From the NCBI RefSeq assembly GCF_964340395.1, contig NC_135551.1, forward strand, positions 24,328,003 through 24,392,002: a stretch of DNA of 64,000 nt, written 5' to 3'. Origin of the DNA: Glandiceps talaboti. Lineage: Eukaryota > Hemichordata > Enteropneusta > Spengelidae. The number at the start of each line of letters is the position of its first letter. Position 1 is the stretch's first letter. The position numbers were made by a program, and so were the translations under genes. A model generated the notes under the pieces. The model made no database searches. It had not been told where the DNA came from and was given only the letters and a program-made list of their open reading frames with translations. Below are positions 1-64,000 of the stretch, piece by piece.

Positions 1-400
1 TACTTTTTATGGTGCAATGAATATTTATATTTATATATTTTGGTATTAATCAATGTATCATATATGATAGCTATTGCATCCTTGTAATTGGTAAGATCCT
101 ACTTAATTTGAACTTTTGGGTATTAAGCCCATGTAAAATACTACTAAAACCTAATTTATGTGCAGAATAGTTCAGACTTTACTGATCATAAACTACATGA
201 CTGTACTATTAGGTTGTACTCAGTAAGGAAGTGAAGATAAACCAATAAGTATTTATGTATTGCATTGTTGCATGCAATGTACACACACCTGTTTTTTTTT
301 TTTTTTTTCGTCAACATGGATCAGTCATTGTGATTTTTTTGACAGCGATGAATGTTAAAAGAACTTGGTCAACACCTAATGTCACTGATTTTTTTCGCAG

Positions 401-3400
401 GAACAACGTTTGAAAGAGGCCAACCAACAACAAGTTCCAAGTCCACAGAGTTCACCCCAAACACAGCCAGCAGTGATCACAGCTCCACCTGCCACCAATC
501 AAAACCTATTTTCCACAGCACCAGCTACCCCTCCACAACAGCCAGCACTGCAGGCTACACAGCAATCAGATCTCTTTGCCACATCACCACCTCCAGGTAG
601 GGCTAGGGTCGATTTCATGCCACGAGAGGTCGCTACACTGTACAGTGGCCATTTTGAAAATAGCTAGTCATGATTTACCTTCGACACTCTGTTAACATGC
701 CAACTGATGTTGTTTATAGAGTGAACAGTAGTCAGGTGTTTTTGGAAACCATTGAGTTGAGTTTTGTTGAGGCCATTTGTAACAAGTCCCTTTTTATGAA
801 GGAAAGTTGAACTATCTCATTTAGATCAGTGAAAAGTGAATTATTGAGTAGGTTTGGGCAGGATAGGAAAAGTGAATTATTGAGTGGGTTTGGGCAGGAT
901 GGGAAAAGTGAATTATTGAGTAGGTCTGGGCAGGATGGGAAAAGTGAATTATTGAGTGGGTTTGGGCAGGATGGGAAAAGTGAATTATTGAGTGGGTCTG
1001 GGCAGGATGGGAAAAGTGAATTATTGAGTGGGTCTGAGCAGGATGGGAAAAGTGAATTATTGAGTAGGTTTGGGCAGGATAGGAAGAGTGAATTATTGAG
1101 TAGGTCTGAGCAGGATGAGAAAAGTGAATTATTGAGTGGGTTTGGGCAGGATAGGAGAAGTGAATTATTGAGTGGGTTTGGGCAGGATGGGAAAAGTGAA
1201 TTATTGAGTGGGTTTGGGCAGGATGGGAAAAGTGAATTATTGAGTGGGTCTGAGCAGGATGGGAAAAGTGAATTATTGAGTGGGTCTGAGCAGGATGAGA
1301 AAAGTGAATTATTGAGTAGGTTTGGGCAGGATAGGAAAAGTGAATTATTGAGTGGGTTTGGGCAGGATAGGAAAAGTGAATTATTGAGTGGGTTTGGGCA
1401 GGATAGGAGAAGTGAATTATTGAGTGGGTTTGGGCAGGATAGGAAAAGTGAATTATTGAGTGGGTTTGGGCAGGATAGGAAAAGTGAATTATTGAGTGGG
1501 TTTGGGCAGGATAGGAAAAGTGAATTATTGAGTGGGTCTGGGCAGGATAAGAAGAGTGAATTATTGAGTGGGTTTGGGCAGGATAGGAGAAGTGAATTAT
1601 TGAGTGGGTTTGGGCAGGATAGGAAAAGTGAATTATTGAGTGGGTTTGGGCAGGATAGGAGAAGTGAATTATTGAGTGGGTTTGGGCAGGATAGGAAAAG
1701 TGAATTATTGAGTGGGTTTGGGCAGGATAGGAAAAGTGAATTATTGAGTGGGTTTGGGCAGGATAGGAAAAGTGAATTATTGAGTGGGTCTGGGCAGGAT
1801 AAGAAGAGTGAATTATTGAGTGGGTTTGGGCAGGATAGGAGAAGTGAATTATTGAGTGGGTTTGGGCAGGATAGGAAAAGTGAATTATTGAGTGGGTCTG
1901 GGCAGGATAGGAAGAGTGAATTATTGAGTGGGTTTGGGCAGGATAGGAGAAGTGAATTATTGAGTGGGTTTGGGCAGGATAGGAAAAGTGAATTATTGAG
2001 TGGGTTTGGGCAGGATAGGAGAAGTGAATTATTGAGTGGGTTTGGGCAGGATAGGAAAAGTGAATTATTGAGTGGGTTTGGGCAGGATAGGAAAAGTGAA
2101 TTATTGAGTGGGTCTGAGCAGGATGGGAAAAGTGAATTATTGTGTGGGTCTGAGCAGGATGAGAAAAGTGAATTATTGAGTAGGTCTGGGCAGGATAGGA
2201 AAAGTGAATTATTGAGTGGGTTTGGGCAGGATAGGAGAAGTGAATTATTGAGTAGGTTTGGGCAGGATGGGAAAAGTGAATTATTGAGTGGGTTTGGGCA
2301 GGATAGGAAAAGTGAATTATTGAGTGGGTCTGAGCAGGATGAGAAAAGTGAATTATTGAGTAGGTCTGGGCAGGATAGGAAAAGTGAATTATTGAGTGGG
2401 TTTGGGCAGGATAGGAGAAGTGAATTATTGAGTAGGTTTGGGCAGGATAGGAGAAGTGAATTATTGTGTGGGTCTGGGCAGGATAGGAGAAGTGAATTAT
2501 TGAGTGGGTCTGAGCAGGATGGGAAAAGTGAATTATTGAGTAGGTCTGAGCAGGATGAGAAAAGTGAATTATTGAGTGGGTCTGGGCAGGATAGGAAGAG
2601 TGAATTATTGAGTGGGTCTGAGCAGGATGAGAAAAGTGAATTATTGAGTGGGTCTGAGCAGGATGAGAAAAGTGAATTATTGAGTAGGTCTGAGCAGGAT
2701 GAGAAAAGTGAATTATTGAGTGGGTCTGGGCAGGATGAGAAAAGTGAATTATTGAGTAGGTTTGGGCAGGATGAGAAAAGTGAATTATTGAGTAGGTTTG
2801 GGCAGGATAGGAAAAGTGAATTATTGAGTAGGTTTGGGCAGGATAGGAGAAGTGAATTATTGAGTGGGTCTGAGCAGGATGAGAAAAGTGAATTATTGTG
2901 TGGGTCTGAGCAGGATGAGAAAAGTGAATTATTGAGTAGGTCTGGGCAGGATAGGAAAAGTGAATTATTGAGTGGGTTTGGGCAGGATGGGAGAAGTGAA
3001 TTATTGAGTGGGTCTGGGCAGGATAGGAAGAGTGAATTATTGAGTGGGTTTGGGCAGGATGGGAAAAGTGAATTATTGAGTGGGTCTGAGCAGGATAGGA
3101 AAAGTGAATTATTGTGTGGGTCTGAGCAGGATAGGAAAAGTGAATTATTGTGTGGGTCTGAGCAGGATGAGAAAAGTGAATTATTGAGTAGGTCTGAGCA
3201 GGATGAGAAAAGTGAATTATTGAGTAGGTCTGAGCAGGATGAGAAAAGTGAATTATTGAGTGGGTTTGGGCAGGATAGGAAGAGTGAATTATTGAGTGGG
3301 TCTGAGCAGGATGAGAAAAGTGAATTATTGAGTAGGTCTGAGCAGGATGAGAAAAGTGAATTATTGAGTGGGTCTGGGCAGGATAGGAAGAGTGAATTAT

Positions 3401-6400
3401 TGAGTGGGTTTGGGCAGGATAGGAGAAGTGAATTATTGAGTGGGTTTGGGCAGGATAGGAAAAGTGAATTATTGAGTGGGTTTGGGCAGGATAGGAAGAG
3501 TGAATTATTGAGTGGGTTTGGGCAGGATAGGAAAAGTGAATTATTGAGTGGGTTTGGGCAGGATAGGAAAAGTGAATTATTGAGTGGGTTTGGGCAGGAT
3601 AGGAGAAGTGAATTATTGAGTGGGTCTGAGCAGGATGGGAAAAGTGAATTATTGAGTGGGTCTGAGCAGGATGGGAAAAGTGAATTATTGAGTGGGTCTG
3701 AGCAGGATGGGAAAAGTGAATTATTGAGTGGGTCTGAGCAGGATGGGAAAAGTGAATTATTGAGTGGGTTTGGGCAGGATAGGAAGAGTGAATTATTGAG
3801 TGGGTTTGGGCAGGATAGGAGAAGTGAATTATTGAGTGGGTTTGGGCAGGATAGGAAAAGTGAATTATTGAGTGGGTCTGGGCAGGATAAGAAGAGTGAA
3901 TTATTGAGTGGGTTTGGGCAGGATAGGAGAAGTGAATTATTGAGTGGGTTTGGGCAGGATAGGAAAAGTGAATTATTGAGTGGGTCTGGGCAGGATAGGA
4001 AGAGTGAATTATTGAGTGGGTTTGGGCAGGATAGGAGAAGTGAATTATTGAGTGGGTTTGGGCAGGATAGGAAAAGTGAATTATTGAGTGGGTCTGGGCA
4101 GGATAGGAAGAGTGAATTATTGAGTGGGTTTGGGCAGGATAGGAGAAGTGAATTATTGAGTGGGTTTGGGCAGGATAGGAAAAGTGAATTATTGAGTGGG
4201 TCTGGGCAGGATAGGAAGAGTGAATTATTGAGTGGGTTTGGGCAGGATAGGAGAAGTGAATTATTGAGTGGGTTTGGGCAGGATAGGAAAAGTGAATTAT
4301 TGAGTGGGTTTGGGCAGGATAGGAAGAGTGAATTATTGAGTGGGTTTGGGCAGGATAGGAAAAGTGAATTATTGAGTGGGTTTGGGCAGGATAGGAAAAG
4401 TGAATTATTGAGTGGGTTTGGGCAGGATAGGAGAAGTGAATTATTGAGTGGGTCTGAGCAGGATGGGAAAAGTGAATTATTGAGTGGGTCTGAGCAGGAT
4501 GGGAAAAGTGAATTATTGAGTGGGTTTGGGCAGGATGAGAAAAGTGAATTATTGAGTGGGTTTGGGCAGGATAGGAAGAGTGAATTATTGAGTGGGTTTG
4601 GGCAGGATAGGAAAAGTGAATTATTGAGTGGGTCTGGGCAGGATAGGAAGAGTGAATTATTGAGTGGGTTTGGGCAGGATAGGAGAAGTGAATTATTGAG
4701 TGGGTTTGGGCAGGATAGGAAAAGTGAATTATTGAGTGGGTCTGGGCAGGATAGGAAGAGTGAATTATTGAGTGGGTTTGGGCAGGATAGGAGAAGTGGG
4801 TTTGGGCAGGATAGGAAAAGTGAAGTATTGAGTGGGTTTGGGCAGGATAGGAAGAGTGAATTATTGAGTGGGTCTGAGCAGGATGGGAAAAGTGAATTAT
4901 TGAGTGGGTCTGAGCAGGATGGGAAAAGTGAATTATTGAGTGGGTTTGGGCAGGATGAGAAAAGTGAATTATTGAGTGGGTCTGAGCAGGATGGGAAAAG
5001 TGAATTATTGAGTGGGTTTGGGCAGGATGAGAAAAGTGAATTATTGAGTGGGTTTGGGCAGGATAGGAAGAGTGAATTATTGAGTGGGTTTGGGCAGGAT
5101 AGGAGAAGTGAATTATTGAGTGGGTTTGGGCAGGATAGGAAAAGTGAATTATTGAGTGGGTTTGGGCAGGATAGGAAAAGTGAATTATTTAGTGGGTCTG
5201 GGAAGGATGGGAGAAGTCTCAGGTTGAAGTGTTATATAAGTGTCATATTTCTGTTATCTCTAGTTCCAACCCAGTCCATTAAACTATCAGATGATCTCAT
5301 GGCATTAACAAGTAATAACCCATTCGCACCAAACATACAGGCAGCAATGCAGCAACAAGCCATGCCTACAACAGCACCAAACGTCTGGGGTGCCCCAAAT
5401 GGTAAGTATTACTTTGCAACAGTGTTGTCATATTTTATCTAATGTCCAATTTGAGTGTAGGATAATGAACATTGTTATGTTTGTTGAGGTGCTTCACTAA
5501 TAATTTGTCTTATTCCAGTACAAAGTGAAACTCAATAAGTAATACATCAATATATTCTGTATCTACTTTTACATTTGTACTCAACAGTTTTAGCTGGATA
5601 CAAATATCCCAGAACAATAACATTATTATGGGTAAATTTGAGTCAATTTAGTCCTGATACAACCCTGCTAAGTGTGGATCTACCACTTAAAAACTTCTCA
5701 AAAAAGCCTTTGACATGTGAAATTAACCTTAGATTCAAGCCATTTTAGTACTCCTTCACTAATGAGCGTGGATCTGACACTGACAGAGAAATACAACTGA
5801 CACTTTGTTTTGTTCATCTTATGATTTCCCCTTCCTGCTGCTCAGAGTTTACCGGTGTCCAAACCAGCTCCACATCTCTACCAGCAGCTGTGTCATTATT
5901 TGACACCGACACTGAAGCCACGTCTGTCTTTTCACCACCACCCACTACTGATGGTACTAACTTTACACTCTTTGGTGTCAATACATATCGTCTATACATC
6001 TCTGTCAAACCTCCCTCCAACCCCCTTATTGTAGTGATTCAGTATTATCTGTTGTCTGTAAGAATTACTCCCATGTTGTTTCTCTATCACATTTTCTTTA
6101 CCAAGGTAATATCAGTTTAACATCCCTACCCTTGTACTCACATTTGAGGTACTCATTATGGTGTGGTATTGAATACTAGTATTTTTTGTTACTGTGTCTT
6201 TGTCATTTTCCCCATGTGTTGTCTGAATTGGTTTACTAATGGTCTGGACTTACATAGCAGTAGCAAATAGTGAACTTGCTATGATACTTATTAAGTTGTC
6301 ATTCTTGTGAGATATTCTGTAATCAGGTCACCACCTGCCCCAAATCACCCCCCATACCTATATAGTTAAGTCCATTCCCATTTTTGTAAGTGGAATGGAT

Positions 6401-9400
6401 ATCACCACCAACAGAAGTATAGGGAGGACAGCATGCCTTGCAGCACAACTGTAACTGTAACTACTGCAGGATTTGGTGGCAACACCTTTTTGTGATGATT
6501 TTGGAAAATTGAACAGTCTATGTGGAGGTGTAAAATATACTCAGGACAATTAGTTGAAAAGTTGTAAAGAGTACTGGGCAACTGAATATCAAACAGACCG
6601 AATCATGTCAGTGACTTAGTTGTTGAAAAATAGCATTTCATTTTATAACGTAGGTGTCACATTGGATGGTCTGTATATACTAATATATGTAAACTGTCCT
6701 TTGTCTCTTTGCTATGCCAAGTTTTGGATCCATTAGCACCAACTGCTTTGGCTGCAACAGCTTTGCCTGGCAGCACAACTGCAACTGTAACTGCTGCTGG
6801 AGGTGGTGGCAACACCTTTGGTGATGATTTTGGAAAATCGGAGACTGCAGCTGCATCAAGTATTGCATCACTGCTCAGAATAATTTGCATGTTTTATATA
6901 TAAAGCTAGTGCATCAATGGCTGTAGGAGTTTGGCAATGTAGTAAATTGTTGTGAATAATACTATACCCCACCTGTACCACTTCTAATATCAAGTATTTT
7001 GTCCACATTCCCTGAATGAATTCCACATGTAGATCACCATGTTGGACTTTTATGTACAATGTGACTGTGTTGAGGTATAAAATGTTACTATTTGTGTTGA
7101 GGTGTAACATGTTCTTAGTACTCTTGTTTGCTATGAATGGTGTACAAGAAACAACATCACTTGGTGTTGACTTGTCAACACTGTAACTACCATCTCATTC
7201 ATGCATGTCTAAAGTTCACAGTTTATGTCGTGGTGTACCAACAGTGCAGTTGTGAATCAGATTATGTACATTCAAGTGTGTAATCGTGTAGACAGAGGAA
7301 AAGTACATGTCTCCCACTTCATTTTAATACATGTCATCCCGTAGAAGTAGTGTGCAAACGTTGTAGATAACACAGTCCCTAAAATTAGTATTATCGTGGA
7401 AGTTAGTTGTTCTGTCGTGAGAAGTTGAGAACTAATATGAAGAATCCCTGATTTCCAAAACAGTAGCCAATCACAGATGTATAGATAATTGATAATTGTG
7501 TACTAACGCTTAGACCGTAAATGTAACAGTAGTCTAACAACATAGGTCGTTTAGGTTTGTGTAGTAACATAAAATACTTGTGAGTAGATTGCATGTAGCT
7601 AATGAAATTTCTTTACAGAACAATATAAGTACACAAGAAAGAAACAAAGGTTGTATCCAGTATGGTTTACATAATAGTATAGATGATTGTTTGTTGATAT
7701 TAACTGTTATCATGCCTTAAAATACCATTTCTTGCCTGAAATATCTACTTTAGGTTTCTTATGAAGGGTTATTTCATTGAAGAGTGCATTTGTAGTTTGT
7801 TATGCACTAAATTACTATCAGGGCTGGAAATTGGCAGTAGTCCAGGGAATATAGACTTACTACTAAACAGCCTACCAAATTTATAAGGTGCATGTGAGTC
7901 TGGTAGACCAATGGAAATCAGTGGAAAATTGTAACTGAAACAATTCACTTGGCTAAATATAACCACCAAGTGTAGAAATTAAATTTAAATCTGAAGTCTA
8001 TACAGCAGGTATTTTATGAGATGACATTCATAAAAAAAGATGTAATGTTGGGAAATTGTGATAAGATTTGCAATATGTAGTGTAATGTAGTAAAGTGTGA
8101 GTAGCATTGATATAAATGTGGTCTGTCTATAGTTTACCATGTTTGTGCAACAATTTGACTGTTGATTAATGCAGTATATTCCATTTCGAACTTTATCTGC
8201 TTGCTGCATGGATAGGCTTCGGCATCATTGCAAGCCCTAATTTAGGTGCTGCAGCACCAATGATTGCAATGCCTCAAGCTACAGCACCAATTGCTGCATT
8301 GCCTCAAGCTGCAGCACCAATGGTTGCACCAATGGCTGCAATGCCTCAAGCTGCAGCAGCTGCACCACCACCACCACCACCACCACCAATATTCAATCTG
8401 TTGGATGACAATGCTACAGCACCCAGTGTATTTGATACTGAAGATAAGGGCATAGAGCTGCAGACAGTCTTTGCACCACCACTGTCACCATCTACTGCAG
8501 CTAAATTTCCCAAGCCCACAGAAGACACACCAAGTATATCAAATCTTGTATTTAGAAGTTCCCTAATGGTTTATGTCCATTTGCAGTGATGCTTTGAAAC
8601 ATTCTTTCCCTAGAGTAGATATTCATTGTTTTGTTCTTTCCCTTTCTCCGGAGTGAATATCAAAATCTTTTATGTAGATGTTTCCTGGTGTGTATCTATG
8701 TCCGTTTGCAGTGATGCTTTGAAATATTCTTTCCGTAGACAATAGAAAACCTTCATTCTTTTGATTTTCCCTTTCTACTGAGTGAAGTTCCACTACTTCA
8801 TCCATGCAGTCCACAATGTTGACTCCGTTTCGTGAAGTGAAGTGCTTCTTGCAGTAGTTTTATGAGTGTGTTACTAGATTTAGAATATGTTCCCACTGTT
8901 ATCATCAATTACTTTTTACAAAGTGATTGTTATTACCTTTTCCTATATAACAAGCAACAGACACCTCTCCATAAGTTGATGTTCAATGATTGATGTTTGA
9001 TGTCAACTCCTAGCTTTATGACTTCCCTTAGATTGTCCATAATATTTGCAACATTCATTCATTCCTCAATGCTACGGATTTGCCTGCCATACTTTCAGTA
9101 GCATTTCTACAGTTTGTGCCTCACATTGACTGCAATCTTCCTTTATTTGTATCCCTTCTACATAACAAGTGCAACACAACATACACAGCTCCACATGTTG
9201 AAATTACTTGGATTTCAACCTCCACTTCATCTACCCATCCTGTCCAGGGCACATACACATGTCCATATATTGAAATTCCTTAGCTTTCAATCTCAACTTC
9301 AGCTACTCCATTATGTACACATCCGTATACACACATTCACACATTGAATTGTGGTCCTGTTCAGTATATCAATGTATGTTCTCACCAATACACTGTATAT

Positions 9401-12400
9401 TTTGATCAGTTATACACTTAATTTTCTCTCTACCCTTTGACTCTTGTGTTGTTACCGTTGTTGTTATTTTATCATATTTCTTATCAATTATTGTCTTTTG
9501 TCAAACATGATAATTTTGATTCAGTTTGATATAATATGAATCTTATTTGTTTGTCAGTTTGATGTTGTCTTCAATACAGAGTTATTACCTTGTTTCTCTC
9601 ACCTTTAATAGATTCCCTGATGATTCTTAGTTGTCTTTAACATTATTATTCCCATTTAGTTTATCTTGAGTACTACTGATTATTCAAGCAACGTATATTG
9701 TTTGTCACAGTGATTTCTATGTCATCCCTATCTCCTTTCAAGCAGATTACCGTTATATATTTTTTTGATAAATAGATATATAATTTAGTGTCATTTTAAT
9801 TTTGAATGATTTAAATTTCTTTGTAATATCACATATTTTTGTATTGCTAAGTGTTTGATAGTTCTTCTGTAATTGTGAATGACTATCTCTGTTTCACATT
9901 TATTGTAAGAAGTATTTTTTTGTTAACAAGTTGTTTTATGCTATATTTAATGACACTGTTTGAGCACATGTTAAGCAACAGGAAAAAAGGCATATTTAGT
10001 ATTTCACTTATTTATGTTTAATACATGTAACTATTCATGCATAAAACAAATGAATGTATCTTGATTCTTATATCATTTCATAGTATTTGATGTGTTTTTA
10101 ATATGCTTTGTAATCTGCTTGTTTCCTTCTAAGCTTTAGAACATAATGATTGCATTAAATAAGTACCTGGCTTGAATTGGCTGCTTCTCCTATAAAAGCT
10201 GATATTTACATATAGCAGACATAATTTGATTCTTTCATTTGAAACTTTCATTTGTTCCAAACTTTTGCTTTTTAATGTAGAATGCACCTTGGAAGTAAAC
10301 TGTAAATTTGTTATTTTACTTTTTTCAAGAAAACTCAACCCATCCTCATTTCAAGTCAAGGAAAAAAATAACAGCTCTCCATACAAATATAGAGGTCAAA
10401 ATGATAAAAAAAGAAGTCATTTTAGAATCCAATATGGCCACCGAATACTGTACAGTGTATTAACTCTATGGGAAAATGAAATATTGATGATTTCCTTGAA
10501 AACAAGATGGAGGACCCCAAATTCCTTTTACTATTTCGAAAGGTCCAGAAACAATCTTCCATATATGGCAAACTTTGGAGAGATTTTAAGAAGTTTGATT
10601 TTCAAGAAAATTGTTCACTGAGGCACATTCTACCATAATCTAGATTATTCCCACCAGCCTACCTACCTTGATTCCCACCATCCTACCTACTTTGATTCCC
10701 ACCAGCCTACCTACCTTCTCTTTATAACTTCCCTTGTCGACCTATGTATGTGTATATTTTCTTTCCTGTTGTGTTGCTTTCTGTTTTTTCTTTGTTTTAA
10801 CAGGACAACTCTATTATCCTTCTTCAGGTTTTCAAGCTAACTTTCCCACTGCTCAGCAACCAGCGTTGGGTAAAGGTAGTGGCTTATTACTAACCTTTGA
10901 ATGATTGTGGGTGTCAAATGGATGATAACAGAATTTATGTACACTATTATTCACTTTGTCTAGAATAATTTCAACATTCGTCAAATAATTAATGCTTCCA
11001 ACATTCTCGTAAGAAATTGGTCTTTTTACCCAACCAAAGCTTCTAATTACTTTCAGGTTATTGTTCAGGAGAAACCCAGAATCAAAATCCTGTTCTATTG
11101 TATTCTTTAGAACCTTATCAAAATATTTCCAATGAAAAATAATGGTCGTCAAAAGTTTCAGAAACAAGATGTTTTGAGACATAAAATAGTGTACATTGTT
11201 TGTGTTATCATTGATTTTCATATTTTAATATATTGAAATTTATGTGTTCATACAGAAAAGCCCTCCTTAAGTGTATTTGGCCCTCTACCTTCCTTTTCCC
11301 ACCACAGGTTTTACAAATAATAATCAAATAGGGGCCGATTTTGAAAAAGCCTTTGGCACTCCTGTTGAACCAGTCAAAACAGGTAAGAGTGGCACTGAAA
11401 TACAAAAAAAAATGAGCTTGCACGCCTGGGAAAAAAATCTTTGGGTATTGAATTTTAACTCTTCACTAATCTCAACGATTGATTCAAATGGTTTTGTTTT
11501 CTTCATATTTTTGAAAAACTTTGCATACTAATTTCTAATACATGATGTCTTTTTTGTACTGTTTTCTGGTTTACATATACTGATCATAGGACACAATGTT
11601 GTAACTGCTAACATTGTGACTATGCTGTTGATTAAACCTCAAACACAAACAATTTGCAATGTTATCACAACACTAAATGCACACCTTGAATCTGAACTGT
11701 TTGCACTCAGTCACAACTCCTTATTTGCCCTTTATTTCCCTTCCTTCATTCTGGTATTGCACATGTTTGTCTTATTTGCATATTGTACTATGTTGATGTA
11801 TGTGTGGGTGTGCCAGTTCACGGATGCAGTTCACAGATGCAGTGTGAGTGAACACTTGTATTGTCTTTTGAGTTACTGAGTCTGAATTACCGAGTTCACA
11901 GGCTGTGTAGAGAGACAGTTGTCAAGTCGAACATCCAGCTTCTACCAAGGCTATGATAAAACAATAACATGAATGAAATAACTGCAGGTAGATCGGAAGG
12001 AACTTTATGGTCAGAAAATATACTGTCTGAGGCAAAAATGGTAATGCATGTAAGATAACAACAATCTTGGGTTTACATAGAGTTTACTGATAGTACAGGG
12101 CAGTGTATTGCATTGTATTGCATGAGAATATGTGGTTTGTTATTTATGGTGTCCATGAAGCTGCAATAGCAATATCTGGAGGTTTTTGTAGACAGTTTTG
12201 TTACACATAATGACTTAGTGGTGATGTTGTACACCCTGTAGGATGTTGAATCACATCATGCTTCAATTAAACCCAATGTCACTTTTAATGCAAAGTTTTG
12301 TATAATGTGTACAGCATCACATAAAAATTTACACCTGTAGACATTGTAATATGAGAGGGTGTATAACATTTAGTATGAAATTGAAATTGAAAACAAATTC

Positions 12401-15400
12401 AAAATCACATATCATGAAAAGTGAATAAAATATAACGATTTAAAACAAACAAACAAGTATTGGATAATAAGAGTCAGAAAATAGCTGTGCTAGTCACGTC
12501 TGAACCCTAGGAATTACCGAGTATTTGTTTCAAAACTGTCTTCCAAAATGATTCAGTTCAGCAATTTGCAGATTAAGAAATGTCTTTGGTAGACTAATTC
12601 ATATTTTTGAATTGTTGTAGATGATGGTTTGGGTGATATTTTGACACCCATGAATAGTGCTGGATCTGTACAACAAGAAAAGAAAGCTGCAACCCTGGCA
12701 GATGCAGATAAAAAAGATTTAGACAGCACATTAGCTGAACTTGCTGGAAGTCTGGAGATGAACAGCAGGGCACCAAAGAAGTAAGATTGATAAACTCATT
12801 CTTTTTTTTCTTTTTTTTTTTTCATTTTTTTTTTTTCTTTTTTACAATAGAAGCAAATTCATTCAGGAGTGGGTATGTGGTCACCAGTTTGCAATCTAAG
12901 CTAATTTAACATTTGTGATACACCCAAATTTAGTGTTCTTCTATTCCATACAATGTAGTGTCTGTGCGCTTTCTAAGCCAATACTCTGTTATCAATTTTC
13001 TGACCATTTTGCAAGTAATAGTTGTGTGAGGGGACACCAGATTTGCCAAAATGAGGGCTAAAATTGGTCATTGCTCCTGATTGTATAGCAATATACAAAG
13101 CTGTGAACAATAATGTCTGCGAAAGAACCCATTTCAAGCATTACAGTAATATTTAGGCATGTTTTGATTACTGGTAGTCACTAATAAATCAGTACATGCT
13201 TTGACAACAACATAGATGGAATGAGTGGTAACTTCAAGTCTGCTATCTTTACGCTTGAGTATTAAACTATTCTGGCCTTCACTTGTGGCTCCAAACTGGC
13301 TTGAAAACAGCACTTCAAGTGGCCAAACCATGACATCTTTCATCTCTCTGATGACCGGAATATAGCGTATTGGACACACCACTGACACACAGCAATTTCT
13401 TGTGACATCAAAGTATGGTTTCCACTATCCCTTACTATATGGTTACTCAAACTGTTCATCAATTTGACCTACAACGAAAAAATCCTGTCTTTCATTTACA
13501 GGGCACACTGGTGGTCACATACTGCTGTAAACTCTGAATTCCAGTTGACTTTAATACTTGTAACATGCTTTAATGAATGATTTTTCCCCAAATATCAGAT
13601 TTATGAAATATTGTATATAGACCAAGGACACATACTTGACTTGTGAATTTTACACATCATTGTTTGTCAACAAAAAACAAAATGTTAATGAAACTTTTAA
13701 CAGTACTAACTAGCTATTTATATTTTTATCTCTCTATTTAATTTCTTTCATTTCATTTCACTTGCTACACATGATTCCCACTTTTCAGTATTGAGTTTGA
13801 TTTCCAACTTGGTCCAGCAGACAGGATTAAGTATGTTTTTAGTCAGATATTGGTATTGAAAGAAAAACTGTTGTTTTGTGTCTGTGAAAGTTTATGAGTG
13901 TAGTTGTAGTATTGTTTCTGTTAGAGTGACACCCCATATGTCTTCTGTAGAAAGTTTCCTTCCAAGTGATTTGTAACAGAGAGTGTATCCCCCTGTTAAC
14001 CATTTTGTGTATATTAAAGTGAACTAAGTGAGCAGGTTGTTCAAAGAGTGTAACCGCTTTTCTCCAACAGTGTTTTTATGTATCTTTAAAACATCCCAAG
14101 TGATCAAAGAGTGTATCCCTTGCTACCTACATCCTAAAAGTTTCTTTCTGAGTGATTTTATCACAGAGTACATCCCCTACAGTTTGTATTTTTGGAAAAG
14201 TTTTGTGTAGTGATTGTAATTGAGAGTGTATCCCCCTGTCTAATACAAGGTGTACTTTCAAAGTCCTTCTCATCTCAGATGATGTAGTGTAGTGTATCCC
14301 TGCATCTAATACAATATGTACCTTTCGACAAAGGGTGCACCCCCTGTTCCATACTTCTCATCCCCTGTCTAATAGAGTGTGTACCTTTCAACAGAGTTTA
14401 TCCCCCTGTTCTATAAAATGTGTGCCCTTCAGAATTCTTATCAGATGATGTAGTGTAGTGATGTAGTGTGTGTCCTGGAGATCCATCCAAAGAGACATCA
14501 AAGGTCAAAGGTTATAAAGTCCTACTCTTGATTGCAGTTTTATCATAGTGTATTTTTACCAGGATAGAGGTGTGACTTGACAGCATGTTTTAGTTTATCG
14601 AAAAAAAAATATATATAAATATAGCAATCATTAAAAACTGAAACCAGATGAAGCACTAGATATTGCCCTTCACTCTATAAAAGGTCTAAGGTCATAAGTA
14701 AGAGCGAATCGGGCTAATAAAAGTTGTAACGAAAACATTTTGGGTACTGTAGTTTTATAAACATGATTAATGATGACATTTGGAATGGAGAAAGTAGTGT
14801 TTTCATCCTGTTTATCATGAGTACCTGTAGATGTACTTTAGGATGTACATTATCAAACATAAGCCGTTACTTGTTTATAAAAAAAGCGTCTCCCTAAATG
14901 TTCTGATTACTGCTGTTACAACTTTGATATGGTAGATGGTAATTACATGCAGAGTATGTAATTGGCTAACTTTATATTTGTATGACACATGGTGAGATGT
15001 GTAGAGGACTAAAATGTATGATGTTGGTTTTGTAACAGAACACAGCACCAGTGGACAAAAAGCAACACTCAAGTTCGGACAGGTGGTGCTCAGTGGACTC
15101 CAGCACAAAGTGTAACCACAACATCCACATGGCAGGCCCCATCAATGGTAAGATAGACAATGTATGCGTGGTGTAAGTATGGATGGTTGTCAGTGTGGGT
15201 CAGTTTTGAGGTCATGTTTATGACAGGCCACATTAGTAGTGTCAGTAAGATAGACAGGGTACACTTGATGTATGGATGGTTGTTTGAGTGAGGGTTAGTT
15301 TTGAGATCATGTTGATGCATGACAGCCACATTAATGGTAAGATAGTATATGTGTTTGTTGGTGTGGATGATCCAAGTTGTGAGGTGTTGTTGTTGGCAGG

Positions 15401-18400
15401 CACCACCACTAGTAAGGTATATAGTATATGCTGGCTGAAAGTATACATGTACATGGTTGTTGGTATGGATGATTAGAGTTGTCTGTGAGGTCTTGATAAT
15501 GGCAAGCCCCAACAATGGTAAAATATATACATATAGTACATGTATATGTTGAATGTAAGTATGGATGGTTGTTGGTGTGGATGAGCAGAATTGTATGATT
15601 GAAGGCAGGTCTTATGAATGGTAAGATACACAGTACTGTAAATTATTATGGTTGGATAGGGTGAGGAGAGTTGATAGATCTGTGTTGTGTTCGTGGATTG
15701 AGTACAGGCAGTCATAGATATGCTATCTTGGGAGTTCACTTTTCACAAAACTATTGTCAGTTATAGTTGTTTGTTGACACATCACAAAGTGTGTTCAACC
15801 AGAGTAGTGAGATTTGTTGTTGGATTTCAATGTTAGTGTCTAATGTAAAGAGAGTTGGCTTGTACATGATAATTGATCTTGTTAACAAGGTTGGTGTTTT
15901 CAGTTTTATGTGTGCAGTGTAATGGATAAGGTAGCTGGAGAATTGTTGGTGGTAATGTTCTTGGCAACTTTTTTTTGGCTAGAGACCTGATTTTTGAGTA
16001 TTAAAAAACAACTTGTTCTGAATATTTTGAAAATTGTTACGATTGTACATTTTATTGTAGACTTTGTTGATCGACTTTTGTGGGATATGTTATTTGTAAC
16101 AATAAGGTAACAACATGACGTGGTGTCTGTCAGTTATTCATTTATATGTCTTCACAGGTCATTATTCTGATATACAATTGAAATCCCCAAACCTGAAACA
16201 AAAGGTTGTCTGGCTCAACAAAAATCTTACTAATACTGCTACATTTTATCGTCTGGCTCAACAAAAATCTTACCAACAGTGCTACATTTTATCGTCTGGC
16301 ACAACACAACAAAAATCTTACCAACAGTGCTACATTTTATCGTCTGGCACAACACAACAAAAATCTTACCAACAGTGCTACATTTTATCGTCTGGCACAA
16401 CACAACAAAAATCTTACCAACAGTACTACATTTTATCGTCTGGCACAACACAACAAAAATCTTACCAACAGTGCTACATTTTATCGTCTGGCACAACACA
16501 ACAAAAATCTTACCAACACTGCTACATTTTATCATCTGGCACAACACAACAAAAATCTTACCAACACTGCTACATTTTATCGTCTGGTTCAACTAAAATC
16601 TTACCAACACTGCTACATTTTATCGTCTGGTTAAACAAAAATCTTACTAATACTGCTACATTTTATCGTCTGGTTAAACAAAAATCTTAAGAACAGTGCT
16701 ACATTTATCATCTGGCTAAACAGAAATCTTGCCAACAGAATGTATTTTGAGCAAGATGACAAAATGTTGCTGTTTTAGTAAGATTTTTTTGAGCCAGACA
16801 ATAAAATGTAGCAGTTTTTAGTTAGACTTTGTAAAGCCATATGACATTTGATTTCTGGTTTTATGATCTTAATTGTATACACACACAGTAAGCTAACTTA
16901 TCTATTACTCTTGTAGGACCCAGAATACTCTTCATCCTATGTGAGTTGTATGCATGAATTTCAGACTTCTCTTATTTTTCACCCACTACTGTCAAGTGTT
17001 TTGTTGGGTTTTTTTCAGTCGCTAGAATGACTAACACAGGAAACACCTCTAAAATCAAAGACCTGAAACTGATCATATAGCTGTAGCCAAAAACCAGGCA
17101 TGTTAGTTTCAAATAAAGGAAAAGAAATAACAAACAAATACCACATTCCATTGCGTTTCATTCACAGTTGCTACCAAATCATGCTGATTCACCTGTTGTA
17201 AATCTCACATAGGTTGTGTGAAGCCCTTGGAATAGTATTACCAGATGTGTGGTAATAGTGCAGGATCATCCTCCAGCTATCAGTATTTCTATGTGCTTCA
17301 CACATGTACAGTCACACTATACAGTGAGAACCACTGTAGGTGTACTGAAAGTATTATAGTGTACATTCTGTATATTCATATCGTGAAAGGACTTTTGTAC
17401 AAATGTTGTCATTCTTAGAGGTGTTTCCTACTTTACGGTTATGCTTGATTTTCTCATACTTGTACTTTTTTTGCAAGAATGGCTATGTCAGCTCATTTTG
17501 AGGGTTTCTTCGTCTTTTGTGTGAGTTTCAAGTTTCATCTTACCGGTAATGTTTGGGGTTTGGTCTTTTCCGTACAATTATGTGCAGTGTCTTGCCTTTT
17601 TCTTTGGTTTAGTGCTAGGTATGCCATCTTCACAAGTCTGATGTAACACAATTTTCTGTCAGATTGAAAGATTCATGGAGCTTCCATATCTTGATGTCAC
17701 TTTCAGCACGACAACATGATATGGAGTGCCCACAATGAGTCATCAGTCTAAAATATCTCTGTGTATTCTTCCCAGTTTGTCATGTCTCATTTTGTGCCAA
17801 GTACATATTTGTTAAAGTTAGAAGTTAAGTTCCTGATTCAGGGTCAACCCAGTTATTTTACGATGTACTTTGGACTCTCAGTAGTTTGTGTAGAGGGTGG
17901 TTGGTTGTTGTTAAGGTAGTTGCTTCGTGGTTACTGGTATAATAATGTTGATAAGTGTACGTTGCAAAGGCATGGTGGTGGTTCATGTACATGGAGTTGC
18001 TTGGTTTTGGAATGTTGTAAGGTGCGTGGTCAGTTTGGATGGAGTACGGAAGGTTGCTTACATCCAAAACTTTAAAATTGGTGGTGGGAGCAAATGGCTG
18101 CCTGATTGAAGTGATGATCACATTGTGTGTGGCTTAGATACCCTGTATGGTGTGCAGTCAAGTTGGGATGTGGATTGTTGCTTGCATAAGATTTTTTTTT
18201 ATAGTTTTAGGGGAGTTGAATGGCTGCCTGGGTGAGGCGGGATGTTATTGCTTGGTTGGTGTCTAGTTTTGGGGAGAGTAGTCAGAATGTGGGTTTAGGG
18301 ATGGATGGTTGCTTGCTTTAGATATTTATAAGAGGTGTATGGCTGTCCTGGTTAAATGGTTATGTTAGAATTGGGGTTTGGGAATTGATGGTCACTTGTA

Positions 18401-21400
18401 TTAAAACTTTATGGTTGTAGGGGTGAATGGCTGCCTTAGTGATTTCGTGTATTTATTGCTGCATGTATTATATCTGCAAATACTGTGCAACTTGCTCGGA
18501 GGAATGCTTAAAAGTTTGTTTTATGTGTGCTTGTCTATTTAATAAGAGCTTGATCAATTGATTGCTACATACAAATTCCCCATCGTTGTATTTAAGTGAG
18601 TACTTAGGTACTTCCATACCATCTAGTATTACCCCCACTGGTCCCTCAGTTCACAAATTTGTCTTGCTATAAGTTAAAATTTTCAATGATACTCTGCGAG
18701 GATTATTACACCAGTGTAGAGCTAATGGTAGGGGTGATGTACCTTTGATCTCACTACCCCTAGCTTTACACTGAACTATGTGGTATGATGCAAGCCTTGT
18801 AAGTCTAGATTCGTACCAGCAGCAGAGTCATGTATTTATACATCTGTGATGTTCTATACTAGAGTACCGTTACAAGAAGAGTTCATGAAAAGGAACTGTA
18901 AATCCACCCTTATATTTAATACACCGTGGGGAATTTGTAAATTTGCATGTCGATCAGTTGCATCAATACCTGCTTTTAGAGCAAATATTACTGCATCTTA
19001 GTATGTAGCTTGATATCCAGAATGATTGATTAAGAAAGTACTCTGCAGAGCAAAATGTATTCATGATATGAAATGATGAAAGCGTAATATGCTGCAGATA
19101 TGAATGACAAGTATATGGTCATAATTCAACAATGTCCATTGTACCATACTCTACAATTACAATACAGTGTCTTTTACATTCTTTATCATTATCTCTGAAA
19201 AAACACACTTCATAACATTATACTGTCACCAACCTTTTACCCCTATGTCACGTGTGTTCTTTGTGTGTTCTTTCTCTGTATGTTACTCCTTGAATAACTT
19301 GAAATCATAGCTGAGCACATAGTAAGCATATTGCAGGACATCACAGCCAAAGGCCAAAATAAAATTAAACACAATGCCCAATCGTAATTGCTTACTACTA
19401 CTACTACCACCAGACTTTTACATGTTGGTTGTCATCTCAGTGAAGTATGTGATGCTTTGATCTCCAGGCTTCAAAAATTACAAAATATTATTATATAATA
19501 TGAACAGAGAAAAATTTTACAAAATAAATGATGGTGTACGTTTTTTCTGCACTTCACAACTTTTCTTATGCTTTTTGTTGTTCATTTCTGTTCCATTCAA
19601 TGCAGATTTGGAACTTTGGAAAAAACAGTTGTACGATACTTGAGTGAAATCCAAAATAGTTGTAGTAAATTAATCTTCTGTCTTCTAAGGAGGTACATTT
19701 GTATTATTTGTACACTAGTAAATACTAGTTGGGCAAACAATGATTAAATAGCAAATGTAGGAGTCAAGAAATTTGTATGAAAATATGTTACATGTAATGA
19801 GAAAGAGTAAGATATGTGTGTTATAAGTTCACAAGACTCTTACTGTAGCAGACTATTGTAAAATGCTACATGCTGTCCAGTAATTTTGTTACATCGAATA
19901 TTTAACTGTAGCAGACTATTGTAAAATGCTACATGCTGTCCAGTAATTTTGTTACATCGAATATTTAACTTTAGCAGACTATTGTAAAATGCTACATGCT
20001 GTCCAGTAATTTTGTTACATCGAATATTTAAAGATATTTATAAAGATAACAAATCTTTGAGTGGTCTTAGACTAATACCTTTGTATCGCATGTACACACA
20101 GTAGCTTTGAATTGGTGGGAAACCTTACAAAATGCCTGAGAAACTCCGATATATTTCATTCACCATCCTTCACAAAAACACTACCATCATGTACAAGTCT
20201 GGCTGTAGTATGTATGCCTAGTCCTTTAATACCACAAGCAATTAGTGGGTATCCCTTTCTTACCCATCCTCTGGGCGTAGTGTGTTAAGGTACTTACTGA
20301 CTTGCCACAGAATAAAAGTTGCTGTACACTGACACGAGGCTGTGTGTTTTCTGTGCTTATCCATGTTTTGCCCTTCATTCTTTAAAGGAGTCCAGTAACC
20401 AGCAGAAACCCAAGTCGGTGAGTTTTCATCCCTCTCAAAATGCATTGTAGGTTTTAGATCCCATTATGAATGTCTTTGTGGAACCCAAAAGATGCAATAT
20501 ATGTAATATCCCCCTCGTACTCTAGATGTGAACACATGAACCCATAGTAGTGTATATCTGTGAAACCCAGAGTTTTGTATATACCCTGTGAACCCATCCT
20601 AAGAAACAAGAAGTTTTCATATACTCTGTGAGGCCAGAAATTGTGTACACCCAGTGAATCCCAAAATAATTGTTTATACCCTATGAACCCAGAAGTAACT
20701 ACACATTGTATGCCCAGTGAACCCAGAAATTATGTATACCCATTGAACCTAGAAATTGTGTATACCCATTCAACCTATAAGTAGCTGTGTACATTGTATG
20801 CCCAGTGAACCCAGTAATTGTGTATGCCCATTAAACCCAGAAATCATGTATAACCATTGAACCCATAAATTGTGTATATTATATACCCATTGAACCCAGA
20901 AATTGTCATCTATCCTAAGATAGTTCAGTGTTAGGCCCATTGGATCAAAAAGCTGCCATGCTGTAGCAGGGCTAACACAGTGAACCTATAAATGACTGGT
21001 TGTACCCAGTGAACCCATTAATTGTGTATGCCCAGTGAACCCAGAAATAGCTGTCAATATTTTGTGAACCCAGGAAGTAGTTGTGTATACCCACAGTGGG
21101 ACCAGAAATCGAAACAACATACCCTGATTGAATGAAATGGGCAAAATCATTGCAAGAATTTATGTCCACAGACTCCATGTTGTTTGTATGAATTAAAAAA
21201 TCTGTACAAGTACTGTCTGTAGACATGTGCAATGATTATCAGTATTGCTTATATTTGCATATTCATGAGGACTGCGTTGGTTGCACCATCATCATACAAG
21301 TTGATTTTAGAGAACTGAGTTGAAACCTAAATTTCTATTGGGTTTCACATGCCATATCTTAGTCTGTCAAGCATTTACAGCCAATCAAAAAACCTAAAAC

Positions 21401-24400
21401 AGCGAACAAGTCCTCAATGTGTCACCAACTATGCAAGACAATTTCTTTATTTTTAGCAAACTTCTGCAGATAATTATGCATAGTTTATATTGTATAGTTA
21501 TCTCAGTAACGCTGAATCTTCTAAAAGAGAGCAAAACTCAAAAAAAATGTGCAGCCTGCTGTTTGTCATGAATATGCAAAGTGTTAAGACTTTATGAATT
21601 GTACACTGGGCTTCTCCTACTGTTGACTACCATACATAGTATGATGGATGCACGTGAACCCAGCATGTGACCCCTGAACCCAACTTGACCCCAAGTCACT
21701 ACCATCATTACTTTCTGCACCTTTGGAATGTGAACTAATTATGCTGGTTATGGTGTTCTGGGATGCCTTTTCTTTGGTGGTTGTCTGTTCAGTCTATTGT
21801 GGGTAAATTCTGACTTTTTTGTTGAACTCGTATATCGTCTTTGCGCACATATAAAATCAAATGAAAACGCAGTCCTGCTAATCACAATGCATCATGGTCA
21901 GACTGTCTTTAGTTAATCAAGAATGAAGACAGAAGTAGTCGCGGTTACCCAGATTCTCGCCACTGGGGGCGCTACTATGACAGCACCCAGATGAGTCTGG
22001 GGAAACGTAATCCAAAATCACCTGCACTGAAAGTCAAACAGTACATTTCTTCGCATGAGAAATGGGCTTACGAGGCCTGCTCGATGTAATTAAGATGCAT
22101 CAGTTGCTTCAGACATGATAATCTGTCGTCAACATACATGTACTTGGATCATTCAACCTGCAATGTTGGACGTGAAGCATTCCCCAGATTGCACTGCTCT
22201 GGGAAAGAGATCTGTGCAGGCGTTTTGTGGTTACATTTCTTCAGACTCTTGTCTGGGTGGTCTCATACCGGGGTAGTAGCACCCCCAGCGATGTGAGTCT
22301 GGTTAACCGAATCTAAGACAGAAGTGACCAGTGCAGCTGCAAAGCAGTGAAAAAAACTAACATTTTACATAGGTTTTTACATGTAAACAACAAACATACT
22401 AATTTAGAAAGCATATACAGAATCATAATCTACCCTTGAGAGCTAACTTTTCCCTTCATCCAATACTGCGCTTTTTCCCCAATAACAGCCCTTGTTTATA
22501 TTTCCATCCCTTCCTATTTATACTGTTTTTTTCCCTATACCCCATTCCACTTTCTCTAGTAAAATCATAAAAGCACTTCTATGCAGCCTGTTCTTGAACT
22601 CTTTGAGGTCTAAGTTATATGTCAAATTTTTTGTGACGTCTTTCTCAGCATGTTTTCAAGGCTTTTTGATATACATTTTATTTTCCATGTTTCACATTAT
22701 GCATTATTTTCGTATCTCCTTTCGGCTGTCCATGCACATTTTTTTCTCACACTGTTATAGCTTTAATACCGTATCAGATCTAGTCTTCTTCACAGGGCAA
22801 TTGAAAAATGATGAATGTAATATGTCAAAATTTTAACAGAGATATGTAGCAGAATAGTATAATACTAGTGATATCAGATGATGTGTAAATATCCTTTTGT
22901 TTCACTTGGTTCCATCCCTTTTGCTAAGATGGCCTGTAATACAATCTGTGTGGCTAAATTTATCTATAAAATAGCCCCCTCCCCCTCCCTGCTTCATGTC
23001 ATTTAAATATCATCCAATCACCTAGTCAGCATCCAAACTGGCCTGTGTAAAATTTACCAATATTTTCTCTATGCCATTAACATTACGCCAAAATCAACTT
23101 AACTTTTTATAACCACTTTAATCCAAAAATTACTATTATCTTTACTCTTTCAAAACTATCAGCTCCTAAATCCTATAATATTTTCCGTAATTTTTCAGTC
23201 ATTTCTTCATTAGATCAAAGTTGTCATTTGTAGAAATGTGTGGTAATGTAGGGTTATTCCATTTCATTTCAAGGGTGGTCAAGCAGCAGATTGGAGGGGC
23301 AATGCATACTCAGGACATTTTGCAACCCAGCCAAACCCTTCAATACAACCCATGGTGAGCTCCCATATAGCTTTTCAGTCCACCAAATTCTAGTCAGCCA
23401 GACCCCCTCCAACTTTGTCCTCCCCAAAAATAAATGTGTAAAAATAATGAGAAAAAATTATATGCAGAGGTAGTAAGACAATGCATGGTATGCCCACCAA
23501 AGACTATCACATAATAGATAATTAAATTAAGTCAGCGTAAAAGGAATTGGAGTTTTAAAATTTCACTGTAGTTGTAAGGATTGGTAGCTGTAAGAATGAT
23601 ACATGCACTGAGATATGTCTGAATCAACGTAAAGTTTGCATGCTGCTGTAGACATAAATCTTTTATTTTTGAACGACTGAAATAAGAATGTGATCATGAG
23701 AAGGACAAAGTTAGAGGGTTCTGGCTGACAGTTCTTTTTCCATTTATTAGAGATATCTTTTAAGACGGTCTGGTTATGAAATTGGCAATATGAAAATGAC
23801 ATCATTAATATTCTCCCTAAGTTGCTTTTGTTTACCCAGCTTTTTTCCCCAATTCCCCACTGTTTTAGTTGTTTTTTGCATCAAACTTTCCCTAATAGTA
23901 ATATGAATTGAATACATCGAAGGGTAACAATAGGTAATGTCAAAATGATATAACGAATATCTTATGCTACAAAAGTCTTGAATTGAAGAGGAAAAGATTT
24001 TGATAACAACACAAGAATTATGACAAGACAACTTCAAAGGGAAATACTACCTAGGAAATAAAGGCATTTTCATAAACTTTGGGTTCTGCAGGTTCATTTC
24101 ATGGATTTTATATCACATGACTGTTTAATATGTGAATGCCAAGAAACACCGAATGGGGAATTTTTTTCATATTCGTTGTCCGAGCAGTGGTCCTATGTTG
24201 CCTCGTGGGTGACGGCAGACATGTGTATATGTATTAGATGAGCAATAAAGGTTTGTGACTCCTGAGTGCTTACTACTACCTTCAGTTGAATAGTCATGAA
24301 TAGTAATTGTTCACCTAATAAATATACAAGTCTGCTAACTTCCATGTGGCAACACTGGACCAAGTTGTCAGAAGTGTGAGTGTGAAGCCAGTTTGAATTT

Positions 24401-27091
24401 GGCGTTTCTTGACAATTGCATGAAATATATGTGATGTGAAATCATGAAATGACTCTCTAGAAACCAAAGTTTATGACTGTGTGTCTCTTTCCTGGACGGC
24501 TGTTCCGCTTTAAGAGTCCACATTCTAAGGTCCTTGATTTGAAGTTTCAGAATTCATCTGCAGTTACTAATATGTTGTCAGATATCATCTAGTGCATGAT
24601 CCAAGGTTGATTAGTAATTATCTATGTTAAATGATCAGTGATGCCATATGCAAATCTGATTATACTGATGAATCATTATCATTGAGGAATATTCATTGGC
24701 CTCAGATTGTTCACTACATACACAAGTGTGGTTACACTAGAATTGGATATACAGTGGACAAGCGGAGACCTATTGATATCTATTTATGATAATCATTGTT
24801 GCCATATGCAAATTTGATTCAATATCAATGGAAAATAATCCCTGCCCCCCGACTAGGCACTGTATAGACGAGAGGTTATGCAAGGATGTAGTGCACAATC
24901 TGAGGCCAATTGATATCTATGTATGATAATTGAATTAATAATTGTATCACTGACCTTACACTGTTACACAAGTGAGGTTATGCAAGGAGTGAGAAATATA
25001 GTGCACAATCTGACAATTGACGTTTCTTTATAAGTATGTTAATGAGTATCATTGATGTATGCAAATTTGATGATAATGATTCATAATTAATGATGAATAT
25101 TCATTGACATTGACAAGAAAGAATGTTTTCAACCACATTTTGTTCTCTTTTTTAGAGAATTTTGCGGGTTTTTTTATGAAGGATTATTTTCGATCCGGTA
25201 TTAGGTATTACAATCTGATGATTATTGGTGATGATTCATAGAAAAGTGATCTATGTTGACACTATCACAAACATGGACATTTCAAACCCTTCACCACATT
25301 TCAATTACATTGTTTCATTCCTGTGATTTGCATATTGTTAAATGACACCTGTGTTACCGCTTGGAAATTTGCATGATGTCAAATTATGAACACCTGTGAC
25401 AGTACAAAGGTGTTTCTTGTAAGCTTTATGTCAACAGTTGAATGCAAGATGGTTAAGTAAACAGAGAAGGAAAGCTCTGTTATTGTGTATATTGCATGAA
25501 TTGAATCACCCCCATTTCTCCTGAATATATGTTGTGTTCCTATTGTTCCTTATTATGTGTGGGGTATTCCACTGTGAATGGCACACATGTTTGGGGTAGG
25601 GAAGAGGGTATTACCAAATATTACAAAAACAGGATTGGGGGAGGGTATAAATAGGAAAAAGTGAATCGTTCTGTCTTACATTTGCAAGTTCCAATGTTTA
25701 TTATTTCAGTTCCTTGTGTGTATTTGACGTAATAACTAGGTTGGGTTTTCCAAAACTTTTGTCATGTAATTTTCAGACGGGTACTGGTGGTGTGCGACCA
25801 ACTGGTGTTATGGGCATGGGTATGCAAGGAGCACCTATGCCAGCTACAGGCATGTTTCCACAGCAACAGCCATTTGGTATGGCCAGCCAACCAGCAGCAG
25901 CACCAATGAATGCATTCGCACAGCAACCAATGATGGCACCTACAATGCAACCTACACAGCCCCCAGATCCTTTTGTAAGTCCAATTATTCTCTCATTTAT
26001 TTCTAATACTCCATCAGTGGTTGTCAGGTACACATGTTTAGATGAAGTGTTTCTTGATCTTGTGTGTTGACAATCATGATACATTGTCATGATTGCAATG
26101 TAGGCCTAAGAGTTTCTCCAGTACAAGCTCTGACCACTTTTCTCAATTTGGCAGATTTGCATGACACCATACTTCACTTGGGGAACATCTTTCATAAATC
26201 ATGCGATTTTTTGTCGAAATCAAATGTTTGTATGAGTGTCCTTAGTTACTGGTTTGATTTTCATAACATGGGACCCAGAGGTACTTGTACATGTGTGTGG
26301 ATCGGATAACTGCTGATTTAATACAATAGCCTGCAGTGTAAGTCTGTATTGTAAGTCTTATTACTCTCACAGGAAGCATTCACATCAAAATTGATCAATG
26401 TCATTTGGTAAGTGGAGGTTGTTGGCTTGCTAGATAAGAGTACTTTTTCAGTAAAAGTGTTGCCATCCAGCAAGTAACACAACAACCTCAAGTTGCGAAA
26501 TGAATGACTTTGATCACAAATGTATAGTCTTCTGATGAGCAGTTCCTGTTTTAGCTGTAGATATATCATATGCCTGTTTACCTACTCTGTTGCCATTTTC
26601 AATAAATATATCACATAAGGGCACTTAAGAATAGTGTTGTGGAATCAACTACGACCTCATTCAGCTGACTTGTGTCACTTGGCAGCCACACTTCACATTC
26701 TTGTATTCGCTTTGGCATGCTGGTTTCAATGGGAAGACATCCGTTATTCTTGCAGGGAAATCTATCCCTGGATCTACTCTGTGTGGAATCCTCTGTACTA
26801 TCTGTATTCCTTAACATCTTATCTACTCTCGGCGAAGGTTTGGGTCAAATCTGAGGACAATCAATGAATTTACACGCCATTTCTTTGTTGTGCTTCCAAC
26901 AGAAACATAGACTCAATGTTCTATGTTTAAGAAAATTAAGATTAGCAGACGTCTGTCCTGTGGTATCTCATCAAATCAAAATCTTGGCCGTGACTCTGGG
27001 TTTACGTTTCTTTACAATGAGGAAAGTTCTACAGATATATTCTTACTAACGATTATTTTTTCCTTTCTCTTATTTCTAGGGAAATTTGTGA
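401..27091 (+). CDS. PICALM: PICALM/AP180-family clathrin assembly protein, C-terminal part (partial gene, 13-14 exons)
   Basis: CALM/AP180 proteins bind PIP2 through an N-terminal ANTH domain and recruit clathrin and AP-2 through a disordered tail. Only the tail is in this window. Exons read: 401-596, 5264-5401, 5846-5953, 6722-6859, 8216-8533, 10804-10875, 11308-11382, 12621-12780, 13789-13830, 15039-15147, 16917-16940 (tentative), 23274-23354, 25777-25974, 27080-27091. All phases join, giving 556 codons and a stop. Landmarks shared with vertebrate PICALM are EQRLKEA at the start, SDDLMAL, GADFEKAFGTPVEP (like DFESVFG), DLDSTLAELAGSLEM (like DLDSSLANLVGNLG), and a W-T-G-G-x-Q-W segment at 15039. 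An NPF (EH-domain ligand) lies in exon 5264 and a DPF (AP-2 ear ligand) near the C-terminus. The tail is Ala/Pro/Gln-rich. Exons 5264 to 11382 are all phase 1-1, so they can be skipped without frameshift. SNAP91-like naming is equally possible, since invertebrates have one pro-orthologue. Confidence 0.9.
829..5215 (+). repeat. 36-bp minisatellite (about 122 units) in a PICALM intron, open in one forward frame
   Basis: About 122 head-to-tail 36-bp units encode the 12-residue unit KSELLSGFGQDR with variants (G/R, F/S, G/E, R/G/E/K at fixed positions). One 12-bp deletion lies near 4797 (RRSGFG) and one SEVLSG variant just after. The frame is open from 811 to 5442 and runs into the PICALM exon at 5264 in that exon's own frame. 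The array itself has no ATG; the frame begins at a GTG. The array lies between a good donor at 597 and a good acceptor at 5263. Read-through from the upstream exon meets TAG at 665-667, so it is most likely intronic. The + strand has about one C per unit against many G. Variants recur in blocks of several units (a QDKK unit followed by QDRR and QDRK units), indicating higher-order duplication. Confidence 0.95.
6438..6512 (+). pseudogene. Degenerate duplicate of the PICALM exon at 6722-6859
   Basis: This stretch matches the middle of the exon at 6722-6859 (about 6765-6843): the same run coding for GSTTATVTAAGGGGNTFGDDFGK can be followed base for base with substitutions. Two extra T residues near 6490 shift the frame and create TGATGA, and the flanks no longer carry a clear acceptor or donor. 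It is a dead tandem exon copy about 330 bp upstream of the working one. Confidence 0.75.
8216..8533 (+). CDS. PICALM: Long Ala/Pro-rich PICALM exon with two possible acceptors
   Basis: This is the largest tail exon in the window. It encodes repeats of the kind A-A-P-M-x-A-M-P-Q-A, then a polyproline run of eight residues, then NLLDDNATAPSVFDTED. Two AG acceptors 30 bp apart (exon starts 8216 or 8246) both keep the phase-1 frame; the longer form adds FGIIASPNLG. The donor at 8534 (A/GTATAT) is phase 1. The alternating Ala/Met/Pro unit is itself an 18-39-bp internal repeat, so this segment probably varies in length between alleles. Confidence 0.75.
8562..8795 (+). repeat. Two-copy tandem repeat, about 130 bp
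   Basis: The segment beginning TATGTCCATTTGCAGTGATG at about 8570 recurs at about 8698 with TCCGTTTGCAGTGATGC. Each copy continues into a CTTTCC-rich stretch and a GAGTGAA. Both lie in the intron after exon 8533. Confidence 0.8.
9180..9312 (+). repeat. Two-copy tandem repeat, about 67 bp
   Basis: A block containing CACATGTTGAAATTACTTGG at 9191 is repeated with substitutions at about 9260 (CATATATTGAAATTCCTTAG). Each is followed by TTTCAA(C/T)CTC and a CTTCA(T/G)CTAC segment. Intronic. Confidence 0.7.
10645..10712 (+). repeat. 27-bp tandem repeat, about 2.6 copies
   Basis: Units begin TTCCCACCAGCCTACCTACC and are separated by TTGA. The array lies about 90 bp upstream of the PICALM exon at 10804, near its pyrimidine tract. 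Confidence 0.85.
12781..13788 (+). other. PICALM intron without recognised genes
   Basis: It starts with a strong GTAAGA donor and an interrupted poly-T run (12800-12843). No coding exon in the required phase is seen until the acceptor at 13788. Confidence 0.6.
13970..14445 (+). repeat. Degenerate tandem repeat with AGAGTGTATCCCC core
   Basis: About nine diverged units of roughly 45-60 bp carry variants of AGAGTGTATCCCCCTGT followed by (C/T)TAATAC or similar. They lie at about 13980, 14045, 14108, 14165, 14222, 14295, 14330, 14360 and 14395. The unit reads in neither strand as a conserved protein. Confidence 0.7.
15121..15630 (+). repeat. Tandem copies of the 3' end and splice donor of PICALM exon 15039-15147
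   Basis: The exon end CAGGCCCCATCAATG followed by GTAAGATAG recurs downstream at about 15222, 15321, 15394, 15501 and 15604, spaced 73-107 bp, with TATGGATGGTTGTT-type spacers. At least 15321 (AATGGTAAGATAG) and 15604 (AATGGTAAGATAC) keep a usable GTAAGA donor; 15222 reads CAGTAAGAT and 15501 AATGGTAAAAT. These look like repeated duplications of an exon/intron junction into the intron. Confidence 0.75.
16206..16735 (+). repeat. 48-bp minisatellite, about 11 units including shorter end variants
   Basis: The core units are 48 bp (TCTGGCACAACACAACAAAA, then ATCTTACCAACAGTGCTACA, then TTTTATCG). Flanking variants are shorter by 3-6 bp, with TCAAC or TTAAAC in place of the longer CA-rich part. 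Because 48 is a multiple of three, several frames stay open on both strands; there is no sign that these are genes. Intronic in PICALM. Confidence 0.9.
16752..16832 (-). repeat. Inverted copies of the 48-bp minisatellite unit
   Basis: Immediately after the direct array, TAGTAAGATTTTTTTGAGCC and AGACAATAAAATGTAGCAG read as the reverse complement of the unit. A second, more diverged inverted piece lies at 16752. The array therefore ends in a palindrome able to form a long hairpin. Confidence 0.8.
16917..16940 (+). CDS. PICALM: Candidate 24-nt PICALM micro-exon
   Basis: A pyrimidine-rich tract ending TTGTAG precedes GACCCAGAATACTCTTCATC and a GTGAGT donor follows after 24 nt. It reads DPEYSSSY in the phase (0 in, 0 out) needed between exon 15147 and exon 23274. 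The length is a multiple of three, so it can be skipped. Support is splice signals and phase only. Confidence 0.45.
17870..18450 (+). repeat. Degenerate GGTTGCTTG/GGCTGCC repeat
   Basis: Loose units of about 70-100 bp carry alternating GGATGGTTGCTTG and GAATGGCTGCCT(G/T) motifs between 17890 and 18440. The region is too diverged for exact unit boundaries. No exon is visible here. Confidence 0.5.
18451..19840 (+). other. Intronic AT-rich sequence
   Basis: This is part of the 6.3-kb PICALM intron between 16940 and 23274. I see no exon with matching phase, no RNA gene and no clear repeat, apart from a segment at 19663-19720 related to one at 56193-56245. Confidence 0.5.
19845..20031 (+). repeat. 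63-bp tandem repeat, three near-identical copies
   Basis: Units start at about 19845, 19908 and 19971. Each contains TAGCAGACTATTGTAAAATG and ends near ACATCGAATATTTAA. The near-identity suggests recent expansion. Confidence 0.95.
20470..21095 (+). repeat. Degenerate 25-32-bp repeat with a GTGAACCCAGAAATTGTGTA-type unit
   Basis: Roughly 18-20 diverged units share the pattern CCCA(T/G)TGAACCCAGAAATTG followed by TGTATA. No consistent reading frame is kept. Intronic. Confidence 0.8.
21942..22309. mobile_element. Short inverted-repeat element (MITE-like), about 368 bp
   Basis: The ends GGTTACCCAGATTCTCGCCA (left) and TCTGGTTAACC (right) are inverted repeats that continue inward: CACTGGGGGCGCTACT on the left corresponds to AGTAGCACCCCCAGCG on the right. 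Related copy at 37130-37189. AGACAGAAGT occurs just outside both ends, which may be a remnant of duplication. No transposase is present. Confidence 0.7.
24640..25380. repeat. Diverged repeat block rich in ATGCAAAT octamers
   Basis: Diverged copies share AATATTCATTG(G/A)C, TGTGCACAATCTGA and ATATGCAAAT(C/T)TGAT. Perfect ATGCAAAT octamers occur at 24648 (+), 24806 (+), 25059 (+), 25326 (-) and 25367 (-). Intronic between exons 23354 and 25777. Confidence 0.5.
27080..27091 (+). CDS. PICALM: Candidate terminal PICALM exon encoding GNL-stop
   Basis: The exon ending at 25974 finishes in phase 0 after PPDPF with a GTAAGT donor. The strongest downstream acceptor is a long pyrimidine tract ending TTATTTCTAG at 27079, followed by GGA AAT TTG TGA. 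This would give a C-terminus DPFGNL, a plausible short ending for this family, with 3' UTR beyond. A weaker alternative is the AG at 26372 (EAFTSKL...). Confidence 0.5.
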   Translation, partial: GNL

Positions 27092-28396
27092 TATCCGGAT
27101 TCTTAACAAAAAATTAACGAAAGTTATTCACAAGCTTTACAAGAAAATACAACCAATCCTTGTGAGATTGGAATACTGGTGATACACACAAAGAAGAAAT
27201 TTTGAAGAGGGAAGAAAGAAAGATAACAAATCATGTAAATTCTGATCCTCCTAATGTCGTAACTAATAAATCTTTTTAACACCCAACATTGTATTTTTAA
27301 GATACAACTAAGCAATATCTGCATGGAAATTGATGATGAGTATAAAAAATGCAGAAAGAGAACGTCAAATTTCGAGAGAAAGAAAACAAACGTAATCTTA
27401 ATATATTAATTACAGTGGCTTTATTTATAGTTATACCATTTATAACATTGTTATTCAATTAAACAGTGGCCAAAATTATGATTTTTTTTTTCCCAGTTTC
27501 ATTTTTCGTGCATGCATAAAGTCAATATTTTTGTCTAGAGAATTTTCTCTAGTTTACGCAAACCATGCAACATGGTTGTGCAATGCAGTCGTTTACTTTT
27601 TTTGAGTGATTATGATGACGATGTTTTCATAGAAAAAAAAGGGACGAAACATTATGTATACTTTAAAGAACTGTCGCCTAATCTTTACAGGTGAATATGG
27701 ATGCGACTTGTTTCATTCAGCTAGCAAAATTTCACTTCTGGCACAACTGAACTTCACTTGTGCTGCAGTGCCATTGGCAGTATTTTTGTTTGCAGGCGAA
27801 ATAATAGTTGGCTATTGGCATTTTACCAACATAGCCTGCTGAGAATTCTCACGGGGCCTGACTATATTGGTACGTATTATATCACAAAACTATATCAAAT
27901 TTTTCAAATAATACTTACAAATCATTGCCATGGAAATGACAAATTTATTGATTTTTGTGGTGGCAGTTTGTGCAGTTTCACAGGAAAATAGTTGCTCTCG
28001 GCTCCTCTATTTAAGTTTGCTAGTTGAATGAAATTAGTCAACGTGATGAAATATTTGACATATTGAAAGAGCTGCACCAACCAGCGCATTTATTTGTAAT
28101 TTTAGTTGTACAATTGTATGATATGGGTAGTCATACCGGTACTGGCTACTGGTTTCATAGCATAATCTCAACTCTCAAACTTAATCTCTGTTATTATCTA
28201 ATGATTAAGTCATTCATTTTAGTGTAGTTTGTGTTACTCCATGTTTTTTCATTTACCTTTGACATGTTCAGCATTTTCACCTGGTGTATTTTTGACAGCA
28301 CACAACACGTGTGCACACGTAGATTCATTTATCCAGTAGAATGCAGTGATGAAATACATTTTAAAGTTCTATGGTAAGTTTCCTTCATATTATGAA

Positions 28397-28541
28397 ATGT
28401 CCATGTGACATTCATCAAATGCGCATGTGATAGTCAGGAGATGTCCATGTAACAGTCATGAATGTGCATGTGATAGTCATGTGGTGTCCATGTGACAGTC
28501 CTGAATATGCATGTGACAGTCATGAGATGTCCATGTGACAG
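28397..28541 (+). repeat. Tandem repeat of ATGTCCATGTGACAGTCATG-type units
   Basis: About six units of 22-26 bp alternate ATGTCCATGTGACAGTC with ATGTGCATGTGATAGTC, so the real period may be about 50 bp. Confidence 0.85.
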
Positions 28542-30785
28542 TTAAACAGTGTGCTACACCAATAGTACAGGGTGGAATTTTAAACCACACTAGATACATA
28601 CCATGAGTGATTTGATATTTTAGAACGTGACATTTTCTTTTCAGAATATCAAATAATTTTCATGATTAAATTGTCCAATGGCATTCAAGATGTTGTGAGT
28701 ACACATTTGTTTGTCTTTTTAGCCAAATGTTTTGAACTTGAAAACCCAATCAAGTTTGTAGGGTATTAGAAGTGAGATATTGCCCTTAAGTGCCATTACA
28801 CTGGAATTTGAACAGATGTGTATATGTTCTTTCACTTTTCTGTACAAAAAAAAGATGAATGTGACGTACCGGTAGTAATAAACGTTTGGTCAATTATGTA
28901 TTGATAAAGATATAGGGAGTTAAATAAACTTGTGAAATGCTATCAAAGCTGCCCAGCAGTGAGGATCAATGTGTGTGGGGAGGAAAAAGCACGTGAGAGT
29001 AACGTCATGATGCATTGTTCTCTGATTTAGTAAATATGGAATGTTTTAGGTCAATTTCACTGAGACAGTGTTTGCAATGAATGATGATTGAAATGGGACG
29101 ATGTTTAAAACAAATATTGATTGTCTGACAACAGCCTACCAGAGGGATGGTTGTTTAGGGTTTAAAAAAATGTCAGCACACCTCACACTTTGAGCAGAGG
29201 ATGAAGGAACGTTAAACTTCAATAATATGTGACTATTTGAAGAAAATTATACCAAGTGTGTGAAATTGTGAACGAATTGTGCTGTAATTTCATACAGGAG
29301 GTAATTTTGTGATTATGATGTGGTGTCTGAAATTGTTTTTTTTTTTCTGTGTAGAATACTTGAGTGTGTGTGTTGGGTCTCATATGAAATGTATTCATTT
29401 CTCTATCACAGTGTATGTTGCAATGTATCCAGGGTATTATATAAAGCAATCTTCATTTCTAAGGGTGATGCATGCACCAGTAGCATATGTAAGATGCTAT
29501 AGAATAATGATGTACAATGTATCAACATTGTTGTACTGCATGTTGTCAACTGAATCTTTTACCCAGTTCACACATTCCTTTTGTTCAAATTTGTGAGTTA
29601 AGGCAAAAAAGACAAATGAAAAAGACCCAAGTGTAGTTGACTTAACTTATAGTGCACAATTTTGAAAGGAATTGAAACAAGGGAACAGACTTGATGCATT
29701 ATGGAAAATTCAGACCCAAACACAGTGAATAGCAATATCATACCATATATAAAAGAGTAGGTTCATCTCCTCTAGCAGGATCTCAATCTCCAATGTTGAA
29801 GGATTTCATGTCAGAATCGATATTCTCTGAGATTTCCCCAACTGTTTGTTTTTTCAACCTTTGTGTGCATGTACACTAAGTCCTATTTGAACCTGATGTC
29901 AACATAATGGCTGCCCAGAGTAACAATTCTTGGTTGTTGTGTTTTTTTTTAGGCTACAGATGATTCATGAGATTATAACTTTATCTGTGTTGGAATTGGG
30001 ATTCATTATCAGTCTGAATGTCAGTGTAAATGGGTGTGAAGTCTGTCTGTACAGTATTTTGCAGTGACTACATTTTGTATAGATTGACAACATATTGTCT
30101 AGTTTGTATGGCTATCTGTAGGACCCAAAAGATCCTACTTTAGAAATCAGTTATGTTGCGTCACTTTAGACTGCCGGTGGTCGTTGAGGGCGCTAAAAAT
30201 GTTACAGCGCCATCAACGGCATGTACTCTCATGTTGCGTTTTATAGTACATGTATATGCTGCTGACATCGTGCATTCAGGGTACATTAAGAAGCATTACA
30301 CTTAGTCTTCCTTTTGTGATCATTTCTTTCTGAACATGTATTTTATGTGAATTTTGAGAACTCTATACCCCAGAAAACTAGTTTGGACCAACTTTACTGA
30401 AAGAAAGAAAAATTGGGTTTGTAAAAAAAAAAAAGAGTGTTGGAACCTGTGAAGTGAAAATAAGTTTTACTAGCAGAACTATTTGGATAAAGTCACTGCT
30501 AAGTTTGGCAAAAAAAATCGACTCTTATTGAAGAAAGTACAATGTATACTTGAACATTTATGTTGTAATCCAAAATAGATGACTTGTCTCCAAGTGTGTG
30601 TTCAAACAGTAGAAGCAATGTTTGCTTCTCATTTAGACTAAGATGCAGCCGTTATTGGCGCTACCTCTGTTTTCACATCGTGTCCTCGCAATTCCCTAGA
30701 CTCGCCGTTGGGAGCCCTATCCTAGTATCGCCGACTTTCAAGTTGCTTTGGTTGTCGTTAAACACCTGTGAGCCCTCAACGGCGA

Positions 30786-30800
30786 GGCTGTATATAAACA
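30786..30800 (+). promoter_or_regulatory. Possible TATA-box promoter
   Basis: CTGTATATAAACAG sits in a locally GC-richer stretch (30640-30850), and an ATGGTAAAC donor-like site follows at about 30822. It could drive a non-coding first exon of the small membrane-protein gene at 32549, whose start region also has an AG acceptor (TGTTTTCAG at 32557). Inference only. Confidence 0.2.
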
Positions 30801-31391
30801 GACACTCTAAACGTGAAGTGATGGTAAACGAACCGCCAGAAACGATTGCATGCTAGTCTGTTTGCTACCGAAAAATGGGAGACGTCTGTCTATAAAGGGT
30901 AGCACACATTTATTTCTGAAAATCAGCGTGACATTTATGTAGAATTTAGAAGAATTGTAAGGCATATTCCGAATTGTTGGATGTCTGTGCTGTACATGTG
31001 TGTGTACATTGTAGAAATTGAACAAGTGGAGTACAAAATGATGGTTGTGTGATTGCCAAGTCCAAGATGTTTGGTTATATAAACGCTGTAATAACGCAGT
31101 CGATAGATCGTTGCTGTATGTATGGTGTTATTAACTTTTTCTTTTCATATCTTAGAAAGAATGACTTGATAAAACAGAGGTAATTTTTGTAGTAAATTCT
31201 GTTTAAAGGAGGAAACACAGGATGTGTTCCCGTGAATAAAGTATCTGTATCAGTAAATATCCAAAAAAATGTGTCGATTTTTTTTGTTGCTGTTTGTTGA
31301 GGAACCTCTGCTGAATAATGCTGGAAGTTCATCACAGCGCAGTCACCTTTAAGATTGGGAAACTGGTTAGTCTGTTTACCTCTGGCGACTC

Positions 31392-31455
31392 TTGCCGTTG
31401 ATGACTCCACCCCTCCCCCTCCCCAGCAGCAGAGGGGTTGAGTCATCAACGGCAA
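31392..31455. repeat. Perfect 16-bp inverted repeat (hairpin)
   Basis: TTGCCGTTGATGACTC at 31392-31407 and GAGTCATCAACGGCAA at 31440-31455 are exact reverse complements around a 32-base pyrimidine/purine-rich loop. Confidence 0.95.
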
Positions 31456-32548
31456 TTGTCTGGGTAACTGAGACATGGACCATAATAAGAACGAAATGTT
31501 TAGTACATGTACAACTGCCCTCAGATCGTCGTAAACCACACTCTTTTACGGCACATTTCGTTATTTTGCAGTGTCGCTGAAGAAATAACAGCTCTGGTTT
31601 GCGATAATGTTGCCCTCAGTGTATGACTCAGTAGAGATACGTTAAGAAATCAGCTGTGCAAACCATGGCGGTATGTAAGGGGAGGACTTATACCTCCACA
31701 TGCAAACTGCGAACAATGTCTTTCTCTATGATGTGAGCTGTATAGTACTATCGGTCATTAAATTTGTATATTAACCTACACCTGCAATTAATACAAGGAC
31801 AAATCCAAAGGGTAAAAATCATTGAGTACCTGACAACGTGTGATTTTCACAAAATTTGTGAAATATAGGAAAAGATTAAATTTCGACAAGTGGTCATTAC
31901 AGAGAAACGAGAATCCAGGAAATGTTCGATTGCCATAGTATAACAGGTTAGGAATAGTGTACAATAATGGAAATGCATTATTTCCATGCATTTGCCGTGT
32001 ATGCATTTGAACGCGGTCTTTCACATGCTGCACGCACCTTGCAGTGCACTAGCCTCTTTACGGCGCTTACGCCTTTTACGGTAAATCCCGTTTAATCTCC
32101 CAGTCCCATGTGACAAGCTAGGGTAGTAGACCTAGGTGTACACGTATATATGTATTTCGGTGGAGAGAGCTATTTGGTATATATATAGCTCTAGACTCTA
32201 TAGAGTCATATTTAGAATATTATTCATCTTTAAATGTTCTTGAATTGGATTGAATTTGACAGTCTGTGAAAAGTGAGTTAGTAGCGTTACTATAGCAACG
32301 GTTTGTTTATATTCAAGCCCGGTGATATCATATCCACACCGGTGTTTCCCCTTTTCGTCACGCACGGGAGACTATTTATACATATTACCTTCTATATATG
32401 GGTCACTTTCACAATCGGCACCGAATGCAGCAGTTTGATAGAAAACAGTGTCTTATATGTAAGAACATCTTATAGGAAAAACAGAGCGTACCTTGTAAAC
32501 AAAGCATCTGAATTTGTAAAGTATTAATATCTACAATTTACCGCCAAT

Positions 32549-34298
32549 ATGTTTTCAGTACGCTCTGTGACGGCGATGTTGATTTTCATGTACATGTACA
32601 GCAATATGATGTTACTGTGTTCAACTGCGTCAGAGCCTTCACCAAAGGATGCTGAGACAAACGGTAAGTATTTTATTCCAATTTGTCTATGATGTGGCCT
32701 CATTAGAACCCTGGTAATGCATTCACATTCGACAAAGGTGTTGAAAAAAATGGCTTTAATAAATTTAAAAGCCCGAAGTCACAATTTATTTCAACACTGC
32801 GTGTACGGGAAAGTCCCCGGCATTAGCAAACGTTTTATACCGGTTCGTGCGCCCTCTACGGCCTGGTACGGTGGGTTTTTTTTTAGGCGAGTGGTACATG
32901 GTGCATGTGAAAAAATAACTTCGGACATGCCAAGCTCACTCACGGAACTAAACAGAACAAACCGCGCGACTATCTTAGGAAGTAGATTTAAATAAAGAAA
33001 TCGAGCCGAATTCACTATCAGATTTAATCAGAGAGAAATACCAATACTTTTATAAATGTCCATGGAAGCACAGGGGCGTGTAATATTTCATAGATTGTTG
33101 TTTTCCAGGTCTACAGACTAAATATGACAACCTTTTGATTATATATTCCCACATGTATTAAGGGGAAGGGACTATTTCTTGGCCTGGTAGTATAGAGATT
33201 GATACATTTGTAGCAGCAAGATTCGTACGATATTTTCCTAAGAAAACGGCATTCTAAGCAATAAGAAAACAACAATCTATGAAATATTACACGCCCCTGT
33301 GCATACATGGAAGAGGTACGTTATCGTCGATGTAAAGGACTGTACATGTAATATGGACGTGTTTTTTTTATTTAACCCTTGGGCAATATACATGTACAGT
33401 GAATTAGTCTTGACGGTGTACATCGACATATGTATAATATACAAATTTAAATCCAAATTGACCAATCTTGGGCCGGAATGAATAAAGTTTCATATTAATT
33501 AATTAATCATTAATATTGATACTTTATTTCATAACGGTCATCACACGATTCATTAACATGGAGAAAGCATACTGTTTAACTGAAGTACGGATATACTTGA
33601 AACCATCTATGCGTTGAACTGGTGTGTGTTGGCCAATCTATTGTACATAATGTGAACATATAAAGTGGTCAATATATAATACTACTAATGTGATTCGTTT
33701 CAGGATCAGCGATGAACGACACGGCAGAACGCAACAGACAGAACATAAATGATACCGCAACACAGGGTAGGTAAACAGACATTAAGTTGACAGTCACTTC
33801 ACAGCAGTGTACTGTCATCAGCCATAGAATTTATTTATCATTATTGGATTATTCTCTTGCAATACCTCGTCGAGTCGTCCTCCTCGCTCTCCGATTTATC
33901 TTGTTATATTGTTGTATACATTTCCGCTTTGATATATTTTTATTGTTTTAATTTCTGACAATCGTAATGTAATTTGGTAACAATATACTTTAATGTTCTT
34001 GTGTAAAAATAAATAGTCTTCACCGACTTGTTTTGAAACTGATTTAATATTTATATTGTTAATCTTCATTAAATACTAGTCATCATACAGAATACATACT
34101 TCGGTCTTTAATTTCTTTTCCTTTCTTTCAGGAAACACATTGCCTATTAAGTTCGTCCTTTTCTTGGTATTAGGAGCAGGAGTTGTCCTCCTGTGTATGA
34201 TTGGATTTGCATATTGCTCGGCGTATTTCTGTTTCAAGAAAAACAATAAAAACAGTGGCGAACAACGTGTTAACAACGAGGGTGTACCGTACGTGTGA
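32549..34298 (+). CDS. Small single-pass membrane protein, 114 aa, three exons, not recognised
   Basis: Exons 32549-32663, 33704-33766 and 34132-34298 are bounded by good GT/AG signals (GTAAGT, GTAGGT; TTTCAG, TCTTTCAG), all joined in phase 1. Predicted order: a hydrophobic signal peptide (residues 1-27, ending near LLCSTAS); a short Ser/Thr/Asn/Asp-rich outer segment with three N-glycosylation sequons (NGS across the first junction, then two NDT); a transmembrane helix (about residues 63-83, FVLFLVLGAGVVLLCMIGFA); a Cys/Tyr juxtamembrane run (YCSAYFCFKKNNK) that could be palmitoylated; and a short polar tail ending EGVPYV. A second in-frame ATG at 32576 has a better Kozak context and still leaves a signal peptide; it would be the start if an upstream exon splices to the AG at 32557. 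No family is assigned. Signal peptide, helix and sequons falling on three phase-matched exons argue that it is real. Confidence 0.65.
33071..33299. mobile_element. hAT-like MITE in intron 1 of the small membrane-protein gene
   Basis: The ends are perfect inverted repeats of about 36 bp beginning CAGGGGCGTGTAATATTTCA, typical of hAT termini (CAGGG). Flanking 8-mers TGGAAGCA and TGCATACA match at only five of eight positions, so any target duplication has decayed. No transposase frame. Confidence 0.75.
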
Positions 34299-34755
34299 AC
34301 TCAGTGTGAACTTGATATCCGACGATCGAAATGCGCCCTCAACGGTACTTTCGACAGAGTGAACTACTAGTATTAGACACGTGATACAGAATCTTCTTTC
34401 ACGTCACGTATATATCACGTGTAGAAAAAAAGCCCCGATGTCTAGAAACTGTTATTGCTACCGGCGTCTGTCGATTTCTTTGGAAACGATGTTAAAATGT
34501 AGACGTGGTAAAAAACTACTATTGAATGAGAATCCATGTAAAATAGTCAAACATACATTGAAGTTGACGTATTTACCATTATATCAGTCCTTTTTGTGCA
34601 AATTTCGAATATATCATTTTACATGTATATATCACTAGATGTAACTCTATATTCAATATTTATAACTAGACTAATATTCATAGGCAGTAATTATTCATGT
34701 CGATTGGTACTATATATATTTACAACCATTTCAGGAATATTAAAATATGCATACA

Positions 34756-34960
<205 letters not shown>

Positions 34961-35437
34961 ACTACACATATTTGTATAGGCTACAGTGTGTTTTTTTTAT
35001 TAATAAAACCTGTGACCACTGATGTCATATACAGTTGCATCTATTCTTCATGTGAATGCATACAAATGTAAATAGACGACAAAGTGGTACTCTTCTATGT
35101 GCAGACGACTAACAAGTGCTTGCATTACAATGTAATTGGCCTGGGCATAGTAAGCTTAATGCTGTTTTAAATCCCCTATAAAGTATAGCTAATTATAAGC
35201 TTACTACTAGACAGAAATCAGTAGTCAAAATGCAAAGTCATGCAAATATAAAGTTTGTTGTTGAATGCATATAAAATATATTTTTTTTCAACTAATGAAT
35301 TCACGATTCTGGCAAAAACAAAAATGCATTTTCAGTCTGTAATATCTTCAGTGACAACCCACTTCGTCTTTTCGATATACCGAATTAATAATCACACACT
35401 GACACAGTACAATGTGACATTAGATTTCGGTCGTGTG

Positions 35438-38400
35438 ATGGCGCCTTTCGTTGGGAAGGCTCGAAAGGAAATGGCGGCCTCCATGAGGTATTTTGCGAGG
35501 TCTCGTGCGAAAAGGACTTTTCTTTCTCCGAACAGGTTACAACCACCACATATACAATGTTCATCTAGAAATGAAACATTCAGGACTTACGTGACATGTT
35601 GTACATGTACAAATGTTAGAACAATTAGTGGACATGGTAGTCAGAGGTGGAATACTTTGTCGTCTGCAGCGAATGTTAAAACGAAAGATTTTGACAACAA
35701 ACTGAGGACAGGACCATCGCTGCAATATTTTCTCGCCAATTCTAAAAATCAGGAGAAACCAGAAGAAATAGAAAATTTGAAACAAGAATATATACCATAC
35801 GTTAGCAAGGGAACCATAGCAGGTCAAGGGAGAAAAGGTAAGGTCGTATCCCGAGGTCATGGTTAACTGGGTCATACATGTTGAAGGCATGTTCAAAGGC
35901 ACCAAGGAATGACAGTATGACAATGTCCGTGTTTATTGTAATCGTGAACCCCGGGGTTCATATATTTATGTTATCTTTTATTAGATGTGATGGAAAACAA
36001 GAGAAGACTCTGAAGAGATGTTTGTGTTAACACCTTGAGGCTTGACCAAGTGGTAGTCGAGCATACTATTACTACCAGTGTATTTTCCTAGTAAAGTTTG
36101 AATTTGGAAATATTTTGGACTGAAATTAAAATGCAAAACTTTCATTAGCTCTTGCTGGCAGACATTGTCAGAATTGAGTCCTGACTAATTTACTCTGTCT
36201 AGTCTGCAAGCAGCACTAAAGTTTTATACATCGGTAGCTGATGATAGTTTAGATCTTGTTCTCAAAATACTAAAATATTGGATATGACATTGAAATTTAA
36301 AATTGTAATTTGTTAAATGATACAACTTTAACAATGAAACTTAAATCTCAATTTACTTTATAATAGTATACCAACAAACCTTGATTGCCATAATGTGTCT
36401 TTATACCATGATTGTGTGGCTAATATAACTGTGGTCATGGAAGCTTTGGTTTTCTAAGATAGACACAAACTAAAACTGTTGTCGCAACATGTTGATACAT
36501 GAGTGATAAGCTATTGAATGCACATTGGTTGAATTATAGTTTCAGTAGAGCGACTCGCTGAAAGCTAGTTCCATAAACTTGCAGTGTACTGTTTTGGGAC
36601 TTCCAATATTTACACTATCTAATATCTTGATCACAGGGTACACAACAGAGGAACTGCTATCACCCACTTGTTTAATCTACCACATTGAACAACAGTGGTT
36701 TTAGTTCGTGTCAGTTTTTAGTAAAATGAAACTGATTACCAGAGTTGTTAGACTGTAAGATACGTTGTGACGTTCCGCCCTCACCGCTGTCCTCTTGGGT
36801 TGGCCAATGTGTGAGGGCGCCCAGTCATTGCGTACCTTACAGACTGCAGAGTTGTATATACCATTTCAACTTCCACTACATAGCCCTAAAACACAAGTTG
36901 AAATAAATGTGTATTTCTCTTTCTTATGAATCAATGTATAATATACTTCTGGGGTGCTCATCAGACAAAAACTTTGTTCGGCCAGGACAAGCTGTCCCTT
37001 TTTTGGACAGTATTATACTTCTGTATTCTCAACTGTGAAATCTGAGTGACATCGCATTTAGGGCCAGCACAAGCAGTGAAATTGTACAACAGTAAAAGTC
37101 CCATTTTGGATTTGGGATTACATTTCTCCTAGACTCTCACTTGGCTGGTGTCACAGTAGCACCCCCAGTGGTGAGAGTCTGGGTAACCAAGACTAGACAA
37201 CTAGTTAACTACAACAAAAATTGCAGTGACCTTTGACCCGATGCTATGCTAAAGTCTGGATTAATTGACTTTCTGTTTTTCTTTCAGTACATTTTGAAAC
37301 ATATGGTTGTCAGATGAATGAAAATGACACTGAGATTGCATGGTCTATCTTAAAAAATAGTGGATTCCAGAAAACAAACAGCATACAAGAGGTAGTGTAT
37401 ATGTATATTGTTGGATTTGATTTTATATTTCATTTCTGAGTAGCTGTTACCAGCAGTCAGCCATACCATTATATCAAAGGTGTGACTACCTCCACATTGA
37501 GGGACACCCTTTTGAGTTGACAGGATTATGCAGTATCATGTCACAGCTGAGTGAGATAATTGCTTCAGTTTTATCCAGTGTGTGAACTTAAGGGAAAATG
37601 ACTACTGGTCATAAGGACCGACATGTAGCAAATACTGCTGGTCCTTAAGGAAAACTGCTGGTCCATACTCAATGCAGTTCACGACCTATATTTATATACC
37701 CTCCATTTACAGATTAAATGATTTTGAACTTTAATATGATACAACATATCTTTAGATATACTAAAGTAAAGGAGAGTACAACGAATTGTGCACTATCCAC
37801 TATTATTTCATAAAATTTCCACTCACAGAGTCAACAAATAACTTGAAAGTAAATTTTGATTCACTACCAAGTAATATTTGACTCTATGAGTAGATATTTT
37901 CATTTGTAACTATGAACCCAGAGACTATGAATATTCATTCTCGCATAATCTATTCCTATAGACTATAGTGGTCTGAGACTGAATGTATTCATTACACCAT
38001 AGAAATACATATCCATAGATTGTAGATAATATGGATGAATGAATCATTAAATATACATTATCTGCAATCTCTAAGAGATCACAGTCCTCTCCTTCCTCTC
38101 TGTACGATTCACTAAATTCTGAATCACATATCCAAAGTCAGATTCCTCGTCTGTGGCAACAGCTGATGTAGCTTTCCAACTCTTAGCGAACGTAGACCCA
38201 CAAATTCATCATAGCAGAAAGTTTTGTCGCATAACTATCCCTCTTGAAAACTGTGTATTCACTTTATTTCAATTTCCATCCACAAAAGTGACACGGAGCG
38301 GTTTCGTCTGCCTTCAAATATGTACTGAAGCCCCCCCCCCCATAAAGCCCTACCCGTATACCATACAGTGGTGTATTGAGTATCGTCTCTGACTCGACTG

Positions 38401-41400
38401 TTTGTGTAAGAAATCTGACCATGATGAAGAGAACTATGGCTAAACATGTCTTACAATGCAAGTTTTTTTGACGTGGGAGCGTGATATGGTAACTGCACTG
38501 TAATGTGTCATCCACTATATGTACCCGTGTTTGGCATGATGCAGTAATTTTCCAGATACAACAATGGCAACAAATATGCAACATTTCTAAGTTTATAGGT
38601 TGATTACAAGACGACAGGACATACATTATCATATGCATCAAATTGAAAGCAATCAGACTGCATTTTTTTTTACTGTTTTACAAAAAGAAAACTATCGTAC
38701 TGAAGATATTTTACGAAGTGTACCTGCCTTCTTTATTAGTTAAAACGCCATTTTCAGAGTAGTTTATATGTTTTCTGTCAGTTTGTTTTGATCATGGCCA
38801 CACACATGGGGAACTCCGGTAAATTGATCGGGAAACCCGCTAACATTTACCGGCTTTTATCCCAGCCTTTAAAAAAACAGTGTCTGTTTAAATTCGTCTC
38901 CTTCTTCGGAAGCTCATTGCTGCCTTCTAAATATCGCCACATACTTTATAGATACAACGTGGAACTGTGTCTGTCTCAAACACATCAATTATCATGGTGG
39001 GAAAAGAGGCATGCGCTGAATGCGTAAAATGGGTCTGAATGTCAAAGACGTTCTGATTACTCAAGACACAAATAATTGGAGAAATTCGGTCAATCATGTG
39101 TTTGCTAACATAATTTCATAAAGTAAATGCTGTATGCTACGTCATATGTAGACATGATATCAACATTGACAACAACACGTAGCGAGCTAGCTCTGTGTAG
39201 CTTGACTTGAACGAGATGATGTCGAGAGTAAATAGGTAACACAAGATCAGATTCATGTAGGTAAAATTGGATATATATTTGAATAAATGTTATTATTTAC
39301 TCCAAATTTCAGTCGGTCATAAGGACCGATACGTTGTTGTAATTCTGAAAAACTGTCGGTCCGAACGGAAATCTGTTGGTCTCGGGCCGAAGGACCGGCG
39401 TTAATTTCGCACGCTGGTTTTATCTGGATATATTAATATGTGATCACTTCCTACATGAATATGTATGTTTTTAATTCAAACTAAATCAGTAATGATGATT
39501 CATAAATTGGCTTTGTCGTGAATTTTTACCAAATATCTCTTTGATTGACTTTCAATAGACTAAAGCCTGACATCTGTATCCAAATCCAAATCTAAGTCAC
39601 TTTACGCTTACTACTTGAATTGAACACTAGAGGGCGCTATAGTTCATAAAGATGTATGATCACAAACATTTCTGTAACTTTTAAATATTTTTACTTGTGT
39701 CATACAGGCAGATGTCATATTTGTAGTGACTTGTGCTATCAGAGAAAATGCAGAACATAAAGTATGGCAGAGACTAAATTATTTACAAGCAATGAAAAGA
39801 AAGAGAGGTAAATCACAACCACAGCTGAAAATTGGTGTTCTTGGTAAGTATATGAAATAATTTAGATAGTTAATAACTGTTCTTTTGATTGTTAAGTTTC
39901 TAAAGTACCAACCCCAATTACACCTTGGCATTGTATTGCTATAGGCAACATTTGTGTTTCGCCATCTTGAACGCCGCACGGGGTTGTGGGATTGCTCTCG
40001 CAATGCGCACCAGGAAATCTGGAGACGACCGAGGGGGTGTAATCAGTCGAAAGCCATCTTTACTATGGACAACACCATACGAATACCGCACATTGATTAC
40101 CGAATTATTTTGAATTTCAGTAAAAGTTTGAAGCGACAGCCACTCCAGTAGCTCAATTTCATTGTCTTGAATGTACTAAGAAGTTTTTTTTCACTGTACG
40201 TCGTCATACAACTAAGGAATTAATCAACACGAGTACGGCTGTAAATGCTATTTGTAGCATCGCCGTATCATGTGTTCCGTTAATACGGCGTTATTACTTC
40301 TGGTAAATTAAGCACAATTTCGGTAATATTTCTTTGTCTACATGTATGTCATGATTTCAACATTTTACTGCTATATTTTGACGAAATATACGGAAGCGAA
40401 CGATCACGCACGAAAACATGAGTGAGAGAAATTCCGATTCAATTCAATCATTGCATGGCTTCATTGTCAAATATACTAAAAAATAAATTTATATAATATA
40501 TACATGTATAAATATTGTCTCACTATAGTTCATTGCACATTCATGTTGTAAAACACGTACAAATAGAGAGCAATACGACATCAGAATACTGATTGTAAGT
40601 CGAAAACGCGTCATAAAATGATGTAAACAGTATTCAATTACCGCTGACACAGTCGATCACAACACGTCCAAATCGCCGATCGTAAAAAAATGTCTTGAAA
40701 TGACGACGTTCGGTGAAAAAAAAATCTTGGTACATTAAAAACGATAAAAAGAAGCTTATGGAATGGTTATCTCTTCAAACTCTCACGGAAATTCAAAATA
40801 ATTCGGTAATCAATGTGCGGTATTCGTATGGTGTTGCCCATAGTAAAGATGGCTTTCGACCGATTACACCCCCTCGGTGGTCTTCAAATTTCCCGGTGCA
40901 CATTGCGAGAGCAATCCCACAACCCTGTGCGGCGTTCAAGATGGCGAAACACAAATGTTGCCTATATTGAATTATCAAGGACCATTTTCCTTCATAAAAG
41001 TACCATGGAGATGCCAGGGAGATTGTAATGTTTGTAGCATGTCCACTTTGCCTATAGTTTCCATATGTTCTGTAACTTATTCACGAATAAGAAAGTTACT
41101 TTACACAGGCTACTTAGAGAAGAAGGGTACCTGTAGTGTTCAAGTGGATGCAGCTATCTTGAAGTGCATATTTGTTTCCTTTGATTCGAATGAAAATGTT
41201 TATCCAGATGTTGATAGATTACTAAGTATTTGTTTGTAAGTTTAATCCACATTTTCTAAAACAGTGATAGACATTGATGGAGTTATGATACAAATCTTTT
41301 AACATCAATCACAATAAGCAGGGGGCGGGACACAACAAACAGTAGCCGTTGTCCAGAAATACAAGTCAGATGAGTTTGTGTTGGTAAACGATATGACTGC

Positions 41401-43541
41401 TAGAATAGTATAGAAAGTCTACTCTGACCAAGTACGAAGAAATGAGATAGATAGAAAAGCAACAACAACAAGATTTGGTGTTTGTTGCCCCTTTTGCCGA
41501 AACACTGATTGAGTTATCAAACTTTGACATTTGTACAGGTTGTATGGCTGAGAGACTCAAACATGAAATCTTAGAGAAGAACAAAGCAGTGGATTTGATA
41601 GCAGGACCCGATGCTTACAGAGATTTACCCAGGATGTTAGCAGTGACAGAGTCTGGACAACCAGCTATCAATGTTATTCTATCCTTAGATGAAACATATG
41701 CAGATGTAATACCAGTCAGAATGAACACAGACTCACCATCAGCATTTGTGTAAGTATGCTCTCCCAGAGTAAAAAAAAAGTTATGAGACATAAATATGGT
41801 GTGTTGATATTTGAAACTGACTGGTGTGAGGTTGTTTCAGGTGTGGTCACATATATGCATTTCTTTGGAGGTGTACATTATGAAATCATGGATTGCTACT
41901 TCGGACAAGAATTTTCCTTCCATTATTCTTTGGAGATAACAGACTGGTTTTCATGTGCTATTTGTTACATGCAAATTATTTTTTGAGAGTGAATATAAGT
42001 AGTACTATAACATCTACTTTGCCAGATATGATTGCTGTTAGCAATATTTATCTCTGTTCATACCTCAACAGAACTAAAAATTCTGTTAAAAAAAAGTGTT
42101 TTTTCTCCACTGGCCCAATCAAAGTATTCAGAAGAATGTCTTCATTGTCAATAATTTGAACTCGTTTGTTTGTAGATCTATTATGAGGGGATGTGACAAT
42201 ATGTGTAGTTACTGTATTGTACCATTCACCAGAGGTAGAGAACGAAGTCGTCCTATCAGTTCTATTGTTGATGAGGTGAAAGCATTGTCAGATCAGGTCA
42301 GTTTGAAACATCTTTGTCTCTATTATGCCTCTAGCATTTCTCTGTGTTTTCTGTGTGTATGGATATGGATCTCTTTTTTAACAGTGTTGGTGTACTGCAC
42401 TGCAGTGAAAATATCACTAGTATGCATGCGCTCCAGTGCAAGTAATCTCTGGTACATATTTAATAATATATGTTATGTTTACAGGGAGTAAGAGAAGTCA
42501 CTTTACTAGGACAGAATGTGAATAGTTATAGAGACACTTCAGAAGTCATGTATTACAACGGTACCAGTAAGGAAGAACTTACAAGTAACATCACTAAGCT
42601 AAGTCGAGGATTTAAGACTATCTATAGAGCTAAGAAGGGTGGATTAAGATTTGCTGATTTATTGGATAAAGTGTCTCAAGTTGATCCAGAAATGAGAATC
42701 CGATTTACATCACCACATCCAAAGGACTTCCCTGATGAGGTAGGTATATTTAATAAGTGTTGTTAGTAATACAGTAAATATATGAGGTATGTATACTTAT
42801 ATGTGTTGTTAGTAATATAGTAAAGACAAAGTAATGGTTAAGGGCCTGGTATGGTGCAAGTCTTGGAGGGTATTGGCCTTCAAGCCCAAGCTTATACCGT
42901 ACTCTTGAAAACACATTGCACTTTTTGAAATAATTCTGATACAAGTATGTTGTGCAGCAACAAATACAGTTAATTTATGAATGTTGTTTGTTTATAGGTT
43001 TTACAGGCAATCAAAGACAGACCTAATATCTGTAGACAAATACATCTACCAGCACAGAGTGGTAATTCAGAAATATTGAAGAGAATGAGAAGGGGGTAAG
43101 TTTTTGCTAGGAATGGCTCCCATTGATTATTACTAGTATATACAGTAAAACGCATATGGACACTCAATTCCATAGTTTTCCATTCAGGTTTGGGACTATG
43201 TAACAGTGTTATGTTGCACACTCACTATCACATAGAAGGCTTTCCCAGTCAGTTCACAGTCTATTCCAGAGTCACCCATGCCTGGCAACACATGCAATGT
43301 AACACCTGCAGGCTCTGTTTTGAGTAATCGTCCCCAACTACTCAAGTCATTACTTGCTATTACTATTCCTACCTCCAACCTTAACATAATCCGAACTCAC
43401 TAGCTTTGATACAGATATGTGCAATTAGTCAACTGTTCTACATTCTTTGGTTTAGTTCATTTTAGCACAGTTTAAATAAAGTGTTTCACAAGACTTGCAA
43501 GAGTGCAAGGCTACACATTTTGCGGTATCCTAGCATGTGCC

Positions 43542-43579
<38 letters not shown>

Positions 43580-45826
43580 AAAAATGGTTGTTTCACTAAT
43601 GACTATGACTGGAATAAAAAGCTCTATGTAAAGATGGCAATGATTTGATTGTTAGAAGTACAAAACTAGCAAACGGCATGATTAAACATTTTAACTTAAT
43701 TCTCGTCAGTACTTACATTTATCTCTCTGTGTTTAGGTATACAAGGGAAGCCTATTTGGAACTAGTGGAACACATTAGAAGTGTTATACCAGACGTGTCA
43801 TTATCCAGTGACTTTATATCAGGATTTTGTGGTGAAACTGAAGAAGCTCACCAAGATACATTGTCCCTTCTTAGACTTGTCAAATATGACTTTGTGTATG
43901 CATTTGCCTATAGCATGAGAAAGGTGAGTCAAGTTTTAATGCTTTACTAGTTTTAACTGGAGTACTATTTTTGCAATCAGTCAACCAACAATATATTCAC
44001 TAAAAAATTATGAAAATACCAATAATTAGATATAATACATGTTAATTAGGGGTTGATTTTATAAACAAGTAGTGTAGTAACTAGTTGAAATTGACATCGC
44101 AGCCGGTGCTGATTTTAGGGTGCGGACCCAAAAATCAATTTGATTGGATTTATTATACCATATTATGTATACAGCAACACAAATGTACATTTACCCACAG
44201 GGTATACAGTACAGTCTTGGGTGTACAATGTTAAGATTAAGTCATGAAATCTAACAAAATATTTTCAAGAAAATTGTTGCAGGTAGTACAGCTTTAAATG
44301 TACGCTAAAAGATGTGTACTGGAAGTGTGTATACACAAATACCACTGCATTGGTTGGCTGATCCGTTGACATATTCATGTCAACTTGTCACATTGATTAT
44401 TTAAGTTTGTTTCTGTCGTTATCCTGTTGAATGTGATCTTGTCAAAGTAATACATGAGTGTATCATTTTGAGTCTAATTTGCAATAATTTATACAACAGA
44501 AAACCCATGCTTATCACAAGATGGAGGACAATGTACCACATGATATAAAAATACAACGATTAACAGAAGTAGTGGATATATCTAGAGAAGAAATGGCTAG
44601 AACAAATAATACTAAGATGGGAACTCAGCAATTGGTGTTAATTGAAGGGGTAAGGATCATTATTTTTAGTTTAGTATATGGCATGTTCCATGTAAGCACT
44701 GCCTTGAGTAGGCCATAGTTATATGTCCTGTCTGTATAGATATGGTATGTCTGTATTCTGCCATATGTATGGTTGGCATGCATAGATGTTTTCTATACAC
44801 ATTTAAGTTAATGTATAATTGGACTTACTGTCAGGCATGTGTAGTTGTATTCCATGAAGATAAATGTTAATCAATAAACAGTACTGGGATGGTATCACTG
44901 TTATGTTCAATGGTGAGTGACATCCCACATACCCTGGCCCACACACTTCCACTTCAGCTGTTCTCAATATTAGAAATACTAGGATTTGCAAGGATTTAGT
45001 ATTTTTGTAATTATTTTTTTTTTATTTTATGTAAACTTTATTTTACTTTAAGAGGTTTACCAGTCATGACACTGATAAATTTTAATCTTATTCAGCCAAG
45101 TAAGAAGTCTGCTGATGACCTAGCTGGCAGATGTGATGGTAACACCAAGGTCATTTTACCATATATGGACATACCATGTGATAGGGAATCATCCAATCAT
45201 AGACCAATCAAAGTTGGAGACTATGTTGTAGTTTGTGTAAGTTGTGGATTAATTACCTGTTTGCTATCAAAGTTGTTTTGTACAATTTTTTTTCAAAATT
45301 TCATAATCTCTGTAGCATTTGTGTTTGTTTGTTTGCATAACAGAAAATCACTGGGAGCAATTCCCAGCACAAAAAATAATTTTTAAAAAAAGAAAAGAAA
45401 AGGAAAGTTGAGAAATACTCAAAACCTCATATATGTGTTGGAGTGTATGGACATCAGGATAAGAACTACTCCATACAAACCTAGAATTGAATTACATGAA
45501 CTGTGTATCATACTATGACAGAACTCTATGGTGCACACTCGAGATATTTGCACGAGTGCTTGTGATGTTGTGTGTGGCTGCATCTTCTCCAGTATAGCAA
45601 ACAAACTAATACACAGTTTGGTGACATCACATTTCCTTCTTCATTTCAGATACATGACACCAACTCCCAAGTGTTGAAAGGTATACCACTATACCACACA
45701 TCATTACAGGACTATGCTAAACACAGAGAAACTCAACCATGTCTACAGAGACTTCGGAAATCTAACCTTCCATTTATGCATTATGCTTACTTACCTGGAG
45801 TACAGGACCCAGTCACTGATAGATGA
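35438..45826 (+). CDS. CDK5RAP1: CDK5RAP1, mitochondrial tRNA methylthiotransferase (complete, 11 exons, 659 aa)
   Basis: This MiaB-family radical-SAM enzyme adds a methylthio group to i6A37 of mitochondrial tRNAs. Exons: 35438-35837, 37288-37391, 39708-39843, 41539-41749, 42176-42296, 42485-42739, 42998-43095, 43737-43923, 44500-44649, 45096-45236, 45650-45826; all phases close. The N-terminus ([20 protein letters not shown]) is basic and Arg/Ser-rich, fitting a mitochondrial presequence; an internal ATG at 35471 is an alternative start. The UPF0004 domain carries cluster cysteines C141 (ETYGCQMN), C177 (VTCAIRE) and C215 (LGCMAER). The radical-SAM motif is GCDNMCSYC (C290, C294, C297). The C-terminal TRAM domain covers roughly residues 545-635 (TQQLVLIEG to GDYVVV). 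Human CDK5RAP1 is about 600 aa; the extra length is at the N-terminus. It has no apparent defect. The last intron positions are supported by residues conserved across the joins (AFV/SIMRG, RRG/YTREAY). Confidence 0.97.
36460..36715. mobile_element. Inverted-repeat element, family A, in CDK5RAP1 intron 1
   Basis: The left end GACACAAACTAAAACTGTTG and the right end (ACCACATTGAACAACAGTGG followed by TTTTAGTTCGTGTC) are imperfect inverted repeats. Related copies lie at 54099-54222 and 58998-59222. Non-coding. Confidence 0.6.
36751..36845. mobile_element. Short palindromic element, family B, about 95 bp
   Basis: The ends GACTGTAAGATACGTTGTGA and TCATTGCGTACCTTACAGAC are inverted repeats; inside, CCGCCCTCACCG pairs with TGTGAGGGCGC. 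A second copy begins at 63931 and runs off the window. Confidence 0.7.
37130..37189. mobile_element. 60-bp palindromic relative of the element at 21942-22309
   Basis: TAGACTCTCACTTGGCTGGT and AGTGGTGAGAGTCTGGGTAA are inverted halves. The core AGTAGCACCCCCAGTGGTG is shared with the larger element, as is the GGTAACC end. Confidence 0.65.
37598..37680 (+). repeat. Copy of a dispersed GGTCATAAGGACCGA repeat
   Basis: GGTCATAAGGACCGACATG here and GGTCATAAGGACCGATACG at 39315-39333 begin related segments. Both continue with (T/C)GGTCC-containing blocks about 35-60 bp further on. Both lie in CDK5RAP1 introns. Confidence 0.55.
39944..40962. mobile_element. Foldback/MITE element, 1,019 bp, with inverted repeats of about 270 bp
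   Basis: GGCAACATTTGTGTTTCGCC at 39944 is the reverse complement of the sequence ending at 40962. The arms stay alignable for about 270 bp (39944-40215 against 40690-40962), with substitutions. TATA flanks both ends, possibly the target duplication. Open frames in the arms (such as ...[12 protein letters not shown]...) are mirror copies of each other and reflect the repeat. The middle 470 bp shows no transposase. It lies in CDK5RAP1 intron 3. Confidence 0.85.
43543..43579 (+). repeat. (TG)n microsatellite in CDK5RAP1 intron 7
   Basis: About 18 uninterrupted GT repeats. Confidence 0.97.
43985..44225 (+). repeat. Dispersed repeat, copy 1 of 2
   Basis: It shares ACCAATAATTAGATAT, TACATGTTAATTA, GGTGCTGATTTT, GGACCC(C)A(A)AAATC, TTGATTGGA and TTTACCCACAGG, in order and spacing, with 52650-52870. 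The two copies are diverged. No coding capacity seen. Confidence 0.8.
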
Positions 45827-48800
45827 TAGTACATGAATGATGAAATGTAAACATGTCACTTTGTAAGACTTAACCAGGAATGAAGCAGTACATATGTTTG
45901 CCAAGAGACTGCAGTTTATGGCCAGTTTACAAAATTTCACACAATAATATTTTGACATGATAGACAAGCCGAAAATATACAGGTGCTAGCTACAGATTAT
46001 TTACATGTTATACTTTCTGTAATATGTTGTGTACTTCTAGACTGTACTTGACATAACCCTCAAGATTTAAAAATGACACGCCTATGGACTTTCCATTACA
46101 TTGCTGCAAAGATCTATTGCTATATGTATCTAGAATGTATTCCCACTTGTGGGAATATTCATTGGAATATTATGGGAATATCCATGCAGGTTTCACACAA
46201 CATCAACCAGAATTTCTTTTCCTTTGGAAAGTTAAAAGATCGTTCTTGTGATTTACAGCAATTTTAGTATTTATAAATAGGAATCAACTAAAGATGTGTT
46301 TGTTAAATGACTTTTATTCTGATGATAGGGAAACATTTTGTACTGCCAAGGTATAAAAAACCAAAGTTCCTATTCAGTGACCATTGCAGGGACCTTGTCT
46401 TACAGCAAGCATACTTTTATTCAATTGACTTGATAAATGCTCTGTTCTGATTGAACTTCAAGTAAAATGCTGCCTATGTTGTGGAAAGAAGTTGTAAGGT
46501 CAACAAACTGCTCAAGCTCAATGGTTCACCAGAAAGGTCATGACAGGTCAAAGGTCAAAAGCTCTAATGAATTCTGATATGAAAGCTCACATGCAATCTG
46601 TAAAATGTTAGAACTCTTGCTATTGTGTGTATGCAAATGAAAGACCAAACAAATATGAGGGATGCATTGTATGTGTGGATTCAGACAGCATGCGGAAGGG
46701 ATATCAGCATGAAAAGTACACACCAGTTGTGACGTACAATATACATAATGTGTGCTGGTAATTGACTACTGAAAATTACATCCATCACATCACATCTCAA
46801 AAAGCTCCATAATGTATATTTTGGATGTGGTTGTCAAACTATTTCTTCAAATATTTTGTTTTTTTAACTTCATTCAAGAATGATAGTCAGTGTAGTGGTA
46901 TCTTTCTGCATGATTTTATCCAGAGAAGTGATTACTAAAGAAAAGTGGATCATCATATGAAAATAAATTTTAAAAAAGTTTGACATAATTATCTCTGCAG
47001 TTTGACCAATTGTTAGTTTAAGACCTAGTGACATGCAATGAGTCCACTATTAGGATGTGTGATATCTGTGAACATCAAAGATTATGGCTGCTATAAGTTA
47101 GGTTCATTTCTGACATTTCTCTGTGACTCTTAACTGAAATGTATCATTTCTTAAAATGTTGTTTATCTATGAAGAAGCAATTCCAAACAGGACTGTTGAT
47201 GGTAAGTTTGAAGAAAAATCATAATTTAATTGATAAATAAAATTTACATTTCATGAATAAAATCAAAGTTTTCATAGTACTATTTTCTATGTAAGGAGCT
47301 AAAACATTTCTAGTTTTGAAATCTACAGGAACCAGCAGGGTTAACACATACAGTACTTGAGTGTTTTTACCTCTAATAACACAATTCAATGTGCTGTCTG
47401 CCAATAAGATGAACCAGTGATATACAGTACTTTCTTGTGACACACAAAACTTGTGTTCCCCTAGACTGAAAAAATCTGTTGTGTTATGGTTATGTAACCA
47501 TTCAAAGCTTGTGGTTACATAAACAGACACAACAACAGATCTTCTAGGGTTCCCCCTTCCCATCTACAACAATGTGATGATTCTCTAGAAAACAATTTCT
47601 ATCACTTTGACCCACACAAAAATTGACCCATCCAAAAACAGCACACTATGAAGTAGTCTAGAACTATACATGTGGGCTCCTCCGTGTGGGCTCCTCTACG
47701 CATATGATCTCTCTATTTGAACATAGTCAGATGGACAAATTCTACTGAAAACCTAGCTAAATCACCTGCTGGGAAAAGGGTGACCAGTGCATGTCAGAAG
47801 TACATGTAATCTATCACACACACTGACAGATGGTTGCAATTGGTTACTTTATGCAGTTATACCACAACACTCTAATAGCATTAAACTACTGCTGTCAGTA
47901 AGAATGGAATGTCGTACTTGAGAAAGCCATCTGACTATACAGTGGAGAGAGAGAGAGAACATAGATGAACCGATACATGTAGTTCTAGACATCAAAAGTA
48001 TAAAGCACTGTGATGGCACTACTATTCATAATTCATAAAAGTGAAAAATTGCCACTGTCTTTACCTGATACATATGTATGTCGAAATGTAAGTAAAAAAT
48101 CACCATGAGGTGTAAACGACATGTAAAAACACTGCTGTAAGACCCATTTAATAGTAAAATATTGAGTTGGGGTAAAAAATTTTAAATAGCAATGTGTGCA
48201 TTCCAAAATAGATGTAAATAAAACAACACAATGGCACATTTTGTGTCAAAATCACAATATATGAACTTACAACCACTTTCATAGTTTTGTTTTGCCTGTG
48301 ATCAGTTGTTTTATCATTGTGTTGGATGATTCTTGATACCTGCAATAGCATTTTACCTCATGGTAGAGGGTCAAAATAGAACAAGAAAGTTGACATATTC
48401 TCACGTGCACCTACAGTAATGTATGTGAAGTGCGGGGAGCAGAAGTTATGATGTCAACCAAGAAATCAAATGTTCATTTTTTTTTATGATGCGCCTAGGC
48501 AGTAATATTCTATTTCAGGTACCACTGTCATTGAAGGTGCCAGAAAATCTTCTCATCACATCATTAAACTACATTATAGCATACCCACATGGCCACAGCC
48601 CCATCAGTGCAGACTTGAATATTATGTGTTTAGTGTTCATATTTGTGTATGTTGTATCCTGCTGTGTGCTGCTGTGTCTTTGAGCAAATTGATATTACAA
48701 TGTAGTCTTTGATAGTGTGATAAGGAGGAGACTTCATGGCACCTTCAAAGTCCAGTTTAATATTGTCAACCACTTATAAAATGACATTCTGACCACAGGC

Positions 48801-50825
48801 ATTTCTACAAAACTCTGAAATTGGTTGAAATTCTTCTTTCTTGAATATTTTGAAGGTTTCTTTTTAAAGTTTTTCCTATTCGATAAGCAAAGTATTTTCT
48901 CCAAATTATCCATTGAGGAATTTCATAGTAAAATACAATGTACAACGGTCCACAATTATCTAGAAAACCTGATATTTTGAACTTTTCTAAAAATTAACAT
49001 TCTATATCACTAACACTCTATATCACTACCTCTCCACTTGATTTTTTTCAAGCCAAGTGGCTTTGAAATATTTTCATTCAGGAAATTTAATATTTTCATT
49101 AAGGGACGTAATATGAAAAGTTACCTGAATTACCTGTGTATTTTAATATGACAGCACCAGCCAAATATTAACCATACATGCATGAAAAAAGTACATATGT
49201 ATTTAATATGTAAAAGATTACCAAAATTTTCACCGCTCCCAAAATTACTGAATCTATACAAACTTTTACTATGTAACTTGCCTTTCACTAGATGTACTCT
49301 TTCAAGTTGTCAGTTTCCTACAATCCCATAGCAAAATCACTGAACGTTCAGAAATTGTGATCATGATCATCACGATATTATAATCATAGGTTGACCGTTT
49401 TGAATTCTCTGTTTCTCATTCTGTGTATGGACATGTTTGGGGATGCCTTCACATTCATACTTTTAACAGTCTGGATGTCTTAGAAATGACAAATAAAGTT
49501 AAAGAAAGGATATTGCAAACCATTTCCTTCAATAACAATCCCAAATTTCAGTAACAGACACTGCCATTGTTGGTGTCAGTAAAGTTGAGTTTTTTTCTGA
49601 TCTGGCCACAGAGGGCGCTATTTTAAAAAAATGTTGGTCAGATTCAAGAAATGGTCGGTAAGAAACAGAGAAATAAATAGGGTCAATCTAACAGCACCAC
49701 TGGCTTGAATATTAGTTGTTTCCATAGTTGAACCATAAGATAAGATATATGGTTGGTTATCAATTTCCCACTACATCATATCTCAGATATGTCACATCAC
49801 ATAGTGGTAGTTTATCAATCTACATCATATCTCACCATTGTGTTGTACATATCTGGTTCAGCTGCACTTATTGTTGTTGTATAAACAGTGTGACTGTAAT
49901 AAAAAAATCAAAATATTGTACTTTGATTAGTCAGCTTTTACTTAAGTTGTAATATCACCAAGTCTCCAACAACATGTTAACACTGAATTTGAGGGTTTTT
50001 TTTGGCCAAGTGATGGGCACTACTGAGTTTGCAATCATAGTGTGACCAAGTGTCAGCCAACATTATGGTGTTTTTGTTAAAGGTGGTTGCAAAGGTATTT
50101 CATGATGTTTTCCATCAAATGAATGTTAGTTTTATAAGATTTCCCTTGCCTGTTACTAAGGTTCCCAGATCTTCATGAACACACATTGCACTAGACTAAT
50201 TTTGGTCTAGTCACAGTGAATTTTCAATTATGTGCATAGCTTCTGGCAAAGTGTTTCAACGCTCTGTCATCGAAAACCCTCTAAATCAATCTAAGTTGAT
50301 TACAGTTTTTGGCAGAGACCAAGTTTTTGTTGACTTTTAGCATATTCCCAGTATCACTTCCAAGGTAATACAATGGAATGTGTGTGTGTACAATGAACCA
50401 ATGCAATAATGTTCCATATCATGCCCTGGGACTTTGTGCCCATACATGGCAAGTGACACGGTCGTTGATATCCATTCGCTCAGTGTTCTGTCTTTGGCTT
50501 CTTTCTGATTTTACATTTTTGTGCATTAAATAATGTTTCACTATCAATGTATGTGATTATGATTCAAATGATGGTTCCATGTCAATTTTATATTACTGGC
50601 ATATGATGAAATCTTTACAGCTCAGATATGGGTTTTGCAGACTTCGGTAGTACTGCTTACAGGCCCTCTTAAAGTCAGTGCCTTAATTTTGCCATACAAC
50701 CTTAGTCCGTAAAACCCATATCCAGGCTGTAAAGATTAATAGAGTGTATACTTGGTATCAGTATGCCCAGCTCCATACATGTCATAAGTTTGAGAGTCAA
50801 AGCAAATCAGTGTTCTATCACTCAC
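45827..50825. other. CDK5RAP1 3' flank and probable 3' part of NAAA, no confident exon
   Basis: CDK5RAP1 stops at 45826; AATAAA occurs at about 46964 on the plus strand. NAAA, from the opposite strand, needs one more exon below 50826. I could not identify it with confidence. The rest is AT-rich with a small hairpin at 50612-50738. Confidence 0.5.
50612..50738. mobile_element. Small inverted-repeat element, about 127 bp
   Basis: AATCTTTACAGCTCAGATAT followed by GGGTTTTGCAGACT pairs with AGTCCGTAAAACCCATATCC followed by AGGCTGTAAAGATT. No coding content. Confidence 0.75.
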
Positions 50826-51040
50826 CTAGCTAAAACTGGTTTCAGTGAGAAGACTTTGTTATACATGGTGGTAGCATTGACACCAGACTGAGTAAGTCCA
50901 TTCATAGCTTTATTTGCAGGATCTCTGTAATGTTATCAACAGGGTTAAAATATGTCAGTAGAAAAGACATACAAATAGGTAAGAAATGATTGAAATACGA
51001 TTATCAAATGTTTTTTAGAAATTTAATGTAATTTTATATG

Positions 51041-51083
<43 letters not shown>

Positions 51084-54000
51084 GGGGACATTGTTAGTAT
51101 GTTGTGGGAGGAGTGTAATGCAGATGTGTAGGGATAAGTGTGGGGGAATGTATGTAGATACAGTATGGAGATGAAGTAATGAAGAGGCTTGTATGATAGA
51201 TACAAATTAGGAGTGTAAATTGGTGTGCAAGGGTGGGTTGGGGGGTTAATGTATGTTATAAATGTATCTGGGAATGGAGAACTGAAAGGGTATTTGTGTT
51301 GGGTGGTGAATGGATGATACAGCAGGCTAACTGTGTTCTGTGTGAGGGGGAGGAAGGGTTGGAGAAGGGGATGTTTCATTGATTTGTTTTATAGATGCCC
51401 ATTTTCCAATCACACCAATCACAAAATACAATATGTTGATATATAGAGCACATTTTCATGAGACATACCTTCTATCATCACTCTGTGGAGCTGGTTCCCA
51501 GTGATCATAGTTGGTTTCAACTAAAAACCACCTGTCAATAGAAATAAATATATAAAAAAAATTGTGTCATCGCACCACTTTAGACAGAATGTCCTGTCCA
51601 GAAAACAATTCTATCTTTTTGGCCTAATAGACTACAGGTTATTTTGGCCTAATAGACTACAGGTTATTTTGGCCTAATAGACTACAGGTTATTTTGGCCT
51701 AATAGACTACAGGTTATTTTGCCCTAATAGACTACAGGTTATTTTGGCCTAATAGACTACAGGTTATTTTGCCCTAATAGACTACAGGTTATTTTGCCCT
51801 AATAGACTACAGGTTATTTTGCCCTAATAGACTACAGGTTATTTTGCCCTAATAGACTACAGGTTATTTTGCCCTAATAGACTACAGGTTATTTTGCCCT
51901 AATAGACTACAGGTTATTTTGCCCTAATAGACTATAGGTTCATTACTTTAAAGGCTTATATTGGATAATGATTGAAATTTAGGTGAGAAACACTTGTCTG
52001 GCAGAGATATAGAACAAGTTGGCCTAGGATAATCCTACCTAATCCTCATGGCTTATAGGACTAATACAAGGGAATATGGGATTGAATCATTGGCCTTTAA
52101 ACAAAAATGATGCATACATACCATTGGTAGTATTAAACAAGCATGCCACATTTGGTTGAAATTGGCTCAAGAATTTCATGGCTATATATATCATTATTTC
52201 AATAAAAATATTGATTTTTCTAGGTTTCACTTTTCATGAATAAAACATGATTTTTAAATCATAAGTTTCTGTTTCTGTTATTATACCTCTCATTACTGGA
52301 GTCCAGTTTCCAAACATCTTTAGATGCGAGTCTGTCTCTGGTGATGACAGCGCCCTCTCCAGGCTTCATTCCTCCTATGATGTAATACACTGGTGCTATA
52401 ATTTGTTCTGTGCTCAACATGTGAACAGCTTCATCAAAGTTATTCATATTTGCAATTGCCTGCATAATATTTGACAAACACAAAAAATTAAGAAACACAA
52501 AAGAACTGAGAACATGCATCAAATTTGTAAACTGGTATAAACTTACTTTGTAATACCTTTTTTTTTTAATTATCATTTTTTTTTTTAGAAATATTAAAAC
52601 CTACACTAGTTGTAATTGTATTAGTTTTTCAATCAGACAGTCAAAAATATATTTACTGAAATTTGTTAAGTACCAATAATTAGATATTGTACATGTTAAT
52701 TAAAAGCTTGACTTTATCCATACATAGTACATTGAAACTGTGATTGTATCATGGTGCTGATTTTTGCACATGGACCCCAAAATCGCTTTGATTGGAAATA
52801 TTGTACCATACTATGTGTACAGCTATACAAATATGTTTACCCACAGGTGGTTCAATATTGTGCAGTGTGAACGATATTGTGATTAATTCATTATATATGT
52901 GACATGACATCAAAATATCTCCCAATTGTAAGCTAGTATAGCTGTAAGAGTCACATGCTAATAATTCAAAAAATAACATTTTACTAATAGCATATTCTTA
53001 TCAATATTTTGGAGCTCAGATATTATACTACAAGTCAATAAGTTTTGTTTTTTAGTGAATTTCAAGTTGTCTTTTTTTTTTTTTTTTTTTTGCAAATTAA
53101 GTTTGTGCCATACTATTGTCTACAAACGTTCAGGACATATTGTACTTTTAATAGTAATCAATAGTGAACGTCAAGTTTTTGGTTTTGGTTTTGATTTCTA
53201 TGCAAATCAAGTTCGTGCTTTTTTTTTTTTTTCTTTTTTTTCTTTTCTCAGTATTGTAAAGCGCATTGAGGCTGTTGCGTAATGCGCTGATAAGAATTTA
53301 TTATTATTATTATTATTATTACAACAATCAAAAGAATTCACTAGTATTTCCCCTCTCCCCATAAAAAAGAAAACACAATTATAATCAACAATAAACACCA
53401 CAGTGGCGATATAACTTACATCCCTGATAAGGAAACTAACAAATGATGCTTGACCAGTTAGTAATGCATTTATCAATTCCAGCATATTTTCCCACTGCTT
53501 CCCTTGATCTGTAATCAAAAACAAAAACATTTTCAAACATCAAAATGTTCTTCCAGTAGTAATTTTGTTGTCAAATTGTTACAGATATAACAGCTCCATA
53601 ATTTGGTGTTTTCTAGTTATTTTGACCAGCAATAAAAACTCTCCCTTATTAGCGGGCACACTTAATGAGTTTGACAGCATGAATATCAGGTTATTTGTGA
53701 TAAGATACTGATTGATAAGGTTTCCTCTCACCTCTCTCGTCAGCGGATATTGAAAATGCTTTTGGTCTCATACCAGTCATTGCACCAATGTAACCAATAA
53801 ATGTTGTTGCTGTATACACCGTCTAGAATAGGGGAAGCAAGTGAATCAATTTCACATTAGCAGTACTTATAATTTATGACTCCTAAGTGCTTATTACCTT
53901 CAGTGAAAACTTCAATAATATTTATTGTTGCATTTGTACCGACTCTCAATAGGCAATGTAGCCCACAGCAAAGACACCCTGTAAAGGAACTGGTATTTCT

Positions 54001-57000
54001 CTGAAAGTGTGCACATGTAACTTGTCGGTGATGTATAAAAATCACAAAATGACTACACAACACAGTTATGAAAATGCTTCTATTTACTCTTTATGATAAG
54101 TTAGACATGATAAACTAAAACTATTGTTGTTCAATGTGGTAGATTACACAAGTGGTTGACAGTGGGTGGTAGCTTCACCTTGGTTATAGGGATATATCTC
54201 TACCATCAAGATAGTGTAAACATCAAAATGTAAACTTTAGATAATAGAAGTTTATAAAAAAAATAAGCCCTGGAGAAAAACTGGCTACCTGAAATTCTGC
54301 CTTTAATAGTGTGAGTGTAATTACATCATCCTGTAATAGCTTAAAAGTGACCACATGGATGAGGGTGTGGATTTTTAATTCATAAAACTATTTTATCATG
54401 GCTTCCCACTTGAAAAATCAATGTGAAACTATATAGACCAAGTGTGTGTTTGTAACTCAATACAGTACATAAAGCTAAAAAAAACATGTACAAAGTTTGT
54501 TATTGTATGTACAATAACAAACATTTTATACATATATTAACCTTATGTAATTTATTGAGTTACAAACATGGACTTGGTCATTGTTGTTTCACATTGATTT
54601 TTTCAAGTGGGAAGCTATGATGAAATTGTTTTATAAATTAAAAATCAAAAATAAATACCAAATCTTCATATGGCCACTTTCATACTAGGACACCAACATG
54701 TTATTATTAATGTGTATCTTTACATTGCTTTAAACTGTCTTTCAGCAGCTGTAATACTTTGCATAGTAAAACTTACTGTTCCATTCCGCTGTGCATCATA
54801 TATGAAGGTCATATCACGTAACATTTCGGTAAACGTATAATCCAAATTACGTCCATGCCATATTTGACCTTCACTATCCTCTGCCACAATACTTGTACAA
54901 TATCTGAAAAAAAAATGAAACCAAGTTTTTTCAAGTATTGGTACTGCAAAATTTAAATATTTTGTCATTGATATATATTCAATTATTTCATGGTGGAAAG
55001 ACATATGTACTGGTCATTAACATGTCTTTTGTAACCACATCATACAGTAAACTGACAAGAACATGCATAAATTATAGAAATTTAAACAGGGGGTGTCTAT
55101 TTAGTACGCTGTCATATCATACAGTAAACTAACAAGAACATGCATAAATTATAGAAATTTAAACAGGGGGTGTCTATTTAGTACGCTGTCATATCATACA
55201 GTAAACTGACAAGAACATGCATAAGTTATAGAAATTTAAACGGGGTGTCTATTTAGTACGCTGTCATATCATACAGTAAACTGACAAGAACATGCATAAA
55301 TTATAGAAATTTAAACAGGGGGTGTCTATTTAGTATGCTGTATTATCATACAGTACACTGACAAGAACATGCATAAATTATAGAAATTTAAACGGGGTGT
55401 CTATTTAGTACGCTGTCATATCATACAGTAAACTGACAAGAACATGCATAAGTTATAGAAATTTAAACGGGGTGTCTATTTAGTACGCTGTCATATCATA
55501 CAGTAAACTGACAAGAACATGCATAAATTATAGAAATTTAAACAGGGGGTGTCTATTTAGTATGCTGTATTATCATACAGTACACTGACAAGAACATGCA
55601 TAAATTATAGAAATTTAAACGGGGTGTCTATTTAGTACGCTGTCATATCATACAGTAAACTGACAAGAACATGCATAAATTATAGAAATTTAAACAGGGG
55701 GTGTCTATTTAGTATGCTGTATTATCATACAGTACACTGACAAGAACATGCATAAATTATAGAAATTTAAACAGGGGGTGTCTATTTAGTATGCTGTATT
55801 ATCATACAGTAAACTGACAAGAACATGCATAAATTATAGAAATTTAAACGGGGTGTCTATTTAGTATGCTGTCATATCATACAGTAAACTGACAAGAACA
55901 TGCATAAATTATAGAAATTTAAACAGGGGGTGTCTATTTAGTACGCTGTCATATCATACAGTAAACTGACAAGAACATGCATAAATTATAGAAATTTAAA
56001 CAGGGGGTGTCTATTTAGTACGCTGTCATATCATACAGTACACTGACAAGAACATGCATAAATTATAGAAATTTAAACAGGGGGTGTCTATTTAGTACGC
56101 TGTATTATCATACAGTACACTGACAAGAACATGCACAAATTATAGAAATTTAAACAGGGGGTGTCTATTTAGTATGCTGTATTATCATACAGTAAATTAA
56201 TCTTCTTTCTACCAGGGAGGTATTTGTTTGTACACAACAAACGATGCGTTGGGAAAAACAGGATTAATGGGATCGATAATATGAAATATAGAAACAGGGG
56301 GTGTCTACTTACACACAGACATCATAGAATAAATTGACAGGAACAACAACAACATAACATATATAATTTATAAACAGGGGTGTGTACTTATGCAGCGATA
56401 TAATATGTACATTGACAGGAACGATCACATGAAATTAAGAAACAGGGGGTGCCTTCTCATTATGTTGTGATATCATAGAGTAAGTTGACCAGAACAATAA
56501 CAAGATATAAAAACAGGGGGTGTCTACTTAGGCAGTGATAACATAGAGTAAATTGACCAGAACAATAACAAGATATAGAAACAGGGGGTGTCTACTTACG
56601 CAGTGATAACATAGAGTAAATTGACCAGAACAATAACAAGATATAGAAACAGGGGGTGTCTACTTACGCAGTGATATCATAGAGTAAATTGACCAGAACA
56701 ATAACAAGATATAGAAACAGGGGGTGTCTACTTACGCAGTGATATCATAGAGTAAATTGACCAGAACAATAACAAGATATAGAAACAGGGGGTGTCTACT
56801 TACGCAGTGATATCATAGAGTAAATTGACCAGAACAATAACAAGATATAGAAACAGGGGGTGTCTACTTACGCAGTGATATCATAGAGTAAATTGACAAG
56901 GACTATATCACCAAGACTCATATTAAAAGCTTTAGCCATTCCCATCAGTTCACCACTGTATGGACTCGGAATATATTTATCAATATTCCCTCCAATCATT

Positions 57001-58391
57001 TGTACAACTGGAATTAATACCTCTGGAACTTCGGTCCTGTCAAGACAATAACACAATGCATGTTGGGTATTAGATACAACTTAGTTTGATGTGTATACCA
57101 CATTGCATGTTGGGTATTAGATACAACTTAGTTTGATGCTTATAACACAATGCATGTTGGGTATTAGGTACAACTTACGTATAACACAATGCATGCTGGG
57201 TATTATATACATCTTAGTTTGATACTTATAAAAGTAGTCTTTTAGAACGCTATCCATAGTTTTGATTAATTCTCTTTGTTCTCTTTCGTCGTCTACTCAA
57301 ATGGATGTAACAAAGTGACCAACACACCCCTACATGTATAAAGTACCTACATTAGTAAAAAAAATTGTGTGGTTCCGGTTACACTAAATTTTAGAATAGG
57401 TGGGGTAGGTAGATTTTTTTATTTTATTATATTTTTTTTCATGTGTGAGTGTCTAGTTCAGGTTTTCCATTGTTTTCCAAATGGTCTCTATGTTGTTTAT
57501 TTCTTCCCATCAGATGTACAGCCATTACAGATTGGAAGAATAGTTTTACATGTATATTGTCTTCTTAAGTTGATGCATCCTCTATTGCTCGTAAAACTTC
57601 ACACAATTTTTGCTATTTTATGATTTTTTTCTTGAATACGTAAAAAATAGCTTAGGGTTGGCAGTGGAAAGCTAGGTGGGGGTTGGGTAACCGGACCCGA
57701 ATAATCATTTTTTTTAGGCCTATTAGGGAATATAAATTTTGGAGACTGCTTTGATTTTTAACAAGATGTATATACACTATATGGTCTGGTGGTCAACGTG
57801 GTATCAAATCACCTCTAAGATTGGATGCAGGATAGCACCCGGGCACTAGATTATCAGAATATACATGATATCACTCAAGGTCAAGGCTAGTATTGATAAA
57901 ATTCAATAATATGCCAACCCATGTAATCCTTCCATTGTGGCAAATCATCGGATAATTTATAAATTTATTCCTGATCTGACACTGACAGTGATATCAATAA
58001 ATCGGTGCAAAGTACACATTTAAAATTCTTGTCAAAATACAAAGTCTATTTTTTTTACCAACGATTTAATCTAGAAAATTACTATTTTTTTGACATGGGA
58101 AGTTCGCAAACATCTGTGCAATGGCTAACTGTAATAGATTGTTGGCATACTGAATCTATTTATATATTTATAATAATTGAAAGTGACGAGCGTCGCGAGT
58201 CCAACTTACTTGATAACAAACTGGAGGTTTTCCTGTAGCTTGGTAACATTCCAGTGTGCGACGATACTCTCCCATCGTTTCTCTGGTGGGAGATCTAAGT
58301 TGAGTACGTATCGTGGAGCTTTTTTGGCGATATGACATGAACATAATGAAAATACTGACAACAACAAAACGAATACCTTTACAACTTCCAT
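50826..58391 (-). CDS. NAAA: N-acylethanolamine-hydrolysing acid amidase (NAAA / acid ceramidase-like), last exon missing
   Basis: This lysosomal Ntn-hydrolase cleaves fatty-acid ethanolamides such as palmitoylethanolamide. Exons in transcript order: 58391-58210, 57036-56872, 54903-54777, 53822-53732, 53508-53420, 52459-52287, 51531-51469, 50924-50826; phases all close. The N-terminus [19 protein letters not shown] is a signal peptide; an ATG 24 bases upstream (58415) is an alternative start. Predicted catalytic residues: nucleophile C118 in [10 protein letters not shown] (the first residue of the beta chain after self-cleavage), R134 and D137 in HGRNLDY, and N283 in [25 protein letters not shown] and [13 protein letters not shown] also match the family. 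329 residues are recovered against about 359 in human; the last exon should carry a T-(V/I)-(Y/F)-T strand. Acid ceramidase (ASAH1) is the alternative; NYDHW and WxL fit NAAA better. Introns carry several minisatellites. Confidence 0.92.
51036..51080 (+). repeat. (TG)n microsatellite
   Basis: About 20 TG repeats in the NAAA intron between exons 7 and 8. Confidence 0.95.
51617..51945 (+). repeat. 25-bp minisatellite, 13 copies, in NAAA intron 6
   Basis: The unit is GGCCTAATAGACTACAGGTT plus ATTTT. Two variants differ at one base: GGCCT in units 1-4 and 6, GCCCT in units 5 and 7-13. Otherwise the copies are almost identical. Confidence 0.97.
52650..52870 (+). repeat. Dispersed repeat, copy 2 of 2
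   Basis: Partner of 43985-44225, same orientation, in NAAA intron 5 (between exons 53508-53420 and 52459-52287). Confidence 0.8.
54099..54222 (+). mobile_element. Family A inverted-repeat element, partial copy
   Basis: TAGACATGATAAACTAAAAC followed by TATTGTTGTTCAATGTGGTA and GATTACACAAGTG matches the ends of 36460-36715 and 58998-59222. It ends near ATCAAGATAGTGTAAAC, also shared. Confidence 0.6.
54370..54648. mobile_element. Inverted-repeat element with arms of about 95 bp
   Basis: GATTTTTAATTCATAAAACT to GTTTGTAACTCAATA (54370-54463) pairs with TTATTGAGTTACAAACATGG to AATTAAAAATC (54551-54648). The loop contains a second small palindrome around TTGTTATTGTATGTACAATAACAA. It lies in NAAA intron 3. 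Confidence 0.8.
55039..56195 (+). repeat. 74-77-bp minisatellite, 15 copies, derived from the NAAA exon 2/intron 2 junction
   Basis: Each unit contains CATACAGTAAACTGACAAGA, CATGCATAAATTATAGAAAT and GGGGTGTCTATTTAGTACGC. Read on the minus strand it aligns with the NAAA exon end (TTTACTCTATGATATCACTGC) followed by a decayed donor (GTACTAAAT instead of GTAAGT). Two length variants (AACAGGGGGTG, AACGGGGTG) alternate, suggesting block duplication. Confidence 0.9.
56262..56871 (+). repeat. 68-bp repeat, about eight copies, carrying intact copies of the NAAA exon 2 splice donor
   Basis: Units contain AAACAGGGGGTGTCTACTTA, then CGCAGTGATATCATAGAG, then TAAATTGACCAGAACAATAAC. On the minus strand this is the coding end for NLLYDITA joined to GTAAGTAGACACCCCC. 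The last unit merges into the true exon at 56872. The five copies nearest the exon are almost identical; those farther away (56262-56500) are diverged. Confidence 0.9.
57054..57230 (+). repeat. About 50-bp tandem repeat, three to four copies
   Basis: Units contain ACACAATGCATGTTGGGTAT and TAGATACAACTTAGTTTGAT. They lie directly upstream (in transcript sense) of the NAAA exon 2 acceptor. Confidence 0.9.
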
Positions 58392-58601
58392 GGTACTACT
58401 ACTACTAGAATGCATAGCTCCGAGCGAGCAGTATCCCGGTCAGGTCACGGGGAGTAGTTTTGGTCATGTGACAATGAAAATCGAAAAACATACAAAACAG
58501 ATTTGAACTGTGGGGGCGCTATTTAGAGAAAGGCAAACGTAGACCTGAACGTAGACATCACACAACACAGCTGACATATAAACTGTTTGTTTCACTCTTC
58601 C

Positions 58602-58626
58602 CATGGAAGTAGGTTCTACTTCCATG
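58602..58626. repeat. Perfect 11-bp inverted repeat, 3-base loop
   Basis: CATGGAAGTAG and CTACTTCCATG are exact complements, 200 bp upstream of the NAAA start. Confidence 0.9.
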
Positions 58627-58997
58627 CTCTTCCCAATGACAACATTGTGTTTCCTTATTACAAGCCATTGACACTGAATATATAATGTTATATCATACAG
58701 GTACCTTTATTAATACTTCATATAAAATCATTAAAATATCAAAAGTCACACTCCAATATGAAGTTATTTATGTTATTTCATAATACTTCTGTGAGGTTAT
58801 ACAATTCAATTCTATATCATATGATCTAAAATTAATTTGACTGACACACATGATTTGTACCTATGCAATATTGTTTCTTTATATTATGTCCATAAACTCT
58901 GTAATACAATATTTTGTTATAGTACTATTTGATCCCTTAGTTATCCATATTGTTTTCTAGTATACTACAAAAAGCAAGCTATCAGCAAACTTTAGTA

Positions 58998-59222
58998 AAG
59001 ATAGACATAAACTAAAACTTTAAGTACAACATGTTGACATAAGCTATCTCTGAACTTTGCTGTAATTACACTCACAGTAGGGTGGTGTCTCAGATGGCAA
59101 GGTTTTTTTTTTTATCAACCTCATTCACTTGTTTACACTATCTTGATTACAGGGTGATTATATCCACATAACCATGGCATCACTATCATTCACTTGTGTT
59201 ATCTACCACATAACAATAGTTC
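58998..59222. mobile_element. Family A inverted-repeat element
   Basis: It begins AGATAGACATAAACTAAAAC and ends near TCTACCACATAACAATAG. It matches the 36460-36715 copy, including the inner TTTACACTATCTTGAT(T/C)ACAGGG. Confidence 0.65.
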
Positions 59223-59621
59223 TACATATGCTTGTCTTCTTTATAATTTGATATGCTGTATAACTTGATTTCATTAGTGTAGACCATCCTAGTTGACATC
59301 ATCTCAAATCTCAAAAAAAAGGTAATGAGGTAGTTTTTACTTTAATATCGAATAAAATAATAAGAACAATCCCTGAGAAAAATTTCATTCAAACTTGTAC
59401 TCTTTTTAGTTTTAATGTGAAAAACAAAGATACACGTACTCTATACTGTATTTTGAAGTTAAAAATTCTGGTTTTTGACTGAACCCTCCCTTGTGAAAGT
59501 TTATGTACTTGTCACTTGTGCTCATGTGACATCACAGAAGGTCATCCAGGGTCAAATTCACTTCATAAAAGGTCATGTGACCCTGAGTCAAATCTACTTC
59601 ATACGCCACCCAGGGTGGTAT

Positions 59622-61753
59622 TTACTTCTTTCCTTGTCTCTTAGCAACTCTGACAGCACCTCTTTCATAATCTTCCTTAGTAAGTCTATACCCCCAATGT
59701 TGTAGTGTTTGTCTGACAACTGGTGAAATAGCAGGGTTATCAAAGGCACATTTACTATTGTACACTTTGGTGATAAGATTGTTTCTCCACCGTCCTGTCA
59801 GACTAGCACATCGACACCAACGTCCTATCTGCCTTTCATCATCTTCTGTTCTTCTGCCTTCGTAGAATCTGACAAATTTTGAAAAAAATACAAAATGACA
59901 AAATGTGTTTTTTTGAGTAAATACATAAGTGATACTAAAGGGAAAAATAAGGTATAGAACTATAACCCAATGTTAATTCACATTTCATATGAAGCCATAT
60001 TGTGAAATATTCTGTATAGAGAGCATGGGTTAAATATTTAGCAGAAAATATATCTGCCCAATGTATTATGCCCTCTAGTGGTGACATAGTGCAGTGATAG
60101 AAATTGGTGAAAAGACTAGTCAGAAGACATTTTCTTTAATTATTCCCTTCTGGTGTAAAGTATAGTAGTGGATTAATTGTTAAAAACCCTAACGACAATG
60201 TAACCCCCCCCCCCCCCCCCTCCCATCCCATCGGATGATCCATACAATCTTGCTCAATCAATAATTTATTAAACCAGTGGTCTTCTATGTTTATTGACAA
60301 CCTCCTTCATGCTAAAGCCTTCTGGTGCCAAATTAACCACATGTACATGAATCCTGCTTCCATTGCGTTCCAAAGTTACCCCTCCAACATCTAACACCCC
60401 CTCTTACCTGCAATACCACATAAACCATCCATACGGGTCCTGTTTGTCAATCCAACCACTGCTTTCCCACATTTCCAGACTTCCACCACATTTCACTTTA
60501 TAAGCATTCACTTCTGGTCTGTACGCTGATGAGGATACCTGGATATCACAGAAAAAAAGTCAGACAACTCAGTCACTGCCATGGCAACACTGATAATTTA
60601 CATTCAAAAATTACATTTCACATTTTAAAATTACACAAATTTACTCTGTATAATTAAGACATCACAAAGCATGTATTTCCAAAGTAGTCATCCAAAGTTT
60701 ATATTACCGATTGATTTGTTAATGAATAATAAGTAATGCTGAAATCAATGTTGTCCATTTCTCACCAAGATGAGATGAGCCTCTGTAGAAGGTTGGATAG
60801 TTGCAGTGTTTTTGCTAAGGTTGGGGAACCCTGGTAACAGAAATGGAGTAAAAATGGCAGTGTTTCCCAGGTATATGATATGGGAACCCCGTAGATTTTA
60901 CCTACTTACCGCCCTTAGCAAAAACATTGGGTTGACCCAGTAAGCATTTTCTCAAAAAGTGTAAAAGTTGATTGGATGAAATAAGTGACATGGTAGCTGC
61001 TTACCAGGTTGATAATGTACCTGCTCTGTACATAGTGGCTAGTAAAATGTACCAACATATTGTACATATACCAAATCTAAAATATTGAATTTTCCTTTCT
61101 TACCTGTTTGCTTACTTCAAGTCCCTCCAACCAATCTTTAGGAAGCTCCTTCCATACACCAGAGTATTTCTCACCTGTGTGGTGGTTAGAAATAAATTTA
61201 TCAAATAAACATGTACTGATTACAAGTTGGAAAGGTAACACATTTGAAGATGACTGAGAAAATGTAAAGAAACGATAGCAATATAACACTATGGAATGGA
61301 TTAGTGGATTACAAGTAGTATCACAAGTACATCCATAGTATTAACACTAACTGAGCTCACTTCACTTGGAAGAAAACAATGCATTTGCACATCTGTTCCT
61401 GCAGATCGGAGGGGTGGGTTCACATATATGACGTCATTACCTGTGACTCCTGACTTGATTGGTCTGAAGTATGTTCCTCCAAAACTGCCTGCCTGTAGAA
61501 CTTCTTTTGGTGAAAGATTTGGTCTAAACATGGGATAATCAGGAAAACAAATTTCTCCTTTTTTATTTCTTCCGATGTGATTTACGAGCAATTTGGCATC
61601 TGGTGGTTTAATGGAGTACACTTTCTTTTGTTTCTTAGCAACTGAAGGCGTGGTATCTGACTCAGATTTCCTCTTAACTCCCTTTGGTTCCACTGGTGTT
61701 TTCTTCTTGGCATTAGATTTGGTTTTAGTTTTAGTGGTTGCATTCTTCGGCAT
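59622..61753 (-). CDS. Conserved basic protein of unknown function, 253 aa, four exons
   Basis: Exons in transcript order: 61753-61441, 61174-61104, 60538-60408, 59868-59622, joined in phases 1, 0 and 2. The first 50 residues are Lys/Thr/Ser-rich with KRK and KKQKK clusters, suggesting nuclear localisation. A compact conserved region follows: AGSFGGTYFRPI, YSGVWKELPKDWLEGL, AYKVKCGGSLEMWESSGWI, DPYGWFMWYCRFYEGRR, DDERQIGRWCRCA, SPVVRQTLQHWGY. It is rich in Trp and Cys. I know similar W-rich proteins occur in fungi, plants and invertebrates, but I cannot name a function. The very conserved Arg/Trp/Asp pattern suggests an enzyme or nucleic-acid-binding fold. The stop is TAA at 59624-59622. Confidence 0.85.
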
Positions 61754-62350
61754 GGTGAAGTTATGGCTGGTTTCAACAATTACTGAAGAAAAAAATCTGA
61801 AAGTACAAAATGATAAAAATGTTGAATTATGTATTTACAAAGTCTCGTTGTTTTCTGAAACAAACTCCTCTTCTGACCAGTTTGTTTGTTTTTAATTTGT
61901 TGTTTTTACATTTTTGGTTGATGAGTAGAGTACTCGAAAAGTCAACACTCAATATTTTATTGTCAAATATTGTCTGTCATCGGAGTGGACCAAAGTGATC
62001 GTCATCGGAGGTTACCGGTACCGTCCCAAGGGATTACACTATATAACGCGAGATGACGCATGGGTGTTATGAAACGTACGACGCTTACGTTGGTTTATAC
62101 ATGTTATACCCGTTATAACATCGAAAAGTGGACTGTGAACTGTAAATTACTCTCTGGCATTGCAAAATAAGGTATCAAGAAGACAACAAAATATGACGGA
62201 TACTAAGTGTTGATCGAAAAATTATATCAATTTCAAAGAAAATCAAACTTACCGCGTTATCTCTACGTGCTCTGTGGACGGCAGTGCAAAGTTGAACATG
62301 AGAAGTTGTGTAATGAATAGAAGTTGACCTGTGAGAGGCACCCTCTAGAG
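61754..62350 (-). other. 5' UTR exons and intron of the conserved unknown gene
   Basis: Reading the minus strand, a donor AACGCG/GTAAGTTTG at 62252 ends a probable non-coding first exon. A strong pyrimidine tract with TTCTTCAG at 61783 begins the exon that carries the ATG (61753). The transcription start is not determined. Confidence 0.5.
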
Positions 62351-62603
62351 GCAGGTCAAAGAACAAAACGAAAGTAGCAAGTAAACTTTAGTATTTGTAT
62401 TCGTCAAAAAACATCTCTTTATTTGTTATCCGTAATTTGTTTGGTTATAAAACCATGTACAATGTATATGTATCAATATTATTTTTTTATTTACATAATA
62501 TATTTAGACATAATAAAGATAAAATACTTCTTATGAAGCACAGTCGTATTCTGTACTGTGAAAGAATGCTATCGATTTTCACCCGGATAAGCGTGGATAA
62601 AAA
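62300..62603. promoter_or_regulatory. Probable bidirectional promoter between the unknown gene and SEC63
   Basis: The two divergent genes begin within about 350 bp (minus-strand first exon near 62253-62350, plus-strand ATG at 62604). No TATA box with clear spacing is seen. Inference from arrangement. Confidence 0.45.
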
Positions 62604-62727
62604 ATGGCTCGGGCCCAGTTCGTATACGACGAATCTGGCGGAGCATTTCTATATTTTGTAGTGTCCGTATATGCGTTAGTTCTTATACCATTGACGTATC
62701 TAATATGGCCGTCTAAAGAAAAGAAAG
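62604..62727 (+). CDS. SEC63: SEC63 homologue, first coding exon (rest outside the window)
   Basis: Sec63 is the J-domain partner of the ER Sec61 translocon. The exon encodes MARAQFVYDESGGAFLYF, then a hydrophobic helix (about residues 12-35) ending LTYLIWP, then SKEKK. It aligns closely with the start of vertebrate SEC63 (x-QF-x-YD-(D/E)-SG, then F-x-YF, then IP-x-TY-x-(L/I)-WP). The donor is AAAG/GTAAGA in phase 1 after 41 codons. The J domain, Brl domain and acidic tail lie downstream of 64000. Confidence 0.9.
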
Positions 62728-63930
62728 GTAAGAAAAATCTACGACAACCGTCCTCATATCTCTCCGTTGCGAAACATATTGCGTCTATTTTGAACCGTAA
62801 ACATATTAGGATCAGGATACGTGTGTCTGATCTTACAAAAAACTGTGGTCCCGGTATATTCCAGAATTATCCGTGGACAGCAACATTTGGAATTTCAGAT
62901 TTAGTGATTTTATTTTGAATATGATAGTCGTGGTCGACAATTTCAGACCCCAATAACATGAGGAATTTTAAAATTAAAAAACAAACAAATTAATGTAAGG
63001 TCAGGACGTGTACAATGTTTGCTTGGTCTTTTAATAGTAATACTAAGTAATAGTTTGATAAATATTTCATTGGTATTAAAACTAAGCTATTTTCTTTGTA
63101 ACATTGGTTATAAAGTGTCAGACACAATTAGCAGAATAGCAGATTTTAATTGCTAATTTTTAAATATGAAATTTTAGTAACTTGTTGCATCGTACTTTAA
63201 AGGCAGATCTGACCATTTTGTGTACTGCTGGTTAGTTTAATAGTTATGTCTCATGTGAAAAATTACACGTAATGTTTCACTTACTGAAAAGTATATGGGG
63301 GGGGGGGGAATCCTTTACATCACATTCAAGGTTGTCAGTTGCAGATTACATGTAAGTTTTGTCATATTCCTAAAAAAAACTTCTGAAGTATGTTTTAACT
63401 TCTATTTAAATACTAATTGTGTACAAATACATAACCTATAACATACAATCTAATAGTCAGCATGTACAATCCAAATACAGAATGCTCACTACTCACTGAG
63501 TAGTCGAACACACAAAATATAGTCTTGACTTCATGGAATGTCCAACGCACACCCATGTTATGTTTAATTCTATTAATTTCAATGACAATAGTATTAAAGA
63601 TAAATTACAAAAAAAGTCTAGACAACTGTTGACAGTCTAGGTTGTCAGGTGTGGACATCGAGAGAGGATGTACATTAATTAACACACACACACACACACT
63701 GACACAAACATATGTGTGAATCAGAATGTAGACTTGCAGTTCTTTTAGTGAGGTGAGGCACAGTCACTTGTGTGCTGAGGATCAGTTCTGCAATATTGAT
63801 ACTTTGAATTTTGAGTATTACAACAGATCCTCAGTGCACAAGTGACTGTGGATGAAAGCTGTACAGTACAGTTTGGGTAAATAGTACAAACCATTTATTT
63901 CTTTAGTTAGTTGATCTCCAGCATACAGAT
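62728..63930 (+). other. SEC63 intron 1
   Basis: AT-rich and without a second SEC63 exon. It holds a G-run at about 63298-63308, an (AC)n tract near 63683, and an imperfect inverted repeat at 63755-63851. Confidence 0.6.
63755..63851. repeat. Imperfect inverted repeat, arms about 27 bp
   Basis: CACAGTCACTTGTGTGCTGA followed by GGATC pairs with GATCCTCAGTGCACAAGTGA followed by CTGTG, around a loop of roughly 45 bases. Confidence 0.85.
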
Positions 63931-64000
63931 TAGTCTGTAAGGTATGCTGTGACGGGGCACCCTAACACATCAGCCAACCCCTACCAGAGGAGAGAGGAGG
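63931..64000. mobile_element. Family B palindromic element, cut by the window end
   Basis: GTCTGTAAGGTATGCTGTGA followed by CGGGGCACCC matches the reverse complement of 36751-36845 through the GGCCAACCC core. Confidence 0.7.

Follow-up and report, generated by a model that had tools for sequence, protein, structure and literature searches.

The array of 36-bp repeats at positions 832-5211 (+ strand) of the 64,000-nt Glandiceps talaboti sequence analyzed here (the window) is very probably a non-coding, strand-asymmetric minisatellite located in an intron of what resembles a clathrin-adaptor gene, homogenised by repeat turnover and spliced out of the message. The original prediction had noted that the array can be translated without a stop codon into the next exon of the gene, and had suggested that a 12-residue repeat might thereby be added to the adaptor, with the caveat that openness could follow from mere homogenisation. 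Our data favour the caveat, since frames are open on both strands and the variants among units look neutral. The addition of a repeat to the adaptor is left unsupported by the ratio of 10 non-synonymous variants to 1 synonymous, by the open minus-strand frames, and by the stop codons reached from 553 of the 554 AG dinucleotides in the array.

The window begins inside a plus-strand gene. Its coding exon at 401-596 (+ strand, 196 nt, ending after codon position 1) has an acceptor scoring 11.4 and a donor scoring 10.6 and, judging from its translation, would encode part of the Q/P/T-rich tail of an AP180/PICALM-like protein. The next coding exon, at 5264-5401 (+ strand; acceptor 4.27, donor 9.6), carries an NPF motif, and the two exons are in frame when joined directly. 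All splice scores come from an approximate metazoan matrix. A six-frame scan for short motifs located DLF at 569, NPF at 5317, and DFEKAFG at 11337, and we take the EQRLKE and DFExxFG stretches to be similar to those of human PICALM. Based on these short motifs and this similarity, the host gene looks like an AP180/PICALM-type clathrin adaptor whose ANTH exons would lie beyond the window. Pfam searches returned no match for 401-595 or 5266-5400 and no family at E up to 0.01 for 10 other stretches of the window, and 401-595 had no match in the PDB at E up to 10. The C-terminal clathrin site of AP180/PICALM is given as LDSSLA[S/N]LVGNLGI in the available part of PMC5004861. Neither LDSSLA nor the variants listed there were present in the six frames of the window, and the site may have diverged, may be interrupted by an intron, or may lie beyond the window. 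The string LVGNL occurs once, at 20112, in an unrelated context.

TRF reports the minisatellite at 831-5217 with a period of 36, 122.2 copies, 93% matches, and 0% indels, i.e., as the head-to-tail, near-identical units of roughly 10-100 bp that characterize a minisatellite. Segmentation of the 4.4-kb array of about 122 copies yields 121 full units plus a unit of 24 bp, at 4792, that has lost 12 bp with the frame preserved; this loss is the sole indel among the 122 units, and none shifts the frame. At the 3′ end the last full unit is degenerate and is followed by a degenerate tail. There are 32 distinct full units, the commonest of which, AAAAGTGAATTATTGAGTGGGTTTGGGCAGGATAGG (KSELLSGFGQDR), accounts for 24 of the 121. 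Identical neighbouring units form runs of at most three, and diversity is highest in the second quarter of the array (20 distinct among 31 full units, compared to 13 of 30, 13 of 31, and 10 of 29 in the other quarters). Units are identical at a lag of three more often than expected (0.20 versus 0.08, z = 5), and a block of nine units is present twice, at 3352 and 4180; no recurrence in 200 shuffles exceeded five units. The composition is strongly asymmetric: the sense strand is G-rich, with 39% G, 4% C, and a GC skew of 0.82, as against a maximum of 0.41 for any 1-kb segment starting beyond position 5300.

TRF, the segmentation, and an ORF scan all bear out the claim that about 122 units of 36 bp run without a stop. 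The resulting frame, which we treat as a mechanical stop-free frame and not as a gene, spans 811-5442 (+ strand, 1,543 codons, stop at 5440-5442). It does pass the acceptor and enter exon 5264 in the exon's own frame, as had been predicted, and the stretch between array and exon (5212-5263) is likewise stop-free in this frame. Tryptic-type peptides expected from it are SELLSGFGQDR and SELLSGSEQDGK. Two minus-strand frames, which the original prediction did not mention, likewise stay open across almost the entire array and serve as controls: 732-5231 (1,499 codons) and 821-5188 (1,455 codons). The statement that the other two forward frames are closed in every unit is mostly correct but fails on the word "every," with 269 and 115 stops over 831-5217; the latter figure is below the unit count because, for instance, five units read TTGTGT and lose the TGA. 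The array was similarly said to contain no ATG, which is true in frame, where none occurs before 5299, but not out of frame, where the plus strand of 832-5217 has 43.

An array of this kind needs no selection to stay open: its period, 36, is a multiple of three, and in the consensus unit one forward and two reverse frames are open. For a period that is a multiple of three, one or more forward frames were open in 70% of 20,000 shuffled units with the composition of the unit and in 82% of 20,000 with an AT-rich composition. Three open frames of six, the count in the consensus unit, was also the commonest shuffle outcome (40%). We further compared nine arrays hand-picked from the TRF list, those with two to three copies being weak controls. 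Five had a period divisible by three; those of 36, 63, and 24 bp had at least one frame without a stop throughout, and those of 48 and 42 bp were interrupted by a single stop in the best frame of each. The four with other periods had 8, 24, 6, and 1 stops in their best frames. For the 48-bp array (TRF 16216-16716), stop-free runs of 194, 145, and 120 codons occur, one per forward frame. As a rough estimate, a few per cent of intronic minisatellites would have an open frame matched to the next exon by chance, taking 1/3 for the period, 0.70 for an open forward frame, about 1/3 for agreement with the exon frame, and about 0.44 for the 17 stop-free codons that separate the array from the exon. 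A very long open frame in such an array is thus weak evidence of coding, because a period divisible by three favours stop-free reading, often on both strands, and the main value of this array lies in its caution against reading open minisatellite frames as coding. Several features run counter to an intronic reading, namely the agreement between array and exon frames, the open stretch at 5212-5263, the lack of frameshifting indels, and an AG in phase at the edge of the array. According to the available portion of PMC3152781, Daphnia pulex has a higher density of repeat classes above 10 bp in coding sequence than in introns when their period is a multiple of three.

The differences among units were also assessed. 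Eleven unit positions are variable, each with two states, comprising 7 transitions and 4 transversions. Read in the plus-strand frame, these give 10 non-synonymous changes, 1 synonymous change, and no stops, against a neutral expectation of 7.5, 3.0, and 0.47 from random draws of 7 transitions and 4 transversions; the probability of no stop in such draws is 0.61, and that of one or fewer synonymous changes is 0.11. The comparison of synonymous and non-synonymous variants, which the original prediction had proposed as a check, therefore reveals no synonymous bias, and the direction of the variants is opposite to that of purifying selection. The pattern of a coding repeat, with synonymous bias and avoided stops, is not what these units display, though with only 11 sites the power is low, and weak selection may have escaped notice. 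Charge is not kept, as residue 12 of the unit is R, G, E, or K and residue 9 is G or E. The lack of frameshifting indels may be due to chance, given few mutation events.

For the array to be joined in frame to exon 401-596, the first exonic base after the acceptor must be at codon position 2. Across 811-5263, 560 AGs were found, of which 361 would place the first exonic base at position 3, 196 at position 1, and only 3 at position 2, the exon then beginning at 830, at 4826, or at the real 5264. When the 554 AGs within 832-5217 are joined to exon 401-596, all except one lead to a stop within 35 codons (median 4), and the in-phase AG inside the array, with first exonic base 4826, scores -13. On the matrix used, the five best AGs in the array (4.5 to 5.5) outscore the real acceptor at 5264 (4.27), and so cryptic splicing into the array may occur, save in frame from exon 401-596. 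As these five lead to a stop, their use from that exon would give a truncated or decayed message and no repeat protein. Retention of the intron would bring a stop at 665. The sole in-phase candidate acceptor that takes in the whole array is the AG at 828-829 (+ strand), which ends 2 bp upstream of the first unit and has a weak score of 0.92. Joining 596 to 830 leaves 1,589 codons open with no stop. This AG is unremarkable, as 24.5% of the AGs in 5451-64000 on both strands score as well, and with two AGs in 811-831 we estimate about an even chance that one would be in phase.

Were the spliceosome to use this site, a 4,572-nt exon at 830-5401 would add 1,478 codons, most of them 12-residue repeat, to the disordered tail of the adaptor, and an intronic minisatellite could enter a protein by a single splice-site step. 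The phase and the uninterrupted joined frame fit such an event, and the ELL of the unit is superficially like the D(L/I)(L/F) clathrin-binding motifs of AP180 in the part of PMC5004861 available, although the D of the binding motif is replaced by E in the unit. We nevertheless regard the alternative acceptor as very improbable. Its score compares poorly with 11.4 and 4.27 at the flanking real sites, AGs that equal or exceed it number 13.3 per kb per strand in 5451-64000, the variants lack a purifying pattern, and the predicted fold of the plus-strand frame is of low confidence, below that of the best minus-strand control model. There is accordingly only a slim prospect that a minority transcript using 829/830 yields a giant adaptor isoform with about 122 ELL-bearing 12-residue repeats, its length set by the VNTR allele; if it did, a minisatellite would have been caught in the act of becoming coding. 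Still less probable, to the point of being negligible, is that the array has a transcript of its own, from another promoter or upstream exon, encoding a free repeat protein or joined to an alternative upstream exon whose phase differs. Although the frame is already open at 811, it has no in-frame ATG before 5299, and the variant spectrum again has no synonymous bias. The Pfam family MgtE_N matches the whole frame at 264 bits and 12 units at 36.7 bits (cut-off 25.9), while the minus-strand frames have no match above cut-off and none of six scrambled repeats matches MgtE_N. The match, however, grows with copy number: four units give none at E up to 1, and eight perfect units reach 22.9 bits, below the cut-off. 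Perfect repeats also pass Pfam cut-offs by chance with ease. Two of six scrambled 12-mers in eight copies did so, with up to 62.7 bits; four of the six hit at least one family at E up to 0.01, and the true 12-mer in eight copies passes Entericidin (27 bits, cut-off 23.3). An MgtE_N solenoid was therefore rejected as a match driven by copy number with no confident fold, even though neither the scrambles nor the minus frames matched this family. AlphaFold2 run without an alignment on 12 units gave a pLDDT of 54.0 and a pTM of 0.15 (models 44.7 to 54.0), and the best model of the minus-strand control from the same DNA gave 62.5 and 0.54; the five control models range from 25.9 to 62.5, a spread so wide that the difference between strands is not firm. 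No solved structure matched 72 aa of the repeat at E up to 1.

A less remote alternative, though still an unlikely one, is that the intronic array alters splicing or expression through its length or its G-rich strand, by way of co-transcriptional R-loops, proteins bound at GGG runs, or the many donor-like GTs. The G-rich strand is indeed the sense strand, where patterns for two-tetrad G4s occur 84 times and those for R-loop initiation zones 8 times, alongside 219 runs of GGG; the antisense strand has none of the three. Donor-like GTGGGT or GTGAAT sequences occur at least 197 times, mostly scoring 3.6-3.7, with one at 6.5, against 10.6 for the real donor. Precedents come from ABCA7 intron 18, where a cryptic donor lies within a VNTR (PMC5954066, available in part), and from CACNA1C, where expression in fibroblasts and testis tends to be lower with long alleles (PMC13131567, likewise). 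In contrast, three-tetrad G4 patterns number 0 with loops of 1-7 or 1-12 and 14 with loops up to 25, a G4-aware fold was unchanged in 3 of 3 stretches, and the rest of the window has 6.6-7.8 sites per kb with donor scores of at least 3.5-3.9.

Turning back to the array as an intronic, non-coding minisatellite, such arrays arise by slippage, unequal exchange, and conversion. Here, a G-rich, C-poor 36-bp unit with a match to the Jeffreys core may have been amplified by block duplication through one of these routes, and the amplified units would then have been homogenised, with the open frame persisting in the absence of selection. The array would be removed within the intron at 597-5263 as exon 401-596 is joined to 5264-5401. 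From the single allele at hand, we infer that the array is probably a VNTR, polymorphic between alleles. An origin from an exon of the same gene was considered and rejected, as the unit has no DNA relative elsewhere in the window, where blastn-short found nothing better than exact 11-mers (E 2.5). For three 12-mers, tblastn against the window at E up to 100 listed no hit. Rfam at gathering score and a tRNA scan with the bacterial code gave 0 matches each in their searches, and the unit pattern was found 0 times in viral and 0 times in bacterial/archaeal contig collections, which say little for a sequence such as this. Beyond the array, a permissive motif search in all six frames picked up 11 dispersed hits, including ELLGFG at 17994, none in a recognised exon.

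The array is like Jeffreys-type hypervariable minisatellites in its 36-bp unit, strand asymmetry, G-strand core, and interspersed variants, the last of which presumably resemble MVR maps. The Jeffreys core is listed in the available part of PMC2408603. A difference is that the ten-base core GGGCAGGANG is present in 14 of the 120 units examined and its first eight bases, GGGCAGGA, in 90 of the 121 full units. The probabilities per shuffled unit are 0.0007 for GGGCAGGA and 0.0002 for GGGCAGGANG, uncorrected for the motif having been picked after the fact. Similar to the 30-bp VNTR in an intron of CACNA1C (TRACT), as described in the accessible part of PMC13131567, the array is large and intronic and has numerous variants of a unit whose length is a multiple of three. 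TRACT differs in spanning 3-30+ kb with population and expression data, whereas we have one 4.4-kb allele with identical runs of three or fewer; its authors report no overt instability today (PMC13131567). The array also recalls the 25-bp VNTR in ABCA7 intron 18, a minisatellite in an intron of a protein-coding gene whose cryptic unit sites lead to altered transcripts, per the part of PMC5954066 available. In contrast, the ABCA7 array starts with the exon's own donor (PMC5954066), whereas here the period is 36 and the donor (597) lies 235 bp upstream.

Within the 36-bp minisatellite array (832-5211), the units are most diverse in the second quarter and less so at the array ends, a pattern that differs from the decay at the edges that would be expected.

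Downstream of the array, a presumed exon begins at 6722 (VTAAGGGGNTFGDDFGK), and approximately 82 bp of it (6757-6838) have a near-copy just upstream of the exon, at 6428-6509. Because indels and substitutions in this near-copy disrupt the frame of the presumed exon, it looks like a decayed partial duplication of the exon.

At 16216-16716, a 48-bp unit is repeated about 11 times, and this minisatellite lies within stretches free of stops in all three forward frames (194, 145, and 120 codons). The window also contains a 25-bp minisatellite (51617-51940), a 77-bp minisatellite (55039-56196), and a 68-bp minisatellite (56372-56897). The consensus units of the neighboring 68-bp and 77-bp arrays have AAACAGGGGGTGTCTA in common, and the two arrays may therefore be related to each other.
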